DNA of 39,254 bases from an uncultured Sphingobacteriales bacterium (GTDB taxonomy: Bacteria > Bacteroidota > Bacteroidia > Chitinophagales > Chitinophagaceae), in NCBI GenBank assembly GCA_946479435.1, contig CAMLFX010000020.1, positions 1-39,254 on the forward strand, read 5' to 3'. The notes under the pieces are model-generated. The model was not told where the DNA came from and searched no databases. It saw only the letters and a list, made by a program, of their open reading frames with translations. Positions 1-39,254 of the stretch are shown here, piece by piece (position 1 is the first letter of the stretch; every line of letters starts with the position of its first letter). The translations under genes and the position numbers were made by a program.

Positions 1-456
1 GGTGCCAAGCTGGTACGGGGAGCATATATGGAGAAGGAGCGCAAGCGTGCCGAAGAGAAAGGCTACCATTCGCCTATACAGCCCAGTAAAGAAGCTACAG
101 ATAAAGACTATGATGCCGCGGTTTTATTTTGCCTGCAGCATCTTGACAAACTTGCTTTATTCATTGGTACGCACAACGAGCATAGCTGCCTGGAAGCTGC
201 ACGGTATATGGAGGAACACAACATACCCGCTACAAACCCGAATGTGTATTTTTCGCAGTTATATGGTATGAGCGATAATATATCATTCAACTTGGCCAAC
301 AGCGGCTACCATGTAGCTAAATACCTGCCTTACGGCCCTGTGAAGGATGTGCTGCCATACCTTATGCGCCGCGCACAGGAAAATACATCAGTTGCCGGGC
401 AAACGGGCAGGGAACTGAGCTTGATAAATACCGAGATAAAAAGAAGAAAATTATAA
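1..456 (+). CDS. Proline dehydrogenase, C-terminal part (5' end outside window)
   Basis: The frame is open from base 1 and the gene begins upstream of the window. The product oxidises L-proline to pyrroline-5-carboxylate with FAD, the first step of proline catabolism. The first residues visible read KLVRGAYMEKE, a hallmark strand of the PRODH TIM barrel. Further on, the FIGTHN segment and the C-terminal YGPVKDVLPYLMRRAQENTS block carry family residues that contact flavin and substrate, with the Arg-Arg pair typical of the active site. There is no fused pyrroline-5-carboxylate dehydrogenase domain after it, so this is the monofunctional form. It ends 51 bases before the convergent divIC/ftsB-like gene, with a shared hairpin terminator between. 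Family assignment is firm; only the last 151 codons are visible. Confidence 0.93.
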   Translation, partial: GAKLVRGAYMEKERKRAEEKGYHSPIQPSKEATDKDYDAAVLFCLQHLDKLALFIGTHNEHSCLEAARYMEEHNIPATNPNVYFSQLYGMSDNISFNLANSGYHVAKYLPYGPVKDVLPYLMRRAQENTSVAGQTGRELSLINTEIKRRKL

Positions 457-474
457 GTAGCAGACTATAAAAAC

Positions 475-503
475 AAAGCCGCTCAAAATGAGCGGCTTTG
501 TTT
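475..503. terminator. Bidirectional intrinsic terminator
   Basis: A perfect 10-bp stem (AAAGCCGCTC at 475-484 with GAGCGGCTTT at 490-499) closes a 5-nt loop. A short T tract follows on the plus strand and AAAs flank it on the other side. It sits between two converging genes and can serve both. Confidence 0.85.
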
Positions 504-506
504 AGT

Positions 507-788
507 TTATTGAAAAACGTAAACGTCTTCGTTATCGCGTTTCATTCGGTACTGTTCGCGTGCAAATTGTTCCAGCTTTTTAGGGTCGGTAGTCATTGCT
601 TTTTGTTCTTGCTCCATGCGTGCTATCTCGGTACTTAAATAACTGATATTGCTTTTAATACCTTCCAACTCTGCATTTCGGTCGCGCTGTACCAGCCAGT
701 CATTTTGGTCGAAATAAGTCATCCATGCAACAAATATCAATCCTGTTATCAGGAATTTATTAGTAAGTATGCGGAATGCTTTTTTCAT
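507..788 (-). CDS. FtsB/DivIC-family septum formation initiator
   Basis: A 93-residue bitopic membrane protein with a short N-terminal cytoplasmic stretch, one membrane segment at about residues 12-26, then a periplasmic coiled coil rich in Glu, Gln and Arg at about residues 35-70. It ends in the conserved LEQFAREQYRMK block that defines the FtsB/DivIC family. Members bridge early and late divisome proteins in the septal membrane. The gene starts 12 bases after the enolase stop, on the same strand, so the two are probably co-transcribed. An enolase-septum initiator pair is a familiar arrangement in many bacteria. Whether it corresponds to FtsB or DivIC cannot be decided from one protein, so no symbol is given. 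Confidence 0.9.
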   Translation of the reverse strand: MKKAFRILTNKFLITGLIFVAWMTYFDQNDWLVQRDRNAELEGIKSNISYLSTEIARMEQEQKAMTTDPKKLEQFAREQYRMKRDNEDVYVFQ

Positions 789-800
789 AAACTGTAATGC

Positions 801-2096
<1,296 letters not shown>

Positions 2097-2116
2097 TTAT
2101 TGATTTTTTACGCTGG

Positions 2117-2124
2117 CAAAGATA
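2117..2124 (-). promoter_or_regulatory. Probable -7 element of the eno promoter
   Basis: On the minus strand this reads TATCTTTG, an exact match to the Bacteroidota TAnnTTTG consensus, and it predicts a leader of about 20 nt before the eno ATG. No clear TTG/TTTG -33 box lies at the usual 19-21 bp spacing, so support rests on the -7 box and its position. Confidence 0.45.
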
Positions 2125-2160
2125 ATTGTTGAATATGATATGTACAGGTTAACAAAAAAG

Positions 2161-2186
2161 AAAAGCTGCCTCTAAAGGCAGCTTTA
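2161..2186 (-). terminator. Intrinsic terminator of the T9SS cargo gene
   Basis: Perfect 7-bp stem AGCTGCC/GGCAGCT (2164-2170 and 2177-2183) with a 6-nt loop. On the minus strand it is followed by TTTTC and a further T run. It lies 23 bases past the stop of the secreted FN3 protein gene. Confidence 0.8.
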
Positions 2187-2208
2187 ACTAAATAATTACA
2201 AATACAAA

Positions 2209-3774
2209 TTATTGTTTGGTCACTTTTATTACCTGGTCGTGACTGCCATCGCTATACTTTAAAATATAGTTGCCGGCAGGTAGTGCAGATACATCGATAT
2301 CAGTAGTACGATTGTTGATTATTGTGTTTATTAATACTTTACCTGTTATATCAACTATTAATGCTGTTGTATTAGTATTTAGTTTGCCTTTTATATCCAG
2401 TGTCAATACATCGTTAACAGGGTTAGGATATACAGTGATGGCAAAAGGCATATTATTTACATCCTGAACATTTAGCGGAAATGTTTTGAAAGAAATGGTT
2501 GACCATGGCGATGTATCAAGAATGTTTAAGCTATTGCAATTGTTGCGTACATGTACATAGTAAGTAACACCGTCGTTTAGTGCGTTAAGCAGTAAAGATG
2601 TTTTATCAATAACTGTACCTATTGCAGGTGATGCTGCCGATTTAGTAATAGCATATTCGTATTCTGTTGCGCTACGTACAGGATCCCAGTATACTACAGC
2701 CTGGTCGCTGTTGATATAGTCAACTTTAAGCGTAGGTGCCACGCAAGGCACGGGGGTTTCAAATGAATCCAATGCCCAGGCGGAATAGTTAGTTGTAGTT
2801 AAAAAACCGGTACAGTCATTACGCAGGTGTATGTAATATACTTCGCCTGGTGCCAGGCCTGTAATATTAGCTGAAGTAATAATTGTGTTGGTAAGGCCCG
2901 TACTGCTTGCAGGGTCATTTCTGTCCTGGTCTATCATGTAGTCATAGCTTGCAGAGTTGTCAGCAGCATTCCAGTTAACAGTTGCCGATGTTGTGGCAAG
3001 ATTGGTGATTTTTATGCCTGTTGGGGCTTTACATGGTGGAATAGCTGGTGTGATAAACATTTTAGTGCTAAAACCTGACCAGCCATCGGGAGGGCCGCAA
3101 TCCTGTCGTACGTGCAGGTAATAAGTAGTGCTGGGGGCTAAACCGTTTTCAATAACTGAAGTATTGGTAGTTGCTGTTACCCCGGTAGGTGCACCTATAG
3201 GTCCCGGAGGGGTAGGTGAAGTAGTAATAGCATATTCATAGCCAACAGGCGACGTAGTGTTGCCTGGCGCCCAGCTTAATGTAGCCGATACTGGCGTTAC
3301 ATTGCTGGCAGTAAGTGTCATTGGCGGTACACAGCCTTCCCAAACCGCCCCGCTGGTAAAGCTGATTGTTTCGTTATTACAGTTATCATCGTAAAAATAA
3401 GCATATACTGTGCCTGTAGAGGGCGCAATAAACGTGGCACATTGCTGACCGGCGCCCGAAGCAAAGGCTATTACGGTAGAGCTGGAGGTCATAGCATCTC
3501 TAACTGTTATAGAAGTGCCGCCGGCAGGCGATGGGTTAGTGCCATTTACACTATTGCAATTGCCAATTGAATATCTGTTACCTGCAACTACATTTACGGA
3601 AACTATATTTTGTTTCCATGTGCCGGTTAGCGTAACCGGGGTTAGGATAGTTGTTGGGTTTAATGTAGACCCGAATTGATAGGCTGAGCCGAGAGCGCAT
3701 TGTGCAAAACTGGTATTGGTTATGCACAATATAGCAACCAGCATGAAAAGGACATTAGTACCTAGTTTTCTCAT
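2209..3774 (-). CDS. Secreted fibronectin-III protein with T9SS type A sorting domain
   Basis: A 521-residue exported protein. Residues 1-24 form a signal peptide ending SFAQ. Next is a Cys-rich segment of about 120 residues resembling the N-terminal region of other Bacteroidota surface proteins. Three fibronectin type III repeats follow, each opening with a Cys-x-Pro/Ala-Pro motif (near residues 148, 247 and 343) and carrying Tyr-x-x-His-Val/Leu-Arg strands. The last 75 residues, from YPNPVND to a terminal VIKVTKQ with a LPAGNYIL strand, are a type A C-terminal sorting domain. In the T9SS pathway that domain is recognised at the outer membrane, removed and replaced by a surface anchor. No enzymatic domain is visible, so an adhesin or matrix role is inference. 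It is monocistronic, with its own terminator. No convincing promoter was found upstream. Confidence 0.9.
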   Translation of the reverse strand: MRKLGTNVLFMLVAILCITNTSFAQCALGSAYQFGSTLNPTTILTPVTLTGTWKQNIVSVNVVAGNRYSIGNCNSVNGTNPSPAGGTSITVRDAMTSSSTVIAFASGAGQQCATFIAPSTGTVYAYFYDDNCNNETISFTSGAVWEGCVPPMTLTASNVTPVSATLSWAPGNTTSPVGYEYAITTSPTPPGPIGAPTGVTATTNTSVIENGLAPSTTYYLHVRQDCGPPDGWSGFSTKMFITPAIPPCKAPTGIKITNLATTSATVNWNAADNSASYDYMIDQDRNDPASSTGLTNTIITSANITGLAPGEVYYIHLRNDCTGFLTTTNYSAWALDSFETPVPCVAPTLKVDYINSDQAVVYWDPVRSATEYEYAITKSAASPAIGTVIDKTSLLLNALNDGVTYYVHVRNNCNSLNILDTSPWSTISFKTFPLNVQDVNNMPFAITVYPNPVNDVLTLDIKGKLNTNTTALIVDITGKVLINTIINNRTTDIDVSALPAGNYILKYSDGSHDQVIKVTKQ

Positions 3775-3921
3775 TGCATCGGTTTTTTTGGTTAGAATGG
3801 ACTCTAATTTAACGTTTTTTTAATTTAATATTAATTACATTTTTAGAAGTATGGCTCTTTTTAGGTTTTTATTAATCTCAAATTAATATGAAAATCATGT
3901 ACTTACATTAGTTGTTAATAT

Positions 3922-3961
3922 AAAAAAAGGGTGCCTTTTTCGAAAAAGGCACCCTTTTTTT
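3922..3961 (-). terminator. Strong intrinsic terminator (40-bp perfect palindrome)
   Basis: Seven As, GGGTGCC, five Ts, then CG, then the exact reverse complement, ending in seven Ts. Every base of 3922-3961 pairs with its partner. It lies 18 bases past the sucB stop and would work for transcripts from either side. It also separates sucB from the upstream region of the FN3 gene. Confidence 0.85.
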
Positions 3962-3979
3962 TATGGAAGAGGAAGTGTA

Positions 3980-5233
3980 CTAAAGCTCTAAAAGTGCTTT
4001 TACAGGATCCTGGCCTATAAGAAGTAGTTCAGGATTTTCTAAAAGTTCTTTTACACGTACCAAGAAGCTAACAGACTCACGGCCATCGATGATACGGTGG
4101 TCGTAGCTAAGGGCTACATACATCATGGGGCGTATTTCCACTTTACCGTTTATAGCCATTGGCCTGTCTTGTATTTTATGCATACCCAATATTGCCGATT
4201 GTGGTATGTTGATAATAGGTGTTGACATTAAAGAGCCGAATACACCACCATTGGTAATGGTGAATGTACCACCGGTCATTTCGTCTATTGTTAGTTTATT
4301 TTCGCGTGCTTTCTTGGCCAGTTCACCAACTTTAGCTTCTATCTGCGCCATGCTCAGGCTTTCAGCATTGCGTATTACAGGTACTACCAGGCCCTTAGGT
4401 GCCGATACTGCGATAGATATATCGCAATACTCATGATACACTATTTCTTCACCGTCTATATATGCATTTACTGCTTTCCATTCCTGCAAGGCATAGCAAC
4501 AAGCTTTTGCGAAGAAAGACATGAAGCCCAGGTTCACACCATGCGATTCTTTGAATGTGTCTTTATACTGCTTGCGTATCTCCATAATGCGCGTCATATC
4601 CACTTCGTTAAAAGTGGTGAGCATTGCAGTGGTATTTTTAGCTTCCACCAGCCTGCGTGATACTGTTTTACGCAGGTTGCTCATTTTTTCGCGTTTGTCT
4701 TCCCGTGTAAATGCGGCATCACCACCTTTACGGCCGGGGTTAGCCAGTGCATCCAGCACATCCTGCTTCATAATACGGCCCATACTGCCACTGCCTTTCA
4801 CGTCAGTAGGCTTCACCTGCTTATCGCTCATTATAGCAGTAGCAACAGGCGTTGCTTTTACATCGCTTTTTGCAGGGGCGGTTTTGCTTTCAGCAACAGT
4901 GGCAGGTTTAGCCGGTGCTTTATCGGCAACCTTTGTTTCTGTTTTTTCTTCTTTTTTAGGTGCTTCTTCAGCGGGTGCAGCAGCACCTTCAGGTTTAGCT
5001 GCGCTTTCATCTATTTTGCAGGCTACGTCGCCAATATTCAGCGTAGCGCCTTCTTCTGCTACTATGTGTAGTACGCCGGCCTGTTCAGCGTTTAGTTCGA
5101 ATGTTGCTTTCTCCGATTCCAGCTCACATATCAGTTCGTCGCGCTCTACCCATTCTCCTTCTTTTTTCAGCCATTTTACAAGGGTAACTTCGCTAATAGA
5201 TTCGCCGACAGTGGGTACTTTTATTTCGATCAT
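3980..5233 (-). CDS. sucB: 2-oxoglutarate dehydrogenase E2 (dihydrolipoyl succinyltransferase)
   Basis: Transfers succinyl from the lipoyl arm to CoA in the 2-oxoglutarate dehydrogenase complex of the TCA cycle. I start it at the ATG giving [13 protein letters not shown]. The frame continues 18 codons further upstream, but that extension does not resemble a lipoyl domain start. From this start it is 417 residues: lipoyl domain 1-75 with lipoylated Lys42 in LESEKATFE, an Ala/Lys/Glu-rich linker about 78-125, a peripheral subunit-binding domain about 126-163, and a catalytic domain about 185-417 with His379 and Asp383 in SYDHRIIDG. The [17 protein letters not shown] stretch is typical of succinyl- rather than acetyl-transferases. 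No E1 (sucA) or E3 gene is adjacent. A hairpin terminator follows. Confidence 0.94.
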
Positions 5234-5340
5234 GGAAAAATGTACGTTTGGGGTTGCTAAATTAGCAAACGCAGCCCGATAAATCAAAAAAGCAGCGCAA
5301 ACGCAACAATGGCTTAATTTTTTTACTTTTTATTAGTTCT

Positions 5341-5979
5341 ATGGATATACTTATTGAAGAGATTGAAAGAGTATTGCTTGCGGGCGCCCTGGGTGGCGTA
5401 ATAGGTCTTGAGCGTGAGTGGAGAGGTAAATCGGCAGGTTTGCGTACAGTTATGCTGGTTTGTTTGGGTGCATGCCTGTTTGCCATAGTTTCCTATAAAA
5501 TGGGCGGCAGTTCTTCAGGCGATCGTATTGCATCGAACATAGTTACAGGTATTGGCTTTATAGGTGCCGGGCTTATTTTTAAAGACGAGCAAACTGTGCG
5601 GGGGCTAACTACTGCAGCTACTGTATGGGCAGCCGCTGCGGTAGGTATAGCTATAGGTATTGGCCAGTATTGGTTAGGTATTGGTACAACAGCTATTATT
5701 TGGATGGTACTTGTTGGGTTACAATATTTTGAACATTTCTTTGAAAAAGTATCGGAGATACGTCACTATGTAGTAAAGTACAAACATGTACCCGGTGAAG
5801 AGTATCTTGCTTACGATGAATTTTTTAGCGATAAAGCATATAAACTACTTTCCGCAAAAACTGAAAAAGACGAGGATTGTATCATAACTACATGGCTGGT
5901 ACGTGCGAGCCACGAAAAACATGAGATCATTGTAAAGAAAATGTTACAAGACCAGCGTATCAGCGGGCTGGATTATTAA
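5341..5979 (+). CDS. MgtC/SapB-family membrane protein
   Basis: A 212-residue protein with a hydrophobic N-terminal half of about four membrane segments and a soluble C-terminal tail. The N-terminal half carries the family motifs GLEREWRGKSAGLRT (residues 22-36), DRIASNIVTGIGFIGAG (around 61-77) and VRGLTTAATVWAAAAVG (around 86-102). MgtC relatives inhibit the F-ATPase or support growth at low magnesium in some pathogens. In environmental Bacteroidota the role is not established. It diverges from sucB across 107 bases. Its TAA stop shares the palindrome TTAA with the stop of convergent crcB, so the two coding regions overlap by 4 bases. Substrate and function are not inferable from sequence. 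Confidence 0.9.
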   Translation: MDILIEEIERVLLAGALGGVIGLEREWRGKSAGLRTVMLVCLGACLFAIVSYKMGGSSSGDRIASNIVTGIGFIGAGLIFKDEQTVRGLTTAATVWAAAAVGIAIGIGQYWLGIGTTAIIWMVLVGLQYFEHFFEKVSEIRHYVVKYKHVPGEEYLAYDEFFSDKAYKLLSAKTEKDEDCIITTWLVRASHEKHEIIVKKMLQDQRISGLDY

Positions 5980-6356
5980 GCATTCCTAGCAACAAGCCAT
6001 ATGCCTGCGCGGCACAATAGAATGCCTAATACTACACTTAGTAAAGTATAAATGACTGCCGAACTGATGAGTTGGTTTCGTGTAAGGATAATACCATCTA
6101 AAGCAAACGAAGAAAACGTTGTAAAGCCCCCACAGAAGCCCGTTGCCGCAATCAGCCACCCCGTATCAGTAAGCCATGTGTTTCGCTGAAGCACACCATA
6201 AAGCAGCCCTATGATAAAGCATCCTAAAAGGTTGATAGTAAATGTGGCAACAGGAAACTGCTGGCCGGCAAATTTGCTTATCAACTGGCCAACGCCATAG
6301 CGGGCCATGCTGCCTACGCAACCACCCAGACCAACAAATAAAAAAGCGCGTAACAT
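5976..6356 (-). CDS. crcB: Fluoride ion channel/exporter CrcB (Fluc)
   Basis: A 126-residue protein with four membrane segments, the size of a single Fluc subunit that works as an antiparallel dual-topology dimer. Family motifs are present in order: GLGGCVGSMARYGVG near the start, FTINLLGCFIIG around residues 39-50 with the Asn that lines the pore, and GFCGGFTTFSSF around 73-84 with the paired phenylalanines and the Thr-Phe-Ser-Ser stretch. It protects the cytosol from fluoride. The gene lies 41 bases downstream of the second E2 gene on the same strand, but a hairpin-plus-T-tract terminator spans its start codon, so coupling to the upstream gene may be conditional. I see no fluoride riboswitch in the short leader. 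Identification is firm. Confidence 0.95.
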   Translation of the reverse strand: MLRAFLFVGLGGCVGSMARYGVGQLISKFAGQQFPVATFTINLLGCFIIGLLYGVLQRNTWLTDTGWLIAATGFCGGFTTFSSFALDGIILTRNQLISSAVIYTLLSVVLGILLCRAGIWLVARNA

Positions 6357-6373
6357 AGGATAAAGTTACGCGC
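6340..6373 (-). terminator. Intrinsic terminator spanning the crcB start codon
   Basis: Read on the minus strand: GCGCGTAAC, a 10-nt loop that contains the crcB ATG, GTTACGCGC, then six Ts. The 9-bp stem is perfect (6346-6354 with 6365-6373). It sits 24 bases past the stop of the upstream E2 gene, where its terminator would be expected, yet its 3' arm and T tract are crcB codons 2-6. It could act as attenuator or start-site occluder as well as terminator. Confidence 0.65.
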
Positions 6374-6397
6374 TCTGTTTATAAAATTTAATATCGC

Positions 6398-7732
6398 TTA
6401 GATATCTCTTTTGGGGTCGAATGCTTCCAGTTCGTTAGCAACTGCTGTTAGGAAACTGGCGCCCAATGAGCCATCTATTATACGGTGGTCGTAGCTTAGC
6501 GACAGGTACATCATGTGGCGGATGGCTATTACATCGCCATGTTCTGTTTCAATAACCATTGGGCGCTTTTTTATGCTGCCCACGGCCAGTATTGCTACCT
6601 GTGGCTGGTTGATAATAGGCGTACCCATCAGGCTGCCAAAAGTACCTACGTTGGTCATTGTGAATGTACCTCCTTGTGTATCGTCTGCTTTTAGTTTATT
6701 GCTGCGTGCGGCATTGGCCATACCATTTACATCGCGGCTCAGGCCTAGCAGGTTTTTAGTATCTGCATTTTTGATAACAGGTACTATCAGGTTACCGCTT
6801 GGCAAAGCCGTAGCCATACCTATGTTGATATCTTTCTTAACTATTATTTTATCACCGTCTAAACTGCTGTTTATCATCGGGAATTTGCGGATGCAATTCA
6901 CAATAGCTTCGATGAATATGGGTGTAAAGGTGATCTTCTCACCATATTTCTTTTCAAATTCTTTCTTTGCCTTCTCGCGCCATTGTACAATGTTCGTCAC
7001 ATCGGCTTCTGTAAAGCTGGTAACGTGTGGCGAAGTAGCCTTGCTGCGTACCATGTGGTCGGCTATCAGCTTACGCATGCGGTCCATTTCTATTATTTCC
7101 ACATTACCCCCGTAGTTGCTTGTAGAAGCAGGGGCAGCAGTAGTTTGCGCTGGCGCGGTTGCGGGGGCAGCTTGTTGCTGTGGTGCAGCTTGTTGAGGCG
7201 CAGCTTGTTGAGGTGCGTTGCCACGGTTTGCTACATAATCCAGTATATCTTTTTTGGTTACGCGTCCTTCATTGCCTGTGCCCGGTATATTTTCCAGTTC
7301 AGCCATGCCTATACCTTCTTTACCGGCAATATTCAGTACCAGCGGCGAGTAGAAGCGGTTGCCACCGGTTGTACCTGTAGCAGCAGGCGCGTTGTATTGT
7401 GCAGGCGCCGGTTGTGGGGCTGCCGTGAGCTGGGGTGCTGGCGCCGGCGCAGCCGCAGGTTGTGGCGCCGGTGCGGCTTGTGCTGCGCCACCTGCAGTAT
7501 CTATACGGGCTATAGCAGTACCTACGGGTACTACATCGTTTTCTTTAAACAGTATTTCAGTTACAGTGCCTTCAGCGGTAGATGGTACTTCACTATCAAC
7601 TTTATCTGTGGCAATTTCCAGCATGGTCTCATCCATCTTCACTTTATCACCGGGCTGTTTGTGCCACTTCAAAACAGTGGCCTCCATTATACTTTCTCCC
7701 ATTTTGGGCATTACCAGGTCAACTATTGCCAT
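6398..7732 (-). CDS. 2-oxo acid dehydrogenase E2 (branched-chain or pyruvate type dihydrolipoyl acyltransferase)
   Basis: Acyltransferase core of a second 2-oxo acid dehydrogenase complex, 444 residues. The lipoyl domain (1-78) has Lys44 in IATDKVDSEVP, the sequence typical of branched-chain and Gram-positive-type pyruvate E2s. An Ala/Pro/Gln linker (80-115) leads to the subunit-binding domain (about 127-167, FYSPLVLNIA to KKDILDYV), a second Ala/Pro/Gln linker (172-205) with repeated APQQA units, and the catalytic domain (about 210-444) with His416 and Asp420 in SYDHRIIDG. All catalytic residues are present. Substrate (branched-chain 2-oxo acids or pyruvate) cannot be fixed without E1, which is not adjacent. 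The leucine dehydrogenase about 9 kb away would feed a branched-chain complex, which is suggestive only. Confidence 0.92.
   Translation of the reverse strand: MAIVDLVMPKMGESIMEATVLKWHKQPGDKVKMDETMLEIATDKVDSEVPSTAEGTVTEILFKENDVVPVGTAIARIDTAGGAAQAAPAPQPAAAPAPAPQLTAAPQPAPAQYNAPAATGTTGGNRFYSPLVLNIAGKEGIGMAELENIPGTGNEGRVTKKDILDYVANRGNAPQQAAPQQAAPQQQAAPATAPAQTTAAPASTSNYGGNVEIIEMDRMRKLIADHMVRSKATSPHVTSFTEADVTNIVQWREKAKKEFEKKYGEKITFTPIFIEAIVNCIRKFPMINSSLDGDKIIVKKDINIGMATALPSGNLIVPVIKNADTKNLLGLSRDVNGMANAARSNKLKADDTQGGTFTMTNVGTFGSLMGTPIINQPQVAILAVGSIKKRPMVIETEHGDVIAIRHMMYLSLSYDHRIIDGSLGASFLTAVANELEAFDPKRDI
7167..7212 (-). repeat. Short imperfect tandem repeat in the E2 linker
   Basis: The 11-mer GCAGCTTGTTG occurs three times, starting at 7167, 7185 and 7200, and encodes successive Ala-Ala-Pro-Gln-Gln units of the flexible linker. 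Such coding repeats can change unit number by slippage without breaking the frame. Confidence 0.7.
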
Positions 7733-7769
7733 AACTAGCGTTTTATAACTTTTTTAAAATTATGTGCTG

Positions 7770-7777
7770 CAAAAATA
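7770..7777 (-). promoter_or_regulatory. Possible -7 element for the second E2 gene
   Basis: Minus strand reads TATTTTTG, an exact TAnnTTTG match, 37 bases upstream of the ATG at 7732. A TTTTG lies further upstream at only 13 bp spacing, so the -33 part is not convincing. Confidence 0.35.
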
Positions 7778-7841
7778 ATCAATTGGAGGTCAAAACACGA
7801 ATTCAATACGCTAACTATATAATATCACCATATATGGTTAG

Positions 7842-10544
7842 TTACAGCGCGTCGCGGAAGTCACGCCGCCGCAATAGTTTCAGGTCTTGCAATACCGATG
7901 CCTTTACGTTGAGGGTGAAATTGTAGTTCTTGCGCGGGCCAAACGGCACGGCACCCAGCCGCATTTCCCAGCAATGCAGGTCGCGGTATATATCTATCGA
8001 TGTAAGCTGTAATTGTTTTTCGCTAAGGTTGTACCCGCTGTTTATGGCTAGTTTCCATTGCGGTGTCAGGTTAAAATCGCCACCAAACATGAGCGTATTA
8101 TTTAGTATCAGGCTGTCTTTTTTTGTTGCAAGCTGGTATTGGTTGCTTATTTGTAAGGAATAAGACATGTTCAGGTTCCAGGGTATGTTGAAATCTACGT
8201 AGTCATCGTACCTGCCAAATTCCATCAGTCGTTTAAATTCTTCACTTTGTGCGTCGGCATTTTTATTCCTGTCTTTTTTCTGTACAGAGTGGAAGCTGGC
8301 TTGCGCGGTAATATTACCACCCTGGAAACGTCCCAAACCTTTGCCATTATTCCACGATTTCTGCTGGGTTCTGCGTCCAAGTGCATAATCAAATACATAG
8401 GGGTCCCAAGAGGCGGCAGCTGTTATATTTACCTTCTCCAATATATTTGTAGCAAAACTAAATGCAATAGGCGACCAGTTAAACGAATCTTTAGCCAGGT
8501 CGTAAGCAGTACCTATCCTGAAATTATCTATCAGTCGTACATTTTTAAATCCATTGCTATCGCTGGTACGCACCTTTATTTGCAGATTGTTGTCTATACC
8601 AAAACCCAGCAGGCTGCTGAAGTTGCCATACTGGTTACCAGGTGTTCCCACAACCGAACCATCGAAAGCAGAACGGTATTCGTAAGTATTAGAGGTACCA
8701 TTTATATAAGTGCGGTAGCCATAGTTAAAAGGGTCTGCGCCATAGTCGGGCGAAAATGTAAGTGAGGCATTTGGGCTTAACACGTGCCGTATGCCCATCA
8801 GCTTACCTTTTTTAAACATCTTCAGCCCGTATATTCTGGTATTGGCTGTAAGTCCCGATGTAAAATCGCGTGCAGTATAAAACCCCCTATACATAGTAGA
8901 GTCCACTTTATCAAGGCTGGGGTTGTATGCCTGGTATATCTTCTGTGTAAGCCAGTACTCTTTATAAGTAGCATTGATACCCAGGTTTATAAAACGTAAT
9001 ACATTATAGGTTGCATTAACGGGTATAGTATGTACTATGCCATTTTGAAAATCGCTAATGCCCAGCCTTGCGAAGCTGAAACTACTATCGTAAAAATTTA
9101 TCTTGTTAATGGCGTTAAGGGTGTACTGGGTTGTTATTTTATCGTACCAGTGTGTGCCTGTGCTATTCTTGCTTTGAAATGGGTTGAATTGCGATACATA
9201 GAAGTTTACTTCCGGTAACGTTACCTCTACCAGGCCCGATAATGTGTTCTGGCTATGGCGTGCGCCCACCGATAGTGATATAGGCTTATTCTGCCAGCTT
9301 TTAGTATAAGTAATGTTCGAGTTGTACTGGTTGGTAAGCAACTGGTTTACCGTATAGGTGTTCAGTGCATAGAAGCTGGATGTGCCCGCATTTACCGATG
9401 CGTCGAAACGCACGCCCGGCCTCGATTTTGCATCGCTGTGGTGTTGCCAGTTCAGTAAGAAATCTTTACTGATGCTTGCATTGGGTTCGTAGTTTTCACC
9501 TACTTTATTATAGGCATAAGAAAAAGAGATACCACCCGCATAACGATAGCGGTTGGTATAAGTACTTACGCCCGATACGCTGTAGCTACCTTTCGAGTAT
9601 ATATTACTTTGCAGTAAAAGGTCAACGTATTCATTAATATTAAAATAGTAGCCGCCATTTACAAGGCCCAGGCCACGTTGTTCCTCTACCGTATAGGTAG
9701 GCAGTCTGAAGCCGGAACGCTGGCCTTGCGTAATGGGGAACAAGCCAAATGGCAGAAATAATGGGGTAGGTACCTGCTCAATAGCAATATTGGCCGGCCC
9801 CGTTGCAGCTACCCTGTTGGGTATTACCTTTATTTTTTTTGCGTATATACCAAAGTGCGGTGTATCCAGCGCACAGGTGGTATATATATTATGCAGGCCG
9901 TATATCGATTGGTCGGGGTTGCGCTTTATCTGTTCGCTAAAAACATAGCCCTCACCATATTGGCTGCGTACATTCCGTACAATGGCGCGTTTGCTTTTAA
10001 AATTGTACTGAAGCGAATCGTAAGTGAATTTTTCTGAGCCTTGTGTGAATGTTGGTTTTGTTTTCGATACGCCTATACTATCAAAATTCGGTGCAGCGGT
10101 TACCATATTGCCGCTTTGGTTATATACTATTTCACCCGCCTCCAGTTGAAGGTCTTCATAGTTTACCTTCGCTGTGCCGTACAAGTAAAATATATTCTGG
10201 CTCATATCAAGCACGGCAGAGTCACGTGCTTCTGAGGTAACTGTGGAAGGCAGTGCATCGCCTGATATAGTAATGCCTAAACGCGATTGCAGATCGGCTT
10301 TATTAGTACTATCGCCAGCAAGTGTGTCAGTTGCAAGGCTGTCCAATGCAATACTATCATTAACAATACTTGTATCGGCAGCTAAAGAATCAGTGCTTAT
10401 ATTTGTGGCCTCAACGTGCTTTTCGATACTACGTGACTGTGCAAAACTTATATTCGTTAAGAAGAATATAAATGCAAAAACCCCGATAAACCGTAGCCGG
10501 TTTACAATGTCAGATTTTAGAATAGTTTTACCACTGGGGTTCAT
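7842..10544 (-). CDS. lptD: LPS-assembly outer-membrane protein LptD
   Basis: Outer-membrane translocon that inserts lipopolysaccharide into the outer leaflet. I start at the ATG for MNPSGKT; four more codons upstream begin with TTG and look spurious. This gives 900 residues. A signal peptide ends near SFAQ (residue 36). A Ser/Asp/Thr-rich linker about 45-80 has repeats of the form DSLATDT. An OstA/LptA-like beta-jellyroll segment about 95-230 (FYLYGTAKVNYEDLQLEAG; TYDSLQYNFKSKRAIV) precedes the long C-terminal barrel with the family block around PTPLFLPFGLFPIT. It diverges from the amidase gene with 84 bases between the start codons. The Bacteroidota branch of LptD is distant from that of E. 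coli, and no LptE partner is seen nearby. Confidence 0.87.
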   Translation of the reverse strand: MNPSGKTILKSDIVNRLRFIGVFAFIFFLTNISFAQSRSIEKHVEATNISTDSLAADTSIVNDSIALDSLATDTLAGDSTNKADLQSRLGITISGDALPSTVTSEARDSAVLDMSQNIFYLYGTAKVNYEDLQLEAGEIVYNQSGNMVTAAPNFDSIGVSKTKPTFTQGSEKFTYDSLQYNFKSKRAIVRNVRSQYGEGYVFSEQIKRNPDQSIYGLHNIYTTCALDTPHFGIYAKKIKVIPNRVAATGPANIAIEQVPTPLFLPFGLFPITQGQRSGFRLPTYTVEEQRGLGLVNGGYYFNINEYVDLLLQSNIYSKGSYSVSGVSTYTNRYRYAGGISFSYAYNKVGENYEPNASISKDFLLNWQHHSDAKSRPGVRFDASVNAGTSSFYALNTYTVNQLLTNQYNSNITYTKSWQNKPISLSVGARHSQNTLSGLVEVTLPEVNFYVSQFNPFQSKNSTGTHWYDKITTQYTLNAINKINFYDSSFSFARLGISDFQNGIVHTIPVNATYNVLRFINLGINATYKEYWLTQKIYQAYNPSLDKVDSTMYRGFYTARDFTSGLTANTRIYGLKMFKKGKLMGIRHVLSPNASLTFSPDYGADPFNYGYRTYINGTSNTYEYRSAFDGSVVGTPGNQYGNFSSLLGFGIDNNLQIKVRTSDSNGFKNVRLIDNFRIGTAYDLAKDSFNWSPIAFSFATNILEKVNITAAASWDPYVFDYALGRRTQQKSWNNGKGLGRFQGGNITAQASFHSVQKKDRNKNADAQSEEFKRLMEFGRYDDYVDFNIPWNLNMSYSLQISNQYQLATKKDSLILNNTLMFGGDFNLTPQWKLAINSGYNLSEKQLQLTSIDIYRDLHCWEMRLGAVPFGPRKNYNFTLNVKASVLQDLKLLRRRDFRDAL

Positions 10545-10628
10545 GAACGGGCACAAAAATAGTTATTTGAAATGGTACGTTTATGAATTTGTATTTTTAT
10601 CTGTAACTCTAATGTATTCCTGTTTATT

Positions 10629-11468
10629 ATGCGTATTAGGCATCTTATTTTTTTGTTTTTATTAAGTGTATCTCCATATATAGCATTTGCAGCTAGTAAG
10701 AAAATAAAAAAGATCGTTATTGATGCAGGCCATGGAGGGCAGGACGGTGGCGCACATGGTAAATTTTCACATGAAAAGGATCTTACCCTGGCTGTATCGC
10801 TGCGATTGGGCAAAATGATAAAGGACAGCCTGAAGGATGTACAAATATTATATACCCGCACAACCGATATATACCCAACCTTACCCGAGCGCCACGAGAT
10901 AGCTAACCGTGCCGGTGCCGACCTTTTTTTGTCAGTTCACGTCAACTCTACAGCCGATAAAGTAACCCGTGTACCGGCAGGATACAGAACTGTAAAGAAA
11001 GGCAAGAAGAAGGTAAGACAACAGGTGTACCGTACCATACGCAGCCACGAAACTACCGCCAGCGGTACGGAAACCTACGTATTAGGGCTGCACAGAAACT
11101 CGCAAAAAGAGAACGCTATTGGTGAATACGGAGAAACCATTGCAGACGAGCCGGGTTTGCTGAATGAAGATGATCCGCAGACTGCAATTGTAGTAGCACA
11201 ATATTCCCAGGCCTTTCTGGGTAAAAGTATTTCCCTGGGTACATATATACAACAGCAATTTGGCGCACAGGGGCGTGCCGACCTGGGTGTAAAACAAAAG
11301 GGGCTGGAAGTGCTGGCAGGTAGTGCAATGCCTGGTGTACTTATAGAAATAGGTTTCATTAATAACCCTACCGAAGAAACATACCTGAATTCAGAAAAAG
11401 GCCAGTATGAAGTAGCTCTGGCTATATTTAAAGGTATTAAAGCATACAAGGCAGAAACGGAACGATAG
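10629..11468 (+). CDS. N-acetylmuramoyl-L-alanine amidase (Amidase_3, AmiABC type)
   Basis: Periplasmic zinc hydrolase that cuts the bond between N-acetylmuramic acid and L-alanine in peptidoglycan, used in daughter-cell separation. It is 279 residues. A signal peptide (1-22) runs directly into the catalytic domain with no AMIN domain. Zinc ligands are visible at His35 (IDAGHGGQDGG), Glu49 (SHEKD) and His104 (SVHVNS), with catalytic Glu240 in VLIEIGFINN. An insert of about 80 residues (110-190), rich in Lys, Arg and Gln, interrupts the core after SVHVNS. In E. coli AmiB/C such an insert contains an autoinhibitory helix released by an EnvC/NlpD activator, and a similar control is plausible here. 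It is divergent from lptD. Confidence 0.93.
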   Translation: MRIRHLIFLFLLSVSPYIAFAASKKIKKIVIDAGHGGQDGGAHGKFSHEKDLTLAVSLRLGKMIKDSLKDVQILYTRTTDIYPTLPERHEIANRAGADLFLSVHVNSTADKVTRVPAGYRTVKKGKKKVRQQVYRTIRSHETTASGTETYVLGLHRNSQKENAIGEYGETIADEPGLLNEDDPQTAIVVAQYSQAFLGKSISLGTYIQQQFGAQGRADLGVKQKGLEVLAGSAMPGVLIEIGFINNPTEETYLNSEKGQYEVALAIFKGIKAYKAETER

Positions 11469-11582
11469 ATTAACTATTAATTTACAGTTGATAAAAACTC
11501 TTGATAATTAATTAAATATTTGGCTGCAATAGCTTGTTAATATTGGGTTTGAGGCAGATTGGCAGATAAATTTTCGGGTGGG

Positions 11583-11613
11583 TTGCATTTTAAAATTGTT
11601 TCTTCTATCTTTA
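11583..11613 (+). promoter_or_regulatory. Probable promoter of the EGF-like lipoprotein gene
   Basis: TTG at 11583-11585, a 20-bp spacer, then TATCTTTA at 11606-11613, one base off the TAnnTTTG consensus. The predicted start of transcription is near 11620, giving a leader of about 19 nt to the ATG at 11639. Confidence 0.45.
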
Positions 11614-11638
11614 AGCTTTGTTAAAACATTCTGCGTTA

Positions 11639-12184
11639 ATGAAAGCCCGTTTTAAAACTATAATTCTTTCTGCGCTGGGCGCTCTTACTGCATTTTCTGC
11701 AGTTACATATACATCGTGCCAACGCGATAAATGTAAAGCTATAGTATGCGCTTATGGCGGTACTTGTAAAGAAGGCACCTGCATTTGTTTACCCGGCTAC
11801 GAAGGCTATCAATGCGAAACTATTACACGCGATAAATTTAAAGGTGTATGGACTGTATTTGAAAAAGGTACGCATAACACCAATAATGCACAATACGATG
11901 TAGTAGTTGAAGATGGAACTACCATGACTGAAATGAAGATCAGAAACTTCAATAATTTGTTTAAAGAAGGTAGCGAAGTTGTGGTTAATATAAAAGGCGA
12001 TAGCCTTTTTATACCTCAGCAAAACGTAAACGGCTACGTAATACAAGGTAAGGGCTGGTTGCCTGAAAATACCTTCTATGGCAGGTACGGGCAAATGAAG
12101 GTTATATATTCAGTAAAAATGCTGGATGGTGCTATAAATGATTATGGCCTTAATATAGGTGAAGCATCTATCTGGACACGATAA
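11639..12184 (+). CDS. Putative lipoprotein with an EGF-like domain
   Basis: A 181-residue exported protein starting MKARFKTIIL. The frame extends 7 codons upstream to a TTG, which I do not use. A hydrophobic leader ends in YTSC, which may act as a lipobox with Cys27 lipidated, though Tyr at -3 is unusual. Directly after it is one six-cysteine EGF-like module: Cys32, Cys37, Cys43, Cys48, Cys50 and Cys59, with the GGTC and GYEGYQC spacing of true EGF folds. The remaining 120 residues form a beta-rich domain without recognisable family (DKFKGVWTVFEKGTH onward), resembling lipocalin-like tails of other Bacteroidota lipoproteins. Its function is unknown; a surface-exposed structural or binding role is inferred. 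Confidence 0.78.
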   Translation: MKARFKTIILSALGALTAFSAVTYTSCQRDKCKAIVCAYGGTCKEGTCICLPGYEGYQCETITRDKFKGVWTVFEKGTHNTNNAQYDVVVEDGTTMTEMKIRNFNNLFKEGSEVVVNIKGDSLFIPQQNVNGYVIQGKGWLPENTFYGRYGQMKVIYSVKMLDGAINDYGLNIGEASIWTR

Positions 12185-12207
12185 CATACACTATTTTATG
12201 AATATAT

Positions 12208-12235
12208 AAAGCCTGCTTCATGCAGGCTTTATTAT
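12208..12235. terminator. Intrinsic terminator
   Basis: Perfect 9-bp stem AAAGCCTGC/GCAGGCTTT (12208-12216, 12222-12230) with a 5-nt loop and ATTATT following. It lies between convergent genes and can serve both. Confidence 0.8.
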
Positions 12236-12255
12236 TGTGGGTAATGTCTTTTTTG

Positions 12256-12813
12256 TTATAGGAGCAAGTCTTCATTACTCCATATACTGCTTCTGCTGCC
12301 AGGGTATGCGGATGGTAGGTTGGGCAGTTCAGTAAAATGCCTTTGTTCTATAGCCTCAATCGCCGCTTTGCGTTTCAGATGTTCGCCCACCAGTTCTTTT
12401 ATTTGCTTACCTGCAAAATGCAGTATATCATTTTTAAGCCTCAGGTGGCGCATGCAACGTGCTATTATATAAAACAAGGTGGCTATTATACCTATCAGCG
12501 CATATACAGCAATATTAAAGGTCTCGATATTCATCCATCCCAGAGAACGGTATTCATTACGATAGCGTAATTCTGACAGAATATAGAATGGGTGTATTTT
12601 ATCAAGAAATATTGCGAATGCAACAGAACCCGCAGAAAGCGAGTAGCAAAGTATCTCTGTGAATATCAGTGCGCCTTTACTGGCAAGTCTTTGTGCAGCC
12701 GGCTGCCTCAGCCTTGTACCAAGAGGGTCAAACAGATTTATCTGTTGATAGATCATTTCTTTCTGATCTTTAAAATCGCGTAGCAGGTCGTCTTGAAGGG
12801 AGGTCAAACTCAT
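12256..12813 (-). CDS. Unknown two-TM membrane protein
   Basis: I do not recognise this family. The 185-residue product has an amphipathic N-terminus (about 1-45), a first membrane segment near 48-70, a short polar connection with HPFYILSELRYRNEYRS, a second membrane segment near 99-119, and a basic, helix-forming C-terminal half (LRLKNDILHF, LVGEHLKRKAAIEAIEQ) with a tail ending NEDLLL. Both termini are probably cytoplasmic. It stands alone on the minus strand between the lipoprotein terminator and divergent prfC. Composition and codon use match its neighbours, so it looks like a genuine lineage-specific gene. Confidence 0.7.
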   Translation of the reverse strand: MSLTSLQDDLLRDFKDQKEMIYQQINLFDPLGTRLRQPAAQRLASKGALIFTEILCYSLSAGSVAFAIFLDKIHPFYILSELRYRNEYRSLGWMNIETFNIAVYALIGIIATLFYIIARCMRHLRLKNDILHFAGKQIKELVGEHLKRKAAIEAIEQRHFTELPNLPSAYPGSRSSIWSNEDLLL

Positions 12814-12976
12814 ATGAGGGGTAAATTCAGGAGCTAAAGTAAAAAAATAGCAAAATCCGTCAACCTTAAGTTTCTCACATTTAGGTAAATATTAACCTGT
12901 TTTTCAAAGAACATCCTGAGCTTCTAACTATTAATAGCCGAAAACTGGCTTAGTTTTCGCAATTTTGCACTTCCAA

Positions 12977-14572
12977 ATGAAATACGAGAAAGAAATTAGC
13001 CGTCGCCGTACGTTTGCCATTATATCGCACCCCGATGCGGGTAAAACAACCCTTACCGAGAAACTGCTGCTGTTTGGTGGTGCCATACAGGTAGCAGGTG
13101 CGGTAAAGAGCAATAAGATAAAGAAACATGCTACCAGCGACTTTATGGAGATAGAACGCCAGAGAGGTATCTCGGTGGCTACCTCTGTAATGAGCTTTGA
13201 ATACCGTGACACACTTATCAACCTGCTGGATACACCCGGCCACAAAGACTTTGCTGAAGATACTTACCGTACGCTGACCGCTGTGGATAGTGTGATACTA
13301 GTGATAGACAGCGTGAACGGTGTGGAAGACCAAACCCGCAAACTGGTAGAGGTATGCCGCATGCGCGATACGCCGATCATCGTATTTGTGAACAAAATGG
13401 ACCGGGATGGTAAATACCCTTTCGATCTGCTTGATGAGATAGAGAAAGAGCTTCATTTGTCGTTGCACCCGCTGAGCTGGCCTATCAATATGGGTAAAGA
13501 GTTCAAAGGGGTGTATAACCTGTACGATAGCAGCCTGAACCTGTTTACGGCCAGCCAGAAGGCAACTGAAGATAATACTGTACCTATACCTAACCTTACC
13601 GACAACCTGCTGGATGAGAAGATAGGCAAGCGCGATGCTGACCAGCTTCGTGAAGATGTTGAGCTGCTGCAAGGCGTGTATGGCGAACTGGATACCGATG
13701 CCTACCTGGAGGGCAAACTTTGTCCCGTGTTCTTTGGCAGTGCCGTTAACAACTTTGGTGTAAAAGAGCTGCTGGATACCTTCATCAATATTGCACCAAA
13801 GCCACTTGGCCGTGCAACTGATAAACGCTACGTGTCGCCCGATGAAGATAAGTTCACAGGCTTCATCTTTAAGATACACGCCAACCTCGATCCCCGCCAC
13901 CGCGATAGAATAGCCTTCCTGCGTGTATGTTCGGGCAGGTTCTCACGTAATACTTATTTTAAACATACCAGGCTTAATAAAGATGTTCGTTTCAGCAACC
14001 CATACTCTTTCATGGCACGCGATAAGGAGATCATTGAAGATGCGTTTCCCGGCGATGTGGTTGGTTTGTTTGATACCGGCAACTTCAAGATAGGCGATAC
14101 GCTTACCGAAGGGGAGATGATGCAGTTCACGGGTATACCAACTTTCTCGCCAGAGATATTCAAAGAACTGGTGAACAAAGACCCGATGAAGACCAAGCAA
14201 CTGGATAAGGGTATACGCCAGCTTACAGATGAAGGTGTAGCCCAACTGTTTACCCAGCATGGTGGCAACCGTAAGATAATTGGTTGCGTGGGTGAGCTTC
14301 AGTTTGAGGTTATTCAGTACCGCCTGTTGCAGGAGTATGGTGCGTCTTGTTCGTTTGTGCCGCTTGCATTTTACAAAGCCTGCTGGATAACCGGTGATAA
14401 GAAAGCCATTGATGATTTTGTGCGCTTTAAGCAAAGCAACATAATGGAAGATAAAGATGGCAACCTGGTGTACCTGGCGCAAAGCGAGTGGTTCCTGAAT
14501 ACGGAAAGACAAAACAACCCGAAGATAGAATTCCACTTTACCAGCGAGTTTAAAACCGCTATGCAGAGCTAA
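12977..14572 (+). CDS. prfC: Peptide chain release factor 3
   Basis: Translational GTPase that recycles RF1/RF2 from the ribosome after peptide release. I use the ATG for [13 protein letters not shown]; an in-frame TTG four codons upstream is less likely. The 531 residues match the family length. G1 is SHPDAGKTT at 17-25, with the RQRGISV switch I block, DTPGHKDF (G3) and NKMDRDG (G4). The RF3 insertion and the ILQ-like C-terminal domain with [12 protein letters not shown], where EF-G has a different sequence, distinguish it from EF-G. It is monocistronic, with a clear terminator after it. Confidence 0.97.
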
Positions 14573-14593
14573 TCAATCAAAGATATTGGTTAT

Positions 14594-14624
14594 AAAATGC
14601 CTGGACTTGTTTCAGGCATTTTAT
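14594..14624 (+). terminator. Intrinsic terminator of prfC
   Basis: 10-bp perfect stem AAAATGCCTG/CAGGCATTTT (14594-14603 and 14613-14622), 9-nt loop, ending in a T tract. It lies 22 bases past the prfC stop. Confidence 0.8.
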
Positions 14625-14646
14625 TCATATCTCATCTTTTATATCT

Positions 14647-14785
14647 GTTGTTCAATTTTGTTGAAATAATAAAAAAATAATTTTTTTTCTGTGCGACATT
14701 TAAGCACTAAAACACTTATTGGGATTGTGTTTAATTGACCAAATGCCGCATGTCCGGTTTTGCGTTTTTAGCAAAATTGAACAAC
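14647..14785. repeat. 14-bp perfect inverted repeat pair, 111 bp apart
   Basis: GTTGTTCAATTTTG at 14647-14660 is matched by its exact reverse complement at 14772-14785. The whole unit is 139 bp and contains no reading frame. It could be a small mobile-element remnant or paired binding sites. No target-site duplication is evident. Confidence 0.7.
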
Positions 14786-14956
14786 GATTATTGCTTTTTT
14801 ATATGTCAAAGAACTGGGATAACGAGGTGAATTATCATAGCAAATATACTATTATTTATTGTTTTTATTAATTCATTTTTTATACTTTATAAAGTAACGC
14901 AGCATACAGTAAAGTTTGGTAACGTTTACATAACAATAGTTATCTTGCTGTGCTGC

Positions 14957-15061
14957 AACAATTTGTAATTGCCATCTTATACTTGTTTTACACGTTAACA
15001 TAATTATTGGTTTATATAGACTACCTTTAATAAAGCAAACAATTTGTAAGCACAATTACAA
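14957..15061. repeat. Repeated AACAATTTGTAA motif
   Basis: The 12-mer AACAATTTGTAA occurs at 14957-14968 and 15038-15049. An inverted partial copy (CAATTACAA) lies at 15053-15061, so TTGTAA at 15044-15049 faces TTACAA at 15056-15061. These sit upstream of the unknown plus-strand gene and could be operator half-sites. Confidence 0.45.
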
Positions 15062-15119
15062 GTAAGCTTTGCAGATTCATCGATTATATTCAGGGTTTTA
15101 TCTAAGGCACGGGCCATTC

Positions 15120-15548
15120 ATGCTTTCTAGAACTTTATTTGTCGAGGCCAATGGATTTAGTGTTGGAGTTGGTACACACAAATTAAAGGAGGGTTTAATG
15201 GTTAATTTTTCAGAAGCCTATACACAGGCTAAAGCACAGGCTAAGAGAGATGCTTACCAGCATCTAATAGGTTCAACGTATTACAATAACCAGTCGGATT
15301 GGGGAGTTATACAAGATATAGCTATAGCGCCATACGAAAGTTTGAACAGGTACATCTTCGCCTGGTTTTATACACACTATAACGATGCAGTAAGGGCATT
15401 AAACTTCTATACAGCACCGTACTTCGATGTCTATATCATCGCCCTTTCCGCAGATGGGAAATCGTACGGGTTCAGGAAGCTGGATAGTTATCTTGAGGGC
15501 CAGGTTATCCCGATGGATGTAGTGCTGTCGAAAGATATCAAAAACTAA
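15120..15548 (+). CDS. Unknown small protein
   Basis: No family recognised. From the ATG at 15120 it is 142 residues; there is no signal peptide or membrane segment. A second candidate start at 15198 (MVNFSEAYTQ, 116 residues) is preceded at 5 bases by AGGAGG, an unusually strong Shine-Dalgarno for this genome. The codons between the two starts look less typical, so the shorter form may be the real one. The protein has an Ala/Lys/Gln-rich helix (AYTQAKAQAKRDAYQ), then aromatic-rich segments (YIFAWFYTHYNDAVRALNFY) and a compact C-terminus. Its stop codon overlaps that of the next, convergent gene by 4 bases (CTAA). It could be lineage-specific or acquired. Confidence 0.6.
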   Translation: MLSRTLFVEANGFSVGVGTHKLKEGLMVNFSEAYTQAKAQAKRDAYQHLIGSTYYNNQSDWGVIQDIAIAPYESLNRYIFAWFYTHYNDAVRALNFYTAPYFDVYIIALSADGKSYGFRKLDSYLEGQVIPMDVVLSKDIKN

Positions 15549-16096
15549 AGAAGAGAGAATACCCCATCTTTATTAAAGATGTATTTTGACCACGGTGCGC
15601 GGTATAAATAGGCTTCCCCTCCCTCGTAGCAACTGGTATAAAACTCAGCATCTACTTCATGGTGCATATAGTCAGGATCATCGAAACTAATAAAATATTG
15701 ACCTGTAAGAGGGAAATGACTTTTGCGAGTAATTATTTTAGTGATCCGTTCCTTCTTGCCAGATTCAGCATCTTTCTTGAAGCAAATAATTCTCTTCCTT
15801 AAAATGCGAATGCCAAAGAATATTAATGGTACTTCCATAAACATAAGATTAAGAAGTATTTGCCCATTGCGATTGACAAGGTAATCAGCTTCTTTTTCAG
15901 TCCATTTTATAGTTTTATTTGAAAATTGGGACCTATGCTCGAGCCTGAAACTAAATATAAAGGCACATGGTATAAGTATAATATATGCAAGTACAAAATT
16001 CCTCAAACGTGTTTTGTAGATGTATAACAAGTGCTCTTTTTCAATATTAGAAATAGGGTATAAGTTACCGGAAGCTGTATTTACGCGTTGCTGCAT
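15545..16096 (-). CDS. Unknown two-TM membrane protein
   Basis: A 183-residue protein with no recognised family. It has a membrane segment at about 33-51, a polar loop with conserved-looking KWTEKEADYL, a second membrane segment at about 79-98 followed by a strongly basic stretch (RILRKRIICFKK), and a soluble C-terminal half of about 85 residues with aromatic strands (GQYFISFDD, EAYLYRAPWSKYIF). Both termini are probably cytoplasmic. The C-terminal half has the feel of a small beta domain. A TATATTTG -7 element lies 22 bases upstream. It is paired tail to tail with the previous unknown gene. Confidence 0.65.
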   Translation of the reverse strand: MQQRVNTASGNLYPISNIEKEHLLYIYKTRLRNFVLAYIILIPCAFIFSFRLEHRSQFSNKTIKWTEKEADYLVNRNGQILLNLMFMEVPLIFFGIRILRKRIICFKKDAESGKKERITKIITRKSHFPLTGQYFISFDDPDYMHHEVDAEFYTSCYEGGEAYLYRAPWSKYIFNKDGVFSLL

Positions 16097-16118
16097 TATG
16101 CTAAATAACTACTTATAT

Positions 16119-16126
16119 CAAATATA
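16119..16126 (-). promoter_or_regulatory. Possible -7 element of the unknown two-TM gene
   Basis: Minus strand TATATTTG, an exact TAnnTTTG match, would give a leader of about 16 nt to the ATG at 16096. The -33 position falls in the leucine dehydrogenase terminator and has no TTG. Confidence 0.35.
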
Positions 16127-16130
16127 TAAA

Positions 16131-16154
16131 AGCCCCGCATGTGTATGCAGGGCT
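16131..16154 (-). terminator. Intrinsic terminator of leucine dehydrogenase
   Basis: A 10-bp stem with one G-U pair (AGCCCTGCAT/ATGCGGGGCT on the minus strand), a 4-nt loop and TTTTATATAT after it, 22 bases past the stop. Confidence 0.78.
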
Positions 16155-16176
16155 TGGAACAAAGATTTTTAAACGA

Positions 16177-17250
16177 TTATAATCTTGCTTTTACATTGGC
16201 AATATCGTCCAGGCGTTTTTCGGCCAGCTTCATAGCTGCAGCCTGTGTATGTATCTTTTCGGTTTCAGAGAGGTTATAAATCTCTAAAGTGCGGTCGTAT
16301 ATCTTATTTACATTGCCCATAACGCGTTCGCGGTTATAGCCATCCAGTTCGGCAGCTACGTTTATCAGGCCACCTGCATTTATCAGGAAGTCAGGAGCAT
16401 AGAGTATGCCCTTTTCTATCAGCATAGGGCCATGCACATTCTCATCGGCCAGCTGGTTGTTGGCAGCACCTGCAATTATAGGGCATTTCATTTTGTTGAT
16501 GCTTTCGGTATTTACCGTAGCACCCAGCGCGCATGGCGCGTATATGTCGAATTCTTTATTGAAAATCTCGTCGTTATTCACTACTTCAACCGAGCGGAAT
16601 TTATCAACCGTTTGTTTTACTTTTTCCTGGTTGATATCAGATATATAAACCTTAGCGCCTTCCTCTATCAGGTGGCCTACAAGGTACTGGCCTACGTGGC
16701 CTACACCCTGCACCAATACTTTTTTACCGCTCAGGCTATCGTTGCCCCATGCTTTTTTAGCAGAAGCCTTCATGCCCATGAATACACCATAAGCGGTGAA
16801 AGGAGAAGGATCGCCGCTGCCGCCCATATATTCAGGTACACCTGTTACAAAATCAGTTTCCAGCGAAATGTATTCCATATCGCGCGCAGAAGTATTTACA
16901 TCTTCGGCAGTTATATATTTACCATTCAGGCTATTGACAAATTTGCCGTAACGGCGCCATAACCCTTCCGATTTTATTTTAGTTGCATCGCCAATAATTA
17001 CCGCTTTACCACCGCCCAGGTTAAGGCCGCTGATAGCCGCTTTATAGGTCATGCCGCGGCTAAGGCGCAGGGCATCGATAATGCCTTCTTCATGTGTATT
17101 GTAATTCCACAAACGGGTGCCGCCTAAAGCAGGGCCCAGTGTGGTGTTATGTATAGCAATGATGGCATTGAGGCCTGAATGGGGATCGTGGCAGAAAACA
17201 AGCTGTTCGTGGCCCATTTGCTGCATGTGATCAAATACAGATTGCTGCAT
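16177..17250 (-). CDS. Leucine (Leu/Val/Phe) dehydrogenase
   Basis: NAD-dependent oxidative deamination of branched-chain amino acids to 2-oxo acids and ammonia, or the reverse. The 357 residues match the octameric leucine dehydrogenase family. The substrate pocket block GPALGGTR is at 39-46, Lys70 is in GMTYKAA, and catalytic Lys82 is in LNLGGGKAVI. The Rossmann nucleotide loop is GVGHVGQ at 182-188, followed by an acidic residue (VYISDIN) that favours NAD. Its product is the substrate class of a branched-chain 2-oxo acid dehydrogenase, so it may work with the E2 encoded at 6.4-7.7 kb (inference). It diverges from the receiver-CRP regulator across 233 bases, which makes that regulator a candidate controller. 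Confidence 0.93.
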   Translation of the reverse strand: MQQSVFDHMQQMGHEQLVFCHDPHSGLNAIIAIHNTTLGPALGGTRLWNYNTHEEGIIDALRLSRGMTYKAAISGLNLGGGKAVIIGDATKIKSEGLWRRYGKFVNSLNGKYITAEDVNTSARDMEYISLETDFVTGVPEYMGGSGDPSPFTAYGVFMGMKASAKKAWGNDSLSGKKVLVQGVGHVGQYLVGHLIEEGAKVYISDINQEKVKQTVDKFRSVEVVNNDEIFNKEFDIYAPCALGATVNTESINKMKCPIIAGAANNQLADENVHGPMLIEKGILYAPDFLINAGGLINVAAELDGYNRERVMGNVNKIYDRTLEIYNLSETEKIHTQAAAMKLAEKRLDDIANVKARL

Positions 17251-17407
17251 ATTAATTATTTAAGGGTGTAAACCTAATGAAAAACCTAATAACCCACCAC
17301 ATACGTGTATGGAAAGAAGCATTTTTTTATAACCATTTTTTTTGTTGACGGAAGTGTTTACTGGTTAGTGATTTATGGAATTTTAATAATGAAAAATGGC
17401 TGAAAAC

Positions 17408-17439
17408 TTGTGCAGGTAAAGCTTAGGGTATTATATTTA
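17408..17439 (+). promoter_or_regulatory. Possible promoter of the receiver-CRP regulator
   Basis: TTG at 17408-17410, a 21-bp spacer and TATATTTA at 17432-17439, one base from the -7 consensus. The predicted leader is about 38 nt. Confidence 0.35.
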
Positions 17440-17483
17440 TACGGTAATGTTAAACATAAGATTGTAGCAGGATTATTATAATA

Positions 17484-18548
17484 ATGGCCATGAAGAAGAT
17501 ACTATTAATAGAAGATAATGCTGATGTAAGAATGGTGATGGAAGAAGTTTTGGTGGAAGCAGGTTACAAAGCAATGATAGCTGAAGGCGGGGCAGAAGGA
17601 ATAAAAAAAGCTATAGAAAGCAAGCCTGACCTTATTGTGTGCGACATAATGATGCCTGATATGGATGGGTATGCCGTGATAGGGGAACTGCACAAACGCC
17701 CTGAAACACAAGGCATACCATTTATTTTTATGACAGCACTGGCAGACAGGATGGATGTGCGTAAGGGCATGGACCTGGGTGCCGATGACTATATTACCAA
17801 GCCATTGGTGAGCGGTGATGAGCTGGTAAGCGCTATAGAAAGCCGGCTGAGAAAAAATGAAAGGCTAAAACAAGATATACGCACAGGTATGGATGGCATG
17901 AACGACCTCATGCAAACCATGCAAGGGCAAGAGTTACTGGATCGTTATAAGGATAACGATAGCCTCAGGTTCAAGAAAAAACAACTGATATATACCGAAG
18001 GTGCATTGCCTGCGTATTTGTATTATGTAAAAAGCGGTAAGGTAAAATTGTACAAAACGAATGATGATGGGAAAGAGCTGGTAACTAACATAAGTACCGA
18101 CGGAGAGTTTATTGGCTACAATGCACTGATAGAGGAAGACGTGTATAAGGAAACTGCCGAAGCCATGGAGGATACCGAACTGTCGCTAATACCTGCGGCC
18201 AACTTTAAAGGCATGCTGAATAATAACCGGGATGTATTGCAGAAATTTGTACAGCTGCTGGCTAATAATGTAACCGAGCGTGAACGCCAGCTACTGGAGC
18301 TCGCATACAGCTCGCTGCGTAAAAAAGTAGCGAATGCTTTGATCACGTTATTCCGTAAGTATAAAAAAGACAATGTAGAAACATCATCGATAAAAATAGG
18401 AAGGGAAAACCTTGCTAATATTACCGGTACGGCTAAAGAATCGGTAATACGCACACTAAGCGATTTTAAAGATGAAAAGCTAATAGATATACGCGAAGGC
18501 AGCATCGTAATACTGAGCGAAGAGAAGCTGGCACGTATGCTGAACTAG
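17484..18548 (+). CDS. Response regulator fused to a CRP/FNR-type DNA-binding module
   Basis: A 354-residue transcription regulator with three parts. The receiver domain (1-125) has Glu10-Asp11, phospho-acceptor Asp54 in VCDIMMPDMDG, Thr84 and Lys106 (TKPL), all conserved. A helical linker runs about 125-160. A cyclic-nucleotide-binding fold (about 162-245, EGALPAYLYYVKSGKVKLY) is followed by a CRP-type winged helix (about 290-354, IGRENLANITGTAKESVIRTL). The phosphate-binding cassette reads GEFIGYNALIEEDVYKETAEA and lacks the Arg that holds the cAMP phosphate in CRP. It may therefore sense something else or serve as a dimer scaffold. No histidine kinase lies nearby. A second in-frame ATG two codons later (MKKILL) is an equally good start. 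Confidence 0.93.
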   Translation: MAMKKILLIEDNADVRMVMEEVLVEAGYKAMIAEGGAEGIKKAIESKPDLIVCDIMMPDMDGYAVIGELHKRPETQGIPFIFMTALADRMDVRKGMDLGADDYITKPLVSGDELVSAIESRLRKNERLKQDIRTGMDGMNDLMQTMQGQELLDRYKDNDSLRFKKKQLIYTEGALPAYLYYVKSGKVKLYKTNDDGKELVTNISTDGEFIGYNALIEEDVYKETAEAMEDTELSLIPAANFKGMLNNNRDVLQKFVQLLANNVTERERQLLELAYSSLRKKVANALITLFRKYKKDNVETSSIKIGRENLANITGTAKESVIRTLSDFKDEKLIDIREGSIVILSEEKLARMLN

Positions 18549-18555
18549 TGTGTTA

Positions 18556-19347
18556 TTAACCTAACAGGAACCGGATTGGCAAAGTATAGTAAACTTTTAC
18601 TGCTTTGCCATTTTGTTTTCCGGGCTTCCATTTAGGCATGCTGTTTACCACACGTAGTGCTTCTGCATCGCAACCGCTGCCAATGCCGCGTATTACTTTT
18701 GCATTGCTTACACTGCCATCTTCATTTACTACAAATTGTATAAATACTTTACCCTGTATATTATTATCGCGCGCTAATGGCGGGTAGATAAGTTGTTTGC
18801 TTAAGTAAGCAACCATATCGCCCTGAAATTCGGGCATCTGTTCAACTACCGTAAAGGGTTTTGTGTCTGTAACTGGCGGTGTTACAATTCCGGTTGTTAT
18901 TTTCGGAGCCTCTATTGTGCCGCTGATATCGCCGGGTAAACCAATATGTGTGCCGGTACCCGGAACCGCATCTGTTTTTCCGGCGGTTGGCAGGTCTTCA
19001 GGTTTCACCAGGTTATCGGGCGTAATGACCGGTGGTGTTAGTTTGGCCGTATTTATTTTTGGGGCGGCGTCAGCAGGTGGAGGTAGTATTACCGGTTTTA
19101 TGATTGTTGGTTCAATAATATGCGTCATTTCAATTTCGCGATGAACAACAGGATTAGTGTTGACGTGCGTGTGCCTTTTTATTGACCCTGCGATTGCCAG
19201 TACGATACATGCGCATACTACAATTAGAATTGCCGTGGTCATGCGGCGCTGATAATGACTGCGAAGCTCGTAACCGCCATATAGTTTGTTGCGGTTATCA
19301 AAAACAATGTCGAGATAGCTGGCTTGTAATATGGCTTGCTTTTGCAT
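18556..19347 (-). CDS. TonB energy-transducing protein
   Basis: Couples the inner-membrane proton-motive force to outer-membrane receptors. The 263 residues begin with the Bacteroidota signature SYLDIVFDNRNKLYGGYELR near 10-29. One membrane segment (about 36-54) follows, then a Pro/Thr-rich periplasmic spacer (about 75-170, repeated KP, PP and TP), and a C-terminal TonB domain (about 172-263) with YPPLARDNNIQGKVFIQFVV and the WKPGKQNGKAVKVYYTLPI core. ExbB and ExbD are not in the window. A TonB-dependent receptor is encoded 4 kb downstream on the other strand, but there is no direct link. The stop is 7 bases from that of the convergent regulator gene, with no terminator between. Confidence 0.93.
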   Translation of the reverse strand: MQKQAILQASYLDIVFDNRNKLYGGYELRSHYQRRMTTAILIVVCACIVLAIAGSIKRHTHVNTNPVVHREIEMTHIIEPTIIKPVILPPPADAAPKINTAKLTPPVITPDNLVKPEDLPTAGKTDAVPGTGTHIGLPGDISGTIEAPKITTGIVTPPVTDTKPFTVVEQMPEFQGDMVAYLSKQLIYPPLARDNNIQGKVFIQFVVNEDGSVSNAKVIRGIGSGCDAEALRVVNSMPKWKPGKQNGKAVKVYYTLPIRFLLG

Positions 19348-19416
19348 AACAATGTTGATTTGCTAATAAGAAGCAAATGCATTGTTATTTCCACAAAACG
19401 GTTTGTAATTTATTTG

Positions 19417-20478
19417 TCAGCCTTTGCGCTCTTCTCTCCACTGGTCGCGGTGCTTACGTAGCGGGTGGTCTTTCGATTTGTTGAATACCATGATACCATT
19501 CTCACGGCCGGCACGGCGGGCGCGCTGCTCATCGGGCTCAAGATGTTTTTCCTCTTTACAGGTTTCGCTGCAACAACCATCCAGTTTTGCCGCACATTCA
19601 TCACACTGAATGAATAATAAGTGGCAACCGTCGTTCAGGCAGTTTGTGTGTGTATCGCAAGGCTTGCCGCAGGTGTGGCATTGAGCAATTACATCGTTGG
19701 TTATACGTTCGCCCAGGCGGCCATCGAACACGAAGTTTTTACCAATAAATTTTAGCGGGAGGTTTTCTTCTTTCGCTTTGCGTGCATATTCAATAATACC
19801 ACCTTCCACATGAAACACGTTTTTAAAACCGTTGTGCAATAGATATGCACTGGCTTTTTCGCAGCGTATGCCACCTGTGCAGTACATCACAATGTTCTTA
19901 TCCTTCTGGTCTTTCAGCATATCGACCGCCATAGGCAGCTGGTCGCGGAAAGTATCAGACGGAACTTCAATAGCATTTTCAAAATGGCCCACTTCGTATT
20001 CGTAGTGGTTGCGCATATCTACTATGATAGTGTTTTCTTTTTCAGCAAGTTCATTAAACTCTTTCGCTTTCAGGTAGTGGCCTGTTTTACCGGGATCGAA
20101 GCTGGGATCATTAATGCCATCGGCTACAATTTTTTCGCGCACTTTTATTTTCAGTACCCAGAAAGATTTACCATCGTCATCTACAGCAATATTCATTCGG
20201 ATGCCGTTTAGCTCGGGCGCTGAAGCATACAATATATCGCGAAAGGTTTCGTAATTGTTGGCAGGCACGCTAACCTGTGCGTTGATACCTTCGTGGGCAA
20301 TATAAATACGGCCAAATACATTCAGCTCGTAAAATTTCTTATATAGTTCATCGCGAAAAGCCTGTGGCTCTGTAACATGAAAATACTTGTAGAAGGAAAC
20401 TGTGGTACGTGGCTCGGTTTCGGCCAGCATACGCTGCTTCAGTTCCTCGTTCGAGATGCGGTTGTGTAGCACTGGCAT
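19417..20478 (-). CDS. trhO: tRNA uridine(34) hydroxylase (rhodanese family)
   Basis: Oxygen-dependent formation of 5-hydroxyuridine at the tRNA wobble position, known for E. coli TrhO (YceA). The 353 residues show the N-terminal acylphosphatase-like domain (about 25-115, [22 protein letters not shown]), a rhodanese domain (about 135-235) with active Cys200 in [13 protein letters not shown], and a Cys-rich C-terminus (267-307) with CHTC, CDEC and GCCSETC motifs that probably binds zinc. All parts of the family are present. It lies 69 bases upstream of tonB on the same strand and may or may not be co-transcribed with it. Confidence 0.93.
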
Positions 20479-20522
20479 TGTGTACCTTCCTTTCTTTTTT
20501 GAGGGGTTGAAAAATAGAGCCG

Positions 20523-20530
20523 CAAAGATA
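20523..20530 (-). promoter_or_regulatory. Probable -7 element of trhO
   Basis: Minus strand TATCTTTG, an exact consensus match, placing transcription start near 20516 with a 38-nt leader. No -33 TTG at standard spacing. Confidence 0.4.
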
Positions 20531-20601
20531 AGAAAAACCTGCTATCAGAAATGTGCCAATCAATAGTGCAGTTTTGAAGCTATATTGATAATTTAGGGTT
20601 T

Positions 20602-21066
20602 ATGAGAAAGCTATTGATGTTTTTATTGGCTGTAAGTTTTTGTAGCGCCATATATGCGCAACCTACACCTGTTGAAATAAAACAGTTGCCCGGCCATTAC
20701 TACGTAGGCACCCGCCAGCAGTTAAAAGACGGAGTGAATTGTTTTGTGATAACCGACCGTAAAGACTATGAAGATTTTTTTGGGAAAACAGACAGGGCCG
20801 ACACACCTAAATTCAGTAAAGAGATAATGCTGGTATTGCTAATGCCGGCATCGAAGAAAGACTCTAAGATGGAGTTTAAGAAAGTAGATATGAAGGCGGG
20901 AGATTTCGTGGAGGCCTATTGCGCGCTGGATCTTAACAAAGGTAGAATGCCTTACGAGGCTTACCCCATAGCCACATGTGTAATACCAAGATACAATGGC
21001 GTGAAAAAAGTGAACTTTTACAACGAAAGAGGAATGAAACTTATACAGTCAGTACCTTTCAAATAG
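20602..21066 (+). CDS. Small secreted protein of unknown function
   Basis: A 154-residue product starting with a clear signal peptide (MRKLLMFLLAVSFCSAIYAQ, cleavage after about residue 19). The mature part has about 135 residues with LPGHYYVGTRQQL, DRKDYEDFFGKTDRADTPKF and VNFYNERGMKLIQSVPF. It resembles the small beta-rich periplasmic proteins common in this phylum, but I cannot name a family. Two cysteines in the mature part (near NCFVITD and AYCALD) plus one near ATCVIPR could form a disulfide. It diverges from trhO and ends 3 bases from the convergent pspC-like gene. Confidence 0.72.
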   Translation: MRKLLMFLLAVSFCSAIYAQPTPVEIKQLPGHYYVGTRQQLKDGVNCFVITDRKDYEDFFGKTDRADTPKFSKEIMLVLLMPASKKDSKMEFKKVDMKAGDFVEAYCALDLNKGRMPYEAYPIATCVIPRYNGVKKVNFYNERGMKLIQSVPFK

Positions 21067-21069
21067 CAG

Positions 21070-21303
21070 TTACAACCACCTTAGCGGATTGCGCCTGCTT
21101 AGCCAGATGTATTGTTTCATATTCATCCAAAAGGCCAGCACCATATAAATGATAAGTGGTGAGCCAAGCGTCATAAAAGAGATATAAATAAACCATAGCC
21201 TGATGCGCGGCGATGCCACACCCAGTTTTTCGCCAATGGCAGCGCATACGCCAAAGGCCTTCCATTCTATAAAACTTTTGAGATTGACTAGCTTGTGGTA
21301 CAT
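21070..21303 (-). CDS. PspC-domain membrane protein
   Basis: A 77-residue protein that is a bare PspC domain: FIEWKAFGVCAAIGEKLGV in the first half, then VRLWFIYIS-like ASPRIRLWFIYISFM and a long membrane segment TLGSPLIIYMVLAFWMN. In phage-shock systems PspC is an inner-membrane sensor. Stand-alone short forms with an unknown role are common in Bacteroidota. I place the start at the ATG at 21303. A longer frame over the same bases is out of phase and is a shadow. It follows nnr by 65 bases on the same strand. Confidence 0.85.
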   Translation of the reverse strand: MYHKLVNLKSFIEWKAFGVCAAIGEKLGVASPRIRLWFIYISFMTLGSPLIIYMVLAFWMNMKQYIWLSRRNPLRWL

Positions 21304-21368
21304 ACGTGGTTACAAAACTAAGTGATAAGCACACCGCTACCAATACATAAGAAAATTTTGTGCCAATT

Positions 21369-22892
21369 TTAGCGCGCTCCCTCGAAAGAAGATTTAATAT
21401 GCGTATAGGCCTTGCCAAGGTTTGCGATAATATCGCCCGCCAGCATAGCCTCCTGCGATTGTGCTGTTGCTGCATAATTGCCCGCGAGGCCGTGCAGGTA
21501 TATACCTAAAATAGCGGCATCGTAAGGTTCATAACCTTGCGCTGCTAACCCGGCCAATATGCCCGTTAGCACATCGCCACTGCCGCCGGTTGCCATGCCC
21601 GCATTGCCTGTTATGTTATAATAGCATTCCCCTTCAGGGCTTATTGCCACCGTGTGATGATCTTTTAGAATAATATGAATATTATGCTTCATTGCCCTTG
21701 TGCGTGCCAGTTCGAGCCGCTGCATGGTGTTGCCTGTTTCACCGAATAGCTTGCTGAACTCTTTAGGGTGGGGGGTAAGTATGCTGTGCGCAGGTAGCTT
21801 ATGTAGCAAATCGGGTTGTGCTGCAATCATGTTCAACGCATCTGCATCTAATATCAGCGGTTGTTTACAAATATCCAGAAAGTCAGTAAAAGCACGGACG
21901 GTCTCCGGTTTAGTGCCAATACCGGGGCCTATGGCAATGCTCTGCATATTGTTCCAGTCGCTAATACGGTTGATATGTTTTTCTCCTTTTGTAATGCAAA
22001 GTGCCTCCGGAACGGTGGATTGCATAATACTATACCCGCATTCGGGTAGCAGTGCCACCACTTTGCCAGCGCCTGAGCGATAAGCAGCCCCGGCGGTTAG
22101 TGTTATCGCACCCACCATGCCGTAGCTGCCACCGGCTACATAAGCCGTACCGAAGCTGCCTTTGTGAGTGAACGGTTTGCGTGGGCGGTATATATCATTA
22201 ATCACCTTTTCATCAATAATATGATAACTGCTATGAGTAGAATCGATAAAGGTTGGATGCAGGCCGATATCGAGTATATGGATATTGCCGGCCAGGCTAC
22301 CTGTTTCGGGATGTAAAAATGAACGCTTATAGAACTGAAAGCTGAGTGTATCGGCGGTTTCAATAATTGCTGCGCCCGCGTCAGGTATGTTATCGGCGGG
22401 CATACCACTGGGTATATCAATTGCCAGCTTCCTGTTAGGCGTATCATTAATATGACCAATAAAGTTGGCTATCCAACCTTCTGCTGCACGGTTGAGGCCT
22501 GTGCCAAGAATAGCATCTATTATAACAATATGAGGGCCTATGTCTGTAATATATGTATCAGGTTGCAGTATTTGTACCAGGTTATTGTCAATAGCCTGCA
22601 GCCGCTCCAGGTTGTGTTTACAATCGGCAGACAGGTCAGTGCTCATTTGCAGCAGGAAAGCCTTGGCCTTGTACCCCTGCTGGTAAAGTAAACGTGTAAT
22701 AGCAAGCCCATCGCCGCCATTATTGCCTGTGCCACAAAGCACAATAAATACACTTTGCTGTGGCAGATTATCCTTTATCCATCGTATGCATGCACTGGCT
22801 GCGCGCTCCATAAGTTCGGTAGAAGAGATGCCCGACGCGTGTGTGGTGTACGCATCGCATGCCTTTATTTGCGAAGCTGAGAATATCTTCAT
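21369..22892 (-). CDS. nnr: Bifunctional NAD(P)HX epimerase/dehydratase
   Basis: Repairs hydrated NADH and NADPH. The 507 residues contain an N-terminal YjeF epimerase domain (about 1-215) with VLCGTGNNGGDGLAITR near 51-67 and the GTGLNR loop, and a C-terminal ADP-dependent dehydratase of ribokinase fold (about 225-500) with YVAGGSYGMVGA, AYRSGAGKV, IGPGIG, LDADALN, LTPHPKE and the anion-hole block MATGGSGDVLTG. The domain order matches E. coli Nnr. Both active sites look intact. It is transcribed away from the TonB-dependent receptor with a shared 177-base promoter region. Confidence 0.95.
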   Translation of the reverse strand: MKIFSASQIKACDAYTTHASGISSTELMERAASACIRWIKDNLPQQSVFIVLCGTGNNGGDGLAITRLLYQQGYKAKAFLLQMSTDLSADCKHNLERLQAIDNNLVQILQPDTYITDIGPHIVIIDAILGTGLNRAAEGWIANFIGHINDTPNRKLAIDIPSGMPADNIPDAGAAIIETADTLSFQFYKRSFLHPETGSLAGNIHILDIGLHPTFIDSTHSSYHIIDEKVINDIYRPRKPFTHKGSFGTAYVAGGSYGMVGAITLTAGAAYRSGAGKVVALLPECGYSIMQSTVPEALCITKGEKHINRISDWNNMQSIAIGPGIGTKPETVRAFTDFLDICKQPLILDADALNMIAAQPDLLHKLPAHSILTPHPKEFSKLFGETGNTMQRLELARTRAMKHNIHIILKDHHTVAISPEGECYYNITGNAGMATGGSGDVLTGILAGLAAQGYEPYDAAILGIYLHGLAGNYAATAQSQEAMLAGDIIANLGKAYTHIKSSFEGAR

Positions 22893-22965
22893 TACGGCAA
22901 AATAAGTAAAAAATGATACCTGCTATGTGAACCTTTAGAAGATAGGATTGGACGGAAATGCTACA

Positions 22966-22996
22966 TTTGGTCACTATACTGTAATTCCTATCTTTG
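22966..22996 (+). promoter_or_regulatory. Strong Bacteroidota-type promoter of the TBDR-TPR cluster
   Basis: TTTG at 22966-22969, a spacer of exactly 19 bp and TATCTTTG at 22989-22996. Both elements match the TTTG-N19-TAnnTTTG consensus perfectly. Transcription should start near 23003, leaving a leader of about 67 nt before the TBDR ATG. It is the best promoter in the window. Confidence 0.75.
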
Positions 22997-23006
22997 TCGC
23001 GCGCAC

Positions 23007-23014
23007 CAAAAGTA
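23007..23014 (-). promoter_or_regulatory. Possible -7 element of nnr
   Basis: Minus strand TACTTTTG, an exact consensus match. A TTTG lies 23 bp upstream, slightly long. If real, the promoter overlaps the start site of the divergent TBDR promoter. Confidence 0.3.
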
Positions 23015-23069
23015 AATAAAAGCGTATTTTTCCGCCACAAAATAATCTTATTGTAAAAATATATATTAT

Positions 23070-25391
23070 ATGCAAAAACGCTCGGGCCTTTTAGCCATCC
23101 TGTTTTTATGCCTATCGGCAGTTGCATTCGCCCAAACAGGTACTATTAAGGGCTTTGTTTACGATCGCGCATCGGGTGAGCCAATGATATTTACAAACGT
23201 GTTGCTGGAAGGTACTACCATGGGTGTACAAACCGATGTAAACGGTTATTTTTCAATGCCCCAGATACCGGAAGGTACTTATACCATTTTTACCAGCCTT
23301 ATTGGCTACGATACTACCCGAACTACGGTAACCGTGAAATCGGGCAGTGTTATTACTAAAAAACTTTTCCTGGGCCAAAAGCAAACAGAACTGAGAGGCG
23401 TAGAAGTATCGGCACGTAAAACCGAAAAAATAACCCAGGTAAACGCAGGTAGCCTGACGGTAACAGCAAAAGAAATGAAGATGATGCCCAGTTCGGGTGG
23501 CGAACCGGATATTGCCCAATACCTGCAGGTTGTTCCCGGTGTTGTATTTACCGGCGACCAGGGCGGACAGCTTTATATACGTGGTGGTGCGCCTTCGCAA
23601 ACGGGTATATTATTAGATGGTGTCACTATTTATAACCCTTTCCACTCAATAGGTCTTTATTCGGTATTCGAAACAGATGCGATACGCAATGTTGATGTAC
23701 AAACAGCAGGTTTTGGTGCGCAGTATGGTAACCGTACATCGGCAATACTGGATGTTCGCACTAAAGATGGTAATAAAAACCGCCTGTCTGGTAAAGTTTC
23801 TGCTTCACCTATTATGGCAAGAGTAATGCTGGAAGGCCCGCTGGCAAAATCTAAAAAAGAAGGTGGGTCTGCAACAACATTCCTGTTATCGGCTAAACAT
23901 AGTTACCTGAGCTCAACTTCACAATCGTTATATGGTAGTTTTGGTGAACCTTTTAAAAGCGGTTTGCCTTTCGACTTTACCGATCTGTATGGTAAAGTGA
24001 CTTTCAGCAGTGATAATGGTAGTAAGCTTAATTTATTCGGTTTCAATTTTAATGATAAAGCTAAATTGCTTGATCCCGGTACCCATGCTGAAAATGCGGC
24101 TTATAAATGGAACGCTACCGGCGCAGGCGCTACTTTCGTAGTAACACCCGGAAGCAGTTCGGCACTTATAAATGGTAAGTTCGCATACTCTAAATATGAT
24201 GTAGAGTTGAACGAGAAAAATTATGTGCCAAGGAAAAGTGGGGTATCGGGCTTTGAGGGCGCTATAGACTTCACCTACTATTTTCCAAGATATAGCCAGA
24301 TAAAATACGGTATAGAAGTTAGTGGCCTATACACAACTCTTGACTACGTAAGTGAAAGCGAGAAAAGCGTAACGAGCAGCCTGGAGCGCCGTAACACAAA
24401 TGGTGCGTTGTTTGTTTCTTATCGCAAGAATTTTTCTGAGAAGTTTATATTTGAACCAAGCGTACGCATACAATACTATTCGGCTTTAGCTAAGTTATCG
24501 CCTGAGCCACGTTTGGGTATGAAATACAATATATCTAAAACAGTGCGCCTGAAAGCAGCTGGTGGTGTATATTCTCAAAACCTGTTGAGTACAAAAAGTG
24601 ACAGGGATATTGTAAACTTATTCACAGGTTTCATATTGAGCCCGGATGAGCGTCTTAAAAACACAAGTGGCGAAGACGTAAACACTAATCTGCAAATGGC
24701 CTACCACGCATTGGGTGGTATAGAAGTAGATATAAAAAATGTTGAGCTGAACCTGGAGCCCTGGTATAAGAATTTTACACAGCTAATTGAATTCAACCGT
24801 AATCAGCAAAACGCAACCGATCCTGACTTCCAGGTGGGTAGTGGTATTGCGCGCGGTATCGATCTTTCGGCAAGATACAATCAAGGCCGTTTATACTTAT
24901 GGGGTGTAGTATCGTACCAGGTGATAGAGTATAAATCAATCGATTCAAAAGGTGAGGTACAAACATATCCGCCGCCATTCGACAGACGTGTAAACATAAA
25001 CCTGTTGGCTAGCTATGCAGCCGGCAAAAAGAAAGACTGGGAACTATCGGCACGTATGAATGTTGGTTCTCCATTCCCTTTCACACAAACGCAGGCGTTT
25101 TGGGAAAACCAGTCAATAGAAGGTATCCAGGGAAATGTTAACCAGGGAAATGGTAGCCTTGGAATATTGTATGCTGATGCTATCAATGGTGGCCGCTTGT
25201 CGTGGTATCATCGTTTGGATATCTCGGCACGTAAAAGGTTTATCTTAGGCGCATATTCTAATCTTGAAACAACGCTGAGTGTTAGCAATGTTTACAACAG
25301 GAACAATATATTTTATATTAACCGTACCGATAACCAACGCGTTTACCAGCTGCCTATATTCCCGAGTTTGAATGTAACGTGGAACTTTTAA
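23070..25391 (+). CDS. TonB-dependent outer-membrane receptor
   Basis: A 773-residue receptor with a signal peptide ending AFAQ (residue 22). A CarboxypepD_reg-like beta-sandwich (about 24-106, GTIKGFVYDRASGEPM and NGYFSMPQIPEGTYTI) is followed by a plug domain (about 115-230) with QVVPGV, GDQGGQLYIRGGAPSQTG and LLDGVTIYNPFH, and by a 22-strand-type barrel ending in Phe (NVTWNF). No SusD partner follows, so it does not look like a glycan SusCD pair. The next gene is 15 bases on and codes for a TPR protein. The substrate cannot be deduced. First gene of a four-gene envelope cluster behind an excellent promoter. Confidence 0.92.
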   Translation: MQKRSGLLAILFLCLSAVAFAQTGTIKGFVYDRASGEPMIFTNVLLEGTTMGVQTDVNGYFSMPQIPEGTYTIFTSLIGYDTTRTTVTVKSGSVITKKLFLGQKQTELRGVEVSARKTEKITQVNAGSLTVTAKEMKMMPSSGGEPDIAQYLQVVPGVVFTGDQGGQLYIRGGAPSQTGILLDGVTIYNPFHSIGLYSVFETDAIRNVDVQTAGFGAQYGNRTSAILDVRTKDGNKNRLSGKVSASPIMARVMLEGPLAKSKKEGGSATTFLLSAKHSYLSSTSQSLYGSFGEPFKSGLPFDFTDLYGKVTFSSDNGSKLNLFGFNFNDKAKLLDPGTHAENAAYKWNATGAGATFVVTPGSSSALINGKFAYSKYDVELNEKNYVPRKSGVSGFEGAIDFTYYFPRYSQIKYGIEVSGLYTTLDYVSESEKSVTSSLERRNTNGALFVSYRKNFSEKFIFEPSVRIQYYSALAKLSPEPRLGMKYNISKTVRLKAAGGVYSQNLLSTKSDRDIVNLFTGFILSPDERLKNTSGEDVNTNLQMAYHALGGIEVDIKNVELNLEPWYKNFTQLIEFNRNQQNATDPDFQVGSGIARGIDLSARYNQGRLYLWGVVSYQVIEYKSIDSKGEVQTYPPPFDRRVNINLLASYAAGKKKDWELSARMNVGSPFPFTQTQAFWENQSIEGIQGNVNQGNGSLGILYADAINGGRLSWYHRLDISARKRFILGAYSNLETTLSVSNVYNRNNIFYINRTDNQRVYQLPIFPSLNVTWNF

Positions 25392-25406
25392 TCAGAGACC
25401 ATTTGG

Positions 25407-28400
25407 ATGAAGCAAAGGAAAAAACAAATTATAACACGATGCCTTGTTTGTATAGCTATCAGTTTGATAGCCTGCAACAAGGCATCGGCTCAAATACATA
25501 CGCCTCACTTACCTGAGAATAGGTGGCTGGTGCTTGCAGAAGAACAATTTCAGCAAGGCCATTTTAGCCTGGCTACACAATCGGCAGATAAGTATTTGGC
25601 ATATACAGCACCTACAGTAAACAGGCAACAGGCTTCCGATGCAGATAAAGCAAAGTTTTATATCATTGTCTCTTCGCTAAAACTAGACGGCGAAAATTGT
25701 GTAGATGATGCGATAGCTTATGTTGGCCAAACACCTAACCCCGCCTATCAGCAAAGAGTGTCGTATCACTTAGCGCAGTATTATTTTCACCACAACCAGC
25801 TTACAGAAGCCATACCATATTACGAAAAGGCAGGCATTGCTAACCTGAGCAACCAGGAGATTGCAAATGCTAAATTTGAACTGGCCTATTGCTACTTCAA
25901 CAATATGGAGTTTGATAAAGCCATACCCTTATTTAGCGCTATAAGAGAGGCCAGCGGGCCATATACTACAGCCGGTAATTATTATTTTGGCCTGCTTGCG
26001 TACAACCAGGGCAACTATGAAGAAGCTTTAAAAAGCTTTAAAAAAATTGAGAACGAAAAGCAATACAAGGGCATAGTACCTTATTATGTTGCTGAAATAT
26101 ATTATTTCACAGGCAAGCCTGATAAGGCTCTGGAAGAAGCCCTGCAACTAATACAAAGGCCCGAGAAACTGTTTTATGATAATGAATTGCATCTTCTTGC
26201 CGCACAAGTGCTTTTTGAAGAACAGCGCTATGGAGATGCATTGCCCTATTTTGAGCATTACTACGAGCATGCCGACAAAATAAGGAAAGAGGATATGTAC
26301 GAAATGGGTTATTCTTACTATCGCGTAGATGAATGGAAAAATGCGATAGAGAAGTTCAAACCATTGAGTGACAGCCGCGATTCGCTGGGGCAAACGGCAA
26401 TGTACCTGCTGGGTGATTGCTACCTTAAAACCAATGATAAGAAAAGCGCACGAAATGCTTTTGGAATATGTGCTGATATACCGTTCAATCCCGGCCAGCA
26501 GGAAGCTTCGCTTTTATTAGCTTCCAAGCTATCGTATGAAATGGGTTACTATAACGATGCTGTTGGTTACATAAGAACATTGTTAGCCTCATATCCGCAA
26601 ACTGAATACAAAGACGAAGCGAAAACACTACTGTCTGACCTTTTGATAAAGACCGGCAATTATGCTGATGCATATAACCAGCTACTGGAAGTAAGCCGCA
26701 GAGACGAAGGTTTTGGGCGGGTGTATCAAAAAGTGACGTACGGCTATGCTATGTTGCAAATGAAGAATGGTGCATGGGCAGAGGCGCTAAAGTTACTAGG
26801 ATCGTCACTGGCGTACCCCGTTAATGATGTATATGCCGCTGCAGCAAATTTTTGGGCCGCAGATATAGCATACAGAATGGGTAATTATGGAGATGTGATA
26901 GATTATAGCAGCAGGTTTTTGCAAAGTGACGCCAACCGTACTGCACTCCGCCAGCTAAGCCCTGAGGCAACATTGGAAAATGCTAACCTGAACATGGGTT
27001 ATGCGGCAATGCAACTGCAAAACTATGGTGCCGCGCAAGCATACTTTAATAAAGCCCAACAATCGAAAAGCCAGGATGACAACTTTAGGATAAATGCAAC
27101 GCTGAGAGAAGCAGATGCGGTAATGATGCAGAAAGACTACGCCAGGGCTGCTTCTTTATACGATAAAGTAATTACTGCAAATGGCCCTGATGCTGATTAC
27201 GCCCGCTACCAAAAAGCAATATTGCTTGGTTTGCAAAGCCGTAATAATGATAAAGCTGCGCTATTGCAAATGCTGGTGAATAGCACGCCACCATCGTCTT
27301 ATGCTAATGATGCCCGCTATGAGTTGGCGCTATTGTACATAGAAGATGATAAGTATCAGCAAGCTATAACAATGCTGCAATCATTAACGCAAGGAGATGA
27401 GAAGCGTAATCTTGCCCCTAAGGCATGGATGAAAATAGGGTTTGCACAACAGCAAATGAATGATGTGCCCAAAGCAATAGAGGCTTACAAGCATATTATA
27501 ACAGGCTACCCGTCATCAGACGAACGGACTGCTGCGCTCGATGCATTGAAGAGCCTTTATATACAAAGTAACCAGCCCGGCGCTTATGCTGCATTGCTGA
27601 AAGAAAATAATATTTCATCGGCTGATGATAACTCGCTCGATTCGGCATATTATGCGGCGGCGGAAACACAGTTTGCAGCCGGAAAATGGGATAAGTCCAG
27701 GGATGCAATGGACAAATATTTACAGCAATATCCCAACGGTGCATTCGCAGTAAAGGCTAACTACTATAAAGCTGAAAGCCACTACCAGCTAAAAGAATAT
27801 AAAGAAGCCCTTGCGGGTTACGATGCTGTGTTATCAGCTCCCTGGAGCGATTTTACGGAAAACAGTGCGCGTAAGGCTGCAACTATCAGTTACCAGCAAA
27901 AGGACTATAATGCCGCATTGGGCTATTATGAAAAACTGCGTAACAATGCTATTGCAAAAGAAAACCTGCAACTGGCTTATACAGGCCTGATGCAAAGTAA
28001 CTATGAGTTAGGTAAATATGAAGAAGCTACAGCCTATGCCGATACATTAACAGCTATACCGGGTGTTGATGACCAGGCAATGAACAGTGTACTGTTATAT
28101 AAAGCAAGATCGCTGCAGCAATACAAGCGCAGGGAGCAGGCATTAACAATATACATGCAGCTTGCCAACCAGACAGTAAATAATGATATAAGTATTGAAG
28201 CGCGTTACCGTATATCAGAAATATACCTGGAGCAAAATAAACTGAAAGAGGCAGAGGCCGCAGCTAATGTATCGATAAAAAAAGCGGGCGGCAATGATTA
28301 CTGGATAGTTAAATCTTATCTGCTGATATCAGATGTACTGGTCAGGCAAAAAGACTATTTCAACGCTAAAGCTACTTTGCAAAGTATAGTTAAGAATGCT

Positions 28401-28487
28401 AAAAGCGAAGAGCTGAAAAAAGATGCAATGGTGAAGCTGGAAGAAGTGAAGACATTGGAAAAACAACAAAGTAAACTATCTGAATAA
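25407..28487 (+). CDS. Large periplasmic TPR-repeat protein
   Basis: A 1026-residue protein made almost entirely of tetratricopeptide repeats from about residue 35 to the C-terminus, with many helix pairs of the AxxxYxxAxxxF type (for example NYEEALKSFKKIE, RYGDALPYFEHYYEH, DYARAASLYDKVI). The N-terminal leader contains both a lipobox-like LIAC (Cys23) and a signal peptidase I site (KASA before Gln29), so it is either a lipoprotein or a soluble periplasmic protein. The repeats resemble the BamD/YbgF type, which scaffold envelope complexes. It is 15 bases after the TBDR and 8 bases before the beta-barrel gene, so the three are almost certainly one transcript. No enzymatic domain is visible. 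Confidence 0.88.
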   Translation: MKQRKKQIITRCLVCIAISLIACNKASAQIHTPHLPENRWLVLAEEQFQQGHFSLATQSADKYLAYTAPTVNRQQASDADKAKFYIIVSSLKLDGENCVDDAIAYVGQTPNPAYQQRVSYHLAQYYFHHNQLTEAIPYYEKAGIANLSNQEIANAKFELAYCYFNNMEFDKAIPLFSAIREASGPYTTAGNYYFGLLAYNQGNYEEALKSFKKIENEKQYKGIVPYYVAEIYYFTGKPDKALEEALQLIQRPEKLFYDNELHLLAAQVLFEEQRYGDALPYFEHYYEHADKIRKEDMYEMGYSYYRVDEWKNAIEKFKPLSDSRDSLGQTAMYLLGDCYLKTNDKKSARNAFGICADIPFNPGQQEASLLLASKLSYEMGYYNDAVGYIRTLLASYPQTEYKDEAKTLLSDLLIKTGNYADAYNQLLEVSRRDEGFGRVYQKVTYGYAMLQMKNGAWAEALKLLGSSLAYPVNDVYAAAANFWAADIAYRMGNYGDVIDYSSRFLQSDANRTALRQLSPEATLENANLNMGYAAMQLQNYGAAQAYFNKAQQSKSQDDNFRINATLREADAVMMQKDYARAASLYDKVITANGPDADYARYQKAILLGLQSRNNDKAALLQMLVNSTPPSSYANDARYELALLYIEDDKYQQAITMLQSLTQGDEKRNLAPKAWMKIGFAQQQMNDVPKAIEAYKHIITGYPSSDERTAALDALKSLYIQSNQPGAYAALLKENNISSADDNSLDSAYYAAAETQFAAGKWDKSRDAMDKYLQQYPNGAFAVKANYYKAESHYQLKEYKEALAGYDAVLSAPWSDFTENSARKAATISYQQKDYNAALGYYEKLRNNAIAKENLQLAYTGLMQSNYELGKYEEATAYADTLTAIPGVDDQAMNSVLLYKARSLQQYKRREQALTIYMQLANQTVNNDISIEARYRISEIYLEQNKLKEAEAAANVSIKKAGGNDYWIVKSYLLISDVLVRQKDYFNAKATLQSIVKNAKSEELKKDAMVKLEEVKTLEKQQSKLSE

Positions 28488-28495
28488 TAGGGAAC

Positions 28496-30229
28496 ATGAG
28501 GATCAGGAACCTGTATATATTATTAATAGTGTTACTCTTCACATCGCTGCAAGCTACTGCACAAAGGCAGAAGAAAAAGCAACCTGCGAAGCAGAAGAAA
28601 ACTGCTGTGGTAAAGAAAAAGACTACTGCGAAAAAGAAAGCTGCCTCGCTGAAAACTGCTGAGCCAATAGTGGTTAAGGATACTATAATAAAAGGCGCTA
28701 CCATTGAAATAATACAATCGTACAAACCGGAAATTAGAAGTACGCCTAAGCCGGAACTAATTCCAAATCTTCCACCTGTTGATACATCAATACCTGCGCT
28801 TACTTATGTCGTACCTCAACAAACACTATCTTATAATTACACATCTTTCCCTTTAAGGCCACTGGCTTTAGGCGCTGATACTATACAAATACCCTTTGCT
28901 AACTATGTAAAAATAGGCGGTGGTAATTTGTCAACCATATTGCTGGATGCGGGAATAAGTAGCTTGCGTGGTGATAATTATGAAACGAATATTCAATTAC
29001 ATCACTTATCGCAAAGCGGAGCAATAGCTGACCAGAAAACTTCGTTGAGTGATTTGAATGCAGAAGGTACTTTACATAGTAATGGTAACACATGGCATGG
29101 AGCATTGGGCGTGCTAAGAAATCAATACAATTATTATGGTTACGATCATGAGTTGTATAGCTATACACGCGATTCTGTTAAGCAGGCATTTACTGGTTTA
29201 GCTTTGGCGCTCGATATGAAAAATGAATTGCAGATGGTAAGCGGGCTAGACTATCATCCCCAAGTAGCACTGCAGTTGTATGGCGATCGCTTTGATGCAT
29301 CGGAACGTAGTGTGCGTATTTCTGTACCTGTAACTTATAGCTTCGATAGTTCATTGCAAGTTGCAATGGGCATAAATGGATATTTTACACAGTTCGTAAA
29401 CAATGTAACCAGCCAAAGCAATAATGTCTTTCAACTGACACCAGCGGTTTTCTTTACTAAAAATGGCCTTAAAGCTAAGATAGGAATTAATCCTACGCTT
29501 GGTAAAGGTGCGTCTTATTTATTACCCGATATCTCTGCAAACTTTACGATACCTAACACACAATTTGCCATACAGGCGGGCTGGAGTGCTAACCTGAGGC
29601 AAAATACTTACCAGCAATTGAGTACATTGAATCCGTATATGTTCAACACATACAGTGTAAAACAAACACGTGCTGACGAAGTGTACGCCACATTACAAAC
29701 TAATGTAGGCAATCATCTTACGTTGAATGGGCGTGTTAGCTGGTGGCAGTATAACTACCTGCCACTGTTTGTAAATGATACAATAACTGACAATAAACAA
29801 TTCAAAGTCTTATACGATAGTCGTGTAAATGCAATATCTGTGCAAGCTGCAGCAAGATATCATATAGCCAATACTTTTGAAATTGGGTTTGCAGGTACCT
29901 GGTACAATTTCTACAATAAAACATTTGATGAAGTTTGGCACGAACCTGCGGTACAAGTAAAAGGGGATCTTTCTGTAAAGCCGATACCTGAATTAACTAT
30001 TACAGCATACCTTTCTGTGCTGGATGAAATATATGCACTGGCAAAAGGTGGACAGGCTGATAAGCTGAAAACTTTTGTTGATATAGGTGCAGGCGCGGAG
30101 TATATGATCATACCAAGGTTGTGTTTATTCTTGCAAACAAATAATTTACTGAATAGCAAAAATGAGCGCTGGATGGGATACCAGGCTTATGGGTTGAATG
30201 TGTTTGGAGGACTTAGGTTTAAATTTTAA
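28496..30229 (+). CDS. Outer-membrane beta-barrel protein with a lysine-rich N-terminus
   Basis: A 577-residue protein with a signal peptide ending ATAQ (residue 23). Next is a low-complexity basic stretch (24-52) of Lys, Ala, Gln and Thr, then a proline-rich segment (about 70-100: IEIIQSYKPEIRSTPKPEL). From about 115 it is a beta-barrel of alternating hydrophobic strands, closing with LRFKF. It resembles the barrel of TonB-dependent receptors but has no plug domain, and it is far shorter than a full receptor. The ordered N-terminal motif resembles a Bacteroidota family often encoded beside a giant TPR protein. The basic tail may bind peptidoglycan or the adjacent TPR protein (inference). Confidence 0.8.
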   Translation: MRIRNLYILLIVLLFTSLQATAQRQKKKQPAKQKKTAVVKKKTTAKKKAASLKTAEPIVVKDTIIKGATIEIIQSYKPEIRSTPKPELIPNLPPVDTSIPALTYVVPQQTLSYNYTSFPLRPLALGADTIQIPFANYVKIGGGNLSTILLDAGISSLRGDNYETNIQLHHLSQSGAIADQKTSLSDLNAEGTLHSNGNTWHGALGVLRNQYNYYGYDHELYSYTRDSVKQAFTGLALALDMKNELQMVSGLDYHPQVALQLYGDRFDASERSVRISVPVTYSFDSSLQVAMGINGYFTQFVNNVTSQSNNVFQLTPAVFFTKNGLKAKIGINPTLGKGASYLLPDISANFTIPNTQFAIQAGWSANLRQNTYQQLSTLNPYMFNTYSVKQTRADEVYATLQTNVGNHLTLNGRVSWWQYNYLPLFVNDTITDNKQFKVLYDSRVNAISVQAAARYHIANTFEIGFAGTWYNFYNKTFDEVWHEPAVQVKGDLSVKPIPELTITAYLSVLDEIYALAKGGQADKLKTFVDIGAGAEYMIIPRLCLFLQTNNLLNSKNERWMGYQAYGLNVFGGLRFKF

Positions 30230-30231
30230 AT

Positions 30232-30255
30232 AACCTGTAATGTATTCAGGTTTTA
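30232..30255 (+). terminator. Weak hairpin, possible partial terminator
   Basis: 6-bp stem AACCTG/CAGGTT (30232-30237, 30247-30252) with a 9-nt loop and TTATTT following. It is weak, so it may attenuate rather than end transcription into the SPOR gene. Confidence 0.3.
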
Positions 30256-30298
30256 TTTGGTTTGCGTAATTTACATACCAATCATAACACACATATAG

Positions 30299-31216
30299 AT
30301 GGATATTGCCAGATACATCGGGCTCTTCTTACTGAAAAACCACTTTTGTTATATACATGGGTTGGGTAATCTTGAGATGAAAAAGAAGAGTGCTTTTCAC
30401 GATGGTACATCTTTAAATTCACCGGCCTATGAGGTTATTATAACACCCGGTGGTTCTATCGATGACACCTTAGCTAATTTTATAGCAACTAACGAACAAA
30501 TAAGTATATCGAAGGCGGCGAATGCGCTGCGCGATTTCAGTACACAGGCTAAAGCTGATCTGCAGGAGGGAAAGGAAGTTGTTATACCATCGCTTGGTAA
30601 GTTCATAGAGCAAAATGGTAAGGTGAATTTTATAACCGACCCGCATATACAATATACACCGCGGGGTGTACCCGTGTTGCGCAATGCCGTAAAACAACCT
30701 GAACCTGTACGGCCACAGCAACAATATGAACCACAACAACCTGTTGATACCCCTAATAATTATAAACCCTACATAGAACAGGAACGTAGTGGTGTAAACT
30801 GGAAAAGGATAGCGCTAATAGTTGGTTTGACAATATTGGTTGTAATATGCGTTGTATTTACTATTAATTATTTCAATGACAAACCGCAACCGCAGCCTGA
30901 ACAAGAAGTGCAACAAGCTACGGAACCAGTTGTAGATTCGACTGTTGTTACTGCGCCACAGCAAAGTACTGCGAATGTAAATAGCGATGGTACTATGAAT
31001 TATAAGATACTATTGCAGGAATATAATACTGCAGCAAAGGCAGACAGGCGTGTAAAAACGTTGACAAGCTATGGGTATACGGTGGAGATGGCAACAAAAG
31101 ACTCCGGTACTTTTTATGTATTGCTGCCAATAACTTCGCTGCCTGCAGATACTACACGTATTCTGGATTCTGTTGCGCGGGTATTAAATCCTGCAGGGGT
31201 AAGTATTTATCAATAA
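30299..31216 (+). CDS. HU-like/SPOR-domain inner-membrane protein
   Basis: A 305-residue bitopic protein. The cytoplasmic N-terminus holds two HU-like (CCDC81-type) modules, about 1-50 (DIARYIGLFLLKNHFCYIHGLG) and about 52-130 (SISKAANALRDFSTQAKADL, VVIPSLGKFIEQNGKVNF). A Pro/Gln-rich stretch (130-160) leads to a membrane segment at 171-190, a second disordered spacer, and a C-terminal SPOR domain (about 232-305, NYKILLQEYNTAAKADRRVKTL). SPOR domains bind denuded glycan strands at division septa. HU-like domains bind DNA or proteins, so this protein could link cytoplasm to cell wall. It follows the barrel gene by 69 bases and has a strong terminator after it. Confidence 0.9.
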   Translation: MDIARYIGLFLLKNHFCYIHGLGNLEMKKKSAFHDGTSLNSPAYEVIITPGGSIDDTLANFIATNEQISISKAANALRDFSTQAKADLQEGKEVVIPSLGKFIEQNGKVNFITDPHIQYTPRGVPVLRNAVKQPEPVRPQQQYEPQQPVDTPNNYKPYIEQERSGVNWKRIALIVGLTILVVICVVFTINYFNDKPQPQPEQEVQQATEPVVDSTVVTAPQQSTANVNSDGTMNYKILLQEYNTAAKADRRVKTLTSYGYTVEMATKDSGTFYVLLPITSLPADTTRILDSVARVLNPAGVSIYQ

Positions 31217-31231
31217 CAGACAACGAATAAA

Positions 31232-31263
31232 TAATAAAAGCGCCTTATGAGGCGCTTTTATTA
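31232..31263. terminator. Bidirectional intrinsic terminator overlapping a stop codon
   Basis: 13-bp perfect stem TAATAAAAGCGCC/GGCGCTTTTATTA (31232-31244 and 31251-31263) with a 6-nt loop. The last three bases are the TAA stop of the ykgJ-like gene on the minus strand. It serves both converging genes. Confidence 0.88.
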
Positions 31264-31755
31264 TTTGCCTTCTAATATCAATAAGCTTTCAAGTACAGCA
31301 TAAGTAGCGGGGCATACTGTTGCATTCTTTAGGGTAAGTTGTACGCGTTTCAGCAGTACATCTTCATCGGTGTATGGGTATCTTCTGCAATCGCTGGGCC
31401 GGTCTTCATAAATATTACAGGTATTATCCGGGGCTAAAAAAGGGCAGGGCGATTGCTTTACTACATAGTCGCCATCTTCATCAAGACGCAGGTAGCGATC
31501 TACAAGATCCCCTTCCTTTATACGCAACGTTTTAGCTATGCGTTTTATATCGGGTGTTTTGAAACGGGGGGAGTAATTCTTGCAACAATTGGCGCAACTG
31601 AGGCAGTCTATTTTACTGAAAGCTTCTTCGTGTAACTGCGGCAGAGCTTTCAGCATTTTATTCTTATTGCCTTTCTCAAGCAGCCTTTTGTAAAGTTTCT
31701 GTTTTTCTTTAGCTACCTGCCTCCAATTTTCCGGTATCCCACTATGCTCATTCAT
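31261..31755 (-). CDS. YkgJ-family cysteine-cluster protein
   Basis: I start at ATG 31755 (MNEHSGIPEN, 164 residues). A TTG 8 codons upstream lies within the parB terminator. The cluster starts at Cys51 as C-x2-C-x2-CC (Cys51, 54, 57, 58) and continues with CPFL, DNTCNIYEDRPSDCRRYP and VCPATY. This is the pattern of the YkgJ/CxxCxxCC family, thought to bind a metal cluster such as zinc or iron-sulfur. The biochemical role is not established. It follows parB on the same strand, but a stable hairpin terminator separates them, so it probably relies on read-through or its own unseen promoter. Confidence 0.85.
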   Translation of the reverse strand: MNEHSGIPENWRQVAKEKQKLYKRLLEKGNKNKMLKALPQLHEEAFSKIDCLSCANCCKNYSPRFKTPDIKRIAKTLRIKEGDLVDRYLRLDEDGDYVVKQSPCPFLAPDNTCNIYEDRPSDCRRYPYTDEDVLLKRVQLTLKNATVCPATYAVLESLLILEGK

Positions 31756-31760
31756 ATATT

Positions 31761-31784
31761 GAAAAAGGGTTGCGAACAACCCTT
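31761..31784 (-). terminator. Intrinsic terminator of parB with UUCG loop
   Basis: On the minus strand: AAGGGTTG, TTCG loop, CAACCCTT, then TTTC. The stem is 8 bp and perfect (31765-31772 with 31777-31784). It sits 8 bases after the parB stop and just before the ykgJ-like ATG. Confidence 0.8.
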
Positions 31785-31791
31785 AGTAAAA

Positions 31792-32709
31792 TTACAAATT
31801 CATTTTGTCCATTATCCGTTCCAGGTCTTCATCGTTGTAAAATTCTATCACGATGCTACCCTTGCCATTTCGTTTTCTGTCTAGTTTTACCTTGGTAGAA
31901 AAATGAGAGGCTATATTGTCTTCTATACGTTTAAAAGCCGGTGGCAGCTTCACACCTCCGGTAGCATTATTTGAAGGGACTGATCTATCCGGCTGTGCCA
32001 TATTTTTTACCAGCTGTTCTGTCTGCCTTACCGATAAACCTTTTTCATTCACTTCGCGGAATACATACAATTGCTGATCCACCAGGTCGAGGCCAATAAT
32101 GGCACGTGCATGGCCCATGCTCATACTGCCATCACGCACTGCTTTTTGTATATCGGGTGGTAGTTTCAGTAAACGTAAATAGTTGGCTACAGTGCTCCTT
32201 TCTTTCTTCATGCGTTCCGACACTTGTTCCTGTGTCATATCGCATTCATCCATCAGACGTTTGTAGCTTAGTGCAACTTCAATTGCATTCAGGTCTTCGC
32301 GCTGCAGGTTTTCAAGCAATGCCATTTCCAGCAATTGCTGGTCATCGGCAGTACGTATATATGCAGGTATATCCTTCAGGCCTGCCATCTTCGAAGCGCG
32401 TAAACGGCGCTCGCCCGATACAAGTCGGTATTTATTATTGTTCAGTTTTACAACCGTAACTGGCTGTATAATATCGTGCAGCTTTATGCTTTCTGAAAGT
32501 TCCTGCAATGCCTGCTCATCAAAATCGCGGCGTGGCTGCTTAGGGTTAACTTCTATTTGCTCAAGCGGAATACGAATAATGCTGCCTGCATTTTGTCCTG
32601 AAACAGAAGCGGGAACCGAACCTTCGGTAGTTTTTATTTCTTCGTCGATATTGTTGAGTAAGGCACGAATACCTTTACCCAAAGCCTGCTTTTTATTGTT
32701 CTGAGACAT
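31792..32709 (-). CDS. parB: Chromosome partitioning protein ParB
   Basis: CTP-dependent DNA clamp that loads at parS near the origin and recruits ParA. It has 305 residues: an N-terminal ParA-interacting tail (1-12, including KKQALGKGIRALL), the ParB/Srx-like CTPase domain (about 44-140) with GERRLRAS at 99-106 and ENLQREDLN at 133-141, then the helix-turn-helix centred on 159-182 (TQEQVSERMKKERSTVANYLRL) and a C-terminal dimer domain about 255-305. All CTP-contacting motifs are intact. It overlaps the end of parA by 17 bases and ends before a UUCG hairpin terminator. No canonical parS palindrome is visible in the window. Confidence 0.97.
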   Translation of the reverse strand: MSQNNKKQALGKGIRALLNNIDEEIKTTEGSVPASVSGQNAGSIIRIPLEQIEVNPKQPRRDFDEQALQELSESIKLHDIIQPVTVVKLNNNKYRLVSGERRLRASKMAGLKDIPAYIRTADDQQLLEMALLENLQREDLNAIEVALSYKRLMDECDMTQEQVSERMKKERSTVANYLRLLKLPPDIQKAVRDGSMSMGHARAIIGLDLVDQQLYVFREVNEKGLSVRQTEQLVKNMAQPDRSVPSNNATGGVKLPPAFKRIEDNIASHFSTKVKLDRKRNGKGSIVIEFYNDEDLERIMDKMNL

Positions 32710-33517
32710 GGTCGCCTGTTTCGAAAATTTTGTCCTCGTTCTTTATCTTAGTAAGGTTGTTCTTCTGCAATATTTCTTTGGCAAGGTTCAGGTAGTTGAC
32801 CGCACCTGTACTTTCAGCATCATACATTAATGCAGGCTTGCCGAAGCTAGGCGCTTCGCCAAGGCGTGTATTGCGGTGTACAATTGTATTGAAAACAAGA
32901 TCGCCAAAGTGGTTCTTGATCTCTTCCACTACCTGATTCGATAAGCGAAGGCGACCATCGTACATGGTCATCAGAATGCCCTCTATCAATAGTTCGGTAT
33001 TAATCCTTGTTTGTACTATTTTAATAGTGTTCAGCAATTTGCCCAAACCTTCCAATGCAAAGTATTCGCACTGTACCGGTATTACTACACTATCTGCTGC
33101 GCTTAGTGCATTCACTGTTATCAGGCCAAGCGATGGTGAGCAATCGATAATGATAAAATCGAAATTGGCACGTTGTTCATCAAGCGCCTGACGCATCACA
33201 AATTCGCGGTTTGGGTGGTTTATCAGCTCTATTTCAGCGCCTACAAGGTCAAGATGAGAAGGTATAAGAAACAGGTTAGGTGTTTCAGTTTCCAGTATCA
33301 CATTGGCAGCAGGCGTTTCATTCACCATGCAGTCGTACAGGCTTAGCTGTATGTTTTTCAGGTCGAACCCATTGCCCGTAGTGCTATTTGCCTGGGGGTC
33401 GCCATCTACCAGCAGGGTTTTATATTCCAGTGCCGCAAGGCTTGCCGCCAGGTTTATAGCCGTAGTAGTTTTACCTACGCCACCTTTTTGATTTGCAATT
33501 GCTATTACTTTAGCCAT
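32693..33517 (-). CDS. parA: Chromosome partitioning ATPase ParA/Soj
   Basis: A 274-residue ATPase with the deviant Walker A KGGVGKTTT at residues 11-19, Walker A' LLVDGDPQAN, and Walker B IIIDCSPSLG. The family motifs (NQKGGVGKTT, RLGEAPSFGKP) show it is of the chromosomal Soj type. It overlaps parB by 17 bases and lies 41 bases downstream of the UPF0173 gene, so the three form one unit. With ParB it segregates the origin region. A chromosomal parAB locus of this type usually lies near oriC, but no dnaA, gidA or oriC feature is in this window. Confidence 0.97.
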   Translation of the reverse strand: MAKVIAIANQKGGVGKTTTAINLAASLAALEYKTLLVDGDPQANSTTGNGFDLKNIQLSLYDCMVNETPAANVILETETPNLFLIPSHLDLVGAEIELINHPNREFVMRQALDEQRANFDFIIIDCSPSLGLITVNALSAADSVVIPVQCEYFALEGLGKLLNTIKIVQTRINTELLIEGILMTMYDGRLRLSNQVVEEIKNHFGDLVFNTIVHRNTRLGEAPSFGKPALMYDAESTGAVNYLNLAKEILQKNNLTKIKNEDKIFETGDHVSEQ

Positions 33518-33558
33518 ATCCTTTCTTTAATCTTCATTGCGCAGCCAGGCTGCATATT

Positions 33559-34236
33559 TTACAGGGTTATTGTTTCGCCAATATTAGGCAATATCAACTC
33601 TTTACCCGCATTATTAAAAGCTTCTTTCGCTTTGTTATGATCTATTTTAATAGGGGGAAACGTATCGAAGTGGACACCTATTACCTTATTGCATTTTATA
33701 AAGTCTGCAGCTATTACAGCATCCTCAGCATTCATGGTGAAGTTACCACCAATAGGCATAATAGCGAAATTGAGCTTTGCGTAGCGAGGTACCAGCTGCA
33801 TATCCATCGTAAGGCAGGTATCGCCGGTAAAGTAAAAATCGCCTTCTTTGTTCTTTATGATAAAGCCCCCGGGGTTGCCTCCATAAGTGCCATTGGGCAG
33901 GCTACTACTGTGTGCAGCAGGTACAAAGCGTACATCGCCAAACTCAAAGGTATAAGGGCCAAAGTTCATGCCATGTGTTTTTGGGCATCCTTGTTTCTCG
34001 GCCCATGTGGCTATTTCAGCAGCACAAATAATGGTAGCACCGGTACGTTTCGCGATGCCTACCAAATCACCCACATGGTCGCCATGCCCATGCGACACCA
34101 GAATATAGTCGGCTTCAATACTGTTTATATCAATATCCTTAGCCAATTCATTTCCTGTAATGAAAGGGTCAAATAACAGTTTTTTGCCACCTGTTTCTAT
34201 AGCAAAGCAGGAATGCCCGTAAAACGTAAACTTCAT
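33559..34236 (-). CDS. UPF0173 metal-dependent hydrolase
   Basis: A metallo-beta-lactamase-fold protein of 225 residues. It begins MKFTFYGHSCF, and the metal-binding HGHGDH lies at 49-54 in SHGHGDHVGD. Further ligands are visible in PAAHSSSLP, FTGDTCL and VIGVHFDTFP. The size and order match the UPF0173/YtkL family, whose physiological substrate is not known. First gene of a unit with parA and parB. A TAATTTTG -7 element is 39 bases upstream of its ATG. Confidence 0.92.
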   Translation of the reverse strand: MKFTFYGHSCFAIETGGKKLLFDPFITGNELAKDIDINSIEADYILVSHGHGDHVGDLVGIAKRTGATIICAAEIATWAEKQGCPKTHGMNFGPYTFEFGDVRFVPAAHSSSLPNGTYGGNPGGFIIKNKEGDFYFTGDTCLTMDMQLVPRYAKLNFAIMPIGGNFTMNAEDAVIAADFIKCNKVIGVHFDTFPPIKIDHNKAKEAFNNAGKELILPNIGETITL

Positions 34237-34274
34237 CTAATTATTAAAATTTTAAGCAGGTGTAGGATATACTA

Positions 34275-34282
34275 CAAAATTA
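34275..34282 (-). promoter_or_regulatory. Possible -7 element of the UPF0173-parA-parB unit
   Basis: Minus strand TAATTTTG, an exact TAnnTTTG match, with a leader of about 32 nt. The -33 box is unclear: the nearest TTG lies 26 bp away. AACGT repeats follow upstream at 34282, 34290 and 34310. Confidence 0.35.
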
Positions 34283-34435
34283 ACGTCTGAACGTGACATT
34301 TTTACGCTCAACGTACAAGATGTGGATAATATAAAATCTTAAATTATAGCTGTATTTCGTATTGTGTTTTTAAGTATATTATAATGCCAATCGGGTATTA
34401 GATATTGATTATATACCCCCTGTTGCAAAAGCCTG

Positions 34436-34443
34436 TACATTTG
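34436..34443 (+). promoter_or_regulatory. Probable -7 element of the FMN reductase gene
   Basis: TACATTTG, an exact -7 consensus, giving transcription from about 34450 and an 18-nt leader to the ATG at 34468. There is no clear -33 box. Confidence 0.4.
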
Positions 34444-34467
34444 CGCATTATCTTTTTTGGGTTTTTG

Positions 34468-34968
34468 ATGATCACGATAATATCCGGTACGAACAGGAAA
34501 GACAGCATGACACTTAAAGTAGCTGAGGTTTATAAAAACCTTATAGCTACAACCACCAGTAACGTGCATTTAATATCGCTGGAAGATATGAATGTTTGGG
34601 AACGCAGCAGCGATATGGAAGAGCTGGAGAAGAACTACCTCATACCATCGGAAAAATTTGTATTTGTAATGCCGGAATATAATGGCAGCTTTCCGGGTAT
34701 TTTGAAAACCATGCTCGATAATTCGGATATAAAAAAATGCTGGTGGTACAAAAAAGCAATGATGGTGGGCGTAGCAGATGGCAGGGCCGGCAACCTGCGT
34801 GGTATGGAGCATATGACCAATATACTGCACTACCTGAAAATGCATGTGTTTTACGATAAGATACCGCTTAGCCGTATAAATGAAGAGATAAATGATAGAG
34901 GAGAGGTGCTGAAACCTGCAACAGCATTGGTTATAAAAAAACAAATAGAAGAATTCCTGAAATTTTAA
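34468..34968 (+). CDS. NAD(P)H-dependent FMN reductase-like flavoprotein
   Basis: A flavodoxin-fold protein of the NADPH-dependent FMN reductase family. I start at MITIISGTNRKDSMT; the frame runs 21 codons further upstream, but those codons would precede the conserved first strand and include the promoter element. At 166 residues it shows the phosphate-binding loop SGTNRKDS (6-13), and the PEYNGSFPG loop (about 69-77) that covers the flavin. The second half is divergent, so its electron acceptor cannot be predicted. The metallophosphoesterase gene starts 12 bases after its stop, which suggests co-transcription. Confidence 0.85.
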   Translation: MITIISGTNRKDSMTLKVAEVYKNLIATTTSNVHLISLEDMNVWERSSDMEELEKNYLIPSEKFVFVMPEYNGSFPGILKTMLDNSDIKKCWWYKKAMMVGVADGRAGNLRGMEHMTNILHYLKMHVFYDKIPLSRINEEINDRGEVLKPATALVIKKQIEEFLKF

Positions 34969-34980
34969 TTGTACCCGGTT

Positions 34981-36225
34981 ATGTTGTTACGGCTTGTAAT
35001 CTTTCTTTTAATCATCGGCTTCGCAGAATACTACAGCTATATTGTTGTACGTTCTGCTTTAAGAACATTGCCTCCCGGTGGCAGAAGAATTGTTTTAACA
35101 CTATATGTATTGCTTTCCATTACTACCTGGGTAGGTATGCTGCTGTTCAGGCAAATAAACTGGGCGGGCATACCGCACATGATCCGCAATATTTATATAG
35201 CTTTTACAATAGGTTTCCTGCTTGGTAAAGTAATCATACTACTGGTAATGCTAGGTGACGAAGTAAGGCGCTTTGTGGTTTGGGTAGCCCATAAAATACA
35301 GCCTGCTGCACCGGCAACCGCAGCAGCAGGTGAGGTCATCAGCAGATCGGTATTCTTATCCAGGCTGGCATTGATACTGGGTGGTACTATCTTGGGCACT
35401 TTTCTTTATGGGATAACCAACAGATACAGGTATAGAGTGCATAGAATACAATTAAAATTCCCCGATCTGCCTGCCGCATTTAAGGGAATGCGTATTGTGC
35501 AAATATCAGACATACATTCGGGTAGCTTTGATAACAGGAAAGCAGTGGAACACGGAGCGCAAATGGTGATAGATGAAAAGCCCGACCTGTTACTTTTTAC
35601 CGGCGACCTGGTAAATAACAAAGCAGACGAGATACAGCCTTATACCGATGTTTTTTCGAAGTTGACAGCCCCTCTTGGGGTTTACTCAACATTGGGCAAC
35701 CACGACTATGGTGATTATGTAACATGGCCATCGAAAGAAGCTAAGATTAAAAACCTTGACTGGCTAAAAGCCACCCATGCTAAAATGGGCTGGAGACTGC
35801 TGATGAATGAGCATGTGGTATTGGAAAGAGGGGGCGATAAAATAGCTTTGGTAGGTATTGAGAACTGGGGCGCTAAAGCAGGATTTCCGAAATATGGCGA
35901 TATGAAAGCGGCTTATGCGGGGCTGCCTGAAAAGCAAATACCTTTTAAAATATTATTGTCGCACGATCCTTCGCATTGGGATGCACAGGTACGGCCCGAA
36001 TATTCGGATATACAGCTTACATTAAGTGGCCACACCCATGGTATGCAGATGGGTATAGAGATTCCCGGCTTTAAGTGGAGTCCATCGCAATATATATATA
36101 AAGAATGGGCTGGCCTGTACCGTGAGGGCAAGCAATACCTGTATGTGAACCGCGGGTTTGGTTTCCTAGGTTACCCCGGCAGATTGGGTATATTGCCTGA
36201 GATAACGGTTATTGACCTAGTGTAA
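34981..36225 (+). CDS. Membrane-anchored metallophosphoesterase
   Basis: A calcineurin-like phosphoesterase behind a membrane domain, 414 residues. I use the ATG giving MLLRLVIFLL; a TTG four codons upstream directly follows the previous stop. The N-terminal half (about 1-145) has membrane segments near 2-20, 36-55, 70-92 and 124-145, after which the catalytic domain begins at about 168. Metal ligands are clear: SDIHSGSF (Asp177, His179), TGDLVNN (Asp209), GNHDYGDY (Asn240, His241), LSHDPSHWD and SGHTHGMQ. It resembles the YkuE/YaeI type, which in some bacteria acts on phospholipids or nucleotides. The substrate is unknown. Confidence 0.88.
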   Translation: MLLRLVIFLLIIGFAEYYSYIVVRSALRTLPPGGRRIVLTLYVLLSITTWVGMLLFRQINWAGIPHMIRNIYIAFTIGFLLGKVIILLVMLGDEVRRFVVWVAHKIQPAAPATAAAGEVISRSVFLSRLALILGGTILGTFLYGITNRYRYRVHRIQLKFPDLPAAFKGMRIVQISDIHSGSFDNRKAVEHGAQMVIDEKPDLLLFTGDLVNNKADEIQPYTDVFSKLTAPLGVYSTLGNHDYGDYVTWPSKEAKIKNLDWLKATHAKMGWRLLMNEHVVLERGGDKIALVGIENWGAKAGFPKYGDMKAAYAGLPEKQIPFKILLSHDPSHWDAQVRPEYSDIQLTLSGHTHGMQMGIEIPGFKWSPSQYIYKEWAGLYREGKQYLYVNRGFGFLGYPGRLGILPEITVIDLV

Positions 36226-36414
36226 CACCTTTTTCAGCAATTGGGCTACAACTTCGTTGCGTGGTTGTAAAAGATCGTTGGAAGCATCTTTCCAAGCTGT
36301 TTTCATTTCATGCATCAGTTCTATCAATTGCTCTGTATTATTTCCGGTCTTCACTTCCGATGCTGCTTTAGCTGTTTTAGGTTGAGATACTTTTATGTGT
36401 AAAGTTTTGCTCAT
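36217..36414 (-). CDS. Small helical protein of unknown function
   Basis: A 65-residue protein with no recognised family. It has a Lys/Thr-rich N-terminus (SKTLHIKVSQPKTAKAAS) and a strongly amphipathic helix-forming C-terminal half (TEQLIELMHEMKTAWKDASNDLL and QLLKKVLH). There is no signal peptide or membrane segment. Its coding region overlaps the end of the metallophosphoesterase gene by 9 bases, tail to tail. The composition is orderly and the frame uses an ATG start, so it looks real, but short genes like this are hard to confirm. A toxin-antitoxin role would be speculation because no partner is seen. Confidence 0.5.
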   Translation of the reverse strand: MSKTLHIKVSQPKTAKAASEVKTGNNTEQLIELMHEMKTAWKDASNDLLQPRNEVVAQLLKKVLH

Positions 36415-36555
36415 AGTTTTGAGAATAGATTTTAAGAATAAACGGCTAATAATATAGTTTATTGTATTGTATATGGTTTTTAAGAAAAATTGATATGGTA
36501 TAGTTTTTTAAAGTACGAATAAAAGCTCTTATATAAAAATTTTAATTGCGTTCAC

Positions 36556-37482
36556 ATGAAGACAATTGGCATTACAGGCGGCACAGGTTTTATAGGTACG
36601 CATCTTACCGAAGTGCTGAAAGCGGCTGGCTATCATGTGGTTATATTTACGCGCGACCCTGAACGGCATAAGAAAAAGCAGCATGTGCGCTATGCATACT
36701 GGTGCCCTGAAGAGAATAAATGCGACCTTACTTACCTTAAAAAACTGAATGCCGTTATTAACCTGGCGGGTGCCGGTATAGCAGATAAGAGATGGACAGA
36801 TAAACGTAAAAAAGAAATAGTAGAGAGCAGGGTGGTGGGTACCAGGTTTCTTATTGAACAACTGAAGCAATACGCACCCGATTGTAATACGTTGGTCTCT
36901 GCATCGGCTATTGGCTACTATGGTGCAGATAAAAATGGTGTTGCCAGGTTTACGGAAGATGATGCACCGGCTAGCGATTTTTTGGCTAAAACCTGTGTAA
37001 AATGGGAGCACGAAGCTGAGAAAGCCGCTAAAGATATGCGCACCGTTATTCTAAGGTTTGGTGTTGTATTAGGTAAGGATGGAGGCATGTATAAAGAATT
37101 TGCAAAACCTATGAACCTGGGTGCAAAGCCTGTATTGGGCCCGGGCACCCAAGTGGTAAGCTGGATACAAGTAGAGGACCTTGCTAAACTAATTGCTACC
37201 ACAGTAGATAAAGAAAATATGAGGGGTGTGTATAATGCCGTTGCGCCGCAATCTGTAACCCATGAAACTTTAGTAAGAACTATAGCAAAAGAAAAAGGAG
37301 GTATTAAAATACCGATACCTATACCTTCTTTTGCACTAAAGTTAGCCTTAGGCGAATTGAGTGAAGAAGTATTAAAAAGCTGTACAGTCAGCGCGCAAAA
37401 AGTAATAGATGCTGGCTTTCATTTTAAGTACCCCACTATAGGCGAGGCTATAAGTGCTATAGTACACGCAACACACCGGTAA
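36556..37482 (+). CDS. TIGR01777-family NAD-dependent epimerase-like protein
   Basis: An extended short-chain dehydrogenase-fold protein of 308 residues. The nucleotide loop GGTGFIG is at about 8-14. The family motifs INLAGAGIAD (near 69-78) and SASAIGYYG (near 116-124) with the Tyr-x-x-x-Lys replacement region follow, and the C-terminal DUF1731-like segment (about 255-305, ALKLALGELSEEVLKSCTVSAQKVIDAGF) is intact. Members are often called cell-division inhibitor SulA homologues, which is a misleading name: they have no relation to E. coli SulA. The true substrate is unknown. It ends 1 base from the convergent gene. Confidence 0.92.
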   Translation: MKTIGITGGTGFIGTHLTEVLKAAGYHVVIFTRDPERHKKKQHVRYAYWCPEENKCDLTYLKKLNAVINLAGAGIADKRWTDKRKKEIVESRVVGTRFLIEQLKQYAPDCNTLVSASAIGYYGADKNGVARFTEDDAPASDFLAKTCVKWEHEAEKAAKDMRTVILRFGVVLGKDGGMYKEFAKPMNLGAKPVLGPGTQVVSWIQVEDLAKLIATTVDKENMRGVYNAVAPQSVTHETLVRTIAKEKGGIKIPIPIPSFALKLALGELSEEVLKSCTVSAQKVIDAGFHFKYPTIGEAISAIVHATHR

Positions 37483-37483
37483 T

Positions 37484-38692
37484 CTATTTATAAGCATAAT
37501 CGCTTAGGTAAGCATAATTATCAGTAAGGGTACCATCCTCGCAAATAGTTGCACGCTTTATAATGTCTGAGTTTCCGGCTAACAACTCCGAAAGAATAAA
37601 TTTCTCGAAATGCGAGCCGAAGTATTGGGATGCATCGCGCGGAAGCTCATTGGGTAAATTGTCAACCGCCATTACATCAATTATATTGCGGTCGTTTTGG
37701 AAAGGGGCTTCCTTTTCACCTGTTTTCCTGTTGACGCCATAAACAGGGTTGGCAATAGTAGAGGCTCCAAGGTTGATAGGAACTGACCCATCTATATCGC
37801 AGGTAATATCAGATATAACACTTGGGCGCCAATCATTACGTTGTATGTCCTGTTTTTCAAAAAGCCTGGCAATATTAGTATCCCAATATATTCCGTTCAT
37901 TAAAATATCGGTTTGAGGGATATAGGTAGAGAACAGGCATTTATAAGCTTGTGGATTAGCATGAAAATCATCTCGTGAAAAGGTATCATTATCCTTACGC
38001 GCGTATAGTACGTTTCCTTTCAGATGTGTGTAAACAGGGTAATCGTACTGGTGGGTAAGAAAATCTTCAGGTTCTACTGATTCAATATCAAAATGAGTCA
38101 TTACCTCTAAAATGCCAGCAGCTACTTTACCTGAGCCTGTCATTACGATCTTTATATTAGGCAATTTCACCTGTTCGTACGACATGCGTAATGATTCGTA
38201 ATCTTTTACTTCATGTGCTGTGGGTAAACTAAACAGATCAAATTTCTTACCATAAGTTAGCAAGCCATTGTGTGCACCAACAATACCGGCGTATAAGCCA
38301 AAGCCTAATATACGCTGCTCATCGCTATGTGTGAGGCATTCGTAGTCAATCATCCTGATGCGCTTTTCAATAAGTGTCTGCATCAAATGTTGGTTGTAGG
38401 GCTGTTTCTTTTTTGTGTGCGAAAAGAAGAAGTAGGTTTTACCTTCTATTAAGCGGTCAGCAGGTACTTCTTTTATACCTATTAATACGTTACAGCTACT
38501 AAGATCTTCCGTCATCTCTATTCCCTCTGACAGATAGTCTGCATTGCTATAACACCTGTCGGGCGAAGGTTCCACACTGATCTTTACATTGGGATAGGCC
38601 TGCATGATATGTGCGCATTGCTTAGGCGTAAGCGCAACGCGTGTATCGGGAGGGTTCTTTCGTTCGCGTATCAGGCCAATATGTAGCATCAA
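37484..38692 (-). CDS. Saccharopine/alanine-dehydrogenase-like oxidoreductase
   Basis: A 402-residue protein of the AlaDH/PNT-saccharopine dehydrogenase class. The N-terminal domain (IGLIRERKNPPDTRVALTP) contains the conserved Arg and Lys pattern of the lysine-ketoglutarate reductase / saccharopine dehydrogenase (lysine-forming) group. It continues with FFFSHTKKKQ and IDYECLTH. A Rossmann segment VMTGSGKVAAG is near 183-193, and the CDIDGSVPINLGASTIANPVYG block matches eukaryotic LYS1 and AASS. It probably works in lysine metabolism, either saccharopine formation or breakdown, but direction cannot be deduced. A partner saccharopine reductase is not adjacent. The second Met, one codon in, is an alternative start. 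Confidence 0.85.
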   Translation of the reverse strand: MMLHIGLIRERKNPPDTRVALTPKQCAHIMQAYPNVKISVEPSPDRCYSNADYLSEGIEMTEDLSSCNVLIGIKEVPADRLIEGKTYFFFSHTKKKQPYNQHLMQTLIEKRIRMIDYECLTHSDEQRILGFGLYAGIVGAHNGLLTYGKKFDLFSLPTAHEVKDYESLRMSYEQVKLPNIKIVMTGSGKVAAGILEVMTHFDIESVEPEDFLTHQYDYPVYTHLKGNVLYARKDNDTFSRDDFHANPQAYKCLFSTYIPQTDILMNGIYWDTNIARLFEKQDIQRNDWRPSVISDITCDIDGSVPINLGASTIANPVYGVNRKTGEKEAPFQNDRNIIDVMAVDNLPNELPRDASQYFGSHFEKFILSELLAGNSDIIKRATICEDGTLTDNYAYLSDYAYK

Positions 38693-38788
38693 AGTATATT
38701 TTGAGCCGTAAAGATAACGCTAGCATTTCTTCTTTGGATATTATGAAAACTATACATGATTGAGTGAGCATATTTTTAGGAAATACTA

Positions 38789-38819
38789 TTGTTCATTAAG
38801 CAAAGAATAAATACATTTG
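38789..38819 (+). promoter_or_regulatory. Promoter of tRNA-Leu
   Basis: TTG at 38789-38791, a 20-bp spacer and TACATTTG at 38812-38819. Both match the Bacteroidota consensus. Transcription should start near 38826, leaving a 5' leader of about 35 nt. Confidence 0.65.
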
Positions 38820-38832
38820 CATCCCCTCCCAA

Positions 38833-38851
38833 AAAGAGCTGAATGCTCTTT
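38833..38851. promoter_or_regulatory. Hairpin in the tRNA-Leu 5' leader
   Basis: 7-bp stem AAAGAGC/GCTCTTT (38833-38839 and 38845-38851) with a 5-nt loop, 9 bases before the mature tRNA. On the opposite strand it is followed by five Ts, so it could also stop antisense transcripts. Confidence 0.5.
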
Positions 38852-38860
38852 AAAGGTTTT

Positions 38861-38944
38861 GCCCAGATGGCGGAATTGGTAGACGCGCTAGACTCAAAAT
38901 CTGGTTTTCGCAAGGGAGTGCAGGTTCGATTCCTGTTCTGGGCA
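38861..38944 (+). tRNA. tRNA-Leu (anticodon CAA)
   Basis: The 7-bp acceptor stem GCCCAGA/TCTGGGC pairs perfectly (38861-38867 and 38937-38943), with A at the discriminator position. The D arm reads TGGCGGAATTGGTAGACGC. The anticodon stem CTAGA/TCTGG encloses the loop CTCAAAA, giving anticodon CAA for codon UUG. A long variable arm (typical of Leu) and T-arm GGTTCGATTCC follow. CCA is not encoded. It has its own promoter and terminator, and the 3' end is a typical integration target. Confidence 0.95.
38920..38944 (+). other. Candidate attachment site (tRNA 3' end)
   Basis: The T arm and acceptor end of tRNA-Leu are the usual core of integrase att sites, and an integrase-like gene begins 250 bases downstream. 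The matching direct repeat would lie beyond this window, so this is inference from position. Confidence 0.3.
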
Positions 38945-38968
38945 CTTTGACCATTGTCAAAACGATAC

Positions 38969-39002
38969 AAAGCCTGTAAATTCAACATTTGCAGGCTTTT
39001 TT
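38969..39002 (+). terminator. Intrinsic terminator of tRNA-Leu
   Basis: 13-bp stem with one G-U pair (AAAGCCTGTAAAT at 38969-38981, ATTTGCAGGCTTT at 38987-38999), 5-nt loop, and six Ts running through the end. Confidence 0.85.
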
Positions 39003-39054
39003 CATTAGTTCAAATCATCAAAATTTACAGAATTACTTAAAATCTGCTAGCGTC

Positions 39055-39094
39055 ATTCGTGGCACTTTTCTTTTTTGAGAAAAGACGCACGAAT
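39055..39094. repeat. 40-bp interrupted inverted repeat
   Basis: Outer arms ATTCGTG (39055-39061) and CACGAAT (39088-39094), inner arms CTTTTCT (39065-39071) and AGAAAAG (39078-39084), with a 3-base mismatch bubble between them and a 6-nt loop. It lies between the tRNA terminator and the integrase-like gene and could be an arm-type recombinase site. Confidence 0.6.
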
Positions 39095-39120
39095 TATTAT
39101 CTAAATGATTGATAGTTAAC

Positions 39121-39139
39121 ATGTAAGTCACACTTACAT
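39121..39139. repeat. 8-bp inverted repeat upstream of the integrase-like gene
   Basis: ATGTAAGT (39121-39128) and ACTTACAT (39132-39139) with a 3-nt spacer CAC. The symmetry and the position 54 bases before the ATG suggest an operator or a recombinase arm site. Confidence 0.5.
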
Positions 39140-39192
39140 CTTGTTTAAGAACTTGAGTATTTCCAATTTTATTAACCTTAAAGATTAATGTT

Positions 39193-39254
39193 ATGTTGGA
39201 AAAAAGCTTAGGGCTGCTATTCTTCTTGAAGCAACCCAAAAATCAGTGTGATGA
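39193..39254 (+). CDS. Start of a probable tyrosine-type site-specific integrase (truncated by window end)
   Basis: Only 20 codons and 2 bases are visible: MLEKSLGLLFFLKQPKN, then QCD. This resembles the first strand of the arm DNA-binding domain at the N-terminus of Bacteroidota tyrosine recombinases of mobile elements, which typically read like MLEKxxGLLFFLKKPKN. The position, about 250 bases after a tRNA 3' end and pointing away from it, fits an integrase at the end of an integrated element. The identification rests on a short stretch, so other genes are possible. No Shine-Dalgarno or clear promoter was seen; inverted repeats lie upstream. Confidence 0.55.
   Translation, partial: MLEKSLGLLFFLKQPKNQCD

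Follow-up and report, generated by a model that had tools for sequence, protein, structure and literature searches.

The available parts of two papers describe the systems that come closest to the locus reported here. The mobilizable element NBU1 of Bacteroides carries the tyrosine integrase IntN1 and integrates at the 3' end of a tRNA-Leu gene (PMC8138268), and so it shares with our locus a host from the Bacteroidota, the type of integrase and the target. Compared by description, the integrase of NBU1 differs in having the first catalytic arginine, which the relatives of our integrase stub lack (PMC8138268). Integrases of the IntCTnDOT subgroup are built from arm-binding, core-binding and catalytic domains, and in CTnDOT-type integrases the first catalytic arginine is likewise absent from its usual place (PMC8138268). 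Both features recur in the integrases studied here, although these target the 3' ends of tRNA and tmRNA genes and the likeness is one of domains and residues. The 10K genomic island of Riemerella anatipestifer also resides in a member of the Bacteroidota, adjoins a tRNA gene and encodes an intN1_C-like integrase, which together with its att site was shown to integrate and excise (PMC6764341). It differs from our locus in its tRNA-Arg target, its 53-bp repeat and its size of about 10 kb, and the available text on this island describes no inverted repeat between the tRNA and int (PMC6764341).

Our analysis concerns a stretch of 39,254 nucleotides (the window), which ends 309 bases beyond a tRNA-Leu(CAA) gene. 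With a probability of roughly 0.9, the last bases of the window belong to the left end of a mobile element integrated at the 3' end of this tRNA in a Chitinophagaceae-type host, that is, a genomic island, most probably of the integrative and mobilizable type, with a tyrosine integrase and a 248-bp left-end module. The first-pass annotation had proposed such a left edge, and the integrase N-terminus, its spacing from the tRNA, related left ends behind different tRNAs and the variability of the locus all support it. The boundary is well supported but ordinary, of a kind already known.

The features of the locus are collected in the table. The host is Chitinophagaceae-like: the flanking dehydrogenase is 81% identical to its copy in a Flavipsychrobacter MAG, the closest locus. 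Using this dehydrogenase as the query, we collected 80 related loci, of which 59 showed tRNA-Leu(CAA); some of the remaining 21 lie on short contigs or end at the dehydrogenase gene. From the end of the dehydrogenase gene to the end of the window (38693-39254) there is no open reading frame of at least 100 amino acids, and in an Rfam scan of 38700-39254 the tRNA was the sole model above its gathering score, with five others far below theirs. We take the 3' end of tRNA-Leu(CAA) as the putative attL core. The interval between the dehydrogenase gene and the tRNA (38693-38860 in the window) is about 400 bp longer in three related loci (L001, L003 and L012), where it seems to hold a small gene that we presume to be J-domain-like; this extra gene is absent from the window and from L010 and L011.

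Table. Annotated features around tRNA-Leu(CAA), in window coordinates.
Feature	Position	Strand	Basis and remarks
AlaDh_PNT_N-family dehydrogenase gene	37484..38692	-	Pfam PF05222; conserved chromosomal flank
tRNA-Leu(CAA)	38861..38945	+	ARAGORN and Rfam tRNA (E 3.4e-12); probable integration target
Terminator-like hairpin AAAGCCTGTAAA...TTTGCAGGCTTTTTT	38969..39002	+	Read directly; by eye, hairpins of this sort also follow the tRNA in related left ends
Direct copy X1 (GCGTC), before the inverted repeat	39050..39054	+	Read directly
Imperfect inverted repeat ATTCGTGGCACTTTTC...GAAAAGACGCACGAAT (ATTCGTG...CACGAAT)	39055..39094	.	Candidate integrase arm-type site pair
Second inverted repeat ATGTAAGT-CAC-ACTTACAT	39121..39139	.	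Read directly; overlaps ACATCTTG (39136-39143)
Integrase gene, first 20 codons	39193..39254	+	ATG start; frame open at window end

An integrase-like gene had been noted about 250 bases past tRNA-Leu(CAA) and reading away from it; its ATG lies 248 bases past the tRNA in that orientation, and the stub matches the N-termini of integrases. Its 20 complete codons translate to MLEKSLGLLFFLKQPKNQCD. Of 195 genomes searched with this peptide, 29 matched at E<=10; many of these matches are weak or lie in short frames. Taking the lowest E-value of each genome, the top three (1.7e-5, 2.3e-5 and 6.3e-5) belong to alignments that start at residue 1 with 83-89% identity and lie in frames of 387, 445 and 52 amino acids. 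Matches from residue 1 at 78-89% identity were present in seven genomes, and the identity to the first 18 residues of tyrosine integrases of about 400 amino acids reached 89%. On this sequence evidence, the resemblance to integrase N-termini exceeds chance, and the 20 codons are the start of an integrase gene of the arm-binding tyrosine type. The stub alone matched no Pfam model, found no match in plasmids by tblastn and had no clear N-terminal match among the 30 loci of a plain Arm-DNA-bind_5 search, while a degenerate 26-base pattern had 0 matches in viral contigs. The stub is also absent from the stretches fetched for the 80 host-locus relatives, two of which (L018 and L079) carry integrases of another type at the locus. 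In the open-licence literature, we found no paper for an integrase peptide, and the Pfam name gave only unrelated work.

The two full-length relatives that were scanned (L116 and L118) contain the domains Arm-DNA-bind_5 (PF17293), Phage_int_SAM_5 (PF13102) and Phage_integrase (PF00589). In an alignment of 15 integrases, the HxxR motif, the second histidine and the tyrosine are kept in all 14 complete sequences; the incomplete row, L111, is cut by its own contig end. The first arginine is missing from its usual place in the aligned relatives. The Arg-His-Arg-Tyr set proposed as a check for this gene is therefore present in the relatives apart from its first member, and the window's own copy presumably continues into such a catalytic part. 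Among solved structures, the L118 integrase had nine distant matches, the best being XerA at 3.1e-9.

The relatives are linked to tRNA and tmRNA genes. Our stub set consisted of 34 matches, 30 loci from the 195-genome search and four from host relatives; in 19, the frame stays open for 340 amino acids or more, and the other 15 are shorter (cut, decayed or spurious). In 17 of the 19 long-frame matches, the integrase is preceded by a tRNA or tmRNA gene on its own strand at no more than 800 bp and reads away from it, at a spacing of 239-259 bp in 15 cases and of 300 and 414 bp in the other two. The 248 bp of the window fall inside this narrow range, which counts against a chance frame. A second set, obtained with the L112 integrase as the query in 348 genomes, covers 49 of the 74 places listed, four of which repeat places of the first set. 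Here, a tRNA or tmRNA was found at 39 of 49 places with a median spacing of about 256 bp, start codons being estimated from the match. The neighbours were tRNAs for Ser (17), Pro (7), Asp (5), Lys (3) and Asn, Met and Arg (1 each), and tmRNA (4). Among the integrase relatives examined, including the 49-place set, none had tRNA-Leu(CAA) as its neighbour, and this target is therefore attested by the window only. Moreover, a plain search for Arm-DNA-bind_5 integrases in 29 host relatives (28 matched) gave an ARAGORN tRNA in only 6 of 30 loci, so that the link to tRNAs is not general for integrases with this domain but a property of a subgroup.

Two of the integrase loci have duplicated tRNA sequences. 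In L126 (genome G035), the 414 bp between tRNA-Ser and the integrase start contain a second copy resembling the tRNA-Ser 3' end, with a partial repeat motif before it, which looks like the remnant of a tandem insertion. In L118 (genome G087), the integrase has two copies each of tRNA-Leu(TAA) and tRNA-Gly(GCC) next to it.

The DNA between the tRNA and the integrase is itself related to other left ends. Positions 38969-39245 of the window share 72% identity (E 7.3e-34) with the left end of an element in genome G094, which lies behind tRNA-Arg(CCG). This similarity begins about 24 bases past the tRNA and continues into the integrase behind a different tRNA, indicating that the segment moves together with the integrase rather than with the tRNA. 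A resembling left end was found in G087 behind tRNA-Leu(TAA). The two left ends agree with the window in the order of hairpin and repeats, as judged by eye, and in their spacing (247 and 249 bp versus 248 bp), but differ in the tRNA that they adjoin, which in neither case is tRNA-Leu(CAA). Overall, left-end DNA matches were obtained in 25 of 396 genomes, those besides the G094 match being mostly short and many of them lying over the hairpin. A second, partial match in G094, the genome with the closest left end, covers 121 query bases at 74% identity (C23:372836-372956). In a distant-mode comparison of 38861-39254 with plasmids, 220 records matched, none of them covering 80% of the query; the best 20 of the 220 covered 22-23% of it, around the tRNA.

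These comparisons bear on two other accounts of the window's end. According to one, the frame is a chance opening beside an ordinary tRNA: it comprises only 20 codons, has no Pfam match as a stub and follows an inverted repeat that lies within the range of shuffled sequences. Matches from residue 1 in seven genomes, the left-end DNA shared with another tRNA-linked integrase and the spacing typical of the relatives leave this account with hardly any credit. According to the other, the window ends in a decayed relic, in which the left end and the integrase start remain, the gene breaks off and the element is immobile. The copy could be dead, given that 15 of the 34 stub matches have frames shorter than 340 amino acids, and L113, L115 and L117 keep a clear N-terminus in frames of only 38-87 amino acids. 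The 20 codons of the window are intact, however, their best matches lie in long frames (L111 and L112), and almost the entire left end can be aligned with that of L111; on balance, we consider a relic unlikely.

Two inverted repeats had been described between the tRNA and the integrase gene. Inspection by eye of 38946-39192 confirmed that such repeats are present but gave three: the terminator-like hairpin, the ATTCGTG...CACGAAT pair and the shorter repeat downstream of it. Since the window's left end aligns with those of L111 and L118, the repeats may be read here, too, as arm-type sites of the integrase. Across 61 left ends, the best inverted repeat scores at least 10 in 25, compared with 4 of 244 shuffled sequences, and a trio X...X...X', in which a 5-mer occurs in two direct copies 11-12 bp apart and then inverted, is present in 27 versus 1.25 expected from shuffles; the shuffles were simple (single bases for the inverted-repeat test, blocks of two for the trio test), and both tests included three similar pairs (L161/L162, L165/L166 and L181/L182). 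The window's own best inverted repeat scores 7, a value reached by 87 of the 244 shuffled left ends, and its ATTCGTG...CACGAAT pair taken alone is unremarkable. It also stands outside the 27 trio-bearing left ends, as its middle copy, GGCAC, differs. The repeat at 39121-39139 together with ACATCTTG, which was found in 14 of the 61 left ends (the window included), is a possible promoter or operator of int.

Anchoring on ATTCG/CGAAT was feasible for 17 of 60 left ends, or 16 after removal of one near-duplicate; in four of the 17, the two anchors lie 47-49 apart and may have been misplaced. In these 16 left ends, the inner arms agree to 0.84 within and to 0.48 between elements, a difference reached in 0 of 2000 permutations. 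The direct copy (X1 = X2) gave 0.42 within versus 0.37 between and was not significant (228 of 2000 permutations). A fourth X copy, seen by eye near the int start codon, was discarded as a candidate: an end's own X was present there in 4 of 12 ends and the X of other elements in 39 of 132.

The agreement of the arms would be explained equally well by RNA pairing, and the repeat at 39055-39094 could thus be a hairpin in the int leader rather than a DNA site for the integrase. A hairpin would have no need of the direct copy found 11-12 bp upstream in 27 of 61 left ends, although this copy was not significant in the anchored test; we regard the hairpin as possible but not the favoured explanation. 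Reading the repeats as DNA sites, one may speculate that tRNA- and tmRNA-targeting elements of the Bacteroidota have a common left-end module of about 250 bp (a terminator, then ATTCGG-X...X'-CCGAAT, often with a direct X located one turn before it). Within this module, X would diverge between elements while the arms stay matched within each, and would serve the arm domain of the integrase as a specificity code, keeping co-resident elements apart. This proposal is tentative and probably too far-reaching, its odds being reduced because the window's repeat lies within the shuffles and its middle copy differs. If true, the code would be readable from sequence and would pair integrases with attachment sites; the left-end repeats, if upheld, could moreover mark such islands at contig ends that lack the integrase.

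The far ends of related elements were searched over 40 kb in nine integrase relatives, a tenth (G108) having a sequence that ends after 2.8 kb. The distant direct repeat of the tRNA 3' end that the first-pass annotation had suggested looking for was present in three of the nine, at 26-39 kb: G087 has an att repeat of 24 nt with one mismatch at 39.6 kb of the stretch (element about 39 kb), G187 one of 18 nt at 26.0 kb (about 26 kb) and G037 one of 22 nt at 32.6 kb (about 32 kb). The other six gave no clear att repeat over the 40 kb searched with a query set without tmRNA, and two of them (G036 and G018) adjoin tmRNA. By comparison with the three delimited elements, an attR is presumed for the copy in the window as well. 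The G187 and G037 elements each encode a MobA/VirD2-type relaxase. In G202, where the search located no far end, matches to a relaxase and a coupling protein lie near the integrase. These relaxases point to integrative and mobilizable elements, and the island in the window may be mobilized in the same manner. A prophage would be an alternative to a mobilizable or conjugative element, and phage records do contain distantly related integrases: the L118 integrase matches 118 of 50,697 such records, 11 of them over at least 80% of its length. All 118 matches are below 60% identity, however, as are those in 100 of 72,556 plasmid records, so that neither collection holds a close relative of the L118 integrase. 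Together with the relaxases in two of the delimited elements, this makes a prophage improbable.

The variability of the locus in host relatives was assessed in 33 that have at least 6 kb on either side. On the tRNA side, the mean number of other loci with a homologue is 0.11 per ORF (165 ORFs, 17 with any), versus 3.53 on the dehydrogenase side (184 ORFs, 96 with any). Synteny past the tRNA is thus far from conserved among relatives, and the locus past tRNA-Leu(CAA) is a hotspot that turns over fast. Copies reaching the 3' end of tRNA-Leu(CAA) lie downstream of it in four of the 55 relatives examined: 36 nt in L012 and 48 nt in L031, both at 4.5 kb, 41 nt in tandem in L034, and 16 nt at 7.1 kb in L079, where the first gene is an integrase.

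Among the first genes past the tRNA are some for GmrSD, PAPS-reductase, TIR and PD-(D/E)XK proteins; others encode an aminotransferase and a protein without a match. Scanned with PADLOC (E<=1e-10), the 133 tRNA-side proteins of at least 130 amino acids matched 303 defence models, versus 11 models for 133 of the 155 proteins of at least 130 amino acids on the other side; owing to redundancy among the models, 18 of which matched a single protein, these figures show a contrast rather than the number of systems. The tRNA-side proteins fall into 90 Pfam families, many of them ordinary; GmrSD_N is present in 4 of the 133. Past tRNA-Leu(CAA), single relatives carry GmrSD, DndC-like, Argonaute, ThsB, TIR and restriction genes beside ordinary enzymes, and cargo systems to the right of the window are a comparative prediction for this copy. 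Within the open-licence literature, we found no title on such defence islands or on tRNA-Leu islands.

Left ends of other families are also present behind tRNA-Leu(CAA). In their first ~115 nt past the tRNA, L004-L007, L012, L017, L020, L023, L026, L031, L038, L046, L048 and L075 have a terminator-like hairpin followed by a direct repeat with an 11-12-bp period, such as GGTACAACATAGGTACAACAT or TTGCACTA-TTGCACTA; an integrase match in the fetched stretch was obtained for L020 only. Direct repeats of 7 or more were seen in 23 of 43 host-relative ends, which belong to other element types, compared with 12% of control windows. Furthermore, seven of the 55 relatives examined contain 14-29 nt from the 5' half of the tRNA-Leu gene again in inverted orientation, 158-212 nt past the tRNA in L007, L017, L026, L028, L046 and L051 and at about 750 nt in L064. 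Most of these left ends also carry direct repeats that resemble TTGCACTA and recur every 12 bp. The window gave matches of 7-8 nt only in this comparison.

In the mechanism that we propose for the island at tRNA-Leu(CAA), a tyrosine integrase bearing an arm-binding domain at its N-terminus would recombine the attP core with the chromosomal tRNA. As the attP core would copy the tRNA 3' end, the tRNA would be rebuilt intact and the element would begin directly behind it. The 248-bp module would provide a terminator for the tRNA transcript, repeats probably bound by the arm domain of the integrase, and the promoter of int.

Overall, the finding marks where core chromosome gives way to mobile DNA at this locus. 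It also predicts where exchangeable genes sit in this clade, namely in the stretch behind tRNA-Leu(CAA).
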